From Rubidibacter lacunae KORDI 51-2 (GTDB lineage: Bacteria; Cyanobacteriota; Cyanobacteriia; Cyanobacteriales; Rubidibacteraceae), in contig NZ_ASSJ01000001.1 of NCBI RefSeq assembly GCF_000473895.1, positions 1-64,000 on the forward strand: a DNA stretch of 64,000 nucleotides, given 5' to 3'. Below the pieces are notes generated by a model, which was not told the DNA's origin, did not search any database, and was given only the letters and a program-made list of their open reading frames with translations. Positions 1-64,000 of this stretch are shown here, piece by piece. The position numbers and the translations under genes are program-made. Position 1 is the stretch's first letter, and the number at the start of each line of letters is the position of its first letter.

Positions 1-115
1 GCCTGGAACTGAAAACAGCCTAGGCTCCACACATCAGCTAGTTTCTAGAGCAGTGTAAGGAGCAAGCCTAACACGCGGAAGCAGAATTATATTTCTAGAA
101 AGGGAAGAGCACCCG

Positions 116-507
116 CTATGGACATTTTGCCACCTGCTCAATGTCCTTCAGCTTTTCTCTATAGTTGGCTCCTAGTAAATCCATCATTTCTGCCTGGGCT
201 CTATCCCGCACCTCTTGCCGACTATTTCTCTCCGAAAAGTACAACGCAAAGGCTTCCATGCCAAGCAACTTTTCCAAGAATTTTCAGGCAGCGATGCTTT
301 CCTGTCTTGCCTTCAGGGCATACGATATTATTTTTCTTTGATGATATGGTTGCTTGAGTGTCGAGAACATATTGTGTTGACAAGTTCACTTTACAGTGTT
401 ACTCTTGAGCAGGCTTTGCGAGAGCTGGTAGCTTGCCTATGTCTTTAGGTAATGGGATTAATGCAGCTACTTGCTTAACTGTTTTTGACAGAATGAATGG
501 CGTTTGC
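116..507 (-). pseudogene. Decayed gene of unknown family
   Basis: Read on the minus strand, this stretch looks like protein but is broken. One frame runs from about 507 down to 222 and reads through a single TAA near 399-401, with pieces such as QVAALIPLPKDIGK and IVCPEGKTGKHRCLKIL. The reading then moves to another frame that stays open to a TAG at 116-118, giving MEAFALYFSERNSRQ and EMMDLLGANYREKLKDIEQ. The two frames overlap around 222-262, as expected after a small indel. I do not recognise the family; a mobile-element or accessory protein is possible. No intact start is visible, so this is a remnant rather than a working gene. Confidence 0.4.
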
Positions 508-637
508 TAGGTTATTAGGCTCGCCTAGGTTTTGCGAACCAAGAGTTTCATTTAGGGTTTCTCACAGCAGAGTTTCTTCTAACTTCTGCTGTGAATTCGG
601 GTCTTTCTTTTCTTTGGTATTATTGGAGGTTGGGTAA

Positions 638-3600
638 GTGTTGAAGTCTCCGTCCGAGTTGCTTCCCGTGTTTGCAGATACCGCGAACGATGTCGCGATC
701 GCGAGCGTATCGTCGGAAGCGCCCGCCAGTATCTTCGCGGATGACTTCGACCCAAACATCGACCCCACGCTCTGGGCGGAGATTAGCGGTGGCACAGCCA
801 ACACCCAGTTTACGGGTAGCAACGGTAACTCGCTGTTCTTTAGCGGCTCAGATCCGCGCCAGGCCATTACGAATCCGATCGAGATCGCGAACGGCGGGAC
901 AATTGAATTCGACCTAATTTTCGGTACGAGCGGCAACGGCGGGGAAAATGCGGATGACGGCGAGGATGTGGTGCTGGAATATAGTACCGACGGCGCTACT
1001 TTTAGGACCATCGCTACCTACGACACCGAAAACTTTCCTGTTTTTACGACGGTAACCGCAGCGGTTCCGGCTGCAGCACAGACCGCCGGCACGCAGTTTC
1101 GATGGCGCCAGGTCAGTAACAGTGGTGGTGGCAACGATCAGTGGGCGATCGACAACGTCTCCATTGTCCCCAACGAAGGTTTAAGCATCGATGATGCCAG
1201 CGTCATTGAGGGCGACAGCGGCACGATAACGGCGCTGTTTACCGTCACGCTGTTTGACGATCCGGGCATCCCTGTCACGGTCGATTACGCTACTGCGGAC
1301 GGAAGCGCCACGATTTCCGGTGGCGACTACATCGCGACCAGCGGCACCCTGACCTTCAATGGGGCAGGCTCGCAAACAGTTGCGGTGATAGTTAACGGCG
1401 ACCTAACCAGCGAAAGCAGCGAGACCTTCACGCTGGAGCTGAGTAATGCCAATCATCCGATCCTCGACGGCAGCGGCACCGTCACAATTTTCAATGACGA
1501 CCTCTTAGAGGTAGACCTAGAGCTGTCGCTGCTGATTGACGTTTCGGGAAGCGTGAGCGAGGGTGAGTACGAGCTGCAGGTAGGCGGTTATGCCAACGTT
1601 TTCGACGATCCGACTATTTACACTAACTTGATTGCTGGGGGTATCGAAGGGCGCGTCGGCATAAACGTCGTGCTCTGGTCGAGCAACACCGAGCAGGTGG
1701 AGTCCGTGCCCTGGACGGTCATCGACAGCGTGGAATCGTCTCAGGCGTTTGCCAACACGATCCGCTCGACATTGCTGCCAGACTTCGGCGGCACCCGCCC
1801 CTTCAATGGCGGCACCGATCCGGGACCGGCAATCGAATTCGCGACACCGTTGTTTTTCAGCAACGATCTCGACGGACGCTTTCTTGCGATGGAAGTGTCT
1901 GGAGACGGTTCGGGGAACGCCAGCACAACTTCAGCTGCGCGCGATCGCGCCCTGGAAGCAGGCATTGACGCCATCAATGGCATCACAATTGGCAACAGTA
2001 GCTCGCTGCAGAACTTCTATAGGGATTCGTTGATTGGCGGCACCAACGCCGACGGCACACCTGCATTCATCGTCGAAGCCAATACCTTCAGCGAATTTGA
2101 GGCCGCCGCACGCCAGAAGCTCATTGCCCAATTGACGCCGCCACCGCAGATTACCATCGACGACGTGGCAATTGCCGAGGGCAACGCCGGCACCACCACG
2201 CTGACGTTTACGCTTTCGCTCAACCGCCCCAACGACCAGCTCATTAGCGTCGATTTTGCCTCTCGCGACCTAAGTGTCGGTGATATCGCAGAAGCAGGCA
2301 TTGACTACTTAGCGACGAACGGCACGGTAACCTTTGCAATTGGCACCACAACGCAAACGGTGACAGTGGACCTGCTCGGCGACCTGACGCGCGAGCCAGA
2401 CGAGCGCTTCGAACTAGTTCTGAGCAACTCGGTCAACGGTGACATCCTGGACGGCACGGGCATCGGCACGATTCTCAACGACGACCTGCCCGACCTCAGT
2501 TTTGTCAGCACCAGTGTCTCGCCGGACCCCGTCAGCCCCCTTGAATCGTTTACCCTCGAGTGGAGCGTCGCCAACTCGAGTCCGTTCGGAACGCTCGCGA
2601 CCTGGGCCGACGCGGTGTTTTTGTCGGCCGACGCGGTGCTAGACAGCGGGGATATCCAGCTCGCCAGTCGCAACAGCACGCCGCTGGGAGCCGGAGATTC
2701 TTACACGCGCAGCGCGACGCTGGCCTTTCCCGAGCGCGCGGCGGGGACGTATTCGCTCATCTTTGTGACGGACCGTGCGGATGCCGAAGCCGAGCTCGAA
2801 GAGAGTAACAATAAAACCGTCGTTCCGCTTGAGGTTGTCGTCCCGAACTTAGAGATTACAGACGTCTCGCTGCCCGAGACAGCAGCATTTGGCAGCGCGA
2901 TCGCCACTTCCTGGACGGTAACAAACACCGGCAGCGGACGCGCATCGGCCAACTGGCTCGATCGCGTGTACCTCTCAACAGACGCCACCCTCGATGCCGG
3001 CGACGTAATTTTGCAAGCCTTGGCGGCACCGCAGACCCTTGAGTCGGGAGTCAGCTATAGGCAAATCCAGTCGATTTCCTTGCCGCTGGATGCCAGCCTG
3101 GAGCCGGGTGATTATTTCGTGCTGGTCGAGACCGACGAGCGCGGCGACCAGTTCGAGACCGATGAGGATGATAACGCCATCGCTGTTCCGATCGCTCTGG
3201 AGTTTCCTCCCCTGCCCGATCTCATCGTATCGGTCATTGCCGCTCCCTTAGAAGCTATCTCAGGACAACAGATTCCTATCACTTGGACCCTAACCAACCA
3301 GGGAACTGCCGACTTCTCAGGAACCATCCAGGATCGGATTTTTCTCTCCAGCGATCGATTCTTTGGCGACGATCGATTCTATGGGAGCTTTGACTTTACC
3401 GGCACCATCGCCGTAGGTCAGTCCATTAATCGGACTCAGCTCATTAATCTACCGATTACCTTGGGTGATGACCGATTTGCCATCATCCAAACCGATGTGC
3501 TCGATGATGTCTTTGAGGGGCTAACGGGGGAAGCCAACAATCAAACCGTTGGTGACACCCTCATTGACATTGAACTTGCGCAGTTCCCCAATCTTCAAGC

Positions 3601-6600
3601 AGAGAATGTGCTCGCGCCCAGTATTGTCTTCTCTAGTCAGGAAACCCTAGTGGAATGGGAGGTGGTCAATGTTGGCAATGCCCCCACTAATGTCCCGCGC
3701 TGGAATGACGGAATTTGGCTCTCCCTCGATCGGGTTTTAGACGGGGGCGATTTTTTCCTGGGGAACGCTGTTAACCCAAGTTTTCTCGCGGTTGGCGACC
3801 GTTACCGCAATAGCCAAGTGGTCACGCTACCGGAAGGCTTGGACGGAAATTACTTTTTCCTGGTTCAAGCGGACAGCAATACCGCTGTCGTGGAATTTGA
3901 AGCCGAAGACGATAACTTAGCCGCCAGTGAGCTGGTGGAGGTTGAACTGACACCGCCCCCAGATTTGACTGTCAGTGTGGTCAGCTTGCCGAGTTTAGTT
4001 TTCTCTGGAACTCAAGTCGACGTCAATTGGACAGTTACCAATGTTGGCGAAGGTCGCTCCTTGGAAACCCGTTGGCGCGATCGAGTTTATCTTTCGACGG
4101 ATGAGTTTCGCGGGAACGATACTCTCCTTGCCACGGTGGGGCGCAACGGTCGTTTAGAAGCGGGAGACAGCTACAGTGCGTCAGCGGCGGTAGAGCTGCC
4201 TCCAGAAATTAGCGGTGACTTTTTCATTCTTGTCGAGACCGATGCAGGCAACCAGGTATTTGAGGGCGCTTTAGAAACGAACAATATCGGGTTCGACTCG
4301 ACAGAAATTTTGCTGACGCCGCCTCCGGATTTGGAAGTCACCTTTGTAACAGCGCCCGCCATTGCTACTGCCAGCCGCTCTTTCAGTGTTTCCTATGGTG
4401 TCACCAATTTTGGGGCAACGGCAACTCTGGATGCTAACTGGAGCGATGCTGTTTATCTGTCCTCTGATTCCCAACTTGACCCCAGCAGCGACCTGTTTTT
4501 GGGGTTCGTCAATCGCCAGGGGGCTCTAGACATTGGCGAATCCTACACCGCCACTGGCAACTTCACACTACCCGACGGGCTAAGCGGTGACTTTTTTGTC
4601 ATCGTTCAGACCGACGACAGCGATGGCGTCTTCGAACTTGATAACGACAACAACGCCAATGGGAGTCCCAGCGTCACGACCATAACTTCCGAGCCAGCGG
4701 ATCTCCTTGTGAGCCAAGTGCAAGCTCTCAGCAGCGTCGAAGCCGGCAAGAGTTTGCTGGTGGCGTGGCAAGTGCTCAATCAAGGGATTGGTGACACCGC
4801 AGTAACCGGATGGCAGGACCACATTGTCCTCTCCCTAGACGATATCTACGGCAACGCCGACGATGTCACGATCGGCACATTTGTTCGCAATAGTCTGCTT
4901 GATGTTGACGAAACTTACACTCGTAGCCAAGCCCTTGCCATTCCTTTTGAGCTGGTGGGCAACTTCAACCTGTTTGTGGAAACCGATCGCAAAAACCGGG
5001 TGTTTGAGGATCTTAACGAAGGCAATAACCTCAGCGGACCCCTGCCCGTTACGATAACCCGCCAAACCCCGGATTTACAGGTGACCAGTGTTGTGCCCCC
5101 AATCAGCGCCCTTTCCGGTCAAACCTTTAGCGTTAACTGGACGGTCCGCAACTTCGGCACGGGTCAAACCAACGCCAACTTTTGGTACGACGAAGTTTAT
5201 CTGTCGACGGATGATATCTTGAGCAGCGACGACCGGCCCCTTGGTCGGGTGATTCGCTCCGGTCGTTTGGACCCTGGGGAAAGCTACACCGCCAATGGCA
5301 CCTTTACCCTCCCTCTCGAGCTCGTAGGTGACTTCTTTGTTTTGGTAGAAAGCGATCGCAATAGCGTCAATTCCCGCAACAATAACCAGGTCTTTGAAGA
5401 TAGCCTCGAAACTAATAATGTAGGTGCCAGTGAGCAGCTCACAACCATTGCCCCTAGCCCTGTGCCCGATTTGGTGGTCAGTGTTGTTGACGCCCCCTTA
5501 ACCGCCATTAGTGGTCAAAACTTCGACTTAACCTGGACTGTAACCAATCAAGGTCAAGCGCTCAGCGACGATATCAACCGTAATGTTTTTTATCTGTCCC
5601 TGGATCAAATTTTCGATCGCAACCAGGATACCTACCTAGGCTTTGTGGAGCAGAGTGCCGGGCTCGGGGCCGGGGAAAGCCTTACCCAGACAGTATCTCT
5701 GCGTATTCCCGCCGGATTAGCTGGACCCTTCTACGTATTCGCAGAAGCCGACAACGGAAACCGTATTTTCGAGCGCGGAGGTGAAAACAATAACCGCAGC
5801 TACGACACCACCTCGGTGGACGTAATTTTGCCTCCTCCAGCAGATCTGTCTGCCACGGCTATTACCCCGCCAGCCATCGGCATTATTGGTGAGAGCAGCA
5901 CCATAAGCTACACCGTCACCAATCTCAGTGCTGAATCAGTCCAAGGCCGCTGGACCGATTCTCTCTATCTCTCCGTCGATGAGACCTTCGACGCTAGCGA
6001 TCGCCTATTTTCCCAGATTCCGCTCGGGGGACCGATTGGCTCAAACACCAGCTATAGTCGCTCCGCCACTGCCCCCCTACCCGGACTGGTTCCGGGGGAT
6101 TATTTCGTGATTTTGCGGAGCGACATCCGTAACGAAGTGCCCGAAGCTGACGAAGCCAACAACCTGGGGGTTTCTCTGGGTCAAATCAGCGTGGATATCG
6201 AGTCCCTCCCCTTAGGGGGCAGCGACAGCGACCAATTGGTTGACGGTCAAGCCATTTACTACCGCATTGACGCCCCGGCCGGGGAGTCCATCCGCCTGAG
6301 CTTGGATAGCCTCGATGACACCGTTAGCACCGAGCTCTTTGTCCGCTTTGGGGATGTTCCGACTCGGGGGCAGTTCGACTTTGTTGGCGAACCGTTTGTC
6401 GCCGATCAAGAAATCGTTTTTCCCTCGGAAGCCGGTGGCTCTTATTACGTTTTACTCTTTGGCGACAATCTGCCCAATCCGTCTGACTATACCCTCAGCG
6501 CCGAAACCATTCCATTCTCTCTGTCCGAAACGGATCCGCTGACAGTCGGCACCAGTGGCCCCTTTACCCTAGAACTCGAGGGTGCTCGATTCGATAGTGA

Positions 6601-9600
6601 GACTGACTTTCGGCTGGTTACTCCCGACGGGCAGGTTATCGAGCCCATTGCTTTGGTGCGAGAAAATTCCACAAAAGCTTTTGTCACGTTTGGTTTGGAA
6701 GATGCGCCCTTGGGCATCTATGACATTCAAGCGGAAGCTGGAGATGGTGACATTGCCGAGCTGACCGATGCGCTAACGGTAATTGCCGGAGAGGGGGAGA
6801 ATTTCATCGCTCGCATTGAAGGACCAGCCCGGGTTCGGCCGCGGGTCAGCTACGCCGCTAGAATTGACTATGCCAACGCTGGGGATGTGGACAGTGCCGC
6901 CGCGTTAGTCATTTTACGCAGTGAAACCGGAACTCCCCTAGGGGCCGATTTTGATGACATTGCGCCCCGCAATGGCTTGCATCTACTGGCAATTGGTGAT
7001 GACGTCCGACCGGATACCCTGCGCCCCGGCGAACTAAGTTCGGTGCCGTTCTTCTACCGCGTAGACGGAGCTGCCGTCAGTATTGACACTTTTATCTACC
7101 GAGCAGACAGCACAACCGTCATTACCGAAGTGGAATGGAGAGAGATCGAAGCGGCTATCCGACCGCCAGAATTGAGCGATGCTCAATGGAATCCATTCTG
7201 GGCTGAGGTACAGCCGCGCATTGGGGAAAACTGGGGCGACTACGTTTCTGTGCTCAATGAACTGGCAATCGCCTTTGACGAGCCCAGCGATCGTCCCTTC
7301 GATGTTCGGGAATTGATTGCCAAATTCTTTGAGAGTGGAGATCTGTCAGTATTCTCCCAAAAATCAAGGGTTTCCGGGCGAATTTTCGATAGTGAAACGG
7401 GTGAACCTGTGGCGTCTCCTGGACTATTTCTTTACCAAGAAAAAGACGGAGAAGTGACAGCTCTACAGGTTTTTGCCGCAGATGCGGACGGCCGCTTTGA
7501 GCTTAATTCTTTAGAACCAGGCACTTACTTCCTCGGCGGCTACAACAGCTTTCGCCTCAGCGAGCGGGTCGACGTTCCAGAAGTAACAGGACCCCTTAGC
7601 TTCGATCCCACTGCCATCATATTTACGGTTGCTGAAGGACAGGATCTCACCGGACTGCAATTCAATCTGAATCCGCCCCAGGAATCCCAACCTTTAGAGG
7701 TCGATCCAAGTGATTTTGGACAAGAATACGAGGTTCTCATTGCTGACCTAGAGGCTAGCCTCGCAGAACTGGAGGAAGCGATCGCCACTGGGTCGGGAGC
7801 TGGAGCTCAAAGTTTTGCTGCGACCAGAACCATTGACGTTACGGCCATTGAAATTGACTCGGTAGTCAGCAGTGCTGCGGATGCCAGGGTGAGCAACAGC
7901 AACTTACCCGTTCCCCTTCCCAGTCCTAATTTGCCCGAGAGAAACCCCGGCGGCCGCCTATCCATTAAGATCCCCGAATTAGGCAGCCTTGCTCTGGGTG
8001 TTAACCGCAAAGAAGAACGGACCTGCGAAGGGGCATTCGTGAGAACCACCTATGGAGGGCTGCTCACAGTCGACAACTTTCTTGGGGTTGGCGATCTAAG
8101 CGGGGTTGGTGTTATTGCTATTCCCGTCAGAACTGATTACGACTTAGTTAAACAAGGGAATGAATGCGTCTATAGACTGACTTCTACAACCCTATCCGCT
8201 TCTGGTGGCGTTGGAGTAAAGGGGGACGCACTTGCACTGCTTGACGTAGTAGCACGATTTGCCCCTCCCGCCGTTCCAATTGTGAATTTTATTCGAAAGA
8301 CTATTAAACGAATTAATGATGTTTCGAGTGTATTCGAGCTAAGTGGCGAAATCCTTGCCAAAGTGGGGATTACCGGCGCGCTCAAACTTTTCCCCGACGG
8401 CACTGCCTCCGGTCGCATTACCGCCGATGTTGGAGCCTCTGGTCGGGCATTAATTCAGTTTCCCGGCATACGGTCCGGAAATGGCTTTCTGGGCGAAACC
8501 GATCTAGTAGTATCGGTCAACTTGGACGCCAATATTCCCCTAGCCGGTCCCCAATCACTGGGGCAGACCAAAATATCCGGTACTGCCACTTTCTTTGGAA
8601 TTCTTGTGGGTCAAAATGTAAATCTTACGTTTGAATTTTTCAAAAATGGGGGCGACGGTGGTGACTTTAGCGACAGGCAGCCGCTGCCAACAGGTTCGTT
8701 TTTCTATGACTTACTCTCAAATAGCCAGGGTTTATCTGGTGGTCCACCGGAAGAATGCGATTGCGACGACGATCCGCCCTATTTGCCGCCCGTTCAGACC
8801 TCCCAGGATCCGAATGACATTATTGGACCGGAGGGATTTGGCGAAGAGAATTGGATTCCGGCTGCTGATATGTTGGAATATCGTATTCGGTTTGAAAACG
8901 ATCCGGAATTCGCCTCGGCACCCGCCCAAGTGGTGCGTATCACTCAGCAACTTGATACCGATCTTGACTTCCGTACCTTCCGAGTGGGGGACTTTGGCTT
9001 TGGTGACCTAATAATAGATGTCCCTGAGAACCGCGCGTTTTATCAAGAGCGTCTGGACTTAACGGCTGAACAAGGTATCTTTGTTGATGTTGTAGCTGGT
9101 ATCGATATTGCTAATGGCGAGGCATTTTGGCAGTTTACCTCCATCGATCCAGCAACTGGCGATCAGCCCTTAGATCCTGCTCTGGGCTTTCTGCCGCCCA
9201 ACCTTACTGCACCTGAGGGAGACGGATTTGTAGAATACACCATCCATCCACGAGCGGACATCGCAACGGGTACGATTATTGATGCCCAAGCGCGAATAGT
9301 TTTTGATATCAACGAACCCATCGACACCCCAGCGATCTTCAATACCTTGGATGCTGAAGCACCGGCCACTGCCGTTGCGACCCTGCAAGGGACAGTAAAC
9401 AGTCCCGAAATTCCATTGAGGTGGTCTGGTCAGGACATTCCGGGCGGCTCCGCACTAGATAGTTTCGATGTCTTTGTTGCCGAAAATGATGGCATTTTCG
9501 AGCCATGGTTGTTGGATACCACTTTAACGGAGGGAGTCTATGTCGGCGAGCCAGGGCGGCGCTATCGTTTCTACGTTCTAGGCACTGACAACGCGGGAAA

Positions 9601-10864
9601 TGTAGAGGCAATTCCTGCGCTCCCGGACGCAGAAACCACTGTGGTCAACGATAACCTGCCACCAGTCGTCAAGTCACCCCTCCCGGAGCAGCAGGTCATT
9701 ACCGGAGAACTTTTTGTCTTCGATTTTGCAGCAGACGCATTTATCGACCCAGATCCGGGAGACATCTTGACCTATAGTGCCAGCCTTAGTGGAGGCACGC
9801 CCCTTCCTGATTGGCTCTCATTCGAAGGCGTTATTCGAACTTTTACGGGAACGCCGCCGGTAGAAGCAGTGGGCGAACTCACTGTTGAAGTGGAAGCGCA
9901 AGATGAAGACGGGGGCATTGCATCAAACACGTTTGCCTTAGTCATTGACGCCGCAGACTTAGAGCCGCCAAATAATCCGCCTGTCGCGACCGACGATACT
10001 GCGATTGCGCGGTTGAATGAAACCTTAACGTTGTCAGCGGCAGACCTACTGGCTAACGATACGGATGCAGATGCGGAGGACATTTTGACCGTAGTAAACG
10101 TGAGTAATCCTCTTAACGGTTCGGTCAGTTTGGATGCCAATGGCGACATTATCTTTACCCCAACAACAGATTTCGTAGGCACAGCCAGTTTTGACTACCA
10201 AATCAATGACGGTAGTGGAGGTACCGCGGTCGCCTCTGTGCTGATTGATGTGCAATCGCCATTTAATGAAGTTCCGGGCACCGGGGGCAATGACGTGTTG
10301 ATCGGCACAACTGGCGACGATAAACTCACGGGTGCAAATGGTCGCGATACTCTCTTGGGGGGCAATGGCAATGACTTGCTTGATGGCGGTCGCGGTCGCG
10401 ATACTCTCTTGGGGGGCAATGGCAATGACTTGCTTGATGGCGGTCGCGGTCGCGATACTCTCTTGGGGGGCAATGGCAATGACTTGCTTGATGGCGGTCG
10501 CGGTCGAGATGTTCTCTTAGGGGGCGATGGCGATGACTTACTCGATGGCGGTCGCGGCAGTGACTCAATCAGCGGTGGTTCAGGTCGAGATGTTTTTGTT
10601 TACAACAACGTTCGGCATGGGCTCGATCTAATCGTTGATTTCGAAGTAGGTTTCGATAAAATCGATTTAAGTGCCATCTTCGAGTCATCCAGATATGGCA
10701 GCCAGGATCCATTTGCCGACTATGTTCGCCTCAGTGCCCAAGGCAGAAGCAATACGCTCCTTGAAGTTAATCCCGTGGGCGATGCTCGAAACCGCTTCCT
10801 TCCCCTGGCGAATCTGCATGGGATATTACCTGATGCTTTAAGTACTGCGGATTTTGTTATATAG
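638..10864 (+). CDS. Giant RTX adhesin-like protein with reelin, Calx-beta, DUF1194 and CARDB modules
   Basis: This 3408-aa protein has no Sec signal peptide and ends in a type I secretion target, so it is probably exported by an ABC/TolC-type system and displayed or released. Modules in order: reelin-like repeat (about 30-172, ending DQWAIDNVSI); Calx-beta (181-288); DUF1194/VWA-like with MIDAS DVSGS (292-498); second Calx-beta (504-616); ten CARDB repeats, most opening PDL or ADL (618-1852); PPC-like domain (1851-1957); carboxypeptidase-regulatory-like domain (2239-2320); an unassigned region; a conserved-repeat domain starting SQDPNDI (about 2720-2905); dystroglycan/cadherin-like (3005-3105); tandem-95/cadherin-like (3110-3205); RTX nonapeptides (3210-3310); C-terminal target. 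Start is GTG 638 with GGAGG eight bases upstream. An adhesive, calcium-dependent role is inference. No T1SS genes lie in the window. Confidence 0.9.
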   Translation: MLKSPSELLPVFADTANDVAIASVSSEAPASIFADDFDPNIDPTLWAEISGGTANTQFTGSNGNSLFFSGSDPRQAITNPIEIANGGTIEFDLIFGTSGNGGENADDGEDVVLEYSTDGATFRTIATYDTENFPVFTTVTAAVPAAAQTAGTQFRWRQVSNSGGGNDQWAIDNVSIVPNEGLSIDDASVIEGDSGTITALFTVTLFDDPGIPVTVDYATADGSATISGGDYIATSGTLTFNGAGSQTVAVIVNGDLTSESSETFTLELSNANHPILDGSGTVTIFNDDLLEVDLELSLLIDVSGSVSEGEYELQVGGYANVFDDPTIYTNLIAGGIEGRVGINVVLWSSNTEQVESVPWTVIDSVESSQAFANTIRSTLLPDFGGTRPFNGGTDPGPAIEFATPLFFSNDLDGRFLAMEVSGDGSGNASTTSAARDRALEAGIDAINGITIGNSSSLQNFYRDSLIGGTNADGTPAFIVEANTFSEFEAAARQKLIAQLTPPPQITIDDVAIAEGNAGTTTLTFTLSLNRPNDQLISVDFASRDLSVGDIAEAGIDYLATNGTVTFAIGTTTQTVTVDLLGDLTREPDERFELVLSNSVNGDILDGTGIGTILNDDLPDLSFVSTSVSPDPVSPLESFTLEWSVANSSPFGTLATWADAVFLSADAVLDSGDIQLASRNSTPLGAGDSYTRSATLAFPERAAGTYSLIFVTDRADAEAELEESNNKTVVPLEVVVPNLEITDVSLPETAAFGSAIATSWTVTNTGSGRASANWLDRVYLSTDATLDAGDVILQALAAPQTLESGVSYRQIQSISLPLDASLEPGDYFVLVETDERGDQFETDEDDNAIAVPIALEFPPLPDLIVSVIAAPLEAISGQQIPITWTLTNQGTADFSGTIQDRIFLSSDRFFGDDRFYGSFDFTGTIAVGQSINRTQLINLPITLGDDRFAIIQTDVLDDVFEGLTGEANNQTVGDTLIDIELAQFPNLQAENVLAPSIVFSSQETLVEWEVVNVGNAPTNVPRWNDGIWLSLDRVLDGGDFFLGNAVNPSFLAVGDRYRNSQVVTLPEGLDGNYFFLVQADSNTAVVEFEAEDDNLAASELVEVELTPPPDLTVSVVSLPSLVFSGTQVDVNWTVTNVGEGRSLETRWRDRVYLSTDEFRGNDTLLATVGRNGRLEAGDSYSASAAVELPPEISGDFFILVETDAGNQVFEGALETNNIGFDSTEILLTPPPDLEVTFVTAPAIATASRSFSVSYGVTNFGATATLDANWSDAVYLSSDSQLDPSSDLFLGFVNRQGALDIGESYTATGNFTLPDGLSGDFFVIVQTDDSDGVFELDNDNNANGSPSVTTITSEPADLLVSQVQALSSVEAGKSLLVAWQVLNQGIGDTAVTGWQDHIVLSLDDIYGNADDVTIGTFVRNSLLDVDETYTRSQALAIPFELVGNFNLFVETDRKNRVFEDLNEGNNLSGPLPVTITRQTPDLQVTSVVPPISALSGQTFSVNWTVRNFGTGQTNANFWYDEVYLSTDDILSSDDRPLGRVIRSGRLDPGESYTANGTFTLPLELVGDFFVLVESDRNSVNSRNNNQVFEDSLETNNVGASEQLTTIAPSPVPDLVVSVVDAPLTAISGQNFDLTWTVTNQGQALSDDINRNVFYLSLDQIFDRNQDTYLGFVEQSAGLGAGESLTQTVSLRIPAGLAGPFYVFAEADNGNRIFERGGENNNRSYDTTSVDVILPPPADLSATAITPPAIGIIGESSTISYTVTNLSAESVQGRWTDSLYLSVDETFDASDRLFSQIPLGGPIGSNTSYSRSATAPLPGLVPGDYFVILRSDIRNEVPEADEANNLGVSLGQISVDIESLPLGGSDSDQLVDGQAIYYRIDAPAGESIRLSLDSLDDTVSTELFVRFGDVPTRGQFDFVGEPFVADQEIVFPSEAGGSYYVLLFGDNLPNPSDYTLSAETIPFSLSETDPLTVGTSGPFTLELEGARFDSETDFRLVTPDGQVIEPIALVRENSTKAFVTFGLEDAPLGIYDIQAEAGDGDIAELTDALTVIAGEGENFIARIEGPARVRPRVSYAARIDYANAGDVDSAAALVILRSETGTPLGADFDDIAPRNGLHLLAIGDDVRPDTLRPGELSSVPFFYRVDGAAVSIDTFIYRADSTTVITEVEWREIEAAIRPPELSDAQWNPFWAEVQPRIGENWGDYVSVLNELAIAFDEPSDRPFDVRELIAKFFESGDLSVFSQKSRVSGRIFDSETGEPVASPGLFLYQEKDGEVTALQVFAADADGRFELNSLEPGTYFLGGYNSFRLSERVDVPEVTGPLSFDPTAIIFTVAEGQDLTGLQFNLNPPQESQPLEVDPSDFGQEYEVLIADLEASLAELEEAIATGSGAGAQSFAATRTIDVTAIEIDSVVSSAADARVSNSNLPVPLPSPNLPERNPGGRLSIKIPELGSLALGVNRKEERTCEGAFVRTTYGGLLTVDNFLGVGDLSGVGVIAIPVRTDYDLVKQGNECVYRLTSTTLSASGGVGVKGDALALLDVVARFAPPAVPIVNFIRKTIKRINDVSSVFELSGEILAKVGITGALKLFPDGTASGRITADVGASGRALIQFPGIRSGNGFLGETDLVVSVNLDANIPLAGPQSLGQTKISGTATFFGILVGQNVNLTFEFFKNGGDGGDFSDRQPLPTGSFFYDLLSNSQGLSGGPPEECDCDDDPPYLPPVQTSQDPNDIIGPEGFGEENWIPAADMLEYRIRFENDPEFASAPAQVVRITQQLDTDLDFRTFRVGDFGFGDLIIDVPENRAFYQERLDLTAEQGIFVDVVAGIDIANGEAFWQFTSIDPATGDQPLDPALGFLPPNLTAPEGDGFVEYTIHPRADIATGTIIDAQARIVFDINEPIDTPAIFNTLDAEAPATAVATLQGTVNSPEIPLRWSGQDIPGGSALDSFDVFVAENDGIFEPWLLDTTLTEGVYVGEPGRRYRFYVLGTDNAGNVEAIPALPDAETTVVNDNLPPVVKSPLPEQQVITGELFVFDFAADAFIDPDPGDILTYSASLSGGTPLPDWLSFEGVIRTFTGTPPVEAVGELTVEVEAQDEDGGIASNTFALVIDAADLEPPNNPPVATDDTAIARLNETLTLSAADLLANDTDADAEDILTVVNVSNPLNGSVSLDANGDIIFTPTTDFVGTASFDYQINDGSGGTAVASVLIDVQSPFNEVPGTGGNDVLIGTTGDDKLTGANGRDTLLGGNGNDLLDGGRGRDTLLGGNGNDLLDGGRGRDTLLGGNGNDLLDGGRGRDVLLGGDGDDLLDGGRGSDSISGGSGRDVFVYNNVRHGLDLIVDFEVGFDKIDLSAIFESSRYGSQDPFADYVRLSAQGRSNTLLEVNPVGDARNRFLPLANLHGILPDALSTADFVI
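10341..10556 (+). repeat. 54-bp tandem repeat encoding RTX motifs
   Basis: Three consecutive 54-bp units at 10341-10394, 10395-10448 and 10449-10502 are identical base for base. A fourth unit at 10503-10556 is diverged but in register. Each unit encodes 18 residues, that is two RTX nonapeptides of the form GGNGNDLLD and GGRGRDTLL. Perfect identity at DNA level points to recent amplification or gene conversion, since synonymous drift would otherwise have accumulated. Confidence 0.95.
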
Positions 10865-11094
10865 CTTTTGTCAGCACTAACAGGACACTTCTGCCTATGC
10901 GCTGGTAACATATTAGCGTTTTGGAGGCCACTCGCCTCTTTGCCAAAGAGATTGTTGCTACAATAATATTCACTAAATGAGTGTACCCGACTATTCAGGT
11001 TCGCAATGCTGTAAGAGGGTGTATTCAGAAAATTGCTCGCAAATCAATATAGGTATGACTTCAGCCAAATCGTAACAAGATTCCCAAAGATACA

Positions 11095-12039
11095 ATGGAT
11101 ATTGATTGGTTCGCGCTTGTTGCTTTGTTGGCTATGGCTATATTAGTCGGCATTTTTTACTTGCCGGATGCTAGCGTATTCATTTCATCAACTCAGTTTC
11201 GAATTCGGTTCCGTCCTTTGGTTAATTGGGCATTTGCCTGGTTTTTTTTATGGTTAAGCGGTTTGTCTATCACCGTGGCATTGTTCAGTGTTTCCGACAT
11301 AGGAATTTTTTGTCAGCGTTCAATTGGAACGGAAACTGTAGATTGTGAAATCAGGGAGCTAGATTGGTGGGGAAAAGAGTTGGTTGACCTTCACCTTGGC
11401 GATTTACGGCAGGCCAATTTTGAACCTGTGCTATTTTCCAATGAATCCAACTCACTTTCATCTAGTGAATCTCCCTCTTCTTTTGAGCAAGATGAGAGCG
11501 TGCGCTTAGTGCTGCGTGGCATAAACACTGCTTACGAGTTTCAGGACAATTTGCGGAAAAGCGATCTGGCATCGCCATCGATCAGCTATGACTACCAAGT
11601 GCTCTATATTCAGCAACGTTTGACTCAGTTTCTAAATGGAAGGGAGCAACAGATTTCGTTGAGTGTTGATTGCCGTGAGATTCTATACAGCTGTTTTGGA
11701 CTGGGAGGATTTTTCCTAATAATTATGCTCATATTTCTCATCAGTTCGCCGTTCATTGAGCTAAATTTGGACCAGACGAGCCAAACCTATGAGCTAGTCC
11801 GTCGGCGAGCAAGAGGACTTTTGGGAAAAACTTGGCAAGGTACCCTTAGCGAAATTGACAAGGCAGATCTTGAAACTACTCAAGGTGAAACCTCTACATT
11901 GTCTCGTGTGATTTTACGGCTAAAATCAGGTGAACTCATACCAGTAACATATAATTATAGTAATATTTCCTCAGAATACAAACTCTACTGGATAAAGCAA
12001 ATTAATATCTATCTGAAGAATGCTGCCTCAAATGGATAG
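11095..12039 (+). CDS. Membrane protein of unknown function
   Basis: A 314-aa protein with three predicted hydrophobic segments: residues about 5-24, 45-68 and 203-221. The second and third flank a roughly 130-residue soluble loop that includes a Ser-rich stretch. The C-terminal 90 residues are soluble and beta-rich (from about FIELNLDQTSQTYEL), reminiscent of a PH-like or short cytoplasmic domain, but I cannot assign a family. The gene is visibly AT-richer than the giant gene upstream. Its 3' end overlaps the start of the following TPR gene by 20 bases, so the pair is probably co-transcribed and translationally coupled. No function is claimed. Confidence 0.75.
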   Translation: MDIDWFALVALLAMAILVGIFYLPDASVFISSTQFRIRFRPLVNWAFAWFFLWLSGLSITVALFSVSDIGIFCQRSIGTETVDCEIRELDWWGKELVDLHLGDLRQANFEPVLFSNESNSLSSSESPSSFEQDESVRLVLRGINTAYEFQDNLRKSDLASPSISYDYQVLYIQQRLTQFLNGREQQISLSVDCREILYSCFGLGGFFLIIMLIFLISSPFIELNLDQTSQTYELVRRRARGLLGKTWQGTLSEIDKADLETTQGETSTLSRVILRLKSGELIPVTYNYSNISSEYKLYWIKQINIYLKNAASNG

Positions 12040-14404
12040 CTTCTACAACAGCTCTATTTCTATTGATGAAAACTATCAACAAGCTTTAGCTGCTTATGAA
12101 CACCAGCAATTTCATGCAGCAGTGGAGATTTGTAGTCTGATACTTACCCAAGCTCCATATCATCTTGATGCACTTCAGATTAAAGCAGCAGCCCAATTGG
12201 AATCAGGGGATTTTCGGGCAGGGATCGCTACGTTTGAACGAGCTTTAAGCATAGCTCCAAAAAATATCGAAATTCACTGTAATCGAGCCACAGCTCTACT
12301 GACTATTGGGGAGACACTAGCCGCTCAGGAAGCATTGGACCAAGCGATCGCCCAACGGCCAACCCAATCTCGCCCTTACTTTATGCGAGGTCTGATTTTG
12401 CTGGCACAGTCGGCGATTCCAGAAGCGATCGCGGACTTCGATCGAGCTTTGGAATTTGCACCTGAAAATCTTGGCGAAGTCTACAAAAGTCGAGGACTTG
12501 CTCGGACTTTGCAGGAGGATTGGTCAGAGGCAGTTAACGATTGTGACCAAGCTCTAAAATTAAATGAACTCGATCCAGAACTGCTGAATATTCGTGGCTT
12601 AGCACATTGGCGCTTAGGTCACGAAAACGCAGCTTTAAAAGACTTTTCCGACGCGATCGCCTTAGCACCTAGCCACATCGAACCGTGGCTAAACCGGGCC
12701 CAACTATACTGGCAGCAGCGTCAGCTTACAGAGGCGCAGCAAGATTTAGCCCAGGCGCACCTCCTCGCCCCGGAACGGGAAGATATCCAGCTAAAACAGT
12801 GGCAGCTAGCGGTTGCCAATAAAGAGGCTTCAGCTATTCTGAGCCAGGTTGAATCCCTGCTCAAAGATAAAACCTCTTCAGAGCATGCCAACGTCCGAGC
12901 TTGGTTAGCCGCCCAGCCCGAAACACCTGAAGGAAGTTGGATTCGAGGCAGCCTGGAAACAGTGCTAAGTAATTGGCCCAGCGCGCTTTCTCATTGGAAT
13001 CAGCTGATCGCAATTCAGCCCGAAGCTTTTGGAGCCTATGCGCTGCGAGGATTGGTCAAATGTAAACTCGGGGACTATAGCGGCGCCGTTTCAGACCTCA
13101 CTAGTTTTCTTACTCAGTGCCAGCCAACTGCCGTAGCGCTGAAATGCCGAGGGGAAGCCCATTATCTAATGGGAAACCAAGCGCAAGCATTGAGCGATTT
13201 TAGCGCCGCCTCATCCCTGAATTCTGAGGATCCCGATCTATATAGATATCGAGCCAGAATTTTTGCAGAGCAAACAATCTGGTCCCGAGCTCTCGCCGAA
13301 ATCAACCAGGCTCTAGCTCTACAGCCTCAAAATCTCGAAGCGATTAATTTACGGGGATTAATTTGGCTGCGTCTCGAACAGCCCCAGCGAGCTTTAGCTG
13401 ACCTAGATCTGCACATAACCCTCTCGCCAGAAGATGCGATCGCTTGGGGAAACCGGGGTTCCTTGCGCGCGCAACTCGATGACCTGGAGGGCGCATTAGC
13501 TGATTTTGGGCGCTCACTACAGCTCCAACCAGAGGCGAGTGGAGGGTGGCAAGAGCGAGGACGAGTGCTCATGCGCTTGGGGCGTTTCGCTGAGGCACTG
13601 AGCGATTTTCAGCAGGCCGTGCAACTCCAGCCGGAAAGTGCCGCAGCCCTAAATAACCGGGGCGTTGCTTATCGAAATCTTGGTGAGCTGGAGGCCGCCC
13701 GACAGGATTTCGCAGCGGCAAGCCAGCTTCAGCCGGAGAATGTCGCTTTCGCTGAAAACCAAGCCGAACTGCTGGTGGCTATGGGGCAACCGGAGCAAGC
13801 GCTTCGCACCCTAAATCGATTACTCAAGGATTGCCCTCATGCCGTCTCCAGCCAGAAGCTTCGCGCGGACATCTATCTGCAAACTCAACGATTCGATCAG
13901 GCCGTTGCAGATTACAGCGCTGTGCTCTCCGGCGATCCTCAAAATCCAGAACTTTACTACCGTCGAAGCATTGCCTATAGCTACCTCAATAAGACTAAAG
14001 CCGCGATCGCAGACGCTAGTCAAGGGTTAATGATTGCGCCAGAAGCCTTCCAGCTCCTAATTTTGCGAGGCAAACTCTATCTTAATGCCGAAAATTATCG
14101 GGCTGCCCTTCAGGATTTTAGTCAGGCGATAAAACAAGACCCGAGCGCTGATATTTATTACTATCGAGGTGTTTGTAATCACTATCTGAGTCAATTTGAC
14201 CAAGCCGTTGCCGACTACAGCGAGGCTATTCGATGCAATCCTGAGTTTAGTGCTGCTTACCAAGATCGGGGGCATAGCTACGCCGCTCTTCAAAACTCAC
14301 AAGCCAAGCAGGATTGGCAACAAGCTCTAGCTCTTTACAACAGCCAAGGAAACCGCCAAAAAGCAGCTGAGATCGAACAACTTCTTAAAGAGAATCTTCT
14401 ATAG
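12020..14404 (+). CDS. Long tetratricopeptide-repeat protein
   Basis: A 794-aa protein made almost entirely of TPR units of about 34 residues (roughly twenty), with repeated signatures such as YNNRG-, A--DF--A--L-P and LNNRGVAYRNLGELEAARQDF. There is no signal peptide or membrane segment, so it is probably cytoplasmic and acts as a protein-protein scaffold; the partner is unknown. It overlaps the preceding membrane-protein gene by 20 bases. ATG 12032 is an alternative start that would leave an 8-base overlap, and neither start has a strong ribosome site. The overlap suggests the membrane protein and the TPR protein work together, which is inference. Confidence 0.85.
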   Translation: MLPQMDSFYNSSISIDENYQQALAAYEHQQFHAAVEICSLILTQAPYHLDALQIKAAAQLESGDFRAGIATFERALSIAPKNIEIHCNRATALLTIGETLAAQEALDQAIAQRPTQSRPYFMRGLILLAQSAIPEAIADFDRALEFAPENLGEVYKSRGLARTLQEDWSEAVNDCDQALKLNELDPELLNIRGLAHWRLGHENAALKDFSDAIALAPSHIEPWLNRAQLYWQQRQLTEAQQDLAQAHLLAPEREDIQLKQWQLAVANKEASAILSQVESLLKDKTSSEHANVRAWLAAQPETPEGSWIRGSLETVLSNWPSALSHWNQLIAIQPEAFGAYALRGLVKCKLGDYSGAVSDLTSFLTQCQPTAVALKCRGEAHYLMGNQAQALSDFSAASSLNSEDPDLYRYRARIFAEQTIWSRALAEINQALALQPQNLEAINLRGLIWLRLEQPQRALADLDLHITLSPEDAIAWGNRGSLRAQLDDLEGALADFGRSLQLQPEASGGWQERGRVLMRLGRFAEALSDFQQAVQLQPESAAALNNRGVAYRNLGELEAARQDFAAASQLQPENVAFAENQAELLVAMGQPEQALRTLNRLLKDCPHAVSSQKLRADIYLQTQRFDQAVADYSAVLSGDPQNPELYYRRSIAYSYLNKTKAAIADASQGLMIAPEAFQLLILRGKLYLNAENYRAALQDFSQAIKQDPSADIYYYRGVCNHYLSQFDQAVADYSEAIRCNPEFSAAYQDRGHSYAALQNSQAKQDWQQALALYNSQGNRQKAAEIEQLLKENLL

Positions 14405-14487
14405 TCCAAAAAAGATTTAAGTCAAAGTCCTCTCCAGTTCTTCGAGAAGAAAGGGGACGATGCTCTTATCCCTATAGCCACCACCCC

Positions 14488-14520
14488 GACCCTGACAAAG
14501 CCAGGGTTGTGATTTTTCTT
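14488..14520 (+). terminator. Probable rho-independent terminator
   Basis: ACCCTG at 14489-14494 pairs with CAGGGT at 14502-14507 around a 7-base loop, followed by a T-rich run. It lies 84 bases after the TPR gene stop and would end the membrane protein-TPR transcript. The stem is short (6 bp), so this is moderate evidence. Confidence 0.45.
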
Positions 14521-15128
14521 TCGAAAGACGCCATGTCAGCTTGCAAGTTGTCAGCGATCGCGCTCAACTCGAGACGTTCGAGATGGGATGCAAGCTACTC
14601 AAAATTTCATCACTGCCTCCAACTCTCCCATCATCAAGCTCATCTACCAAGCAGTAAAATGCCTGGGATCAAAAGAAAGGGGACCTCGAGACATTTCCGA
14701 ATTGTGTACTACTGGCGGCTGAAATGTACGTGCAGACTTGTCAGCCTTTTGTCTTGAGCGAACAAATCGCCAACCCACCTAACAACAAGCCGGCAAAGCC
14801 TTGCTGATGCTTAAAAGTATCGACATGACTCTCCACACCGCCAAGAATATCGTCACCAAACTTGTCAAGCTGATTCCGGCGATCTCCCTCACCTCACTTT
14901 ATGAATTTAAGCTACGTTGCAACCGATCTTGCCCGGCTGGAAATGTCAAATTACCGCCAGAGAGAAAGTTTGTTGAGAATGGAGAGGGGAACAGCACAGA
15001 AAACTGGAAATTCTCACTTTTCAATTTAGTACTGGTACTAAATCCTGGCGATCGCTCATGACGAAGAAGCACTCCAAGCTTATACTTTAAGCCTTTCAGC
15101 AATCTTGATTAGATTATGTTCGGATTTG
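14521..15128. other. Gene-free stretch, AT-rich
   Basis: Short frames exist here (for example 14509-14757 and 14801-15061) but none has a convincing ribosome site or recognisable protein character. One short phrase in a third frame near 14700-14800 (LLAAEMYVQTCQPFVLSEQIANP, shown here only by its position and opening residues) looks protein-like and may be debris of an older gene. Nothing functional is claimed. Confidence 0.4.
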
Positions 15129-15326
15129 TTAAATCTCCTTTCCTGATTCATCAGAATACTCTATAAACAGCGAATTTCCAGTTGCTTGGAACTGGGCAAA
15201 CATTTTATCGACTAACGCAACCCCAATTCCTCTGTCGCTGACCATCGGTGAAACGTAGCTGCCATTCGACAAGACTATCTCGTCTAACCAGAGAAGCGAT
15301 CGCCCTGACCCAGATTTGTATGCCCC
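15129..15326 (-). pseudogene. C-terminal gene fragment, unknown family
   Basis: A frame without an obvious start, open between stops from 15326 down to TAA at 15129-15131. It encodes about 65 residues that read like genuine protein: SLLWLDEIVLSNGSYVSP, then MVSDRGIGVALVDKMFAQF and FIEYSDESGKEI. It has the look of the last third of a gene whose upstream part is gone. It lies immediately downstream of, and on the same strand as, the 15345-16016 membrane-protein gene. A 46-residue product from an internal ATG (at VSPMVSD) cannot be excluded. Family unknown. Confidence 0.4.
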
Positions 15327-15344
15327 TCATAAAGCGGGCGATCG

Positions 15345-16016
15345 CTATGACACTTCTTTCACTTCATACAGGCACCCGCGCTCGTCTTCATAAGTTCCAT
15401 CTTCTCGCCTGGTTAGAGATAGCACTTCTTTAATCGAATGGTGAGTTCCCTTTGCTAATTTCCAAAGAATCGGGATGACCAATGTTTCTAGGGTGACCAG
15501 TATTGCCAACACGATGATGAGTTTGAAAATACCTTCATTGTCAGCCTCACTGAGAATCTGGCCCGCGACGATAGTCGCAAGGATGAAAATGTTTGCTGCC
15601 GTTGCATGCTGAAGCCAAGAGTGAGCTGGCCGCAGGCGTATTGCCAGCAAAGCTAGTGCGTGCGCGTAAGCGATCGCATAGATAGAAAGGATGCTAGCGG
15701 TCTTCCAGTATCCTTCCGAGGATATATCTACCCAAGTGGCAAGGATATGCATTGCTGCAGAGAATCCTGCCAGAACAATACCAGATACGCCGGCAAAGGA
15801 GCTTCTAACCCTTGTGGAGTAGGCACCACAACACAGAGAACAGATGCTAGCAACGGCGATAATAGATGTGGTGATTAAGACTTTGAATTTAAACCAATTA
15901 AAGCCTCCGGTCAGCACGATGAAAATTGCAAGCAGGGCGCTGACTGATAGAAAGACAATAAATGAATAAAGCGACCCTTTGCGAAGGCGCTCGATCGCCT
16001 TGGAATCCTGCATCAC
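15345..16016 (-). CDS. Polytopic membrane protein of unknown function
   Basis: A 223-aa protein with about six predicted membrane helices: near residues 15-37, 45-65, 73-93, 103-127, 135-153 and 162-183. The N-terminus is short and charged (MMQDSKAIERLRKGS), and the soluble C-terminal tail of about 35 residues is acidic, ending in DERGCLYEVKEVS. I do not recognise the family. It stands alone on the minus strand within the lower-GC accessory stretch, with a broken gene fragment directly downstream. Confidence 0.65.
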   Translation of the reverse strand: MMQDSKAIERLRKGSLYSFIVFLSVSALLAIFIVLTGGFNWFKFKVLITTSIIAVASICSLCCGAYSTRVRSSFAGVSGIVLAGFSAAMHILATWVDISSEGYWKTASILSIYAIAYAHALALLAIRLRPAHSWLQHATAANIFILATIVAGQILSEADNEGIFKLIIVLAILVTLETLVIPILWKLAKGTHHSIKEVLSLTRREDGTYEDERGCLYEVKEVS

Positions 16017-16186
16017 TGCTCTCCGTCAAGAAAATAGGTGGACAACCACTGACACAAGCAATCCTATCCATCCTTGTGACAAAGATGCTTTCCTGTGGGA
16101 CGCTATGCAACCCGTACCATGCGTGCCCAAGCCAATGGCAGGTAGCACCGAGTAATGGTCTCCTACAGGCTCATGATCTGCTTGTC

Positions 16187-16348
16187 CTAGGACACGTCGA
16201 TTTCGACGAAGGTGTGGTTGCATTGAACACACTTGAAGCGCTGGATACCGTGGCTGATGCGTCCGTGTTTGTGAGATTTGGGAGGGTCGCAAAAGGGGCA
16301 GTGCATGTCAGCGAGTTCGATCGGTGTCTCTTCCTCGATCGATCCCAT
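16187..16348 (-). CDS. Small IS1 InsA-like zinc-ribbon ORF
   Basis: A 53-aa ORF, from ATG at 16348-16346 to TAG at 16187. Residues 17-20 are CPFC and 41-44 are CVQC, with a GIQRFKC motif between, the arrangement of the zinc-ribbon N-terminus of IS1-family InsA transposase proteins. A purine-rich AAAGAAG lies upstream of the ATG. No matching InsB catalytic ORF could be read on either side, so it is most likely a stranded fragment of an insertion sequence. A small DNA-binding protein is possible but less likely. Confidence 0.5.
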   Translation of the reverse strand: MGSIEEETPIELADMHCPFCDPPKSHKHGRISHGIQRFKCVQCNHTFVEIDVS

Positions 16349-16781
16349 ACTTCTTTGGTTCACTACCCCATCGACCGATCGCCACCCGCTCGGCTCACTT
16401 GTGCGCTATGTCCATATCAGCCTTGCTCCACCAACAAACCGACTGGTGCCATTAGATCCCTTAATCGGAGCGGAGTTTCGACCGAAGTTATCCGGAGGTG
16501 AAATCTTATTGAGACTAGCCCCAAATCTGGGTACCGCAAGGCTCGCGCTCGATGCATCCCCCCCGATATTTGCCGCAAACTTACGCTACCGACGCGCACC
16601 ACAACTCATAAATCCATCTCGCGATTGTACCGGCAGATACAGTCAGGAGGATTTAATATCTGTAGGCTATCGTGAAGCTTTGTGAAGGCCATGCACTTCA
16701 GGGCTAAGAGTCTGCATTCCCTCTTATCTAGTTGTACAAATTCGCTCAGATCCCAACCATCTAGGCCATAAGGAGTCTATC
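16349..16781. other. Gene-free stretch
   Basis: Frames on both strands here give low-complexity, arginine- and serine-rich translations without ribosome sites. AAGGAG at 16770-16775 is the ribosome site of the next gene. The region presumably carries the promoter of the bilin lyase gene, but I see no convincing -35/-10 pair or operator. Confidence 0.4.
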
Positions 16782-17321
16782 TTGACCACCATCGGATCTA
16801 CACGCGCGGTCGTCGCAACGCATGAGCAACTCATCGCTGCCTTCTTCCAGGCATCTGCTGGCAAGTGGCACTCCGAGCGTCGTTATTACACCTTGCCCCA
16901 GGGCAAAACCAAAGAAGTGTGCAGCCGCCTAGAAATCGAACTCCTCGATCGCGGTTGTGAGGAGTTGCACCACCTAGAGGCCTTACATCAGCTTGATGCT
17001 GACGCGCTGGTCTGTGGCACGCGGGTGAGCTGGTGCAGTATAGATGCTGAAACCGGTCGGCTGCAATCGGAAGATTCGACGCTATTTGGCGCGCTCGGGA
17101 ACCAGCTTTATCGCGATCGCGGCTTTGCGATCGACCAGCCGGTAGCCGCGCAGTTCCACTTCATCAACCCTCAGACTTTGTGCCTGCGAACCGAATATAA
17201 AGGCTCAAGCTTTGAGGAAGAGTTGAAGCTGATCGGCGATCGCTACCGTACCCGTCAAACGATCGTCGCGCGGGCGGGGGAGCAGAAGCTCATCGGACAA
17301 TACCTCGAGACGCGCCTGTAA
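16782..17321 (+). CDS. CpcS/CpeS-like phycobiliprotein lyase
   Basis: A 179-aa protein of the CpcS/CpeS bilin-lyase family, which attaches phycobilins to cysteines of phycobiliproteins in the cytoplasm. The family N-terminal motif is present as FFQASAGKWHSERRYYTL (about residues 21-38). The rest has the lipocalin-like beta pattern, including the CLRTEYKGSSFEEEL strand pair near 135-149. The length matches the family. Start is TTG at 16782, preceded by AAGGAG six bases upstream. Which bilin or subunit it serves (CpcS, CpeS, CpeU or CpcU type) cannot be told by eye. It stands alone with no phycobilisome genes nearby, which is usual for these lyases. Confidence 0.75.
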   Translation: MTTIGSTRAVVATHEQLIAAFFQASAGKWHSERRYYTLPQGKTKEVCSRLEIELLDRGCEELHHLEALHQLDADALVCGTRVSWCSIDAETGRLQSEDSTLFGALGNQLYRDRGFAIDQPVAAQFHFINPQTLCLRTEYKGSSFEEELKLIGDRYRTRQTIVARAGEQKLIGQYLETRL

Positions 17322-17408
17322 CTCGCCCGTATCACCGGCAAGACGAGCGAGTCCGCAATCGCGTCCGGGCTGCTAGAGTAGCGAGTAAATCCCCTTACCG
17401 TACTGCTC

Positions 17409-18215
17409 ATGTTCCGACGTCGTCGAACGCGATCGCTCGTCCTACCGGCACTCCTCACCTGTAGCTTGGTGCTACTATCGCCGTCGATCCGTGCCGAGTC
17501 GCCTGCCTCCGCTCCCGATTCGCTTCAGCAGCTCTTGATTGACATGGAGCGCGCGGCCAGCAGCCAAGATTTACAGTCGGTGATGGAGCACTACAGTCCG
17601 GACTTTACCAACAGCGACGGCCTCGACTTTACCTCGCTATCCTTGGGGCTGACCCAGTTGTGGGAAGAATACGACAGCATTGACTACACGATCGAGCTGC
17701 AGTCTTGGGACAGAAACGGTACCGACCTCATCGCCGAAACCCTCACGCGCGTTACAGGCGTGCGCCGAGTTGGGGCTAGAGACATTCGTCTGAGCGCTGA
17801 AATCGTGTCTCGCCAGCGCCTTAGCGGCGATCGCATCGTCGAGCAAGAAATCCTGTCCGAGCGCTCGCAAATCCTCACGGGCGCAAATCCCCCGCAGGTG
17901 AGCGTGAAGTTGCCCGATGCCGTCGCAACAGGCGAGATGTTTGACTTCGACGTTGTCGTTGACGAACCATTGGGCGACGACGTCCTACTGGGAGCGGTTT
18001 TGGAAGAGCGCGTCACAAATCTCACCCAGCTGTCGGATAGCGCATTGGACATCGACGTTTTGCCAGCGGGTGGCATCTTCCAAATCGGCACTGCTCCCGA
18101 CGAACCCGGTGACGAATGGCTCTCGGCCGTGTTGATTCGCTCCGATGGCATCACCGTCGTAACGCAGCGCTTGCGGATTGAGGCGGGCGAGCCGAGTGCC
18201 GAGGCCGCACCTTAG
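17409..18215 (+). CDS. Exported protein with SnoaL/NTF2-like domain
   Basis: A 268-aa protein with an N-terminal signal peptide: RRRR, a hydrophobic core near residues 10-24, and a probable cleavage after IRA (about residue 29). Residues about 36-150 have the helix-plus-curved-sheet pattern of SnoaL/NTF2-like proteins (QQLLIDMERAASSQDLQSVMEHYSPDF). Residues about 160-260 look like a beta-sandwich. No catalytic residues can be proposed. It is probably periplasmic. It is followed closely by the SDR gene on the same strand. The assignment to SnoaL-like is by pattern only. Confidence 0.6.
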   Translation: MFRRRRTRSLVLPALLTCSLVLLSPSIRAESPASAPDSLQQLLIDMERAASSQDLQSVMEHYSPDFTNSDGLDFTSLSLGLTQLWEEYDSIDYTIELQSWDRNGTDLIAETLTRVTGVRRVGARDIRLSAEIVSRQRLSGDRIVEQEILSERSQILTGANPPQVSVKLPDAVATGEMFDFDVVVDEPLGDDVLLGAVLEERVTNLTQLSDSALDIDVLPAGGIFQIGTAPDEPGDEWLSAVLIRSDGITVVTQRLRIEAGEPSAEAAP

Positions 18216-18301
18216 CAACTCGGTTGCCGATCGCGCTCTCTAGTCCGCGCCCCGATAAGGTCAACGGTCCTGCGTTCCGAACGATTGCGTTTCTCAAGCC
18301 C

Positions 18302-19090
18302 ATGGTCGATCTCGACGGTTCGATCGCGTTAGTGACCGGTGCCAGCAGCGGTATCGGTACGGCCTGTGCCCGCAGTTTTGCCCGTGCGGGCGCGCGGCTG
18401 GTTCTCTTGGCTCGCAGTGGCGATCGCCTGCGCGAACTGCAGGCCGAGCTGGCCGATGACAGCGGTGGTGCGTGTTACGTCCTCCCGTGCGACGTCCGCG
18501 ATCGCGCAGCCGTTACCGCCGCGGTAGCGTCGCTGCCACCATCGTGGTCGGACATCGACGTGCTGGTCAATAATGCCGGGCTCAGTCGCGGTTTTGACCG
18601 ATTTCCCGACTGCAGCATCGAGGATTGGGAAGAGATGATCGACACCAACCTCAAGGGGTTGCTATACGTTACCCGCGCGCTCGTGCCGGGTATGGTCGCG
18701 CGCGATCGCGGCCACATCATCAACATCGGCTCGATTGCCGGGCACCAAACTTATCCACGCGGCAACGTCTACTGCGCCACCAAAGCTGCTGTGCGCGCGC
18801 TCTCCGAAGGATTGAAGCTAGACCTGCTCGGGACGGCCGTCCGCGTCAGCTCGGTCGATCCCGGTCTGGTGGAAACAAACTTCAGCAACGTACGTTTCCA
18901 CGGCGATCGCGTACAAGCCGCCAAAACCTATGCGGGCATGACACCGCTGACGCCGGAAGATATCGCCGAGGTGGTTGCGTTTTGCGCGTCGCGCCCGCCC
19001 CACGTCAACATCAGCGAAGTCCTTGTCATCCCCACCGATCAATCCAGTTCGACACTGGTCCACCGCCGACTGCCGGACGAGCGCGCGTAG
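18302..19090 (+). CDS. Short-chain dehydrogenase/reductase
   Basis: A 262-aa classical SDR enzyme. The cofactor motif GASSGIG is near residues 12-18, NNAG near 90-93, the catalytic Ser in the NIGSIAG strand near 143, and YCATK (Tyr and Lys) near 158-162. An Arg shortly after the glycine motif (LLARSGDR) favours NADP(H). The sequence is closest in feel to the YdfG-like 3-hydroxy acid dehydrogenase group, but the substrate is not shown. I chose ATG 18302 because the fold begins there. An upstream TTG at 18224 would add 26 non-conserved residues. Confidence 0.8.
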   Translation: MVDLDGSIALVTGASSGIGTACARSFARAGARLVLLARSGDRLRELQAELADDSGGACYVLPCDVRDRAAVTAAVASLPPSWSDIDVLVNNAGLSRGFDRFPDCSIEDWEEMIDTNLKGLLYVTRALVPGMVARDRGHIINIGSIAGHQTYPRGNVYCATKAAVRALSEGLKLDLLGTAVRVSSVDPGLVETNFSNVRFHGDRVQAAKTYAGMTPLTPEDIAEVVAFCASRPPHVNISEVLVIPTDQSSSTLVHRRLPDERA

Positions 19091-19203
19091 GGCGTTGGCT
19101 CCCTCGGCACGTTGGATACGGGTTGGTGCCGCCGGCGATCTCGCCGGTCCCTCAATGCGGAATGAAGTCGGTGCACTGGGAGTGCGTGTTATTCTAGAAT
19201 CGA

Positions 19204-19293
19204 TCCGGACTCGCGCGATCGTGACGCCCGAACCTTGTCAGGACCGGAAGGTAGCAGCAATAAGGGATGCTCGCGATAGGCGCGAACTCCGGG
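19204..19293 (+). ncRNA. ffs: Signal recognition particle RNA (4.5S type)
   Basis: Small bacterial SRP RNA. The conserved apical region reads CTTGTCAGG, then ACCGGAAGGTAGCAGCA and ATAAGGGATGCTC, the SRP54/Ffh-binding hairpin with its symmetric and asymmetric loops. The flanks CCGGACTCGCGC (from 19205) and GCGCGAACTCCGG (to 19292) pair to close a long rod. It guides co-translational targeting to the membrane with Ffh. The exact ends are estimated from pairing. Confidence 0.9.
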
Positions 19294-19381
19294 TCGCTTG
19301 CAGTCCGCACCACCTCGCGGCGGACTGGCTGGTAGCAGTAGCAGTATTAAACGAGTATCGATTCGGGCGCGATCGCACATC

Positions 19382-19831
19382 ATGGGTCAGAACCGATTTG
19401 GCGACTTCGTGCAGAAAGCCTTCTACCTCGGGGTTGGCATTGCCGACTTCGCTCAGGAGAAAGCTTCTGAAACCTTGCAGGATTTGCGAGGGCGCGGGCA
19501 GCAGCTTGCCGACGAGATGGTCCGACGGGGCGAGATGAGTTCCGAGGAGGCTCGCCGATTCGTCGACGATCTCGTGCGCGAAGCTCAACAACGTCAACCG
19601 GGGAAGTCAACGGATGCGGCTGCGGACAAACCGACCGGTCGTCCCGAACCCCGCCAGATCGAGATCGAGATTCTAGAGGACGAGGAGCTGCCGGCATCGG
19701 CGGTCGGCGACTCCAGCAATACTGCGGGGGGCGAGAATCTTGCCGCGGACGACGAGGATTCCGAGCGGCTCGACTCCCTGCGCCAGCAAGTGGACGCGCT
19801 GCGCGAGGAACTGCGCCGCCTGCAGCAATAA
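19382..19831 (+). CDS. Phasin-like helical protein
   Basis: A 149-aa protein. Residues about 1-75 form one long amphipathic helix pair (FGDFVQKAFYLGVGIADFAQ, then LRGRGQQLADEMVRRGEMSSEEARRF) as in phasin-family granule-associated proteins. A linker rich in Pro, Glu and Asp follows, and a short coiled coil closes the protein (LRQQVDALREELRRLQQ). Cyanobacterial homologues are usually annotated as phasin family or hypothetical. Start at ATG 19382 excludes 28 upstream residues translated from sequence next to the SRP RNA. A polyhydroxyalkanoate role is not supported by any neighbour. Confidence 0.6.
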   Translation: MGQNRFGDFVQKAFYLGVGIADFAQEKASETLQDLRGRGQQLADEMVRRGEMSSEEARRFVDDLVREAQQRQPGKSTDAAADKPTGRPEPRQIEIEILEDEELPASAVGDSSNTAGGENLAADDEDSERLDSLRQQVDALREELRRLQQ

Positions 19832-19920
19832 CGCGCGCGATTGCGGTTTGGGACGGGCGGGTCCCGAGCGGGCGATGGTGGAACGGCGGAATGGACGGAA
19901 GTATTGCTGGAGGTTGACTC

Positions 19921-20346
19921 GTGCCCGAGCCGGATGATTGGTCGCGCGATGTCTGGGAATTCTGCGAACTAACGGCAACCGAACTCGAACGGTTTTTTCA
20001 GTCGGCCTCAGAGGCGATCGCGGCGATCGCCTCTGAGGCCGAGGCGGCATTGGTTGCCGACTGGACGCAAACCTGGGAGGAGTTCTGGGACGCGCTGGGT
20101 GTTGACGAGCAACCCTACGAGCCGGATGTCTTGCTGTTTGCCGAAGAGCGTTGGGAGCCGATGGCAACATCGGTTGTAGCCGGAGCCGACTGGAACCCCG
20201 CCTGTGTGGGCTGCCGCCACTATCACGGTTATGTTTACGGGGAAAATTTTTTGGTGTGCGCGATGCATCCCTACGGTTCGGAGGACGACACGTGTCCCGA
20301 CTGGGAAGGCAAACCCCCACCGCTGCCGCCACGCTATCGGTTTTGA
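19921..20346 (+). CDS. Conserved cyanobacterial protein with Cys/His cluster
   Basis: A 141-aa protein. The N-terminal half is acidic and helical. The C-terminal 50 residues carry CVGCRHYHGY, then VCAMHPYG and DDTCPDWE: four cysteines and three histidines that could bind a metal or a [Fe-S] centre. Start is GTG 19921 with CTGGAGG upstream. The N-terminal coding region contains a 41-bp inverted repeat made around two HIP1 octamers (see separate feature). It is the first gene of a plus-strand run leading to queF, msrA and the DUF2993 gene. I cannot assign a function. Confidence 0.65.
   Translation: MPEPDDWSRDVWEFCELTATELERFFQSASEAIAAIASEAEAALVADWTQTWEEFWDALGVDEQPYEPDVLLFAEERWEPMATSVVAGADWNPACVGCRHYHGYVYGENFLVCAMHPYGSEDDTCPDWEGKPPPLPPRYRF
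20002..20042. repeat. 41-bp near-perfect palindrome within a coding sequence
   Basis: Twenty-base arms (20002-20021 and 20023-20042) are exact inverse complements around one central G. Each arm holds one HIP1 octamer GCGATCGC next to CCTCAGAG. It lies inside the 19921-20346 gene and encodes SASEAIAAIASEAEA. It could extrude as a cruciform or fold strongly in the mRNA. Confidence 0.97.
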
Positions 20347-20391
20347 TCGGCCGCTGCACTCGGATTGCTATTAGATACGGAGGTCTCCCTT

Positions 20392-20832
20392 GTGACTCAA
20401 ACGCCACCCCCTGCCTCAGCTTCAGCAAACCCACCGACCGAGGTGAAGTACGGCGAACGCGCGATCGCTGAAGGCGAACTGTTGACCTTCCCCAATCCGC
20501 GTCCCGGTCGCCGCTACACGATCGACATTTCGCTGCCGGAGTTTACTTGTAAATGCCCGTTTTCCGGCTATCCCGACTTCGCAACAATTTATCTGTCGTA
20601 CGTGCCTGACGAGCGCGTTGTGGAGCTGAAGGCGATCAAGCTTTACATCAATGGCTATCGCGATCGCCACATCTCCCATGAGGAATCGGTCAATCAGATT
20701 CTCGATGATTTGGTGGCCGCGTGCGATCCGCTGGAGATGACGGTCGAGGGGGATTTTTCGCCGCGCGGAAACGTGCATACGGTCGTGAAGGTGCGGCACG
20801 TGAAGCCGCTGTCGGATGGGACGGGCATGTAG
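20392..20832 (+). CDS. queF: NADPH-dependent 7-cyano-7-deazaguanine reductase
   Basis: A 146-aa unimodular QueF that reduces preQ0 to preQ1 in queuosine biosynthesis. The catalytic cysteine lies in FTCKCPFSGYPDFATIY (about 49-65), with the conserved Asp of YPDF. The QueF NADPH motif E(L)KAIKLYINGYRDR follows (about 83-96), then HEESVNQI. Start is GTG 20392, chosen because GGAGG lies eight bases upstream and family similarity begins soon after; an upstream in-frame start at 20365 has no such site. msrA follows after 16 bases. No preQ1 riboswitch was recognised upstream. Confidence 0.93.
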   Translation: MTQTPPPASASANPPTEVKYGERAIAEGELLTFPNPRPGRRYTIDISLPEFTCKCPFSGYPDFATIYLSYVPDERVVELKAIKLYINGYRDRHISHEESVNQILDDLVAACDPLEMTVEGDFSPRGNVHTVVKVRHVKPLSDGTGM

Positions 20833-20848
20833 ATCGAGCGGAGACGAG

Positions 20849-21373
20849 ATGGCGGAACGACTGGAGTTGGCAACATTTGGGGCGGGTTGTTTCTGGGGCG
20901 TGGAGGCTGCGTTCCAGCGCGTGCCAGGCGTGCGCTCGACGTCGGTGGGTTACATGGGCGGGCATTTCCCCAACCCGAGCTATTTCGACGTGCTGGCGCG
21001 CATCACCGGCCATGCCGAAGTAGCGCAGGTGGAATTCGACCCGAATGCCATTAGCTACAATCAACTCCTAAATGTTTTCTGGTCGATTCACGATCCGACG
21101 CAAGTCGATCGCCAGGGTCCCGATCGCGGCGAGCAGTATCGGTCGGCAATCTTCTACCACTTACCGGAGCAGGAAGCCGCTGCACGTCGATCGCGTCTTG
21201 CCCTGGAGCAGTCGGGCAAGTACGACAAACCGATCGCCACGCAAATCGTGCCGGCAAGCGAGTACTACCGCGCCGACGACAGCCACCAACAATATTTTGA
21301 GAAACGCGCGCGCGCTCGATGCGATCGCCAGACCGGGTCGCGATCGCAGTCCGAGCGGGCGGTGTCGTCCTAG
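20849..21373 (+). CDS. msrA: Peptide-methionine (S)-S-oxide reductase
   Basis: A 174-aa MsrA, which repairs methionine S-sulfoxide in proteins using thioredoxin. The active-site GCFWG motif (about residues 13-17) carries the nucleophilic cysteine. Family motifs GYMGG, EVAQVEFDP, HDPTQVDRQGPDRGEQYRS and HQQYFEK follow in order. The C-terminus after about residue 155 is Arg/Ser-rich and does not look like the family; it contains Cys 157 but no clear resolving-cysteine context, and may reflect a late frameshift. It sits between queF (16-base gap) and the DUF2993 gene (6-base gap), so it is probably in one operon. Confidence 0.92.
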   Translation: MAERLELATFGAGCFWGVEAAFQRVPGVRSTSVGYMGGHFPNPSYFDVLARITGHAEVAQVEFDPNAISYNQLLNVFWSIHDPTQVDRQGPDRGEQYRSAIFYHLPEQEAAARRSRLALEQSGKYDKPIATQIVPASEYYRADDSHQQYFEKRARARCDRQTGSRSQSERAVSS

Positions 21374-21379
21374 CTGGCA

Positions 21380-22033
21380 ATGCTCGACAGTTATCTGCTC
21401 GCGCCGATCGCGTCATCTGCCCTGCAGCTTTGGGTCCGCTCGCAGCTCGATCGCGTGACAGCGCTGGAGGTGGAAGTAGTAGGAGGCGATCGCGCGTTAC
21501 TGCACGGACAGGTAGAGCGGGTGGTGTTGCGTGCGACTAAGGCTGTTTATCGCGGCTTGCAGCTGGGGAAAGCAGATTTTGCCGCCGATCGCGTGCGGCT
21601 GGAACCCTCACTGTTCGGTCGGTGGATGCAGCCAACAGCACCGGTGACAATTGTAGGAGAGGTGAGGCTGCACTCCGAAGATTTACGAGCGTCGCTAGCG
21701 TCGCTGCTCCTATCGCGCGCGCTGACCGAAATATGTGCGACAGCATTACAGGTTGATGGCGTCTGCTGGACGTGGGTTGCCTGCGATCGCGCCGGACTGA
21801 GGCTGTGGGGCGATCGCGCGGGCGAGCCAGTTGCGATACAAGCGGGGTTGCACGCGATCGCACCGCAAGTAATTTGGTTGTCGCCGCTGGCGGTTACCGT
21901 GGGACAATCGCGTCGGGTCCTTCCGGAAGGCTATCGCCTGACCCTCGGCTCGGAAATCGCGCTGGAAACCCTGCAACTCGAAGCTGAGGGCATGCGCATC
22001 AGCGGGTGCGTGTGGATCGTACCGGAACGGTGA
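21380..22033 (+). CDS. DUF2993 (LmeA-like) family protein
   Basis: A 217-aa protein resembling the DUF2993 family common in cyanobacteria and actinobacteria. The hallmark pattern is an N-terminal helix (LQLWVRSQLDRVTALEVEVVG) followed by repeating beta strands with VERVVLRATKAVYRGLQLGKADFAADRVRL. Actinobacterial LmeA members act in lipomannan metabolism at the cell envelope. A cyanobacterial role is unknown, and there is no clear signal peptide here. It starts six bases after the msrA stop, so it is probably co-transcribed. Confidence 0.7.
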   Translation: MLDSYLLAPIASSALQLWVRSQLDRVTALEVEVVGGDRALLHGQVERVVLRATKAVYRGLQLGKADFAADRVRLEPSLFGRWMQPTAPVTIVGEVRLHSEDLRASLASLLLSRALTEICATALQVDGVCWTWVACDRAGLRLWGDRAGEPVAIQAGLHAIAPQVIWLSPLAVTVGQSRRVLPEGYRLTLGSEIALETLQLEAEGMRISGCVWIVPER

Positions 22034-22142
22034 TGCTCGAACGCAAGGCACATACATCGCCGGCACGTAATTATCTTTCTGGAAATTTAAACGCACCCCC
22101 GATCTCCTACATCGCCGACCGTATCGATCGAGTGTTTTGAGG

Positions 22143-23219
22143 TTATTCAGACTGATTGGCAAAACCTGCTTCAGGTTGGGTGGCGTAGTCTTCTAGAGAA
22201 ACCTCGGTATCGACCCACGTCCGCAGCAATTCGTAGCCCATAGACAAAACTACCGGTCCGACGAAAAGACCGATGATGCCGTGAGCCAAGGTGCCGCCGA
22301 ACACGCCGATGAAAACAACCAGCATCGGTACTGGCAGTCCGCGGGACAGGAGGATCGGCTTAAGGAAATTATCCGATAGCCCGGCTGCCACCATCCAAAC
22401 CGTGAAAATCCCAGCCTTTATTCCTCCTATCGTGGTCCAGGCATAGGCAATTGTGCCCAACACCACAATCCCCGGACCGACTTGCACGACACTCAAAACC
22501 AAACAGATTGGAATGAGGATACCGGCGAGGGGAATCCCGGCTAGAACGAGACTGATCCCGATCAAGAGGGTTTGGAAAACGGCAATACCGACCACTCCTC
22601 GGGTTACATTGCGAATTGTCGCCACTGCCAGCGCCAGGAAACCATCACCTTGGATGGGGTTCAGTCGGAGAACGAAGCGACGGATGCCCCTCGCGATCGC
22701 GTCTGCATTGAGCATCAAAAGCCCAGAAATAATGGTGGCGAGCAAAAACTGCAAAATACCAAGACTGGTCGTGCCAGCCAATGCCAGTAGGCTGCCGGCA
22801 AGTTTTTGTAGTTGCGGGCTATACTCCTCAATCACGCTCTTGAGGTTGACGGATGCGTCTTGCCAGATCTCTGCAGCGGGTTCTCCGATAACCGGCCAAG
22901 TCGCGATGCTGGGGGAAGGCGGCGGAATTTGGAGGTTACCGCTTTCGAGATTGGAAGCAAAGGATTGAATGCTGTCAACGGCCCCACCCGCCATAAAACT
23001 GACGGGACCGAGAACGATTGCAACACCCATGAGCGTGATCGACATTGCTGCTAGTTTCCGCCTACCTCCAAAGCGATCGCTCAACCACAAGAACAGCGGG
23101 TAAAGCACCACCGCGATAATCGACGCCCAGATTGCGAGGGCAATGAAGGGGCGCAACAAAATAAAACACCAAGTTGAAAACAAGGCCAGGGCTGCATAAC
23201 GAATGATGGGATCGACCAC
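22143..23219 (-). CDS. AI-2E family (PerM-type) permease
   Basis: A 358-aa integral membrane protein of the AI-2E/PerM transporter family with about eight helices. Clear features are the paired N-terminal helices (ALALFSTWCFILLRPFIALAIWASIIAVVLYPLF), a soluble amphipathic loop (about 120-180), and the conserved C-terminal LLSRGLPVPMLVVFIGVFGGTLAHGIIGLFVGPV signature. Substrates of the family vary, and autoinducer export is not implied. I chose GTG 23219 because GGAGG is five bases upstream. An ATG at 23312 in the same frame would add 31 residues. Confidence 0.88.
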   Translation of the reverse strand: MVDPIIRYAALALFSTWCFILLRPFIALAIWASIIAVVLYPLFLWLSDRFGGRRKLAAMSITLMGVAIVLGPVSFMAGGAVDSIQSFASNLESGNLQIPPPSPSIATWPVIGEPAAEIWQDASVNLKSVIEEYSPQLQKLAGSLLALAGTTSLGILQFLLATIISGLLMLNADAIARGIRRFVLRLNPIQGDGFLALAVATIRNVTRGVVGIAVFQTLLIGISLVLAGIPLAGILIPICLVLSVVQVGPGIVVLGTIAYAWTTIGGIKAGIFTVWMVAAGLSDNFLKPILLSRGLPVPMLVVFIGVFGGTLAHGIIGLFVGPVVLSMGYELLRTWVDTEVSLEDYATQPEAGFANQSE

Positions 23220-23968
23220 GATCGCCTCCACGGATTGGACACAGTGGGAATTTAGAGACTGGAATCTTTTAAAACAAGAGGCATAAAATCGAGCTATCTG
23301 GAACCGATTCAAGCATATGCAACCGCCATCTTTGCAATGGGTTCGGGAAATCTTTAGCTTCTGGAGGGTATCTAGAAAGAATGGATCGAGCGGCCAGCCG
23401 AATCAACATCAATTGCACTATCGTCGTCCCTGCCTTACTGACGATCGTGTCGCCCCCACGATCGCGTCGCAGACTTGGCTGTGAAGGTCGTACCAATTGG
23501 TTTTGGGCAGTGGGATGGAGACAGTGGAGGAGCGCCCGTCCTATGCGGCCTAACCAGAACGGCGGTTGCTATCCTTGCGACTGCAATGCTGGCAAGAACG
23601 GTAGATCGATGCATTTCTTAATCTCAAACCGCTATAGAATATCGAATGAAAATTAGTGCCTACCGTTTGTACTTACCAAGAACTATCCATCGCGCGATCG
23701 CTATCTTAATTGCGAGTATTGCTTAAGGGCACCTCGATTGATTCGCTCAAGGCTGAAAGTCTGCAGGGTAGAACGTGCATTTCAGCTGCCAATAGACTTA
23801 AACCTCGAAATTTATAGAGATGCCCTTAAGTTGAACTGACTCGCCAACGCGATTTAATAACAGCTAGACGAACAGTCAAATGAAACTCTCGACTCCCATT
23901 TCGCGCCACTGGTGCAACGATTGTTCGCAAAATCATTTTATGCTGACTAAAAGTAAATAGTGTTTGCC
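23220..23968. other. Gene-free stretch between divergent genes
   Basis: This gap separates the minus-strand permease from the plus-strand secreted protein, so it should hold two divergent promoters. Frames within it (for example 23381-23656) give composition-driven translations without ribosome sites. I see no RNA gene, repeat or mobile element. Confidence 0.4.
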
Positions 23969-24331
23969 ATGCACCGTCTTATTGCCTTCGTGTTTTTGGT
24001 AGTAGTTTCCCTCATCGATCGCCCGGTTTTGGGAATGGATGGTCCCCCCAACGCCGACGCCGAGACTGGGACGGGTTCGCTGGTCTGGGTAGCAAAGTCG
24101 TACTCCGTCGGCGAGCAGTGTCGCCGATACGAGGAGCCCCCGACGCCGGAAACTGAACTGAAGTTGGTGGGCGTGGAGGTTTATGCGGAAGTAATCGAGC
24201 GGAAGATAGCCTGCTTGGCCTGTGGTTGCCCGTCTTATGTTGCCGTTCACTACGCCGAGATCCGGGAGTCAGACTTAGAGCTGTCTGTAGAAAGCGGGTT
24301 CGAGCGATCGGACCCTCCCAATCGCGATTGA
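23969..24331 (+). CDS. Small exported cysteine-containing protein
   Basis: A 120-aa protein with a hydrophobic N-terminal segment (HRLIAFVFLVVVSLI) ending near VLG, consistent with a signal peptide. The mature part has one cysteine in EQCRRYEEPPTPETELKLVGV and a CLACGCPSYVAVHYAEI cluster (three cysteines), so disulphides or metal binding in the periplasm are plausible. ATG 23969 is preferred; an in-frame GTG at 23960 adds three residues. I recognise the overall pattern as a small conserved hypothetical but cannot name it. Confidence 0.55.
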   Translation: MHRLIAFVFLVVVSLIDRPVLGMDGPPNADAETGTGSLVWVAKSYSVGEQCRRYEEPPTPETELKLVGVEVYAEVIERKIACLACGCPSYVAVHYAEIRESDLELSVESGFERSDPPNRD

Positions 24332-24489
24332 GGGGGCAGCGATCGCAAGCCAGTCGCAATCGAGGTTTGCCGATAGTTGTTGATTGAGGGACTCGTCTTG
24401 GTGCAGTTGTGGCCCCGAAGTTGTTACTGAGGTCGACTTCGTTGCTCGTCGTTCTCAGGTTGGCGAAGTTTGCACGGACGTCAGGCAAC

Positions 24490-26772
24490 TCAACCCACAG
24501 CGTCCGCAAGCGTTGTGACCGGGGCGCGACAGAAAAACTCGCGGCGAAACTGAGCTTCTGCTATGGCTTCTAATGCCTGCGAGATCGCCGCTTCAGCATC
24601 GTCGCACGGCTGCAACTGCCCGGACACGGCAACCGCATCAGCGGTTTGCTCGACGGTCAACCCCAGGGACTCCAGGGCATGCAACCCCACATCTAACGCG
24701 CGATCGCCGAGGTCGAGTTTGGTCCGTAATTGCTCGCGGCGCGCGACGGTGCCCGTGCGGCAGAGGAACTTGGCGATACCGACCAGTTGCTCCCACGTTG
24801 CTTGCGGCGATCGCGTCTCCGGTGCCGAATAGGCCAACGCCAGCTTGCGATCGTGCGTCCGCGCGCGACGGGCGTTAGTGCTGAGGTCGCGCCAGTCGTA
24901 TGGACAGTCGTGCAGAACGACCGCTTCGTCGGTGGTGCGCTCGCAGTCCTCGGAGCGATCGCGCCAGTCGAGCAACCAACTGTGACGATCGTGTCGGACG
25001 CCGAGGCCGTCGGAACGCGGTCGAACGGCTAACAGACGGACTTCATAGCGGCGCGAGTAGGAATTGTAGTCGAGTTCGACGATCGCGTCGTGGCGCTCGG
25101 CAGTCGGCAGTTCGTCGACTGCGTGTCCCCACCAAATGCCGGGAAATCCCCTGTCGGTCGAGCCATCGTGCAACTCGAACGTGGTGCGCGGGTAGCGCGT
25201 TTTGCCACCCTTAAGGTCGCGATAATTGGTCCGCCACAGCGCCTCGAACCAACAAGCGCGCACGAGCAGTTTCGGCGCGGGGTTGCCCATACCGCACGGT
25301 TCGAGCCAGCGCAGTTCTCGGAACAGGTCTTTCCCGAGCTCGGCAACGGTAACGGCGAGGTCGGCCGTCACGGTGGGGGCTGTCGGCGTCGCGCCCAAAC
25401 GCTGCCGTAACTGCTGTTGTAGTCCGTCGCGGAACAGCGGCACGTTCTCGGCGAGTAAGCTCATGCCCGCTGCGTAGGGATGCCCGCCAAAACTACGGAG
25501 CAGTGGTGCTTGCGAGGTAACTAGTTCGTACAAGTCGATGTTGTTGACCGAGCGCGCCGATCCCCGCGCGATCGCCGGATCGGCCGTCTCGTCGACGTTC
25601 AACAAAATCGTTGGGCGGCCGTATTCTTGCGCGATTTGACCGGCCACCAACCCGAGGATGCCACCGTGCCACTGCGGGTCGGCCAGCACGATCGCGTCTG
25701 CGGTCGAGAGATCCACCCGTGCGAGTTGTGCCTTCACGGCTTTGACCAAGTCGGTCTGCAGGTCGCGACGGCGGCCGTTAGCGAGTTCGGCAGCCGTTGC
25801 CAGCTCGCGACAGTGTTGCGGATCGCGACCGGTCAGCAGTTCGATACAGAAGCTGGCGTCACCGTGGATGCGGCTGACAGCATTGATGCGCGGTCCGATG
25901 CCGAAGGAAATGTCCGTGGCGCGATCGCCCACGCGCTGGCACAAACCGAGTAAGTGAGCGACGCCCGGTCGATCGTGGGTCTTGGCTTGAGTTTTGAGGC
26001 GATCGATGCCGCGCTGCGCCAGGTAGCGGCAGTCGCCTTTGAGTTCCACGAGGTCGGCAATCAAACCGATCGCGACCAAATCGAGCAGGTGCTCCAGCGG
26101 CCGTTGCGGTACGTCGGGCAGGCGTTCGTAGAGTGCTTCGACAAGTTTGTAGGCAACGGCGACACCGGAGAGGTGATGCAGAGGATGGTCGGACGGCAGG
26201 TAGCGGGGATTGACGATCGCCACAACATCCGTACGGGCAGCGGGCAGTGCGTGGTGGTCGGTAACGATAATGTCGATGCCGAGGGCGCGCGCGTGGTCGA
26301 TCTCGGCGAGGTTGGTGCTGCCGGTGTCGCAGGTGACGACGAGAGTGACCCCCGCTGCCGCCAGGCGATCGAGACCGGCGGAGTTAAGGCCGTGGGATTC
26401 ACGCAGGCGATCGGGCACGAGGTAACTGAGGCGATCGCGCGGTGCGAAGAATTCCCCCAGCCCGTCCCACAATACGCTCGTGGCAGTAATGCCGTCGGCA
26501 TCGAAGTCACCCCAAATCGCCACGCGCTCGTCGTCGTCGCGAGCCTGCTGCAAGCGCGCGATCGCCCATTCCATCTCGTTGCCGAAGGCAAACGGACTCG
26601 TCGGGACGTAACAGTCCGGGTCGAGGAAGCCAGACAAGTTGTCAAGATCGCGGATGCCCCGCTGCCAGAGGAGAGCGGCGAGATAGCGTCCGTCAGGAGC
26701 ATAACCCCGCACCGCATCCCGGAACCACTCGGGGACGGCATCCGCAGCAAGAATTTCCCAGTCGTCTTGCAT
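24490..26772 (-). CDS. recJ: Single-strand DNA-specific 5'-3' exonuclease
   Basis: A 760-aa RecJ-like exonuclease of the DHH superfamily, acting in recombination repair and mismatch repair. Metal-binding motifs are visible: DFDADGITA (residues 89-97), CDTGS near 148, and TDHHALP with DHH at 172-174. A GGHPYAAGM motif of the DHHA1 domain follows near residue 430. The C-terminal half includes an OB-like part and a long less conserved extension, making the protein longer than E. coli RecJ (577 aa), as is usual in cyanobacteria. Start ATG 26772 precedes the conserved region; 13 further residues are possible from 26811. It is monocistronic by spacing. Confidence 0.9.
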   Translation of the reverse strand: MQDDWEILAADAVPEWFRDAVRGYAPDGRYLAALLWQRGIRDLDNLSGFLDPDCYVPTSPFAFGNEMEWAIARLQQARDDDERVAIWGDFDADGITATSVLWDGLGEFFAPRDRLSYLVPDRLRESHGLNSAGLDRLAAAGVTLVVTCDTGSTNLAEIDHARALGIDIIVTDHHALPAARTDVVAIVNPRYLPSDHPLHHLSGVAVAYKLVEALYERLPDVPQRPLEHLLDLVAIGLIADLVELKGDCRYLAQRGIDRLKTQAKTHDRPGVAHLLGLCQRVGDRATDISFGIGPRINAVSRIHGDASFCIELLTGRDPQHCRELATAAELANGRRRDLQTDLVKAVKAQLARVDLSTADAIVLADPQWHGGILGLVAGQIAQEYGRPTILLNVDETADPAIARGSARSVNNIDLYELVTSQAPLLRSFGGHPYAAGMSLLAENVPLFRDGLQQQLRQRLGATPTAPTVTADLAVTVAELGKDLFRELRWLEPCGMGNPAPKLLVRACWFEALWRTNYRDLKGGKTRYPRTTFELHDGSTDRGFPGIWWGHAVDELPTAERHDAIVELDYNSYSRRYEVRLLAVRPRSDGLGVRHDRHSWLLDWRDRSEDCERTTDEAVVLHDCPYDWRDLSTNARRARTHDRKLALAYSAPETRSPQATWEQLVGIAKFLCRTGTVARREQLRTKLDLGDRALDVGLHALESLGLTVEQTADAVAVSGQLQPCDDAEAAISQALEAIAEAQFRREFFCRAPVTTLADAVG

Positions 26773-26873
26773 GTTGTTAGCGGTAAATCGTGCTAGCGCT
26801 TGGCAGTACACCTGTCCCTATCTTCTCGCAGGGCACTGCCGAGTCGCCAGCCCGAAACGCGATCGCGTCCACT

Positions 26874-27725
26874 TCACACTGACGTGCGACCCAGCAGGAC
26901 GGGACAGTTGGCGTGAACGCGCACGTAATCAGAGAGCGAGCCACCGAGCAAGCGATCCAAATCCGGCAGGCTCTTGGCAACTGTCGGTCGGCGATCGGGC
27001 GAGCCGAGGATCAGCAAATCGACGTTCTTGTCCCCGGCAAGCTGGCAAATTGTCGGACCTGCCTGACCGCCCGTCACGAGGCAGCTCGGCTCGATGCCGA
27101 ATTGCTTGGCGCGCGCGATCGCGGCTTTCAACTCCGGCGCGGCATCGCCTCGCACGTGGGTTTGCACGCCCTCTGACGGATCGAGCGCTTTGTCTACGTA
27201 GGTTAAAAAGAGCTGCCCCCCCGAGATTTCGCGGACCAAAAACAACGCCAACTCCAGGCAATAACTAGCCGCCTTCGATTTGTCCACTGCGACCATCAGG
27301 CGCTTGAGCTTCTTGACGTAGATGTCATCTTTCACTAGTAGCATCGGCCGGCTGGTGAGTTGGAAGACATACTGGCTGACTGAATTCTCCAGGATCGACT
27401 CCAAGCGCTTGAGTCCGCGCGAGCCCATCACGATCAAATCGGCATCGAGTTCGTCGGCAACTTGCAGCACCGTATCCTTCGGTTCGCCCTGCCGCAGAAT
27501 CGTGGTCACGCGCTGGGGATCGAGCTTCAGGCGCTGGAGGGCGCCGGCCAAGACCTTAGCCCCGTCTTCCCACTTCTCGGTCATGCCCTGAGCGCTCGCC
27601 TGCGGGGGTACAACGTGGAGTAACGAGAGCGTCGCTCGCTGCAGCGATGGCAGATCCAGCAGGTACTCCAACATCTCTTCGGTGTGACCCGTCCCCGAGT
27701 CGGCCAGGAGAATTCTTTTCAGCAT
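26874..27725 (-). CDS. Tandem universal stress protein
   Basis: A 283-aa protein with two UspA domains (about 1-140 and 145-283). The first has the ATP-binding pattern VMGSRGLKRLE and the strand RPMLLV; the second has LILGSPDRRP ending in CPVLL. Both open with Usp-like beta-alpha units (KRILLADSGTGHTEEM and KRLMVAVDKSKAASYC). The role is cytoplasmic stress response, details unknown. ATG 27725 is chosen because it starts directly at the fold, with AAAGGA nine bases upstream; ORF extension to 27761 adds 12 residues. Confidence 0.88.
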   Translation of the reverse strand: MLKRILLADSGTGHTEEMLEYLLDLPSLQRATLSLLHVVPPQASAQGMTEKWEDGAKVLAGALQRLKLDPQRVTTILRQGEPKDTVLQVADELDADLIVMGSRGLKRLESILENSVSQYVFQLTSRPMLLVKDDIYVKKLKRLMVAVDKSKAASYCLELALFLVREISGGQLFLTYVDKALDPSEGVQTHVRGDAAPELKAAIARAKQFGIEPSCLVTGGQAGPTICQLAGDKNVDLLILGSPDRRPTVAKSLPDLDRLLGGSLSDYVRVHANCPVLLGRTSV

Positions 27726-28163
27726 CTCGATGCGTCCTTTAATCGATGCGTCTTTTAACAAAGCGGTTGCAGTTCGGCGCGGGCACCCTGTGGCTTCGCT
27801 CGCGACTGCCCGCAGTCTCGGCTAAGGCGGGCGAACAATACGTTCTAACGATCTGTTGGGAAACCAATCGCAAAACAGCTGCGACCCGATCGAGCCCGGT
27901 TCGATCTGCGATCGCGCGCGGGCGGCCAAATTGCCTCTGAATAAAGCATAGGCAGGCACTCGCGCCGCCATCGCCACCATGCAACACGTCTTCAAATTTA
28001 GCGAACGGGTATCGAGCGCGCGATCGCCAACTGTTTGGATCCCGCCAAACTGCTCCCGTCCTGAAGCCCAAGCCACGGCGCTCTCTCAGGTGGGACCGAT
28101 CGCGCTCCGACCGAGCCGCCCGGTAAGATGGACTGAGATACAAAACTTAAACTTTCTTCAGGA
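27726..28163. other. Gene-free divergent intergenic region
   Basis: The gap lies between the minus-strand Usp gene and the plus-strand transporter gene and presumably contains both promoters. Open frames on both strands yield Arg/Ser-rich translations typical of GC-rich noise. No repeat, RNA or operator was recognised. Confidence 0.4.
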
Positions 28164-29546
28164 ATGACTGCCGCCCTCACCCCCCGCAAGCGACTGCGCA
28201 ACGTCATCCGCGATCGCCTGCTGTTTGGCAACGAGCCGACGCCGGAGCTACTGGCGATTCTGTCGATTTATTTCGTGCAGGGCATTCTCAATTTGGCACG
28301 CCTGGCAATCGGCTTTTTTCTCAAGGACGACCTCGGTCTCAGTCCGGCGGAAACCTCAGCACTGATCGGAATTGCTGCCTTGCCTTGGGCGATCAAGCCG
28401 GCGTTCGGATTTTTGTCTGACGGGTTGCCGATCGCCGGCTTGCGACGGCGGCCGTATCTGATTATTTCCGGCGTGTTGGGATCGATCTCGTGGCTGCTGT
28501 TGGCGACGGTCGCGGACAGTGCTTGGTCGGCGACGGCTGCGATTTTGCTCGGTTCTGCTTCGGTCGCGCTCTCAGACGTGATTGTGGACTCGCTGGTGGT
28601 AGAACGCGCGCGCTCGGAATCGTTAGCTAACGCCGGTGCCCTGCAGTCGATTAGTTGGGGCGCCGCAGCGGTGGGTGGGTTGCTGACGGCGTATCTGAGC
28701 GGCTGGATGTTGGAGCGGCTCGATACGCGGTCCGTGTTCGGAATCGTCGCGACGTTTCCACTCATCGTGGCACTGGCGGCCGGGGCGATCGCGGAGCGAA
28801 CGGCGGGCACGACGCCACGACCGGTCGAGCAGGCCAAACGCTTGTGGGCGACCGTGCGACAGCCGGTTATCCTGCTACCCACGGCATTTATTGTCCTGTG
28901 GCAGGCGACCCCGAATGCCGAGTCGGCACTCTTTTTCTTCACGACCAACGAGTTAGGATTCTCGCCCGAGTTCTTGGGGCGCGTGCGGTTGGTTACGAGT
29001 GGGGCGGCGCTCCTGGGCATTTGGCTGTATCAACGTTTCTTCAAAACCGTGCCGTTCCGCCACATTCTCGGCTGGAGTACGGTGGGGTCGGCGGTGCTGG
29101 GGCTGACCGCGCTGCTGTTGGTCACCCACGCCAACCGCGCGCTCGGCATCGACGATCGCTGGTTCAGCCTCGGCGACAGCTTGATCCTGACCGTCGCGGG
29201 CCAAATTGCGTTCATGCCGGTGCTAGTGTTGTCCGCGCGGTTGTGCCCGCCGGGCGTGGAAGCATCGCTCTTTGCGCTGCTGATGTCGGCGTTTAACTTA
29301 GCGGGCTTGCTATCCCAAGAGCTAGGCGCGCTGCTAACCCAATGGTTGGGGGTCACCGCAACGAATTTCGACAATCTCTGGCTGTTAGTGCTGTTGACCA
29401 ACCTTTCAACCTTGCTGCCGTTGTTTTTCCTCGGTTGGGTGCCCGCGCGCGACCCCCGCGTCTTGTCAGCGGACGAGCCGCTGCCGGCTGCACCCGCACC
29501 CGATTGCGTTGCCGAACAACCTGTCGCACTCTACGGCGACCGGTAA
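28164..29546 (+). CDS. Folate/biopterin transporter (BT1 family)
   Basis: A 460-aa polytopic protein with twelve predicted helices, belonging to the folate-biopterin transporter branch of the major facilitator superfamily (plant FBT and Synechocystis slr0642 type). Motifs include FLKDDLGLSPAETSALIGIAALPWAIKP, FGFLSDGLPIAG, RRRPYLIISG and the SDVIVDSLVVERAR segment. It should import folates or pterins across the inner membrane. The gene is isolated on the plus strand. Its start ATG 28164 has AGGA nearby (CTTCAGGAATG), somewhat close. Confidence 0.87.
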   Translation: MTAALTPRKRLRNVIRDRLLFGNEPTPELLAILSIYFVQGILNLARLAIGFFLKDDLGLSPAETSALIGIAALPWAIKPAFGFLSDGLPIAGLRRRPYLIISGVLGSISWLLLATVADSAWSATAAILLGSASVALSDVIVDSLVVERARSESLANAGALQSISWGAAAVGGLLTAYLSGWMLERLDTRSVFGIVATFPLIVALAAGAIAERTAGTTPRPVEQAKRLWATVRQPVILLPTAFIVLWQATPNAESALFFFTTNELGFSPEFLGRVRLVTSGAALLGIWLYQRFFKTVPFRHILGWSTVGSAVLGLTALLLVTHANRALGIDDRWFSLGDSLILTVAGQIAFMPVLVLSARLCPPGVEASLFALLMSAFNLAGLLSQELGALLTQWLGVTATNFDNLWLLVLLTNLSTLLPLFFLGWVPARDPRVLSADEPLPAAPAPDCVAEQPVALYGDR

Positions 29547-30304
29547 AGCGATCGCTTCGCGCTGTCACGCTCCTATCCCACTCAGCTCGCTCTTTAGCAA
29601 CAGAAAGGTCGATCGGGACAGTCTTCGGAAAGGGAATCCTAACAAAACTGACGTTGCAGACCGGAAGTGTCCGAATCGGCTCTTCAACTGCTATAGCAAT
29701 ACCCCACTCGATCCGGACAGTTCATCTTTCACAGAGTGGGCCTTAACGGATAACCCGGCCCCCGCATGCCTTGCCGATACCATGCCGAGTTGTCAGGGGA
29801 TGCGGTTGGGGCGAGATCTCTATCGAGAGACGTAATATTTCCATTAAAACTTGACATTTCTCGGGAAAACTGTAGAAATTGATTAGCCGAGCCGTCAAGA
29901 CTTTTATCCCCCAGCATTAGCTGAGGGACGGAAGGAAGAGAGTTTGTGCAGCTGGAAACGGCTTATTGCAGCTCTGAAGGAACGCGCCTTTAATCGAAAA
30001 CATGTGAAATACCGCTGATAAAAGTATACGCAAGACCCCGGTTAACCGGAACGTCGTTTAGTATTCCGAGACTGGCAGTTACCGAGGCGTCAAAGTCGAG
30101 TTATGTGACTTTGACGAAGTCATTACACATCCGGCCAGCCGGATGAATTACTGCGTTTTCAACCACTTGAGAGCATCTGGGTCGACAAATTTAGCAGTTG
30201 GGGAGCTGGTGCGAACCCTTGAGTTCTGAAACAACTGTGATTGCGGCATTTCCATTGCCGAAGTTGTCCAGACGCTCCCTTCAATTGCTATGTAGTTAAC
30301 GACC
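29547..30304. other. Long gap with several inverted repeats
   Basis: No convincing gene. Four inverted repeats are spaced over 29907-30145: 29907-29928 (8-9 bp stem with one mismatch), 30038-30049 (CCGGTTAACCGG, perfect), 30088-30116 (10-bp perfect stem, 9-base loop) and 30128-30145 (7-bp perfect stem). The cluster could be the structured end of an IS200/IS605-type element, a small RNA, or the leader of the oxygenase gene. A minus-strand frame, 30148-30306, encodes protein-like residues VRTSSPTAKFVDPDALKWL and could be a remnant. Confidence 0.5.
30088..30116. repeat. Perfect 10-bp stem hairpin
   Basis: CGTCAAAGTC at 30088-30097 is the exact inverse complement of GACTTTGACG at 30107-30116, with a 9-base loop. 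It has no T-tract after it, so it is not a typical terminator. It lies 190-220 bases upstream of the carotenoid oxygenase start. Confidence 0.9.
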
Positions 30305-31795
30305 ATGACCTCAACCCAGCAGCATCCGCCTGCAGGAGCGTCCATGCGCTTCGATGACTGGCGGCTAGGATACGAATCCCAGCGTCGTGAAGAAGCCTAT
30401 TGGCTGGATCGCGAGGCGATCGTTGGCACGATTCCTGCCGAACTGCAGGGCACGCTCTTCCGTAACGGACCGGGTTTGCTGGATGTGGGCGGGACGCCGA
30501 TTCACCATCCCTTCGACGGTGACGGCACGATCTGTGCCGTCACTTTCCGTGACGGACGCGCCCATTTTCAGAATCGCTTCGTCCGCACTGAGGGCTTCTG
30601 CGCCGAGCAGGCAGGGTGTAGAATCCTTTATCGCGGTGTTTTCGGCACGCAAAAGCCTGGCGGTTGGACGAGCAATGCCTTCGACTTTCGCCTTAAAAAC
30701 ATCGCCAACACCAACGTTATTTACTGGGGCGGCAAGCTCCTGGCGTTGTGGGAAGCCGGGCTGCCGCACTGCCTCGAGCCGGGCACATTGGAGACGTTCG
30801 GCACTGACGAGCTTGACGGCGCGATCGCCGATACGTGCGCTTTTTCCGCTCACCCGCGCGTTGACCCCTGCAGCCAGCTCGACGGCGGCGCGCCTTGCCT
30901 GGTCAATTTCTGCATCAAGCCCGGTTTGTCCACGACGATCTGGGTTTACGAATTCACGACTGACTGCCAGTTGCTCCGCAAACACGCGCACAGCGTGCCC
31001 GGTTTTGCATTCATTCACGATTTCGCGATTACCCCGAACTACTGCCTGTTCTTCCAGAACTCGGTATCGTTCAACCCGATTCCCTTTGCGTTAGGCCTGC
31101 GCGGTGCGGGCGAGTGCGTGAAGTTCCAGCCCCAGAAGCCGACGCGGGTGCTGGTCGTGCCTCGCGATCCGGCGCGCCAAGACGTAAAGGTCCTGGAAGT
31201 CGAGGCGGGCTTCGTGTTCCACCACGCCAATGCCTGTGAATTGGACGAGCAAACCCTGCGCATTGACTCGATCTGCTACGCTGACTTCCCCAAAGTCGAA
31301 CCTGGCTCGGACTTCCGCGACCTGGATTTCTCGGCGCTGGCGCCGGGGCAGCTATGGCGCTTTACGTTGAACCTGAATGCTGGGACGGTGGATCGTCAGT
31401 TGGCGATCGCGCGGCACTGCGAGTTTCCCTGCGTGCACCCGCAGCATGTCGGTCGGCCGTACCGCTATCTGTTTCTCGCCGCAGCCGATCGCCCCACGGG
31501 TACCGCGCCGTTGCAAGCGATCCTCAAGTACGACTGGGAGACGGGTGAGACGTGTCTATGGAGTGCGGCCCCGCGCGGCTATACCGGCGAGCCGGTGTTT
31601 GTGCCGATGCCTGATGCAACCGAGGAAGATGCTGGCTGGCTGCTGGTGCTGACTTACGACGCGAGCGCGCACCGGTCGGTGGTGGTGGTGTTGGACGCAC
31701 GCGATCTGTCAGTCGTCACCGATCTGCGTCTGAAGTACCACATTCCCTTCGGACTGCACGGTACCTGGACGCCCGAGTGCTTCGTCTCGACGTAA
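30305..31795 (+). CDS. Apocarotenoid-15,15'-oxygenase-type carotenoid cleavage enzyme
   Basis: A 496-aa carotenoid oxygenase (RPE65/CCD family). Sequence order and motifs closely follow Synechocystis ACO (Diox1), which cleaves apocarotenals to retinal. The four iron-ligand histidines can be placed in SAHPRVDP, FIHDFAITP, FVFHHANAC and FGLHGTWTPE. Other conserved stretches are LQGTLFRNGPGLL, HPFDGDG, RLKNIANTNV and HPQHVGRPYRY. It is soluble or membrane-associated, with no signal peptide. ATG 30305 gives an N-terminus of ACO-like length; ATG 30344 has a better ribosome site (AGGAG five bases upstream) and would give 483 aa. Confidence 0.93.
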   Translation: MTSTQQHPPAGASMRFDDWRLGYESQRREEAYWLDREAIVGTIPAELQGTLFRNGPGLLDVGGTPIHHPFDGDGTICAVTFRDGRAHFQNRFVRTEGFCAEQAGCRILYRGVFGTQKPGGWTSNAFDFRLKNIANTNVIYWGGKLLALWEAGLPHCLEPGTLETFGTDELDGAIADTCAFSAHPRVDPCSQLDGGAPCLVNFCIKPGLSTTIWVYEFTTDCQLLRKHAHSVPGFAFIHDFAITPNYCLFFQNSVSFNPIPFALGLRGAGECVKFQPQKPTRVLVVPRDPARQDVKVLEVEAGFVFHHANACELDEQTLRIDSICYADFPKVEPGSDFRDLDFSALAPGQLWRFTLNLNAGTVDRQLAIARHCEFPCVHPQHVGRPYRYLFLAAADRPTGTAPLQAILKYDWETGETCLWSAAPRGYTGEPVFVPMPDATEEDAGWLLVLTYDASAHRSVVVVLDARDLSVVTDLRLKYHIPFGLHGTWTPECFVST

Positions 31796-32021
31796 CGCGA
31801 TCGCGCCGTGTCCTGGTAGCTGGAGCCCGCAGGCAAGAGCCGCCGGGATAGGGTCTGTTTTGACGAGCCATGCCTCTAGCTCTAGCGGACGAGACGGACC
31901 AACAGGCGATCGCCCCTCGCTTCGGACCAGCAACCGCTAGCTCACCCCCTGCGGCTTGGACTTTGCTCCGCAAGGGGGACAGATCGCGTTCGAGCCCGCA
32001 ATCGACTTCCAAGTTCGTTGA

Positions 32022-35297
<3,276 letters not shown>

Positions 35298-35847
35298 CGC
35301 AAGTTCGTCGTCTTCGCAACGAGTCTGAGAAATCGACCCTATTGTATCGGCTCGGCGGCGCTCCCCACGCGAATGTGGTGGTTTAATAACGCATCGAGCG
35401 AGACGCAGCAGCTGGTTGAATTCAACCAACCTGAGAGCATTTCCCAACCGGGCGATCGCCAAACGGCACCGGTCTCGTGGCGGACTCGAACCCTTTGACT
35501 CCTCCAGTGCTGTAGAGCTCGTTGACCATTCGCGCGGGATTCAACCCGCTCCCGGCTGGGTAACTGTCGGCACGATTCTTGCTATCGGTGTTATCGGCAA
35601 CTGTCACCACCACCTTTGGCAGTTTCGCTACCTGTGTGCTCGCACGTCTGCAAAGGGTTTTATTGCCGAATGCATCATTACTTCTTTGATACGTCAGGTT
35701 GTTAGTCACCCTCGGCAAGTCATCCTGTCTGCAGGGGCAGCAAGTGTCTCGGGGGAAACGCTAAGAGACTCTTGCAAATTAGGTCCAAGCGCGGATCGCG
35801 CGATTCAATAGGGGCGTAAACCAGCTTTTATCAGGAGGGCGAGGGCG
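35298..35847. other. Gene-free divergent intergenic region
   Basis: It separates carB (minus) from ldhA (plus). Open frames cross it, but their translations lack coding character. A GGGTTCGAGTCC-like stretch near 35485 on the minus strand recalls a tRNA T-arm, but no acceptor or anticodon stem can be folded. The region likely holds the two promoters. Confidence 0.4.
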
Positions 35848-36837
35848 ATGAAAGTTGCCATGTTCAGCACCAAGCGCTACGACCGAACGTTCTTCGATGC
35901 AGCAAATCGCGATCGCCACGAGATAACCTACTTTGAGCCACGGCTGACGGCGAGTACGGCCCCCTTGGCTGAGAGGTATCCGGCTGTGTGTGCGTTTATC
36001 AATGACGAACTCGACGCAGCGACCCTCAAGATCCTGGCCGCTGGCAATACGCGGACCATCGCCTTGCGATCTGCGGGCTTCAACAACGTCGATCTGCCTG
36101 AAGCTAAGGCTCTTGGCATGAACGTCGTGCGGGTCCCGGCGTATTCCCCCTATGCAGTTGCCGAACACGCAGTAGGGTTGGTGCTGACGCTCAACCGCAA
36201 GCTTCACCGTGCATACAGCCGCGTGCGTGACGACAACTTTGCCCTCGATGGATTGTTGGGATTCGACTTGCACGGCGCGACAGTCGGTATCGTTGGCACG
36301 GGCAAGATCGGTCGCTGCTTTGCCTGCATCATGCAAGGTTTCGGTTGCAAATTGCTGGCGTACGACGTTTACCAAAACCCCGAATGTTTGGAGATGGGGA
36401 TCGAATACGTGGAACTACCCGAACTGCTAGGGCGCTCGGACATCATTTCATTGCACTGCCCGCTGACTGAGAATACGCACCACCTCGTCAACGACGAAAC
36501 TATTGCACTTTTCAAACCCGGTGTCATGCTGATCAACACCAGTCGCGGGGCACTCATCGACACGGCTGCTGCCATTCAAGGGATCAAGTCGGGTCAAATC
36601 GGCTATCTCGGGATCGACGTGTACGAGAGGGAAGCCGATATCTTCTTTGAAGATTTATCTGATGAGGTCCTCCACGATGACGTGTTTCAGCTCCTGCAGT
36701 CGTTTTCCAACGTCGTGATTACCGCCCATCAGGCGTTCTTCACGCGGAATGCTCTCGAGGCTATTTCTTCCACAACGCTTGCCAACCTCGATGACATCGA
36801 GCAAGGACGTTCCTGTGCCAACGAAGTTAAGTCCTGA
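35848..36837 (+). CDS. ldhA: D-lactate dehydrogenase (2-hydroxyacid dehydrogenase family)
   Basis: A 329-aa NAD-dependent D-2-hydroxyacid dehydrogenase, most like fermentative D-lactate dehydrogenase LdhA, reducing pyruvate to D-lactate. The Rossmann motif is [10 protein letters not shown] (about 149-158). Catalytic Arg lies in NTSRGALID (about 231-239), Glu in DVYEREAD (about 259-266) and His in ITAHQAFFT (about 294-302). The family signature [10 protein letters not shown] is near 71-80. A strong ribosome site (CAGGAGGGCGAGGGCG) precedes ATG 35848. The gene stands alone. Confidence 0.93.
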
Positions 36838-36984
36838 CCGAAGGGCTGGACTTGACACGCGGCGCGATCGCGTTCGTTCTGTTTGTTGAATCTCCGCTTG
36901 TTGATTCTCAGCGATCGCGCCAGTGCGTTTCCTCCGCGCGGCAGGCGATCGCCTACAATCGGGCCGGTTCCGAGGAGGGCGGCT

Positions 36985-38094
36985 ATGGCACGGGTCGAGT
37001 TAGTTAAGGTCGCGCGGCGCTTCGGTCGCACGGCGGCGATTGAAGATATAAGTTTTAAGGTTCCCGACGGGCAGTTTTGGGTGCTGGTGGGACCTTCAGG
37101 TTGTGGCAAATCAACCATCCTGCGGGCGATCGCCGGGCTCGACCCCGTCAGCGAAGGCACCGTTTATATCGGCGATCGTTCGGTCAACCGCGTGCCCGCC
37201 CGCCAGCGCGACGTGGCGATGGTTTTCCAAAACTACGCCCTTTACCCGCACATGAGCGTGGCCGAGAATCTCAGTTTCGGGTTGCGAATGCGCCGCGTTG
37301 CCGAGCCGGCCGAGATCGCCCGTCGCGTGGACGCCGTGGCGCGATCGCTCGACATCGCCCACCTGCTGGAGCGCAAACCCCGCCAACTCTCCGGCGGTCA
37401 GCAACAGCGCGTTGCTCTCGGCCGCGCGATCGTCCGCCAGCCGCAAGTGTTCTTGCTCGACGAACCGCTCTCCAATCTCGACGCACAACTGCGCGATGAA
37501 ACCCGCACCGAACTCAAGCGCTTGCACGCCCGCATCGGCATCACTACCCTCTACGTCACCCACGACCAAATCGAGGCTATGACCCTTGCCGACAGCATCG
37601 TCGTGCTCGATCGCGGGCGCATTCAGCAGATCGGCACGCCGCAAGCAGTCTACGATCGCCCGGCCAACCGCGCGATCGCGACCTTCCTAGGCAGCCCGCC
37701 CATGAACCTACTCCCCGCAACCTATGGCGACGGCAGGTTTCGCATCGGCGACCAAACCCTCGCTGCAGGAACGCTCGCACGGGAGATCGAGCTGCGGACG
37801 GGCAAATCCTACGACCTTGGCATTCGCCCCGAGTGCTTGAGCTTGTTTCCTCCTGAAGGCGGCGAGTTTGCCGTCTTACAAGCAGTTGCCGATGCAGTCG
37901 AACCCCTCGGTCGCGAAACGCTCGTTAACGCGACCCTTCCCGGCACCGACTGCACCCTCAACTGTTTCATTCCGGGACTGTGGATGGGCGATCGGGGTAC
38001 GAGGTTGGTGCTGCATCTGCCACTCAATCGCGCTTACTTGTTCGACGCTGCGACTAGCGAGCGGCTTTACCCACGGGGCGAGATCGTGCATTGA
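36985..38094 (+). CDS. ABC transporter ATP-binding protein, UgpC/MalK/MsmX type
   Basis: A 369-aa nucleotide-binding subunit of the carbohydrate-uptake CUT1 class. Walker A GPSGCGKST is near 36-44, Q-loop FQNYALYPHMSV near 80, signature LSGGQQQRVALGRA near 135-148, Walker B VFLLDEPLSNLD near 155-166 and the switch His in YVTHDQIEAM. A TOBE-like regulatory C-terminal domain runs from about 240 to the end. It energises import at the inner membrane. No permease or binding protein lies nearby, so it may serve several distant importers, as MsmX-type ATPases do. Start ATG 36985 has GAGGAGGG upstream. Confidence 0.9.
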   Translation: MARVELVKVARRFGRTAAIEDISFKVPDGQFWVLVGPSGCGKSTILRAIAGLDPVSEGTVYIGDRSVNRVPARQRDVAMVFQNYALYPHMSVAENLSFGLRMRRVAEPAEIARRVDAVARSLDIAHLLERKPRQLSGGQQQRVALGRAIVRQPQVFLLDEPLSNLDAQLRDETRTELKRLHARIGITTLYVTHDQIEAMTLADSIVVLDRGRIQQIGTPQAVYDRPANRAIATFLGSPPMNLLPATYGDGRFRIGDQTLAAGTLAREIELRTGKSYDLGIRPECLSLFPPEGGEFAVLQAVADAVEPLGRETLVNATLPGTDCTLNCFIPGLWMGDRGTRLVLHLPLNRAYLFDAATSERLYPRGEIVH

Positions 38095-38192
38095 GCCGAG
38101 CGGGCAAAACCGGTCTCGATGGACGCAAGTGTCAACCGTGCCCTGCTTTGTGCCATTAGCAATTGATAGTTGGAGCAGCCCGAGTGTGTACT

Positions 38193-40262
38193 CTACGCGA
38201 TCGTAGGTGGCAGTTCGATGGATGATTGCTGCGCTGCAGGTTGCGATGGGGCAGGTATCGGTGCTACTGGTTGTGTCGGACGATCGCCTTGAGTCGGTGC
38301 GACTGCAGGTGTTGATGCAGCCGGTGCGGCGGGTGGGGTTCCTGCGGCAGGCGTGCTGTTCTCCCCCTCCGGACCGTGCAACAGTTGCTTGACTTTCCCT
38401 GCCAGCGCCTCGACGTTACCGTCATCGAGCAGCGCGTTAATCAAAGCGAAACCGCTGGTCGACAGCATGAGCTTGTTGAGATCGCCGATGCCGTTCCCCG
38501 CGCCGTTGTTAGCACCATTCCCGTTGCCACTGCCTGGAAAAGCATAGATGCGCGCGTCGCCCAAAATTCCCGGTTGCGGCATCAATGCCGTCAAAATATC
38601 GGGCATTTGCTCGACGAGATCCGGCCACAAACCGCGGATCAAATCGGCGGTGCGGTTGGCATCGTTGAGGGCATTTTCCGCCTCAACCAGTGCTTGTCGA
38701 CCCCGGGCCTCAGCGAGTGCTTTATCGCGGTTGGCATCGGCTAGGGTGCGAATGGACTCGGCTTCGAGGTCCGCAGCTTGGCGGGCAATTTCTGCCTGAC
38801 GACGGCGGCGGTAAACGTCGATTTCCACCACGTTTTGGTCGGAAATGCGGCGCTCTTGAGCCTCCTGCTCGGCCGCGATCGCGGCCAGGCGCTGGCTGCG
38901 ATCGGCTTCTTCAACCGCAACGGCTGTTTGGACGGCACTTTCCGCCGTCGCGCGCTCGGCATCGGCTTGGAAGCGTTCCTGTTCTTTGCGGGCGATCGCG
39001 ATCGCGGCGGATTGCTGAACGATGCTCGACTCTTGCTCGGCTTCGGCAACTTCGATACGAGCGCGCAGGCGCGAAGCATTCGTGACCTTCTCGCGCTCGA
39101 TCTCGGCCATTTCCGACTCTTGCTTCTGCAGCGCCTGAGCGACATTGAGCTGCTTGTTACTTTCTTCGAGCTGAATATCCGACGTGATTTTCTTTTGCTG
39201 CACGTCCAACTGCTTTTGGATGCGGCCTTCTTCGACCGACTGTTCCTGAAGGATCTTGTTGCGCTCGGCCGTTGCCGATTCGCGGTCTTGGGCTTCTTGA
39301 ATTTCGCGAGCGCGTTGGGCGCGCAGGGATTCAATTTCGAGTCGTTGTTCGAGTTGGGCGTTCTCGTTGTCGCGGGCGATATTCAGCGACTGTTTCTGCG
39401 CTTCAAGTTCTTTTTGCTCGATCGCGACGCGGGTGGTTAGCTCGACTTCGCGCTGTTGGCGAATCGAGCGCTGGATGGTTTCCGTTCGCAAGCGCACGCC
39501 CTGTGCGTCGAAGAAATTGTTGGTGTCGTAGGTATCGCTTTCTTCAACTTCGGAAATGGCAATGTTGTTGAGGGTTAAGCCCACCTTTTTTAAATCCGGC
39601 TCGATGAGGTTCAAGACCTCTTGGGCAAAGCCGAGTTTATCAGAGTCGATTTCGGCGAGGTTCTTGTTTTTTGCTGCCGCGCGGATGGCGTCGTCCGCTC
39701 GCTTTTCCAGCGCGTTCTTAATATCCGCTGCAGTGATGCGGCCGTTCTGAGACAAGCGTTCGGTAGCGGTGCGGATGTCTTCGTCGATCGCGTTGATGCA
39801 TACGAAAAACGTCACGCGCATATCGGCTCGCAGATAATCTTGGGTGCGGACGGCCAATTTACCCGTCCGTTCCACATCGATGGAAATTTCCTTGAGCGGC
39901 ACGCGCGTCAGCTCGTCCAACACGGGAAACACCAGACAACCGCCGTGCTTGATCACCTTGCGTTTCCTGCCGACACCGGTTTTCACAAAGGCTTCGTTCG
40001 CAGGCGTAACTCTGTAAAGTCGGGCGAGAGCGGTCAGGGCAACCACGATCAACACGATGACCACGCCGCCAAGAATGAAAATGGGCAGGCTCCCCACCAG
40101 CTTCGTTGGAAACTGGGCGGCTTCGAGGCGACTGAGGGCAGCCGGTTGTTGGGCGATGAAGTGTTGTTCGGAGGCGCGCTCGGCACCAACGGTTGGTAAC
40201 GACTGCACGAACGTCAGCCAAAACATCGGATTATCTTGCACGTACATGTGAACCCACTCCAT
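38193..40262 (-). CDS. Flotillin-like SPFH membrane protein
   Basis: A 689-aa flotillin/YqiK-type protein. One membrane helix (about residues 58-83, FILGGVVIVLIVVALTALA) is followed by the SPFH/band-7 domain (about 85-290), including LTLNNIAISEVEESDTYDTNN. A long charged coiled coil rich in Glu, Gln and Ala follows (about 290-550), then a flotillin-like end and a low-complexity Pro/Ala/Thr tail. Such proteins organise membrane microdomains. Its NfeD/YqiJ-like partner lies just upstream on the same strand, 326 bases away, with a MITE-like element between them. No strong ribosome site is seen at ATG 40262. Confidence 0.92.
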   Translation of the reverse strand: MEWVHMYVQDNPMFWLTFVQSLPTVGAERASEQHFIAQQPAALSRLEAAQFPTKLVGSLPIFILGGVVIVLIVVALTALARLYRVTPANEAFVKTGVGRKRKVIKHGGCLVFPVLDELTRVPLKEISIDVERTGKLAVRTQDYLRADMRVTFFVCINAIDEDIRTATERLSQNGRITAADIKNALEKRADDAIRAAAKNKNLAEIDSDKLGFAQEVLNLIEPDLKKVGLTLNNIAISEVEESDTYDTNNFFDAQGVRLRTETIQRSIRQQREVELTTRVAIEQKELEAQKQSLNIARDNENAQLEQRLEIESLRAQRAREIQEAQDRESATAERNKILQEQSVEEGRIQKQLDVQQKKITSDIQLEESNKQLNVAQALQKQESEMAEIEREKVTNASRLRARIEVAEAEQESSIVQQSAAIAIARKEQERFQADAERATAESAVQTAVAVEEADRSQRLAAIAAEQEAQERRISDQNVVEIDVYRRRRQAEIARQAADLEAESIRTLADANRDKALAEARGRQALVEAENALNDANRTADLIRGLWPDLVEQMPDILTALMPQPGILGDARIYAFPGSGNGNGANNGAGNGIGDLNKLMLSTSGFALINALLDDGNVEALAGKVKQLLHGPEGENSTPAAGTPPAAPAASTPAVAPTQGDRPTQPVAPIPAPSQPAAQQSSIELPPTIA

Positions 40263-40352
40263 AAGGCGGTTGTGAGACCTTTCAACTTTTTAGTCGCGAT
40301 CGCTGGCGGGGTTTATGCCGACCTCAGTGGACGAGTCGCTCTGCGCTAAATA

Positions 40353-40562
40353 GGGCTTGCTGAAAAAGTCCACAAAGCGAATTTAGGGGACAGAGAGCTC
40401 ATGAAATCAGGCTTTCGCCATCTAGCCCCAGATTTTCGCCCCTAGTTCTCGGCTCAAGTGCAAGGGTTTTGAGGCTCTAGCAACCATAACCTTGCACTTC
40501 TCTGACGCAGAAAACGCTGGAACCTTCTCGCTGAAACCATTCCAGCCTTTTTCAGCAAGCCC
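40353..40562. mobile_element. MITE-like element with terminal inverted repeats
   Basis: About 210 bp bounded by GGGCTTGCTGAAAAAG at 40353-40368 and its exact inverse complement CTTTTTCAGCAAGCCC at 40547-40562. TAAATA is present immediately outside both ends (40347-40352 and 40563-40568), a likely target-site duplication, although a TA duplication with chance similarity is an alternative. The interior has no intact ORF. It sits between the NfeD/YqiJ-like gene and the flotillin gene, where it would alter their shared leader. Confidence 0.85.
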
Positions 40563-40588
40563 TAAATACTTCAGCAATCGAACTGCAC

Positions 40589-41278
40589 CTAACTGCGCGT
40601 GCCCTGCTCGAACCACCGCTCGCGGTCGATGCTATCTTCTGCGATCGCCAGGTACGCGCGCGCTTGGCGATCGATGACGAGTACGCGCGTGCCGCAGGTG
40701 GGCACCACAGTCGCCCAGTCCGGCAGCATGGCACTAATCGTGACGCGATTGCCTTGAGGGTCGATCGCGATCGCTTGTCCGAGCTTGCCGTGCGGAATCG
40801 TCGCCGAGCTTACTGTACCCGTACAGCCGATTAAACGATCGGCGCCCGTGTCTTCTGAAAACGTGGCAAAAATGTTAGCAAACAAGCGCGCAATGAAACT
40901 GCCGGCGACCAAACTGATGGCAAATGACACGAGAAAAATGATGCTGCCGAGCCCGAACAAACCGCTGGGAATCCTACCGAGAACATTGCCCGCGATCGTG
41001 TTCAGCAACAGACCCGTCAATCCCCATACGCTAAAGTCCACTGCCAGCAAAAGCAGCAATGGAGCTTTCCCAAACCCCAGCAATCCGAGCAACACGTCCC
41101 TGCCGGAACTGTCATCAACATCGACATCAGCGTCGAGGTCGGCGTCAATATCGATATCAATATCGAGCGGACCGGTATCGGCTTCCTCGCCAACGCCCGA
41201 TAGAATCACCAGAGCAAAGAAAACAATACCAACTGTCAAGAAAAGCCAATAGAGTGAATTCCCCGGATCGAATAGCAC
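40589..41278 (-). CDS. NfeD/YqiJ-like membrane protein, flotillin partner
   Basis: A 229-aa membrane protein. There is an N-terminal helix (about 8-27), an unusual acidic repeat DIDIDIDADLDADVDVDD (about 39-56), two to three further helices (about 70-135), and a C-terminal OB-fold-like domain (about 143-215: GCTGTVSSATIPHGKLGQAIAI, then GNRVTI and GTRVLVIDRQARAYLAI). This is the YqiJ/NfeD architecture, typically encoded next to a flotillin, as here. The pair should act together in membrane organisation. The Asp/Ile alternating run could bind calcium, which is inference. Confidence 0.82.
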   Translation of the reverse strand: MLFDPGNSLYWLFLTVGIVFFALVILSGVGEEADTGPLDIDIDIDADLDADVDVDDSSGRDVLLGLLGFGKAPLLLLLAVDFSVWGLTGLLLNTIAGNVLGRIPSGLFGLGSIIFLVSFAISLVAGSFIARLFANIFATFSEDTGADRLIGCTGTVSSATIPHGKLGQAIAIDPQGNRVTISAMLPDWATVVPTCGTRVLVIDRQARAYLAIAEDSIDRERWFEQGTRS

Positions 41279-41423
41279 GATCGTGACCCGCCAGTTCCGT
41301 TACTCATCTGCGAGGATACGCGCTCGATTTCGGGGGTGCCAGGTTCGGCTACGAAAATTTACACGCAACCGGGCAACTCATCCCTCGCGCCCGTTCGGGT
41401 GCCGTTGATGTGATTTTGGTTGT

Positions 41424-41744
41424 TCAGGACTCGCGAGGCGATCGCTTCTGTTGCCACAGTGTTTGCCCAGCCAACAGCACTAACCCGACGGCCGAGAGGG
41501 CAAACAGTGCCGTCGCGATCGTGCAGCCGCCCACCACCAACGTGCGCACGGCCGAGCCGATCGCGATCGCGGTTTGGTTGCCTGAGGCGATCGGCTTGTT
41601 AGCGTAACTAGCGGCAATCGAGCGCGTCAGGAGATAGAGCGGCAGGGCAATGCCGCTGGAAATTGCCGCCCCGAGCAGGCAATCCCACGGGTTGATGGGG
41701 CGCGCTTCGGAGGTATCGGGGGAACGAGTTGGTGGTAACGTCAT
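41424..41744 (-). CDS. DUF3082 family membrane protein
   Basis: A 106-aa small protein resembling DUF3082, a family restricted to cyanobacteria and plastids. Two helices are visible (about 22-42, LLGAAISSGIALPLYLLTRSI, and about 65-92), separated by a short polar loop. The Pro-rich N-terminus is typical. Function unknown; it is probably a thylakoid or plasma-membrane protein. It is divergently oriented from mobA. Confidence 0.7.
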   Translation of the reverse strand: MTLPPTRSPDTSEARPINPWDCLLGAAISSGIALPLYLLTRSIAASYANKPIASGNQTAIAIGSAVRTLVVGGCTIATALFALSAVGLVLLAGQTLWQQKRSPRES

Positions 41745-41896
41745 GGTGCGCGATCGCGACAGAACAGTTGGCGACAGTCGGCTATGGACGGCAACCCGAG
41801 CGGTAGCCGTGCCGATATTCCACAGACTAGCGCTTCAAGACAGCAGGCGATCGCTCTCGCGAGTGCCTGACGTTCGTCTGAGTTCGACACGTTGCT

Positions 41897-42526
41897 ATGA
41901 CTAAAGAGATAGCCCCGACGTCCGCCACCGAACCTTCCATTGCTGCCGTGGTGCTGGCAGGCGGGCGCAGCCGCCGCATGGGCGAGGATAAGGCACTGCT
42001 GGTTGCACGCGATAAACCGCTCCTGCAGCACGTTTGTGAGGTCGCGATCGCCGTTGCGCAGCCGGTGGCGGTGGTGGCCGCAGAACCGGAACGTTACAGG
42101 GCGATCGTGCCTTCCGGTTGTCAACTGGTCGCCGAACAACCTGGATTTGAGGGACCGCTAGTTGGGTTCGCACGCGGATTGGCTGCGGTTCGGGCCGATG
42201 CGGATGTTGATTGGGTGTTAGCCCTAGCATGCGATTTACCGTGCTTGGACGCAAGCGCGGTTCGGGAATGGCAACTGCAACTATCAGCCTTGCCCGATGA
42301 CCGCCTGGCGTTCTTGCCGCGCCACCCGGAGGGATGGTGGGAAGCACTGTGCGGGTTTTATCGCGGGTCGTGTTTGCCGTCACTACAGGCATACGCAGCA
42401 GCAGGCGGGCGTTCGTTTCAGGGTTGGCTCGACCGTTGCAGCGTAGCAGAGTTGCCCGTCCGCGATCGCGCCCAGTTCCTCAACTGCAATACCCCCGAAG
42501 ACCTCGAGCGTGCGCGGCAGCGGTAG
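41897..42526 (+). CDS. mobA: Molybdenum cofactor guanylyltransferase
   Basis: A 209-aa MobA, which transfers GMP from GTP to molybdopterin to form the guanine-dinucleotide cofactor. The N-terminal nucleotide-binding signature is VVLAGGRSRRMGEDKALL (about 15-32). The metal-binding Asp motif ALACDLPCLDAS lies near residues 112-123, and a Pro-rich substrate loop near 140. It is cytoplasmic. No other molybdopterin genes are in the window. A dead IS1-family element lies just downstream. Confidence 0.9.
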   Translation: MTKEIAPTSATEPSIAAVVLAGGRSRRMGEDKALLVARDKPLLQHVCEVAIAVAQPVAVVAAEPERYRAIVPSGCQLVAEQPGFEGPLVGFARGLAAVRADADVDWVLALACDLPCLDASAVREWQLQLSALPDDRLAFLPRHPEGWWEALCGFYRGSCLPSLQAYAAAGGRSFQGWLDRCSVAELPVRDRAQFLNCNTPEDLERARQR

Positions 42527-42618
42527 CTCTCGTCCCGCTCGTTCATCTATCAGCGGTGCCGTTGGTTGAGGAGCGTTCGATCGAGAGCAGGTGCACTCGG
42601 GGATGTAGATACCTATAG

Positions 42619-43348
42619 CTGTGACGGCATTACGCAATGGTAAAGATGAGATGTCCTAAGTGCCAATTCCAGCATATTCGTAAGAACGGCTAACGATATG
42701 GCAAGCAAAACTGCCAGTGCAAGGACTGCGGCCGTCAATTTGTCGAGTCCTACTCACAACGAGGTTACCCACCCGGAGTTCGGGGAGACTGTTTGCGGCG
42801 ATACGTCGCGGGGCAGGGGTTCCGGAGCATCGAACGTTGCACTGGGGTCAACCACAACACCGTCATCATTTGAGTCCGTTTGAGTGTAGTGGAGGAGCTC
42901 CCCCAGCTCCCCACTGAGGAGACTCAGTCCCTGAGATTGGGGAGCTCGATGAACTACAAACCTTCGTCGGCTCCAGGAAAAAACGATGGATATGGTCGGT
43001 GGTTGACCATAAACGGACTGGCATCCTTGCTTTCAGGTTGGCGACCGCAACAGCCAGACCTTTGAGAATCTCTAAGAGCGCGTGCAAGGGTGGGATTGTT
43101 TCTAGTGGGTGTGCGATGGCTACCCGGTGTATCCAAAGTTCATGGATGCGACAGAGCCCGGGGTGAGTAAAACGTATATGACTCAGGTGGAAGGAGAGAA
43201 TACAAGGCTGAGGCATTACCTAGAAAGACTGAAGCGCAGGACTCTTTGCTATTCAAAATCTGAAGAGATGCTGACGCTATCGTTCAGGCTCTTGGTGCAT
43301 TATTTGCGTTACCGGACAGTGCCAAATCCAAGGTCACCCATCTCTTGA
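42619..43348 (+). pseudogene. Decayed IS1-family insertion sequence (insA and insB remnants)
   Basis: InsA starts at ATG 42637 (MVKMRCPKCQFQHIRKNG) and continues through an internal TAA at 42691 to TGA 42873, keeping the second CXXC of the zinc ribbon (CQCKDCGRQF). InsB follows in the -1 frame from about 42918 (EIGELDELQTFVG, KRWIWSVVDHKRTG). It then shifts frame, passes two stops, and finishes in a third frame as CDGYPVYPKFMDAT and KTYMTQVEGENTRLRHYL. This is typical cyanobacterial IS1 sequence with at least three lesions, so it is inactive. Imperfect inverted ends may lie at 42619-42637 and 43304-43319. Confidence 0.88.
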
Positions 43349-43416
43349 GGGTGCAACACCGAATCGCAACCTGGCGCGTTGGACGCTTGGGTCACAAACT
43401 CGTCAAAAGAGAGGCA

Positions 43417-43662
43417 ATGCTGACCTTCGCAGCGATCGCTTTCGCCGTGGTGAACGGTGCCGTGGCGTACGTTGGTATCGAACTCGTACTTTTGTTCGTA
43501 CGCCTCACCCCGACCGGGGCTCTTTTGTGGTGTGGTTACTTGCTGTTTTTAACGACGGCGATCGCAACCGACGAAGTGTCTGCGAGCGACCATCTGCTCA
43601 ACTGTTTGCCTACAGAGATCGCTTCGGAGTGTCTCGTGCAAGCGAGGTCGCGCCAGCGCTAA
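43417..43662 (+). CDS. Small membrane protein, hypothetical
   Basis: An 81-aa product with two hydrophobic segments (about 1-25, TFAAIAFAVVNGAVAYVGIELVLLFV, and about 30-46, ALLWCGYLLFLTTAIA) and a polar C-terminus. GAGAGG precedes ATG 43417. It lies between the dead IS1 element and csaB on the same strand as csaB. No family is recognised; it could be a chance frame, though the hydrophobic pattern and ribosome site favour a real gene. Confidence 0.4.
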   Translation: MLTFAAIAFAVVNGAVAYVGIELVLLFVRLTPTGALLWCGYLLFLTTAIATDEVSASDHLLNCLPTEIASECLVQARSRQR

Positions 43663-43696
43663 AGTAACCACAGAACACGGCTCACGAGAATGAAGG

Positions 43697-44770
43697 ATGA
43701 CGTCACGCAGAGCGCTTCTGTGCGGCTACTATGGGTGCGGCAACGCTGGCGACGAGGCTTTGCTAGCTGCACTCTTGCAGATGCTGCCCGTCGAGATCGA
43801 ACCGGTAGTGCTATCGGCAAACCCCGCACAAACCCGAGCTCTTGGCGTCGAAGCACACTCCAGCCGCTCCGCATTTGCCATCTTGCGCGCTCTGAACGCT
43901 GCCGATGCATTTATCTGGGGAGGCGGCAGCCTGATACAAGATGCGACCAGTTGGCGGAGTCCGCTGTACTACTGCAGCTTGATGGCACTCGCACAAAAAC
44001 GCGGGTTGAAGACAATTGCCTGGGCGCAAGGCATCGGACCCATCAATCTGCCTCTGACGCGCTGGGTAGCTCGCCAGACCTTCGCCCACTGTACTGCTGT
44101 CAGCGTGCGCGATCGCGTCTCGGCGCAGCTATTGGCAGAGTGGGAGATTCCCGCCGCGATCGCACCCGATCCAGTATGGGCACTGGAGAGCAAATCGCTC
44201 AAGGGATTGTTGGATCTCCCCGTTCCGCGCGTTGCAGTTACCCTGCGCGCCCATCCGTTGCTGACGCCCGAGCGCTTGCAAACCCTTATCGCTGCGCTGG
44301 TTAACTTTCAGAAGGCTACCCGCACCTGCGTTCTGGCCGTACCGTTCCAACCGGAGCGCGATCGCGCGATCGCCGAAGCAATCGTATCGACCGTCCCGAA
44401 CGCTCATTTGGTAAGTACGACCGACCCGCGCGAGTTGAAAGGGGTGTTTCGCGGCGTCGAGCTGGCAATTGGCATGCGACTCCATAGCTTGATCGCAGCA
44501 GCAGCTGCAGGATGCCGGTGTTTTGCGCTCAGTTACGACCCTAAAATCGACCGCCTGCGCACCGAGTTGAATCTTCCCGGCTGGAAACTCGATGAATTGC
44601 CCGAAGATGCCGCAACCATGGCGACGACTTGGCTCGATTTCTATGCCAATGGCAACGCACTCACGCCGATGCAAGTGCAGTCCTTGAGCGATCGGGCGGG
44701 GATTCATCGCGAGGTATTGTTAAGGGTTTTTGCTGACGACGATTTCCCCAGTTTTTCCACCGATATTTAA
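43697..44770 (+). CDS. csaB: Polysaccharide pyruvyl transferase CsaB
   Basis: A 357-aa CsaB-type pyruvyl transferase, which puts ketal-linked pyruvate on cell-wall polysaccharide; in Gram-positive bacteria this anchors SLH-domain proteins, and cyanobacterial homologues are common. Signatures are LLCGYYGCGNAGDEALLAALL (about 7-27), IWGGGSLIQDATS (about 73-85), WAQGIGP, SVRDRVSAQLL, and the C-terminal GMRLHSLIAAAAAGCRCFALSYDPK. It is a cytoplasmic GT-B-like enzyme. The gene is shortly upstream of a coiled-coil gene on the same strand. Confidence 0.9.
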   Translation: MTSRRALLCGYYGCGNAGDEALLAALLQMLPVEIEPVVLSANPAQTRALGVEAHSSRSAFAILRALNAADAFIWGGGSLIQDATSWRSPLYYCSLMALAQKRGLKTIAWAQGIGPINLPLTRWVARQTFAHCTAVSVRDRVSAQLLAEWEIPAAIAPDPVWALESKSLKGLLDLPVPRVAVTLRAHPLLTPERLQTLIAALVNFQKATRTCVLAVPFQPERDRAIAEAIVSTVPNAHLVSTTDPRELKGVFRGVELAIGMRLHSLIAAAAAGCRCFALSYDPKIDRLRTELNLPGWKLDELPEDAATMATTWLDFYANGNALTPMQVQSLSDRAGIHREVLLRVFADDDFPSFSTDI

Positions 44771-45005
44771 CAGCCATAAAAAGGGCTTTCCGTTAAAGTG
44801 GAGGCACCTGGGGCTTAATTCGGGCATATCCAGGGGTGAATCTCTCGTCAGGTTCGTGTTGTTACGACAACTTCCTGCGGATACCGATGCTTTCATCCGA
44901 ATGGCTGCTCGTCTGAATGGCTGCAAACAGACGCAATTTCCCCAATTTCGATGGCTGCGAATCTTCCACAACAGTTGCTACGACATTGGGCTCGTAATAA
45001 TAACC

Positions 45006-45926
45006 ATGAACGAAACTGCCAAGATCGACGCCACTCACTCGAGCGGTCTCACTCTTGATGACCTCGCCCCGCACTCCGGCAAAGGCCTCACGGTCGCGTC
45101 GGGAGCGGGAACAGAGGCAGCGACAACTGACTGGCATGCCGTGGCCGAAGCACTTTACGACCGCAACCGCGACCTGCATCGCGAGGTGGCGCACCTTCAG
45201 CATGCACTTGCTGAGGCTCGCGAGCGGGCGGAAGTCAGCGCGGCGCAGTCCCAGCAAACTGAAGAGCGTTCGGCCCGCCACACCGAAGAACTCAACGCAG
45301 CCTACGAGCAAAACCTCGAGATCTCTGAGGATCTACGCGCTGCCCTGGAGCTTATCCAAAAGCAGCAAACCCTGATCGAGGAGTGCGGTCAACAGCTCGA
45401 CGCCTTTCGCATCCGCACTCAGCAACTCGAAAATGAATGTGCGAGTGCTTGCGACGAACTGCGCTTGGCAGGCGAACGCGATGCCACTGAAGCTGCCGAA
45501 ATCGCCGACCTTCGCCAACGTCTCGAACAACAGCGCCACTATACGCGGCAATTCAAGACTGCATTGGATAGCTACTTGGTTGCTGCAGGCAAGTTGGCTC
45601 CGGCTAGGAATGCCGAGGAGTTTGTCGCTAAAAGAATTTCCGAGATCCATCCTTGGTCTCCGGAAGCCACGTCGCTGGATGAGACGGAGAACGAGCATGT
45701 CGATCCGCCAGTCGGCTCGTGGGCTCGCCCAAGCGATGACGTCTCCGATCGCGCGCCCGAGCCGCTAACCGGGCCGCTAAGAGATGATAATAACGTTGAT
45801 ATTGCTGACTCCGCTGAGACTATCCCCAGAAACGGCGCGAGCGCATCGACGTCAACTGCGGCAGAGGCAGCTGCGGTTGCGGCCAAGCGTAAAAAGCTGG
45901 ATTTATTCGATTTCGCGAGATCCTAA
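45006..45926 (+). CDS. Coiled-coil protein of unknown function
   Basis: A 306-aa acidic protein. Residues about 45-190 form a long heptad-rich coiled coil (LHREVAHLQHALAEARERAEV, and LEQQRHYTRQFKTALDSYL). The C-terminal third is disordered and Ala/Ser/Asp-rich, ending in KKLDLFDFARS. There is no signal peptide or membrane segment. I chose ATG 45006 over an open-frame start at 44730, because the upstream residues are derived from the csaB 3' end and are not protein-like. It may be a structural or cell-division-associated protein, but nothing shows this. Confidence 0.65.
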   Translation: MNETAKIDATHSSGLTLDDLAPHSGKGLTVASGAGTEAATTDWHAVAEALYDRNRDLHREVAHLQHALAEARERAEVSAAQSQQTEERSARHTEELNAAYEQNLEISEDLRAALELIQKQQTLIEECGQQLDAFRIRTQQLENECASACDELRLAGERDATEAAEIADLRQRLEQQRHYTRQFKTALDSYLVAAGKLAPARNAEEFVAKRISEIHPWSPEATSLDETENEHVDPPVGSWARPSDDVSDRAPEPLTGPLRDDNNVDIADSAETIPRNGASASTSTAAEAAAVAAKRKKLDLFDFARS

Positions 45927-46065
45927 GGCGATCCCCCGTCGAAATTCGGAGTGCTGGCAGGTGCCACAAGGAATGTTTTGGCAGTAGGTTAGAGAGTGAC
46001 CTCAAAGCGACTTTAAGTACAAAAATCTTCAGCCAACTCTTGCCCTATCCTGGCGAGCTTTACCG

Positions 46066-46821
46066 ATGTCCGCACGGCGCGTCGAACCCTATCAAATCGT
46101 CCTGCTCGTTCTTGCCGTTATGGGGGTCTCGATGTTCGGGCGCCTGTTGGAAAGCGGCAGTACCGACGGTGTCTTCTACAATGCTTCTCCACCAGTCGAG
46201 CGCGATCGCCTCGAATCGCGGGACGAAACTGCAACTGCAGCACCCCCAGAGGTAGTCGAGTTGCTGACGGCAGCCGAGCGCAAGCAGAGCGGTGGCGATC
46301 TCGACGGTGCCTACACCGACCTCGGCCGCGCGATCGCCCTCCAACCGGACTACGCTCCTGCATACGCTGTCCGCGCGGCCGTGCTCAGTAGTTCGGGACG
46401 GTTTGAGGAAGCTCACGTTGATGCCACCCGCGCGATCGCCCTCGAACCGGATCGCGCACTGCATCACGGCAATCGTGCGGCGATCCAAGCCGCTGCAGGC
46501 AACCACGCAGCTGCTATTGCAGACTTGGATCGCGCGCTCGACCTCAACCCCAAATCCGCACGCTTCTTTAGCGATCGCGGACTATCCTATCTGGCGTTGG
46601 GCGATACCGAATTGGCGATCGCCGACTTCAACCAAGCGATCGACCTCGGGCCCGGCAAGGCGGAATATTATTATTGGCGAGCCACTGCCCTTCACAGTGC
46701 GGGCGACCTCACTGCCGGTCTTAAAGACTGTAACCGCGCGCTCCAACTCGATCCAAATTTCGCTGGTGCTCGGCAGCTGCAAGCTGAACTGCTGGAGGCA
46801 ATCAGCACGGGCGATACCTGA
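46066..46821 (+). CDS. Membrane-anchored TPR protein
   Basis: A 251-aa protein. An N-terminal hydrophobic helix (about 10-26, IVLLVLAVMGVSMFGRL) is probably an uncleaved anchor. It is followed by a linker and about five TPR units from residue 62 (GDLDGAYTDLGRAIALQPDY, and GDTELAIADFNQAIDLGPGK). It probably faces the periplasm or cytoplasm as a scaffold; the partner is unknown. It follows the coiled-coil gene on the same strand after 139 bases. Confidence 0.8.
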   Translation: MSARRVEPYQIVLLVLAVMGVSMFGRLLESGSTDGVFYNASPPVERDRLESRDETATAAPPEVVELLTAAERKQSGGDLDGAYTDLGRAIALQPDYAPAYAVRAAVLSSSGRFEEAHVDATRAIALEPDRALHHGNRAAIQAAAGNHAAAIADLDRALDLNPKSARFFSDRGLSYLALGDTELAIADFNQAIDLGPGKAEYYYWRATALHSAGDLTAGLKDCNRALQLDPNFAGARQLQAELLEAISTGDT

Positions 46822-47057
46822 GCGCGCAGTCCTTTTGCCAGCCGGTGCATCATCCCGACGCTGAGCGCGTTTGAGGGGCGATACTTGGCGGCAGTGCGGT
46901 CGCAGGCAGGCGCGCACTAGCGACACGTCCAAACTCGGGCGAAGCCGGCTCGCGTCTCAGTTCCCCCTAGTTTTGATGCGAATCGGTTCAATAGCGAGCA
47001 GTACAATACCATCGAAGGCGGAACCATCGAAGGCGCACCAAGGCAAAGAGTACGGAA

Positions 47058-48938
47058 TTGAGGCAGTTCTGGGCAGTCCAAACATTCGTCCGAGCCATCT
47101 TAGGAGGGCTGCTCGCGTGGCTGGCGATTGCGAGTCCGGCAATCGCGCTATCGGGGAGTATTAGTAGCTTCGACAACTTTGCCGACGAGGCCGTGCGTGC
47201 GTTGATGCGACGGCACGGGATTCCTGGAGCAGCCGTTGCGATCGTGGCCGATGGCGAAATCGTCGCGGCGGAGGGCTACGGTTGGGGCGATCGCGCGCAA
47301 AGTATGAAGGTAAACGCAGAATCGACATTGTTTCGCGTCGACGGCGTGTCGCAGGTGCTAACGGCGATCGCAGCGTTGCAGCAGGTGGAGCGCGGTGCCC
47401 TGGAGATTGAGTCAGACATCAATACGTATCTCGATCGTTCAGCTTTAAGGGCTCCCGACGCAATTTCCCAGACCACTGCAGATAAGCCCCTCGTGCTCGG
47501 GCACTTGCTGTCCCATACAGACGGCTTCGATCCCGGTTGGAGCGTGGGGACGTTGGTGCGCTCGCCGGACGACCCGATCTCCCTCGCACGTTTTCTGCAG
47601 GAGCGATTGCGTCCGCGCCTGCTGCCACCGGACGAGATGTTTCTAGACAGCGAGGTGGGCATAACACTCGCCGGCCATCTGGTGGAAATAGCGACCGAGC
47701 AACCCTTTGCCGAATACGTCGAGCAGCAAATTTTCCTCCCCCTGGGCATGACGCACAGCAGCTTTACCCAGCCCATACCAGATTACGTGCGGCCCAATTT
47801 AGCCCGCGGCTACGAACTCAAAGGCGGTCAATTCCATCCGCGTCCGAGCGCATCGGTAAACAGTTTTCCAGCAACTGGACTGGTGACATCGGCAACGGAC
47901 ATGGCCCGACTGGCGCTTGCACTCTTGCAAGAGGGGTGCTTCGGGGGTGCCTGTATCCTGCCGGCAGACGAAGTCGCGCAGATGCAACGGCGGCAATTCG
48001 CACCCCATCCCCAGCTGCCCGGTGCAACGTACGGGTTCTTCGAGCGCTTCGTTAACGGCAGGCGCGCGATCGCCCAGCACGGCCGTGCCGACGGTTTCCG
48101 GAGCCTGTTGTTACTCGTCCCGGACGAGAACATCGGTTTTTTCATCGCCTGCAATCGCAATGCGGACAGGTTTATCGCCGATTTCACGCAGTCATTCTTC
48201 GATCGCTATTTCCCCGCCCGTCACGGCGCGCCCCCGACGCCCACACCGACGACAGACCCACGCGACCTCGCCGGCACCTATCGCCTCAGCAGCTATTCGC
48301 ACTTAACGCTCGAGAAACTGGCCGTTGCTCTCGGTCGCGTGCCCGAGGTAGAAGCGATTGTCAACCGCGACGGCTCCTTGATCGTCGGCGATCGCCGCTG
48401 GGTTGAAATCGAACCGCTGCTGTTTCGGGCGACAGAATCCGAAACATTGCTGACCTTTCGCCGCGACGACCGCGGCCGCGTGCAGTATCTGTTTATCGGC
48501 GATTCTGTTTTTGGCACGATGGAGCGGCTGGCTTGGTACGAACCCACCCGCGTCCGCCGCGCGATCGCTCGCGGTTGCACGATCGCGTTTGTAGCAGGGA
48601 TTGTTTTTGCGGGCTTGCGGCATCGCCGTCGCGAACGGTGGGCGCGGTGGAGCGCGATCGCCTTGAGTATCACTAACTTAATCTTTGCTGCTGGAGCAAC
48701 TGCGATCGTGGCTCATTCGCAACCCTGGACGTTTGCCTATGGCTTGCCACTGAGCGTCCGATTTCTGTGCGGACTACCCGCGTTGTCACTGATCTGTTGG
48801 GGTGTTGCAGTCGGCGCGATTGCTTCAAGCAAACTACCGACGTTTGCGCGACTGGGTTACGGATCGATCGCGGGAGCGGGTGCTATTTTCCTGCTGGTGC
48901 TCGCATACTGGAACCTCTTGCCAATTGGAGCAATTTGA
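47058..48938 (+). CDS. Class-C beta-lactamase-like protein with degenerate active site and membrane tail
   Basis: A 626-aa protein with a signal peptide (about 1-31) and a serine beta-lactamase/penicillin-binding-like fold (about 35-385). C-terminal hydrophobic helices follow, from about residue 500. The overall order of the family is intact (FRVDGVSQVLTA, LLSHTDGFDPG, AQHGRADGF). The catalytic motifs are altered: the SXXK Ser and Lys positions are Gly96 and Gln99, the YXN tyrosine and asparagine positions are Asp197 and Glu199, and the HXG position is HGR (341-343). It is therefore probably not a hydrolase of the usual mechanism. Start is TTG 47058, needed for the signal peptide. Positions are aligned by eye. 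Confidence 0.8.
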   Translation: MRQFWAVQTFVRAILGGLLAWLAIASPAIALSGSISSFDNFADEAVRALMRRHGIPGAAVAIVADGEIVAAEGYGWGDRAQSMKVNAESTLFRVDGVSQVLTAIAALQQVERGALEIESDINTYLDRSALRAPDAISQTTADKPLVLGHLLSHTDGFDPGWSVGTLVRSPDDPISLARFLQERLRPRLLPPDEMFLDSEVGITLAGHLVEIATEQPFAEYVEQQIFLPLGMTHSSFTQPIPDYVRPNLARGYELKGGQFHPRPSASVNSFPATGLVTSATDMARLALALLQEGCFGGACILPADEVAQMQRRQFAPHPQLPGATYGFFERFVNGRRAIAQHGRADGFRSLLLLVPDENIGFFIACNRNADRFIADFTQSFFDRYFPARHGAPPTPTPTTDPRDLAGTYRLSSYSHLTLEKLAVALGRVPEVEAIVNRDGSLIVGDRRWVEIEPLLFRATESETLLTFRRDDRGRVQYLFIGDSVFGTMERLAWYEPTRVRRAIARGCTIAFVAGIVFAGLRHRRRERWARWSAIALSITNLIFAAGATAIVAHSQPWTFAYGLPLSVRFLCGLPALSLICWGVAVGAIASSKLPTFARLGYGSIAGAGAIFLLVLAYWNLLPIGAI

Positions 48939-49281
48939 GGGGTTGAGGGCGGGCTCGATGCATCGTTTCTCGCTCGCATTGTCCTGCTTGCTTTGAATAG
49001 TAGTTGCTGCTGGGCGGGCTGGGCGGTTGAGGTCGCGGCTGCTGCGCTCTTGTGCCATGCCAGAGCCAGTCGGTCTCTTTCCACGCTGCATATCAGCCAC
49101 CCGCACGCTCGATCGTCGCGGCTAAGGAGCTTGTACACTGTGGATGAATTAAAGCGGTTTAGCGCGATCGGCGGTATTTGCAAGCCGATGGACCGGTGCG
49201 TGTCGAGGCCGTGGTTTAACTGGCACTATGCCCATTAAGTCTCCACGTTCCCACAATCAAAGGGTCTGATATTTATTAACG
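48939..49281. other. Gene-free stretch upstream of proX
   Basis: Frames on both strands have no coding character. The stretch presumably contains the proX promoter; no osmotic-control operator can be recognised, and no terminator hairpin follows the upstream gene. Confidence 0.4.
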
Positions 49282-50358
49282 ATGACAACCAAACGCTTGC
49301 TAAAGCCAATTGCCATTGCTGCTGCACTGCTGTTGACCGGCGCGCTTGGCTGTCAGCAGCCTGCTGCTGACGAAGTCACCGGTGCGCTCGACGGCGATAC
49401 AACCGACTCCCCCAGCGAGAGCGCGACTGAAACACCGGGTGCGGGCACGACTGTTACAGCTGCCTACAGCGTTCTTGAAGAACGATTTCAAACCGAAATT
49501 GTCAACATCGGTCTCGAACAACTGGGTTACGAGATCGCCGAACCTAAGGAAATCGAATACGCGACCATGCATGTCGATATTGCCAACGGCGGCACCGATT
49601 TTACCGCCGCCCACTGGCAGCGATTGCACAGCGAGTTCTTCAAAAATAGTGGCGACGACGACAAGCTCGAGCGCGTCGGCACGATCGTCGATAACGTTCT
49701 TCAGGGGTACGCGATCGACAAACGTACTGTTGAGGTCTACGGAATTGCCAATCTCCAGGATCTCCAGAACCCCGAAATTGCCGCACTTTTTGATACCGAC
49801 GGTAACGGTAAAGCTAACCTGACCGGCTGCAATCCTGGCTGGGGCTGCGAGCTCGTCATCGAGCACCATCTCGCAGAGTACGGTTTAACCGAGACAGTCG
49901 AGCACGACCAAGGGCAATACTTTGCCCTCATTGCTGACACGATCGCGCGCTACAACCAAGGCGAGCCAGTTCTCTACTACACGTGGACGCCCTTGTGGGT
50001 GAGCGGCGTCCTCCCACCGGGTGAAGCAGTTGAATGGGTGGAAGTGCCCTACACGTCACTGCCAGAGGCGCAAGGAGATGTATCCAAAGATTTAACTACA
50101 GCTGAAGGAAAGAACCTGGGCTTTGCCGTCGATCGCCAAATGGTATTGTCCAACGACAAGTTCTTGGCGGCGCATCCCGCCGCCCGCCGCTTCTTCGAGC
50201 AGGTGGCGATTCCTATCGAGGACATTAGCGCCCAAAACCAACTGATGCAGGATGGTGAGGACGGTCTCGACGATATCCGCCGCCATGCAGAAGCATGGAT
50301 TACCGAGCATCAAGAAGTATTCGACCGCTGGTTGGCAGCTGCCCGCCAAGTGAATTAG
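49282..50358 (+). CDS. proX: Glycine betaine ABC transporter substrate-binding lipoprotein
   Basis: A 358-aa solute-binding protein of the ProX type. It begins with a lipoprotein signal peptide ending in the lipobox LTGALGC (about 18-24), so the mature protein is probably attached by Cys24 to the membrane. After a Thr/Ser/Asp linker the OpuAC/ProX-like domain runs from about 60 to the end, with GCNPGWGCELVIEHHLAEYGL and LYYTWTPLWVSGVL. The aromatic-rich segment is consistent with a quaternary-amine pocket. No ProV or ProW lies in the window, so the transporter would be assembled from distant genes. Confidence 0.82.
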   Translation: MTTKRLLKPIAIAAALLLTGALGCQQPAADEVTGALDGDTTDSPSESATETPGAGTTVTAAYSVLEERFQTEIVNIGLEQLGYEIAEPKEIEYATMHVDIANGGTDFTAAHWQRLHSEFFKNSGDDDKLERVGTIVDNVLQGYAIDKRTVEVYGIANLQDLQNPEIAALFDTDGNGKANLTGCNPGWGCELVIEHHLAEYGLTETVEHDQGQYFALIADTIARYNQGEPVLYYTWTPLWVSGVLPPGEAVEWVEVPYTSLPEAQGDVSKDLTTAEGKNLGFAVDRQMVLSNDKFLAAHPAARRFFEQVAIPIEDISAQNQLMQDGEDGLDDIRRHAEAWITEHQEVFDRWLAAARQVN

Positions 50359-50788
50359 AAACCGCTCAAGGCAGCAAACTCGCAACCCAGGTTAGTCGTT
50401 TTCAATACGGTGGCAAACCCAGCCGAGCGAGGACGAAAAACATTCTTCACACGTGGTTGGATTGATGCAGTTCAGGACCTTTTTATAAAGCCGAAGATAG
50501 CATGCATTTGACCTGAAGCTCGCCTGTCATCTCCCCCTCGCCAAGAAGAACGGGCGCGATCGCCGACAAAGACCGTCTCGATACGCAACGGGCAACTTCA
50601 ATCGAGTTGAGTTTGTAAACGCGTTCCCGCGTTTGTCTGGCGTTTTTTGTATGGGGGTTAAAAGTTTTGATATGGGGTTAAATAGTAATGAATAATAGCG
50701 ATCTGTGGCACGCTGGCATGTTCGATCCAGCAAAACGGACGCGATAGAGGCTTATTCAACATTTACCCCCACTTACTTAGATGGTGTG
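50359..50788. other. Gap upstream of amt with a direct repeat
   Basis: No gene is recognised. Near-identical sequences TATGGGGGTTAAAAG at 50650-50664 and TATGGGGTTAAATAG at 50671-50685 are spaced 21 bp, about two helical turns. This could be a regulator-binding site for the ammonium transporter. No GTAN8TAC NtcA site was found by eye. Confidence 0.4.
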
Positions 50789-52225
50789 ATGATGTCTGGC
50801 AAATCTGTTACTAATGGGCTATTCCTCAACCGGGCTCGAACGTGGCTCCCACGCGTTTCACCAGCATGGATTGCCTGCGTGCCCCTGGCAGCGCTGCTTG
50901 TTGCAATCGTCAGCACGGCAGCTGGAGCGCAGTCTGGCGATGCACCCAGCTTGCAAGAGTTAAAAGCAACGCTCGATACGATTTGGGTACTGTTGGCTGC
51001 AATTTTGGTGGTGTTTATGAACGCCGGCTTCGCGATGTTGGAGACGGGTTTTTGCCGTCAAAAGAATGCCGTCAGCTTGCTGTCAAAGAACTTGATTGTC
51101 TTTGCCCTCGCCACGATCGCGTTTTGGGCGGTTGGGTTCTCTTTGATGTTCGGGTCGGGCGGCCTAATGGGGCTCGGCGGTTGGTTCTTGACAGGGGAGC
51201 CGAGTGCTTACGGACTCAGTCCTTTTCCAGAAGGGCTCCCCGTTGCGGTCTTCTTTCTGTTCCAGGCTGCTTTCGCCGGAACCGCTGCGACGATCGTTTC
51301 GGGAGCAGTCGCCGAGCGCATCAAGTTCGGCACCTTCACGATCTTCAGCCTATTGCTGGTGGCATTTGCTTACCCGATCGCCGGGCATTGGGTGTGGAGC
51401 AGCAACGCATGGCTGGGAGATCTGGGTTTTTCGGACTTTGCCGGTTCGACTGTGGTGCACTCAGTCGGCGGCTGGGCGGCATTGATGGGCGCGGCATTCC
51501 TCGGACCGAGGACGGGCAAGTACCGGCGCGACGGTCGCATTAGTGGTATTCCTCCCCACAATATGAGCATTGCTACCCTCGGCGCGCTCATTCTCTGGAT
51601 CGGCTGGTTCGGCTTCAACCCCGGCTCGGAATTAGCGGCCAACGAAAACGTTCCCTACATTGCCTTGACAACCAACCTGGCCGCAGCCGCCGGCGGTATC
51701 ACCGGCACGGTGACGTCCCGGCTCCGCTTCGGCAATCCCGATCTGTCAATGACGATCAACGGTATTTTGGCAGGTTTGGTAGCTATTACAGCGTCGTGTG
51801 CGGGCGTCGGATATTTCGGGGCCGTCATCATCGGCGCGATCGCGGGGACACTTGTGGTGTTTTCGGTGGAGGCGTTCGACAGCTTGCACATCGACGATCC
51901 CGTCGGAGCGATTTCCGTTCACTTGGTCAACGGTATTTGGGGCACGTTAGCGGTCGGCTTTTTCGACCTAAAGACCGGCTTGCTCTTCGGCGGTGGCTTA
52001 ACACAGCTCGGCGTGCAAATCCTCGGAATTCTTAGCATCGGCGTTTTTACAGTCGCTCTCTGCTCGATTTTCTGGTCGGTTCTGCGTAGCGTTATCGGGC
52101 TGCGTGTCGATAGACACGAGGAGATCCAAGGTCTCGACATTGGCGAACATGCGATGGAAGCTTACGCGGGCTTCGTGAAGGAAGCGGATCGCACGGAAAG
52201 CTATCTCGAATCCGCCGGAGAATAG
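50789..52225 (+). CDS. amt: Ammonium transporter
   Basis: A 478-aa Amt/Mep/Rh-family channel with eleven predicted membrane helices and an N-terminal hydrophobic segment that may be cleaved. Family signatures are [72 protein letters not shown], and [13 protein letters not shown]. It would carry NH3/NH4+ into the cell when combined nitrogen is scarce. ATG 50789 was chosen because it precedes the signal-like region; an upstream GTG 50705 adds 28 residues of weak coding character. No GlnK/P-II gene is adjacent. Confidence 0.9.
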
Positions 52226-52489
52226 CACCAAGCTCTTGCCAGCCCTGCTTTTAGAGTGGCAGGCCGGTCGGTCCGGTCGCTTGGAATGGGGCGTCGGGTG
52301 TTTGCGAGCGAGAGGGCAAGGACCTTTAACTGCAAGGGAACGAGCAATGCGCCAAACTTGCTGCCAGACGGATGCCCGGACTAAACGCGAGCAGTGAGAG
52401 CAACGTCATGATGTTGCGGGCAATGTTATGAAATAAAGGCTCGGCTGTTTAGTGCACTCCCATTATTAGTTGCGTTCCGCGTTGTTGCT

Positions 52490-52969
52490 ATGTCCGAACC
52501 GATTGCGACCGCTACGCCCGAAACACCTGCCGATACCAACCCCGATGCAACCCGCACGGCAACCTTAGCAACGACCGTTGAGACACTGGCGCTGGACCGC
52601 CTTAAATACCACTTGTTGCTTTGCGCCGATCAAACCAAGCCGAAATGTTGCAGTAAGGCAGCCGGTCTGGAAGCGTGGGATTACCTCAAGCGCCGCCTCA
52701 AGGAGTTGGAACTCGATCGCCCGATTGGCGATCGCCCCTACTGCGTGTTTCGAACCAAGGCCAATTGCTTGCGCGTTTGCGTCGCCGGACCAATTTTGTT
52801 GGTTTATCCCGATGGTGTTTGGTACCGGGATGCGACGCCACCCGTCATCGAGCGCGTGCTGCAGGAACATATTCTCGGCGGAAAAATCGTTGAGGATTAC
52901 GCCTTCCACGTGCAGTCCCTAACCGACAATGCACCGCCTCCCTTGGCTGAAGAACGCAACGTTTCTTAA
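52490..52969 (+). CDS. Thioredoxin-like [2Fe-2S] ferredoxin-domain protein
   Basis: A 159-aa protein with a disordered acidic/Thr-rich N-terminus (about 1-38) followed by a thioredoxin-like [2Fe-2S] domain. Likely cluster ligands are the first Cys of [10 protein letters not shown] (about 45-54) and those in [21 protein letters not shown] (about 92-112), the order usual for this ferredoxin class. It would be a cytoplasmic electron carrier or sensor. The partner is not shown. It is followed by the response-regulator gene on the same strand. Confidence 0.75.
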
Positions 52970-53116
52970 TGGGAAAAAACCTGACAGCTCATAGTGCAAG
53001 TCGGACACGCGTCCGAAAAGAATGCCTATAATAACGTACTATCTAGGCGAGCACATCAATGCACAGCTTTGATGCCGTGGAGCGACCGGATTGTCTTGAC
53101 TCTTTCCCAAACGCGC

Positions 53117-53770
53117 ATGAAAGACACTGCCACAAAGGACAAAAAGCAGCTTCTGCTAATCGACGACGATCCAAACTTGATTCTGCTTGTCAAGGACTAT
53201 CTGGAGTTTCGCGGCTACGACGTTCTGACTGCTAAGAACGGCCGCAATGCCCTAGAGGTCCTCAAAGACAGCAACCCTGACATGATCATTTGCGACGTGA
53301 TGATGCCGGAGATGGACGGCTACGAACTAGTTGAAAAGGTTCGGCGGGAGTCCCGCTCGAGCTGGATTCCAATTCTGTTTCTGTCGGCAAAGGGTCAAAC
53401 CCAGGATCGCATCAAGGGCTTGAGTCAAGGAGCCGATATTTATATGGTCAAACCCTTCGAGCCAGAAGAATTGGTCGCGCAGGTTGAGTCCTCACTCAAA
53501 CAAGCATCGCGTCTGATGCGCCAGCCATCCAGCGGCTTGGGCGAACTCAGCGATCGCAAGCAAGTACCGCCGAACGTAGGGCTGACGCGCACGGAAACAA
53601 AAGTGGTGCAGCTCGTGGCCCAAGGTTTAGCCAATCGCGAGATTGCCGAACAGCTCAATGTCAGCCAGCGCACGATCGAAAGTCATGTCTCGAACATGCT
53701 TAACAAGACGCGTTTGCACAACCGTACGGAATTAGCGCGTTGGGTGATCGAGAGTAATTTAGCTCAGTAA
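53117..53770 (+). CDS. NarL/LuxR-type response regulator
   Basis: A 217-aa two-component regulator. The receiver domain (about 10-125) has LLIDDDPNL with acidic residues, the phospho-acceptor Asp in IICDVMMPEMDGYE, LFLSAKG, and the conserved Lys in MVKPFEPEEL. The LuxR-type HTH (about 155-212) reads LTRTETKVVQLVAQGLANREIAEQLNVSQRTIESHVSNML. It binds DNA when phosphorylated; its histidine kinase is not in the window. ATG 53117 matches the start of the receiver; ATG 53072 and an upstream start at 52994 lie in the same frame. Cyanobacterial Ycf29/Rre1-like proteins share this layout, but orthology is not claimed. Confidence 0.88.
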   Translation: MKDTATKDKKQLLLIDDDPNLILLVKDYLEFRGYDVLTAKNGRNALEVLKDSNPDMIICDVMMPEMDGYELVEKVRRESRSSWIPILFLSAKGQTQDRIKGLSQGADIYMVKPFEPEELVAQVESSLKQASRLMRQPSSGLGELSDRKQVPPNVGLTRTETKVVQLVAQGLANREIAEQLNVSQRTIESHVSNMLNKTRLHNRTELARWVIESNLAQ

Positions 53771-54525
53771 TCAGCACTATCGACATTAAGTACCTATAGC
53801 CCTTTCAGGGTAGATCGGAACACCCAGAGTCTTATTCAAAAAAGTTATGTTTATAACTTCTGACCTGGAGTTGTCTACAACTTTCCCTGCCGTTGCTATA
53901 TCTCAGAAAGCAAGAGTTTCAGACTTATTGCAAACTTTCATTTTCGATCGAGTGTAGTTTCGACACGGCACTGGAGCGCGCAATGGCGCGCTCGCAAGAA
54001 GAACTATCGCCTGAAGCAAAGATTCACGCGTACTAAACAATTTATAATTCCTCACATGAAAAACAATTTCTGTAGGATAATCCACGCAGTGCAGCACCCC
54101 CAGTAGTCATTGACGATCCGGGCTTGGACCGACAAACTGGGGCGAATGAGTGACCGCTTACCTGCCGGTCGGTCAAACACATTGCTGCTACAGAATTTCT
54201 GCTTAGCGCTTGAGGGCGCTCGCACGTGACGTGGATGGAGGCGATCGGGAACCTCCCAATGCAAGTTCGTTGGGCGAAAAGCCCGGCCAAGCAGCGCTTA
54301 CATGATATTACATTACTTTAGAGCCCCGATCGCGAGTTCGGACTCGAGCGGCGGTGATAAACTGGCGCCAATGAACGGATCGAGCCTTGTAGCTTTTCAA
54401 GACCGCTCATTACCGCGCGAGGTGCGTTGAGTTCGGTTTAACTATAAGTTTTTCAGCCCCCGAACCATCCCTCACCATCTCGAGAAACGTTACGCGACGA
54501 TCGCGGCTTTGTTTCGGCACGGGAA
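53771..54525. other. Long gap with one strong hairpin
   Basis: No gene recognised; frames on both strands lack ribosome sites and coding character. A perfect 8-bp stem with a 4-base loop lies at 53974-53993 (GAGCGCGC, AATG, GCGCGCTC), without a following T-run. The stretch separates the response regulator from the SNF2 gene. Confidence 0.5.
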
Positions 54526-57500
54526 ATGTACGAAGATTGGCACGCAAAAAGTCAAACGCGCAAGGAGCAACTGTGGAATCAGCTCGTTCCCCTCTACGAG
54601 AACTTGTCCTTGCTAGAAAGGCAAATGGTGCGGTTAGTGGCGATCGCCTACGAACCCGTGGCGCGGGGTATATTCGCCGCCATGCTGCAACAAGTCGGGG
54701 TCCAGCACCCTCGGGGAAAGGCATGGACGACAGCGCACGTGAAACCCTATTGCGAGCGCTTGATTGCCGACGGGCTGCTGGTTGCCGAGCAAAGACGAGG
54801 AATGCGCTGCCAGCCTGCAATTTTAGAAGTGGCGACCCGAGACGCGATTGCTGCCGGGGAGTTCAAGCGGCTGAGCGGCGTGGTGCAACAGCTCAAACCG
54901 TTACGTCAATATGGCAAGAGCGGTCCGCTGCTTTTTGACAGCGAAGACCAGTTCGTGCGCGAGGTACGCATCGCGCTGTATCGTGGTGACTGGAAAGCGA
55001 TACAGCAATACGAGCGCGATTTCCGCACGTACAGCTATTACAGAAACGAAAAACTCGCTACCTCCTCTGTACTTGTCTGGGTTAGCAGCAATCCTTTCGA
55101 TGGCGAGTGGTTGGCGTCGCTGTCACCAGCTATCTACGAAACGGCTCTGTCGAGCATTCTGACCCACGCGCTCTGCAGTTTGGAATCATCCGAAGCTGCA
55201 TGGGAGCAGCTCATCCGCGGGGTTGAAACCGCCACGCCCGAGCCGTCGGAGCGGGCGATCGCCACTCTCGTCGAACAATACATCTTCCGCGGCGAGCTAG
55301 AGGAAGCCGCTCGCCAGCTCGATGCCTTCGAACCCGAACGCCACGAGCGGTGTTTGTATGGGGGCTGGCTGTCCTTTCTGAAGGGGGAGAATGCTGAAGC
55401 GATCGCACAGTTCGAGCAAGGGCTGAAACGCCGGTCCAAGGAAACCGGGAAGCGCAAGAACGTGTTTTTCAAGGACTGCGGCGGTCTGTTCTTTGTTTTG
55501 GCCCTGCTGAAAGATGGCTCTCCCCAACGACTGCAGCAAGCAATCGACTATCTCAACGCTTGGAACCGTCACTTCAATGGTCACTGGCTGCAGCCGAGTC
55601 ACCAGGTACTCGCTGCGGTAACGGAGTTTTGTCAGTCTGGCAATCCGGGACTGCAGGAACTCGCCTGCCAATACGGCAGCCTCGCTCCCAACGAAGTCAT
55701 CAGTATCGAGCATCTCATCAACGCTCTGTGCATTTATTGGCTGGACAAGCAAGCAGCCCAAGAGTCCTTGCCTGTCTTCTTAGACGAGCTGTGCGGGCTG
55801 GCCGAACGAGCGGGATACTACTGGCTGGCAGAGCAGTTTGGCGACCTATCGATTCGGGCCAAGCTCGGCGATCGCCAAGACCGAGCCAGCATCGAGTTGC
55901 GGAAAGAAATTGCCGACGCCAATACCCTGGCCGACATCGTGCGACCAAGAGAACCTTGGGAGTTTGCCCTCGATGCACTGGTTGAACTGCAGCCACCCGC
56001 GATGAGTGCAGCTGAGGCCGTCGAAGAAAACAACAAACGCTTGGCATGGTTCTTGACGTGGTACGCGAGCGATCGCTGGTCGCTGCAGCCGCGCGAGCAA
56101 AAGATTGGAGCCAGCGGTCAGTGGAGTAAGGGACGTCCCGTTGCTCTCAAACGCCTCTACAAAGACCCGGATGAATTTACTTACTGCACCGCCCAAGACC
56201 GACTGGTCTGCGGTTGGGTCCGGCGAGAGCAATACGGCCCGTATGGCTACACGGAGTATCGACTTGCTTCCCAGGCCTTAAAGTCCCTCGTCGGCCACCC
56301 GTTAGTGTTTTTGGATGACGGCGCGACCCGAATGGATTTGGTCGCCGGGGAACCAGAGCTGCGAATCGAGAAAGGGAAATCGCAGCAGCTGACTGTAAAG
56401 CTGGTGCCGCCGCTACCACACCACTGCGACGTCCTGGCAATTAAGGAAGCCTCCACCCGTCTCAAGGTGATTGAAATCACGGCCAAACATCGCCGCATCG
56501 CCAGCATTCTCGGGGATAGCAACCAGCTTAAGGTTCCTGAGTCCGCGCGCGAACGCCTGCGGGACGCGATCGCCGCTGCATCGAGTCACGTGGCGGTGCA
56601 ATCGGATATTGGGGGGGTGAGCAACCTGAGGGAAGTTCCCGCCGAGAGCAAGCCCCACTTCCAAATCCTGCCGGTTGGAGAAGGGTTGAAGGTGGCTGCA
56701 CGAGTGCGTCCGTTTGCAACTGGCGGACCCGATTATGTGCCGGGAGAAGGAAGCCCGACAGCGATCGCCGAGGTGGCCGGAGAGCGCCTGCAAACCAATC
56801 GCGATTTGCAGGCCGAAAAGCAACGTCTGGACGAGGTGCTGGCAGCTTTGCCGACATTAACACGCCACGAAGAAGCAGGCGGTGAGTGGTCGCTCGCAGA
56901 ACCGGACGCCTGTTTGGAGATGTTGTTGGAGCTCCAAGAGCTCGGCGAAGGCGCTTCGGTGGAATGGCCGGAAGGAGAGAAACTGCGGGTCGGCCACCGC
57001 GCTGACGCGAGTCACTTTCAGTTGAGCTTGGCAAAAAAGCAAGATTGGTTCGCGATCGACGGCTCTCTGCAACTCGATAACAACCTCGTCCTGGATATGC
57101 AGGAGTTGCTAGATTTACTCGCCCGCACCCCCGGACGCTTCCTGCCCCTCGGGGACGGGCAGTTTTTGGCCCTGACACAGTCTTTCCGCAAGCGCCTGGA
57201 GGAATTGCGCGCGTTTGCAACGAAACGCGGCAACAGCTATGGGTTGCATCCCCTAACCGCTCACGCGATCGAGGACTTTACCGAAGAAGTCGGGAAGCTT
57301 AAAGCAGACAAGCATTGGCGAGAGCGCGTCCGTCGCCTGCGCGAAATGGAAACATTGCAACCGCAGGTGCCATCAACGCTGCAGGCTGAGTTGCGCGATT
57401 ACCAACAGGAGGGATTCTGTTGGCTGGCTCGGCTGGCCCATTGGGGAGTGGGGGCGTGCTTGGCCGACGACATGGGCTTGGGTAAGACCCTACAAGCGCT

Positions 57501-58761
57501 GGCAGTCGTCCTCACCCGCGCGCCTCAGGGACCGACGCTCGCGATCGCGCCCACCTCGGTCTGTGGCAACTGGGAAGCAGAGGCAAGCAAATTCGCCCCG
57601 ACGCTGAATCTCCTCAGTCTCGACGGCGATCGCCAGCAACTTCTCGACCGGCTTCAACCTTTCGACCTGCTCGTGTGCAGCTATGGGCTTCTGCAACAGG
57701 AGGACGTGGCCGCCATGCTCGCCAAGGTGTCTTGGGAAACGGTCATCCTCGACGAGGCGCAGGCGATAAAAAATGCGGCCACGAAACGATCGCGGGCGGC
57801 AATGTCTTTGCAGGCCGGATTCAAGTTAATTTTGACGGGCACGCCGATCGAAAATCACTTGGGCGAACTGTGGACTCTCTTTCAGTTCATCAATCCGGGT
57901 TTGCTCGGTTCCCTAGAGAGCTTCAACCAACGCTTTGCTTATCCGATCGAACGAGATCGCAACAAACAGGCACGCGAGCGTCTTAAAAAACTAATTCGGC
58001 CCTTTTTGTTGCGCCGCCGCAAGAGCCAGGTTCTCGAAGAGCTGCCAGCCCGCACGGAGATTGCGTTGCGCGTCGAGCTGAGCCTCGAGGAGAGGGCTTT
58101 TTACGAGGCGTTGCGACGAGAGGCGTTGGCGAATGTGTCAGACAGCAAAGCGGCAGCGGGGCAGAAGCACTTGCAAGTATTAGCCGAAATTATGCGCTTG
58201 CGACGGGCTTGTTGCCACCCGCGCCTCGCGAACGACCAGGTGAACCTGCCCAGTGCAAAGCTGAAGTGCTTCGGCGAAGTCCTAGCGGAACTGTTAGAGA
58301 ACAACCACAAAGCTCTAGTGTTCAGTCAGTTTGTCGATCATTTGCAGATCGTCCGCGAGTATCTGGAGACCCAAACTATTCGGTATCAGTACCTCGATGG
58401 CAGTACGCGGGCCGCAGATCGCCGCAAGCGGGTCCAGGCGTTTCAGGCTGGAGAGGGCGATGTCTTCTTAATCAGCCTGAAGGCTGGAGGCACGGGTTTG
58501 AATCTGACGGCGGCAGACTACGTCATTCACCTCGACCCTTGGTGGAACCCAGCGGTTGAGGACCAAGCCTCCGATCGCGCCCATCGCATCGGCCAGCAGC
58601 GCCCGGTAACCATCTACCGACTGGTGACTGTCAGCACCATTGAGGAGAAAATCATCGACTTGCACCGCCACAAGCGCGATCTTGCCGATAGCTTACTTGC
58701 AGGCACTGATGCAGGCGGCAAGCTCTCCACTCACGAACTTCTGAAACTTATGGGCGCGTAG
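54526..58761 (+). CDS. Large SNF2-family ATPase with unassigned N-terminal half
   Basis: A 1411-aa protein. The C-terminal third is a complete SNF2 translocase engine: DDMGLGKT (Walker A, about 981-988), DEAQAIKN (Walker B, about 1075), LTGTPIENHLGELWTLFQF (about 1103), motif V SLKAGGTGLNLTAADYVIHLDPWWNP (about 1317) and DRAHRIGQ (motif VI). It should move on double-stranded DNA or remodel protein-DNA complexes. The N-terminal 950 residues are not clearly assignable: the first 100 look like a winged-helix region (LLERQMVRLVAIAYEPVARGIF), and about 250-450 has TPR-like helices. There is no nuclease or methylase domain. It stands alone between long gaps. Confidence 0.9.
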   Translation: MYEDWHAKSQTRKEQLWNQLVPLYENLSLLERQMVRLVAIAYEPVARGIFAAMLQQVGVQHPRGKAWTTAHVKPYCERLIADGLLVAEQRRGMRCQPAILEVATRDAIAAGEFKRLSGVVQQLKPLRQYGKSGPLLFDSEDQFVREVRIALYRGDWKAIQQYERDFRTYSYYRNEKLATSSVLVWVSSNPFDGEWLASLSPAIYETALSSILTHALCSLESSEAAWEQLIRGVETATPEPSERAIATLVEQYIFRGELEEAARQLDAFEPERHERCLYGGWLSFLKGENAEAIAQFEQGLKRRSKETGKRKNVFFKDCGGLFFVLALLKDGSPQRLQQAIDYLNAWNRHFNGHWLQPSHQVLAAVTEFCQSGNPGLQELACQYGSLAPNEVISIEHLINALCIYWLDKQAAQESLPVFLDELCGLAERAGYYWLAEQFGDLSIRAKLGDRQDRASIELRKEIADANTLADIVRPREPWEFALDALVELQPPAMSAAEAVEENNKRLAWFLTWYASDRWSLQPREQKIGASGQWSKGRPVALKRLYKDPDEFTYCTAQDRLVCGWVRREQYGPYGYTEYRLASQALKSLVGHPLVFLDDGATRMDLVAGEPELRIEKGKSQQLTVKLVPPLPHHCDVLAIKEASTRLKVIEITAKHRRIASILGDSNQLKVPESARERLRDAIAAASSHVAVQSDIGGVSNLREVPAESKPHFQILPVGEGLKVAARVRPFATGGPDYVPGEGSPTAIAEVAGERLQTNRDLQAEKQRLDEVLAALPTLTRHEEAGGEWSLAEPDACLEMLLELQELGEGASVEWPEGEKLRVGHRADASHFQLSLAKKQDWFAIDGSLQLDNNLVLDMQELLDLLARTPGRFLPLGDGQFLALTQSFRKRLEELRAFATKRGNSYGLHPLTAHAIEDFTEEVGKLKADKHWRERVRRLREMETLQPQVPSTLQAELRDYQQEGFCWLARLAHWGVGACLADDMGLGKTLQALAVVLTRAPQGPTLAIAPTSVCGNWEAEASKFAPTLNLLSLDGDRQQLLDRLQPFDLLVCSYGLLQQEDVAAMLAKVSWETVILDEAQAIKNAATKRSRAAMSLQAGFKLILTGTPIENHLGELWTLFQFINPGLLGSLESFNQRFAYPIERDRNKQARERLKKLIRPFLLRRRKSQVLEELPARTEIALRVELSLEERAFYEALRREALANVSDSKAAAGQKHLQVLAEIMRLRRACCHPRLANDQVNLPSAKLKCFGEVLAELLENNHKALVFSQFVDHLQIVREYLETQTIRYQYLDGSTRAADRRKRVQAFQAGEGDVFLISLKAGGTGLNLTAADYVIHLDPWWNPAVEDQASDRAHRIGQQRPVTIYRLVTVSTIEEKIIDLHRHKRDLADSLLAGTDAGGKLSTHELLKLMGA

Positions 58762-58782
58762 TTGCCGCGCGCAGCAGCAACG

Positions 58783-58992
58783 CTAGCTCTCTTCGCGCTC
58801 GACAACTTCACTGCCGGCAATCGCGAAGCCCCAAGCTGGATGCTTGTCTGCCAGATGCCGAGCGGCATCGACTTCGCCCAGCCGACACAGCTCGACCAGT
58901 TGCCGATAGCCGGATTCGCGATCGCTGCAACGGCCGAGACGGCGATCGCCGATCGGTCGGGCAAATGCATCGATGTTCCCGAGTTTCTTCAT
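58783..58992 (-). CDS. Small hypothetical protein
   Basis: A 69-aa frame with a protein-like C-terminal half: YRQLVELCRLGEVDAARHLADKHPAWGF, a helical pair that recalls a short TPR/ankyrin-like conserved cyanobacterial domain. ATG 58992 opens it (MKKLGNIDAFARPIGDRR). Longer in-frame starts upstream give Arg-rich noise. It is convergent with the SNF2 gene, whose stop is 21 bases away. No family name is offered. Confidence 0.45.
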   Translation of the reverse strand: MKKLGNIDAFARPIGDRRLGRCSDRESGYRQLVELCRLGEVDAARHLADKHPAWGFAIAGSEVVEREES

Positions 58993-59402
58993 GGCGGTTG
59001 CCGGTGCTTGCGCGTGACGTGCGAGGAGCAGGCGATCGCGTCCTGTCCTAGCTCGCACATTATCTCGCAAGCTGAGGTGACGCTGGTGGAACGCCCGGCA
59101 CCTCAAATCGAGAGACTCCCATGCGGTCGTGGATTGTCGGGCGCGATCGCGCGCTGACATGCGGTAGGCAACGACGGCGATCGCGCGGCCGCCACCGAGC
59201 CAAGCGCTAAACTTAAACCAGCCGCATCCGAGCACTGCCAAGGCCTAAGGTGCCGGGCATTCGAGCCGGGGTGACACTTCCGCTGACCTCCGACAGCGAT
59301 TGTGCGACTAGACCGCTTGCAAAACTTCCGATTGGCTTTACGGCGCTTCAAGAGGCGTTGTAGGCGGTCTGCTTGTAGTAGCGAGGAGGGGTGTCGAGCT
59401 GC
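58993..59402. other. Gene-free stretch before the hisD-like gene
   Basis: Nothing recognisable beyond a strong purine-rich ribosome site at about 59383-59389 (GAGGAGG). Frames on both strands are Arg/Pro/Ser-rich noise. Confidence 0.4.
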
Positions 59403-60695
59403 ATGCTGCGAATCATCACTAATGTTGCCGAGGCTCGGATGGAGCTGCGGCGTATCGGCAACCGCATTCGCGACATTCAAATTGCCGACCGGGAAGCGGC
59501 CGTGCGCGAGCTGTTCGGTCGAGTTCGGCGTATCGGCGATCGCGCGATCTTTGAAGCCGGCGCCCGCGAACCGCTCCGCACGACTGGCTCGGAACTGGAT
59601 GCAGCGTATCAACAGCTTTCCAAAGAAGCTATCGACGCCCTGCGCGCAGCCTATCGCGAGGTCGAGGCCTTTCACCGCCAGCAACTGCTGCACCCCTGGG
59701 TGCAGTTCGGCGCGGGCGGACGCGTCTGGGGTCGGCGCTACCAGCCAGTGGATTGCGCGGGGATTTATGTGGACGGCGGTCAGTCCGCTGGCGCAGCAAC
59801 GACGATCGCCCTGGCAGTGCCAGCTCGAATAGCGGGCGTGGCGCGCGCGGTTTTAGTTGCAGCCCCGGAAGCCGACGGGCGCGTGCACCCAGCCGTCCTG
59901 GTGGCAGCGCAGGAAGCAGGCATTACCGAGATCTATCGCGTGCGGGGAGCTGCCGCGATCGCAGCGCTAACGTACGGTACCGAGACGATTCCTGCCGCCA
60001 ATGCAATCGCGGGGGTCGGCGATGTGGATGTGGCGCTGGCGAAACAGCTGGCCTACGGCACGACGGGCGTTGACGGGCTGCAGGGACTGACGGAGTTGGC
60101 AATCGTGGCTGATGACAGTGCCGACCCAGCAATAGTGGCCGCAGATATGCTGGCCGAAGCCGAACGGGATTCGATGGCAGCTGCCGTGTTGCTGACAGCA
60201 GACATCGATTTTGCCCGGGGTGTTCAAAAGGCTGTAGAGCAATTGCTGCCAGCACACCCGCGCCGGACGCTCGCTGAAAAGGCGATCGCCCATTACGGAT
60301 CGATTGCGGTAGTCGGGTCGATGGCTGAGGCGATCGCGCTAGCAAACGAGTTTGCGCCTGAGCGTCTAGCACTTGCAGTGCGGGATCCGTGGGCGCTGCT
60401 GGAGTCGGTGCGCCATGCAGGGACGATTTTCCTCGGGCAAGAAACTCCTTTGGCGGCGGGCGATTACCTGGCTGGCTGCGATCGCGCCTTGCCGGCGTCG
60501 GGGGGAGCGCGCTACGCATCTGGTGTGGGCGTAGAGACATTCTTGAAGGCATCTAGATTAGTGCAGTACCCTGCTGCTGCGCTGGAAGGCGGGATAGCGA
60601 CCCTGGCAACGCTTGCCGATTTGGAAGGACGCTACGCCCAAGTCAAGGCTTTATCCCTACGCCAGCAACTGGATGATAAGAGCGCGTTCGGCTGA
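59403..60695 (+). CDS. hisD: Histidinol dehydrogenase homologue lacking catalytic histidines
   Basis: A 430-aa HisD-fold protein of normal length. Family landmarks are RVRRIGD, IYVDGGQSAGAATTIALAVPARIAGV, GAAAIAALTYGTE, VADDSADPAIVAADMLAEAERD, EFAPERLALAV, GTIFLG, AAGDYLAG and SGVGVETFLKASR. By-eye alignment to E. coli HisD gives: Gln259 to Glu252, His262 to Arg255, Glu326 kept (Glu320), His327 to Arg321, Asp360 kept (Asp354), His367 to Arg361, and His419 to Gln413. Most zinc and acid-base residues are therefore gone, and ordinary histidinol oxidation is unlikely. Start ATG 59403 begins MLRIITNVAEA like cyanobacterial HisD; GTG 59391 is an alternative. The symbol marks homology, not proven activity. 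Confidence 0.85.
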   Translation: MLRIITNVAEARMELRRIGNRIRDIQIADREAAVRELFGRVRRIGDRAIFEAGAREPLRTTGSELDAAYQQLSKEAIDALRAAYREVEAFHRQQLLHPWVQFGAGGRVWGRRYQPVDCAGIYVDGGQSAGAATTIALAVPARIAGVARAVLVAAPEADGRVHPAVLVAAQEAGITEIYRVRGAAAIAALTYGTETIPAANAIAGVGDVDVALAKQLAYGTTGVDGLQGLTELAIVADDSADPAIVAADMLAEAERDSMAAAVLLTADIDFARGVQKAVEQLLPAHPRRTLAEKAIAHYGSIAVVGSMAEAIALANEFAPERLALAVRDPWALLESVRHAGTIFLGQETPLAAGDYLAGCDRALPASGGARYASGVGVETFLKASRLVQYPAAALEGGIATLATLADLEGRYAQVKALSLRQQLDDKSAFG

Positions 60696-60913
60696 GATGC
60701 CTTTGGAACTGTAGAGAACAGCTTAAGAGGTACGGCGATCGCGGGCATAGGACCTGCCTTGCCAAGCGCTAGTTGCTGGCTGCGCGATCGTCAGAAATCG
60801 CCTGCTGGCAAGACGCGGCTTCAAAACGCAACTGTTGCTTTAAGCCCCCCGACTGCACCACCATCGCGTCACGCGGGGCAGTTTGCGAACGTCACTGCAG
60901 GGAGGCTCGCCTC

Positions 60914-62011
60914 CTAAAACGGCTTGCGCGCGACCCAGTACTTACTCGCGAGGTAGTTGTAGACAGATTCCACCTCGAAACCAGCACTCCGCAGGCGATC
61001 TTCTAGATTGTCGGTGATGTAGTGCTTGTAGTAGGGCTCGTGGAACGTAGCCGGAAAGTTTTTCATAAGCGGCAGCATCTCCGGCGAGTCAATCGCCTGA
61101 ACCGAGTCGCAAATAACAAACGTCCCGCCCGGCTGTAACACGCGATAAATCTCGTTGATGACATTCTGGCGCGCGTCGCCCGGCAGCTCGTGAAACGAAA
61201 ACACGCAGGTGATGCCGTGGAAATAGCTGTCGGCATAGGGCAACTGTTCGGCATTCGCTTGCAGCAACTGCGGCAGCTCGCCCGGCAGCTCAGACATCAG
61301 CGCATTTGCCTTGCGCAAGTAAGCAGGCGACAAATCCGTCCCGTACAACGAGGCTTGGGAAAGCGCTGCCCGCAACATGCGCAACGTCCGACCCGTCCCG
61401 CAGGCCACATCGAGCACGCGTACCAATGATTGAGGAACCGCTGCGAAGGCATACTCCAAACCCTGCTTCAGCGGAGCTAAAATGCGACGGCGCATGGCAT
61501 CTGCCGAGCCGTTGAACAGTAATTCCACCTGTAGGTCGTAAAGCTCGGCTGAGGAGTCGCTAAGGTAGCCGTCAGTTTGGTTGTGGAATTTCTGCAGGTA
61601 ATATTTCGGATAGCCTTCAGTGCTGACATCTGCAGGTACATCTTGATAGCGACGATTGCGAACGCATTCCCAGGTGTTCGGCAAGTCCAAGACTAATGCT
61701 GGGTAGAGCGTCAAGAAATCCAGCCAAGGGTTATCAAACAGCAGGCTTTTTGGGTAAACCCCGCACTCGGCGTCGTGCCAATCGGCGGACTGAAGCCGCT
61801 CTAAACGCTGTTGGAGGAAGGCAAAGGTCTCATCCGCAACTGCAACGGTGTCAGGCTTAGGCACGAAGCTGAATGTCTTTGCCAATCGCGTCGCTGTCGT
61901 TTTGTGTGCCAGGGCAAATGCCGCTTTGCTCTGCTGGAGTAGGTCGTATGCCGATTTCAGAAGTGGGTTGAGTGCTTGGGACAGTCGGTCGATGTTCGGC
62001 GTAGAAGTCAT
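60914..62011 (-). CDS. Class I SAM-dependent methyltransferase
   Basis: A 365-aa protein. An N-terminal helical extension (about 1-205) is followed by a Rossmann-like methyltransferase core with VLDVACGTGRTLRML (motif I, about 209-223), YGTDLSP (motif II), FVFSFHELPGDARQNVINEIYRVLQPGGTFVICD (motifs post-IV to V), and a short C-terminus. It resembles the UbiE/COQ5-type group by pattern; the substrate is unknown. It stands alone on the minus strand, and the stop lies at the edge of a 14-bp inverted repeat (60901-60914). Confidence 0.85.
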   Translation of the reverse strand: MTSTPNIDRLSQALNPLLKSAYDLLQQSKAAFALAHKTTATRLAKTFSFVPKPDTVAVADETFAFLQQRLERLQSADWHDAECGVYPKSLLFDNPWLDFLTLYPALVLDLPNTWECVRNRRYQDVPADVSTEGYPKYYLQKFHNQTDGYLSDSSAELYDLQVELLFNGSADAMRRRILAPLKQGLEYAFAAVPQSLVRVLDVACGTGRTLRMLRAALSQASLYGTDLSPAYLRKANALMSELPGELPQLLQANAEQLPYADSYFHGITCVFSFHELPGDARQNVINEIYRVLQPGGTFVICDSVQAIDSPEMLPLMKNFPATFHEPYYKHYITDNLEDRLRSAGFEVESVYNYLASKYWVARKPF

Positions 62012-62641
62012 GGGCTATCGGTAAGCGAAGCAATAATGCGATTGCTTGCATCGCTTTATGTCAAGAATCTTTGAACAATCTTTTATTATATCAACCCAAG
62101 GAAGTGCTTAGTCAGATAGCAGATTGGGAACCTTTACCCCTCGGGATTGTTGGCCTCATCAGCGATCGACATTGTGAAAATTGGTATAACCAAGCCATTT
62201 ATAGGAAGCTGGCGGCGTCTCCCGTAGGAGAACGTCCCGCCCGACAGTTGTTTTCAAGACCTCAAAAATCCCCACCCCCGAGGGATGTTCGGACAGAACT
62301 AAGCAATCGCACACCGCTCGGGGGAAAGCCTTTCCAAGGATCGGGATATTGGTTTGGCTTGTCGGACGGCTTGCATGCATTTTTTGAAGTTACGGCCGGA
62401 TTGCTGAAGTCGTTGCGCAGAATCGCGATCGCGCCGGCGTGCTGGAACCGCAAAGTTGCAGGATATTGCAAGCAGACCGTTACCGCTTGCAGAACCCTTA
62501 CTGCTCGCGGAGGACCTGACGGTATTTCTAGCAAGCTTGTTGTCAGTAAGGCTTCCTACCAACCGGATTTTTCAACAAGTATGAAATCGCAGTCTGCCAG
62601 CACGACCTAGACTTGGAGAAGATAAATCCAAGAGGCAACCC
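62012..62641. other. Gap upstream of gor
   Basis: A 179-codon plus-strand frame (62071-62610) spans most of it, but it has no ribosome site and no recognisable protein character, so I do not call it. A GGCGTCTCCCGTAGGAGA-type sequence near 62213-62231 resembles short dispersed repeats seen in many cyanobacterial genomes. The gap should carry the promoter of gor. Confidence 0.4.
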
Positions 62642-63982
62642 ATGAGCTACGATTACGACCTATTCGTCATCGGCGGGGGCTCCGGTGGCATCGCTGCTGC
62701 GCGCCGGGCAGCTGGCTACGGAGCCAAAGTCGGCCTCGCCGAAGTCGATCGCCTTGGGGGCACCTGTGTCAATCGCGGCTGCATTCCCAAAAAGCTGATG
62801 GTCTATGCGTCGCATTTTCCCGACTTTTATGAAGATGCCACCGGCTACGGTTGGTCGCCGGTCAACAGTCAACTCGATTGGCCGCACCTCGTCTCGGCGA
62901 TCGATAAGGAACTGCGCCGCCTCAACGACATCTACGTGACGAAACTGGCCGAAGTGGATATTCATCGGACTTACTCGCGGTTGTTAGATCCCCATACCGT
63001 CGAAGCGGGCGATCGCAAAGTCACGGCCGATAAAATCCTCATTGCTGTTGGCGGCAAACCCGTTCATCCCTCCATTCAAGGCATCGAGCACGCTGTTAGC
63101 TCCGACGCCATGTTTTCTTTGCCCGAACAGCCAAAGCGCATGCTCGCGATCGGCAGCGGCTACATTGCCTCAGAGTTTGCCTGCATTCTTCACCACCTCG
63201 GCACTGAAGTCACCCAGTTCACCAAACACGACCTCATCCTCAAGGGCTTCGATGACGATCTCCGCGAACACCTACAAAATTCAATGGGCGAACAGGGCAT
63301 CCGGATCCTGCAGAAAAGTCAAGTCGGGTGGCCGGTGCAGATCGAACGCGTCGACAGCGGTTTAAAAGTATGCTTCGAGCAGGGCGACCCGATTGAAGTA
63401 GATCTGATCCTCAGTGCCGTCGGTCGCCGCCCGAACTTAGAGAAACTCGGACTTGAAAATGCCGATGTCGAAACCTCCAGCGGCGCGATCGCGGTGGACG
63501 AACATAGCCGCACGACGCAACCCAACATCTACGCGGTCGGAGACTGCACCAATCGCGTCAACCTCACGCCCGTTGCCATCCGCGAAGGTCGCGCCTTCGT
63601 CGATACAGAATACGGCAAGCAACCCTGGGTAATGAGCCACGAAAACGTGCCGTCCGCGATCTTCACGACGCCCGAAGCAGCTTCCGTCGGACTAGGTGAA
63701 GCGCAGGCTCGCGAGCGCTACGGCAACGAGGCGATCGACACCTACCGCGCCCGGTTTGCTGCCACTTATTACGCTTTGACTCCGCGCCGCCAGCGCTCGA
63801 TGCTCAAGCTTGTAGTCGAGCGAGACAGCGATCGCGTCCTCGGCGTGCATATGGTCGGCGACCACGCGGCAGAGATTATTCAAGGCATGGCGATCGCGGT
63901 GAAGATGGGTGCCAAGAAAGCTGACTTCAATGCCACGGTCGGCATTCACCCATCTGTTGCCGAAGAGTTCGTGACAATGTAA
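62642..63982 (+). CDS. gor: Glutathione-disulfide reductase
   Basis: A 446-aa flavoprotein disulfide reductase that regenerates glutathione with NADPH in the cytoplasm. FAD motif VIGGGSGGIAAARRAAGYGAKV is near 9-30; the redox-active CVNRGCIPKK (about 42-51) has two cysteines four residues apart. The second nucleotide motif is AIGSGYIASEFA (about 177-188), FAD motif TQPNIYAVGDCTNRVNLTPVAI follows, and the C-terminal dimer/active-site segment ends near HPSVAEEF (HPS). The start is ATG 62642, with GGCAACC close by but no strong ribosome site. Confidence 0.95.
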   Translation: MSYDYDLFVIGGGSGGIAAARRAAGYGAKVGLAEVDRLGGTCVNRGCIPKKLMVYASHFPDFYEDATGYGWSPVNSQLDWPHLVSAIDKELRRLNDIYVTKLAEVDIHRTYSRLLDPHTVEAGDRKVTADKILIAVGGKPVHPSIQGIEHAVSSDAMFSLPEQPKRMLAIGSGYIASEFACILHHLGTEVTQFTKHDLILKGFDDDLREHLQNSMGEQGIRILQKSQVGWPVQIERVDSGLKVCFEQGDPIEVDLILSAVGRRPNLEKLGLENADVETSSGAIAVDEHSRTTQPNIYAVGDCTNRVNLTPVAIREGRAFVDTEYGKQPWVMSHENVPSAIFTTPEAASVGLGEAQARERYGNEAIDTYRARFAATYYALTPRRQRSMLKLVVERDSDRVLGVHMVGDHAAEIIQGMAIAVKMGAKKADFNATVGIHPSVAEEFVTM

Positions 63983-64000
63983 GTGCGCTCAAGATTTAAG

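Follow-up and report, generated by a model that had tools for sequence, protein, structure and literature searches.

The closest described relatives of the gene analyzed here are the native histidinol dehydrogenases of cyanobacteria (HisD; TIGR00069, PF00815). We number residues as in E. coli HisD and take its zinc ligands to be Q259, H262, D360 and H419 (the last donated to the partner subunit), its catalytic pair to be E326–H327, its substrate histidine to be H367, and its NAD and substrate contacts to be Y130, P132, Q188, N211, S237, H367 and E414. A second type within the same Pfam family, here called HisD2, occurs in Chloroflexi and Clostridia and lies next to APH-like and HAD genes or next to hisB. 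In an unrelated family, the pseudo-orthocaspases of cyanobacteria, catalytic residues have reportedly been lost while the gene was kept. The HisD fold is also found with a changed substrate in HpsN, the DHPS 3-dehydrogenase, which is recognized by a G-R-Y-A/S-H motif together with a zinc site and by a diagnostic His126 (PMC11382572). Substitutions E318A and H319A in HpsN (E. coli E326 and H327) cut kcat/KM 580- and 240-fold, respectively, and the D352A protein is inactive (PMC11382572).

Here we describe a HisD-fold protein from Rubidibacter lacunae KORDI 51-2 that departs from all of these. The window, that is, the whole stretch of DNA analyzed, comprises positions 1–64,000 (64,000 nucleotides) of contig NZ_ASSJ01000001.1 (genome G000 in our numbering). 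Like the native cyanobacterial enzymes, to whose single-copy representatives it is 53–57% identical, the protein has the fold, length and N-terminal arm of HisD and descends vertically, but it lacks H262, H327, H367, H419, Q259, P132, Q188 and N211. With HisD2 it has in common a Glu at 259, whereas overall identity is about 34% and HisD2 proteins have H262, E326, H327 and H419, an A at 367 and either N or T at 360. HpsN keeps the zinc ligands and has His126; the window protein has neither, and reads GQSAG in place of the HpsN motif. It resembles the pseudo-orthocaspases in combining catalytic loss with retention of the gene, the difference being that in HisD the loss came after a foreign enzyme displaced the native one, and came repeatedly. 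A literature search turned up neither an account of a dead cyanobacterial HisD nor one of a replacement for HisB.

Results

An Intact HisD Frame without a HisD Active Site

The reading frame is uninterrupted from ATG to stop, as the initial annotation had stated, with none of the internal stops or frameshifts that mark a pseudogene (Table 1). That annotation had also described a preserved HisD scaffold, and this was borne out by several searches. The protein scored 380 bits against PF00815 (profile positions 7–410 of 411) and 353 bits against TIGR00069, for which the equivalog cut-off is 243.8, and a sequence search of the PDB likewise placed it in the HisD family. AlphaFold predicted a HisD fold (pLDDT 84.7), and the best PDB matches of the model were all HisD proteins (4g09, 1k75 and others) with TM scores of about 0.7–0.77; the large rmsd in these matches is probably due to domain arrangement. 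The ligand loop, residues 360–374 of the window protein, was modeled with pLDDT below 50.

To compare residues, the protein was aligned by MAFFT to E. coli HisD together with sets of 29 to about 100 HisDs from cyanobacteria. The E. coli reference fits in length (434) and at every landmark residue, and E. coli HisD (1k75) was also matched independently in the PDB search. The alignments recovered every substitution previously read by eye (H262R, H327R, H367R, H419Q and Q259E), with no histidine shifted to a neighboring column, and both residues reported as retained, E326 and D360, are present. Y130 and E414 are also kept. Further losses had escaped the first reading: P132D, Q188A, P209V, N211D, P236L, S237T and E356L, those at 132, 188, 209 and 211 falling in the NAD site. 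The four zinc ligands thus read E, R, D and Q, with one of four kept; the catalytic pair has its Glu but Arg for His; and, among the NAD and substrate contacts, Y130 and E414 stand beside P132D, Q188A, N211D, S237T and H367R. In all, two of seven key residues are left. Q259E alone is not diagnostic, since HisD2 proteins too have Glu at this position. Intact cyanobacterial HisDs have 197 positions with conservation of 95% or more; of these, the window copy keeps 134 of 183 outside the active site and 4 of 14 within it (Fisher p = 0.001), so active-site loss exceeds chance. We infer from these residues that the protein is without histidinol dehydrogenase activity.

Table 1. Features of the native hisD gene in the window and of the hisD2 locus elsewhere in the genome
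Feature	Coordinates	Strand	Remarks
Native cyanobacterial HisD orthologue, predicted catalytically dead	59403..60695	+	430 aa plus stop; ATG start
N-terminal arm MLRIIT..AE...EL.RI..R, residues 1–24	59403..59474	+	Fully retained in eight dead lineages
GSELDAAYQQ helix, residues 62–71	59586..59615	+	Kept even in most diverged dead copies
E252 (E. coli Q259)	60156..60158	+	Zinc ligand altered (Q259E); alignment
R255 (E. coli H262)	60165..60167	+	Zinc ligand gone (H262R); alignment
E320–R321 (E. coli E326–H327)	60360..60365	+	Glu kept, catalytic His gone (H327R); alignment
D354 (E. coli D360)	60462..60464	+	Zinc ligand retained; alignment
R361 (E. coli H367)	60483..60485	+	Substrate His gone (H367R); inside low-pLDDT loop; alignment, AlphaFold
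Q413 (E. coli H419)	60639..60641	+	Partner-subunit zinc ligand gone (H419Q); alignment
hisD2, locus L001	G000 contig C47:59101–60333	-	PF00815
APH-fold gene adjoining hisD2, locus L202:9783–11045	G000 contig C47:57782–59044	-	Kinase motifs intact

A Native Gene and a Foreign Newcomer

A profile search of the genome found exactly one PF00815 gene besides the window copy, hisD2 on contig C47, and both score above the hisD equivalog cut-off. A second HisD, which the initial annotation had envisaged, is thus present, but it is not the canonical enzyme that was to be looked for: it keeps H262, E326, H327 and H419 and has E259, N360 and A367. E259 and A367 with N or T at 360 form the signature of a subfamily whose members come from Chloroflexi, Ktedonobacter, Clostridia and some cyanobacteria and lack the Asp zinc ligand and the substrate His of textbook HisD. 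Because a HisD2-type gene is the sole PF00815 gene in many genomes of the subfamily, HisG is present in nearly all tested genomes with this type, and the genes adjoin hisB, hisC-like, hisG and hisZ genes, HisD2 is very probably the working histidinol dehydrogenase of those bacteria. The cyanobacterial HisD2s form one clade adjoining Chloroflexi and, as judged from the tree, HisD2 is a foreign gene in cyanobacteria, from a clade shared with Chloroflexi.

The window copy has a different history. Sister genomes in its family each have one intact native HisD and no HisD2, and in a tree built without the other fast-evolving copies it joined G374 (100/92) and then G159, both from its own family. A grouping with other dead copies in a fuller tree was read as long-branch attraction, as leaving those copies out placed the window copy in its own family. 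The window gene is therefore best described, on phylogenetic grounds, as a vertically inherited cyanobacterial HisD, probably displaced by HisD2. The roles given in the initial annotation, which had called it a HisD paralogue, are reversed: the native orthologue is the copy in the window, HisD2 being the newcomer. At the ancestral site, hisD lies head to head with rpsT–tatD–rpoB, as the dead copies of G388, G391, G392, G393 and G394 still do. The window gene is no longer beside rpsT, and retention through a promoter region common with rpsT was rejected for it.

Recurrent Loss of Key Residues

Nineteen of the cyanobacterial genomes inspected carry HisD2 alongside a native copy, and in 18 of them the native protein has lost one to five of the seven key residues (G000, G014, G080, G095, G097, G105, G133, G143, G235, G253, G312 and G388–G394), the genomes in these counts being related by kinship and hence not independent. 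Natives are damaged as well in G237 and G357, where HisD2 was inferred from two matches and the genus. Key residues are intact in 67 of 67 single-copy natives, counting G109, the C-terminal residue of which fell outside the stretch read. G193 has HisD2 together with a still intact native copy, which argues that acquisition of HisD2 precedes the damage. Parsimony on the best tree gave five changes for HisD2 and seven for damage; independent contrasts are few, five in all, and the three of them on starred branches all point in the same direction.

Most dead copies are still full-length. The copy of G388 is frameshifted, those of Symploca have one lost residue, G147 has a short native remnant, and G183 and G268 have no native copy, the last three genomes all having HisD2. 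A third HisD type (HD3), with all canonical residues, is present in genomes of the Nostocaceae-like family f6, in which the natives beside it are intact in 12 and damaged in 3. Natives of f6 that are starting to lose key residues are those of G174, G334 and G191 (loci L173, L308 and L225).

The replacements vary by lineage: position 262 is R, Q, K, S or Y; position 367 is R, M, V, L, F, Y or Q or is deleted; and lineage-specific replacements also occur at 327, 356 and 419. No common new residue at the lost positions was found across the aligned dead copies, which argues against one new enzyme and in favor of a role that depends on the scaffold.

Constraint on the Dead Copies

Among the dead copies of seven g24 species dN/dS is 0.05–0.22 at dS of about 0.1–0.16, and it is 0.125 for the dead pair of G392 and G394; these values describe sister lineages, and within-genus dN/dS may trail a recent relaxation. 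The window's genus being represented by one genome, its copy was judged by indirect tests. Neutral simulation of the window copy to 57% identity produced 6.5 stops on average and 0 stop-free runs in 400, and its GC content by codon position (0.74, 0.51 and 0.64) is gene-like. Site retention climbs with conservation, the ratio going up from 0.47 to 0.74 across the four highest bins, and the 14 active-site contact residues were kept at 0.36 on average versus 0.69 for the 183 others (p = 5e-4).

Retention is most complete in the N-terminal arm, where 72 of 72 conserved cells were kept across eight dead lineages as against 1305 of 1816 elsewhere, individual cells not being independent. The SELDAAYQQ helix persists even in G014 and G080, whose copies have no more than about 37% identity with an intact one. 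The loop just upstream of this helix (E. coli 54–64) is shortened in seven dead lineages, including that of the window, and the C-terminal part (E. coli 382–434) is among the less well kept regions.

A Gap at HisB, and Other Observations

Eight genomes with HisD2, that of the window among them, gave no match to HisB (PF00475), which was found in 21 others. Among genomes tested for both, the APH-fold gene that adjoins hisD2 occurs in all eight that lack HisB and is missing from all 19 that have it. In Ktedonobacter and Thermosporothrix, the APH-fold protein and the HAD protein of the cassette form a single fusion; hisA follows directly downstream and hisG is close by. Structural neighbors of the APH-fold protein include the lexapeptide dehydratase complex kinase (9dk3, at rank 37), so a related fold serves dehydration elsewhere. 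Gene content provides a lead here, and the APH-fold protein is a candidate for a non-orthologous replacement of HisB.

In Acetivibrio and related Clostridia, a HisB-like gene beside HisD2 (L104:5306–5938) reaches only 116 bits against IGPD, and its metal motif reads NH or TH instead of the usual HH; HisD and HisB may have changed together in those Clostridia. Elsewhere in the window, positions 638–10864 encode a 3408-aa protein with reelin-like, Calx-beta, seven CARDB, cadherin-like and RTX repeats, which is likely secreted or surface-located; its gene contains a 54-bp tandem repeat at 10340–10557.

Discussion

We propose, with a probability of about two in three, that the ancestral HisD of this lineage was displaced by HisD2 and retained as a pseudoenzyme for a non-catalytic role. 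The observations behind this proposal are the residue losses, the orthology of the window copy, the presence of HisD2, recurrence across cyanobacteria and purifying selection in sister lineages. A foreign HisD2, accompanied by genes for an APH-fold protein and a HAD phosphatase, would have entered the genome and taken over histidinol oxidation. The native HisD, relieved of catalysis, would then have lost its zinc, NAD and substrate residues, while selection would have held its fold, N-terminal arm and SELDAAYQQ helix. The protein would act without catalysis, as a binding, scaffold or regulatory subunit, its N-terminal region most likely binding another macromolecule. The retained non-catalytic role suggested in the initial annotation thus fits the evidence well, whereas the extra paralogue and the canonical partner HisD of that account do not.

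The main rival is slow decay, in which the gene is drifting to loss after displacement and a stop codon has yet to come. Catalytic loss after displacement requires no new role, and decay is real in some lineages, as the series from Symploca through G388 and G147 to G183 and G268 attests. It is nevertheless an unlikely account of the window copy, being a poor fit to the low dN/dS among dead copies, to the absence of stops at 57% identity and to a retention so uneven that the active site is gone and the N-terminal arm kept. Rather less likely still is a regulatory partnership with HisD2, for instance as a dead subunit tuning HisD2 in a mixed dimer. Dead copies do co-occur with HisD2, and HisD-fold enzymes are dimers in which residues are common to the sites of both subunits (PMC11382572). 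The two proteins have, however, little identity and their genes are not adjacent, the C-terminal part is less well kept, HisD2 is found alone in G183, G268 and Ktedonobacter, and a role specific to HisD2 is disfavored because damaged natives occur next to the unrelated HD3 in Nostocaceae. A model in which subunits of the dead copy and of HisD2 complement each other was rejected: a single HisD site draws Q259, H262 and D360 from one chain, and each of the two proteins lacks part of this set.

Conversion to a different enzyme, also raised in the initial annotation and here taken to mean one whose site is altered or works without metal, has become improbable. E326, D360, Y130 and E414 remain, and HpsN illustrates a HisD fold with a changed substrate (PMC11382572), but the lost catalytic positions (262, 327, 356, 367 and 419) are filled differently in each lineage, the NAD contacts are gone, and the 360–374 loop is modeled with low confidence. 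That histidinol is still oxidized through an unusual site is hardly credible: the score above the equivalog cut-off speaks for it, whereas so few key residues are left, HisD2 is in the genome, and HpsN mutants at equivalent positions are severely impaired or inactive (PMC11382572).

If the ancestral HisD was retained as a pseudoenzyme, its non-catalytic role was probably already present in the active ancestor, because several lineages kept the native copy in parallel. Counting against the proposal, the role is dispensable in places, the gene having been lost in G183 and G268, reduced to a remnant in G147 and frameshifted in G388. More tentatively, and as a possibility we consider doubtful, cyanobacterial HisD may have a conserved second, non-catalytic function seated in the N-terminal arm and the SELDAAYQQ helix, for which the dead scaffold is kept after any foreign take-over, and the window's cassette of hisD2, APH-fold gene and HAD phosphatase may also have replaced HisB, the APH-fold protein dehydrating imidazoleglycerol phosphate, perhaps via phosphorylation and elimination.

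The hisD annotation, for which both copies pass the equivalog cut-off, is probably wrong as to function for the native copies in many cyanobacteria, and the gap at HisB suggests that a textbook pathway may include an unrecognized enzyme. Parallel retention of a dead biosynthetic enzyme amounts to a natural experiment, in which the constraint that outlasts catalysis hints at a hidden second function, and a moonlighting role of cyanobacterial HisD becomes directly testable.
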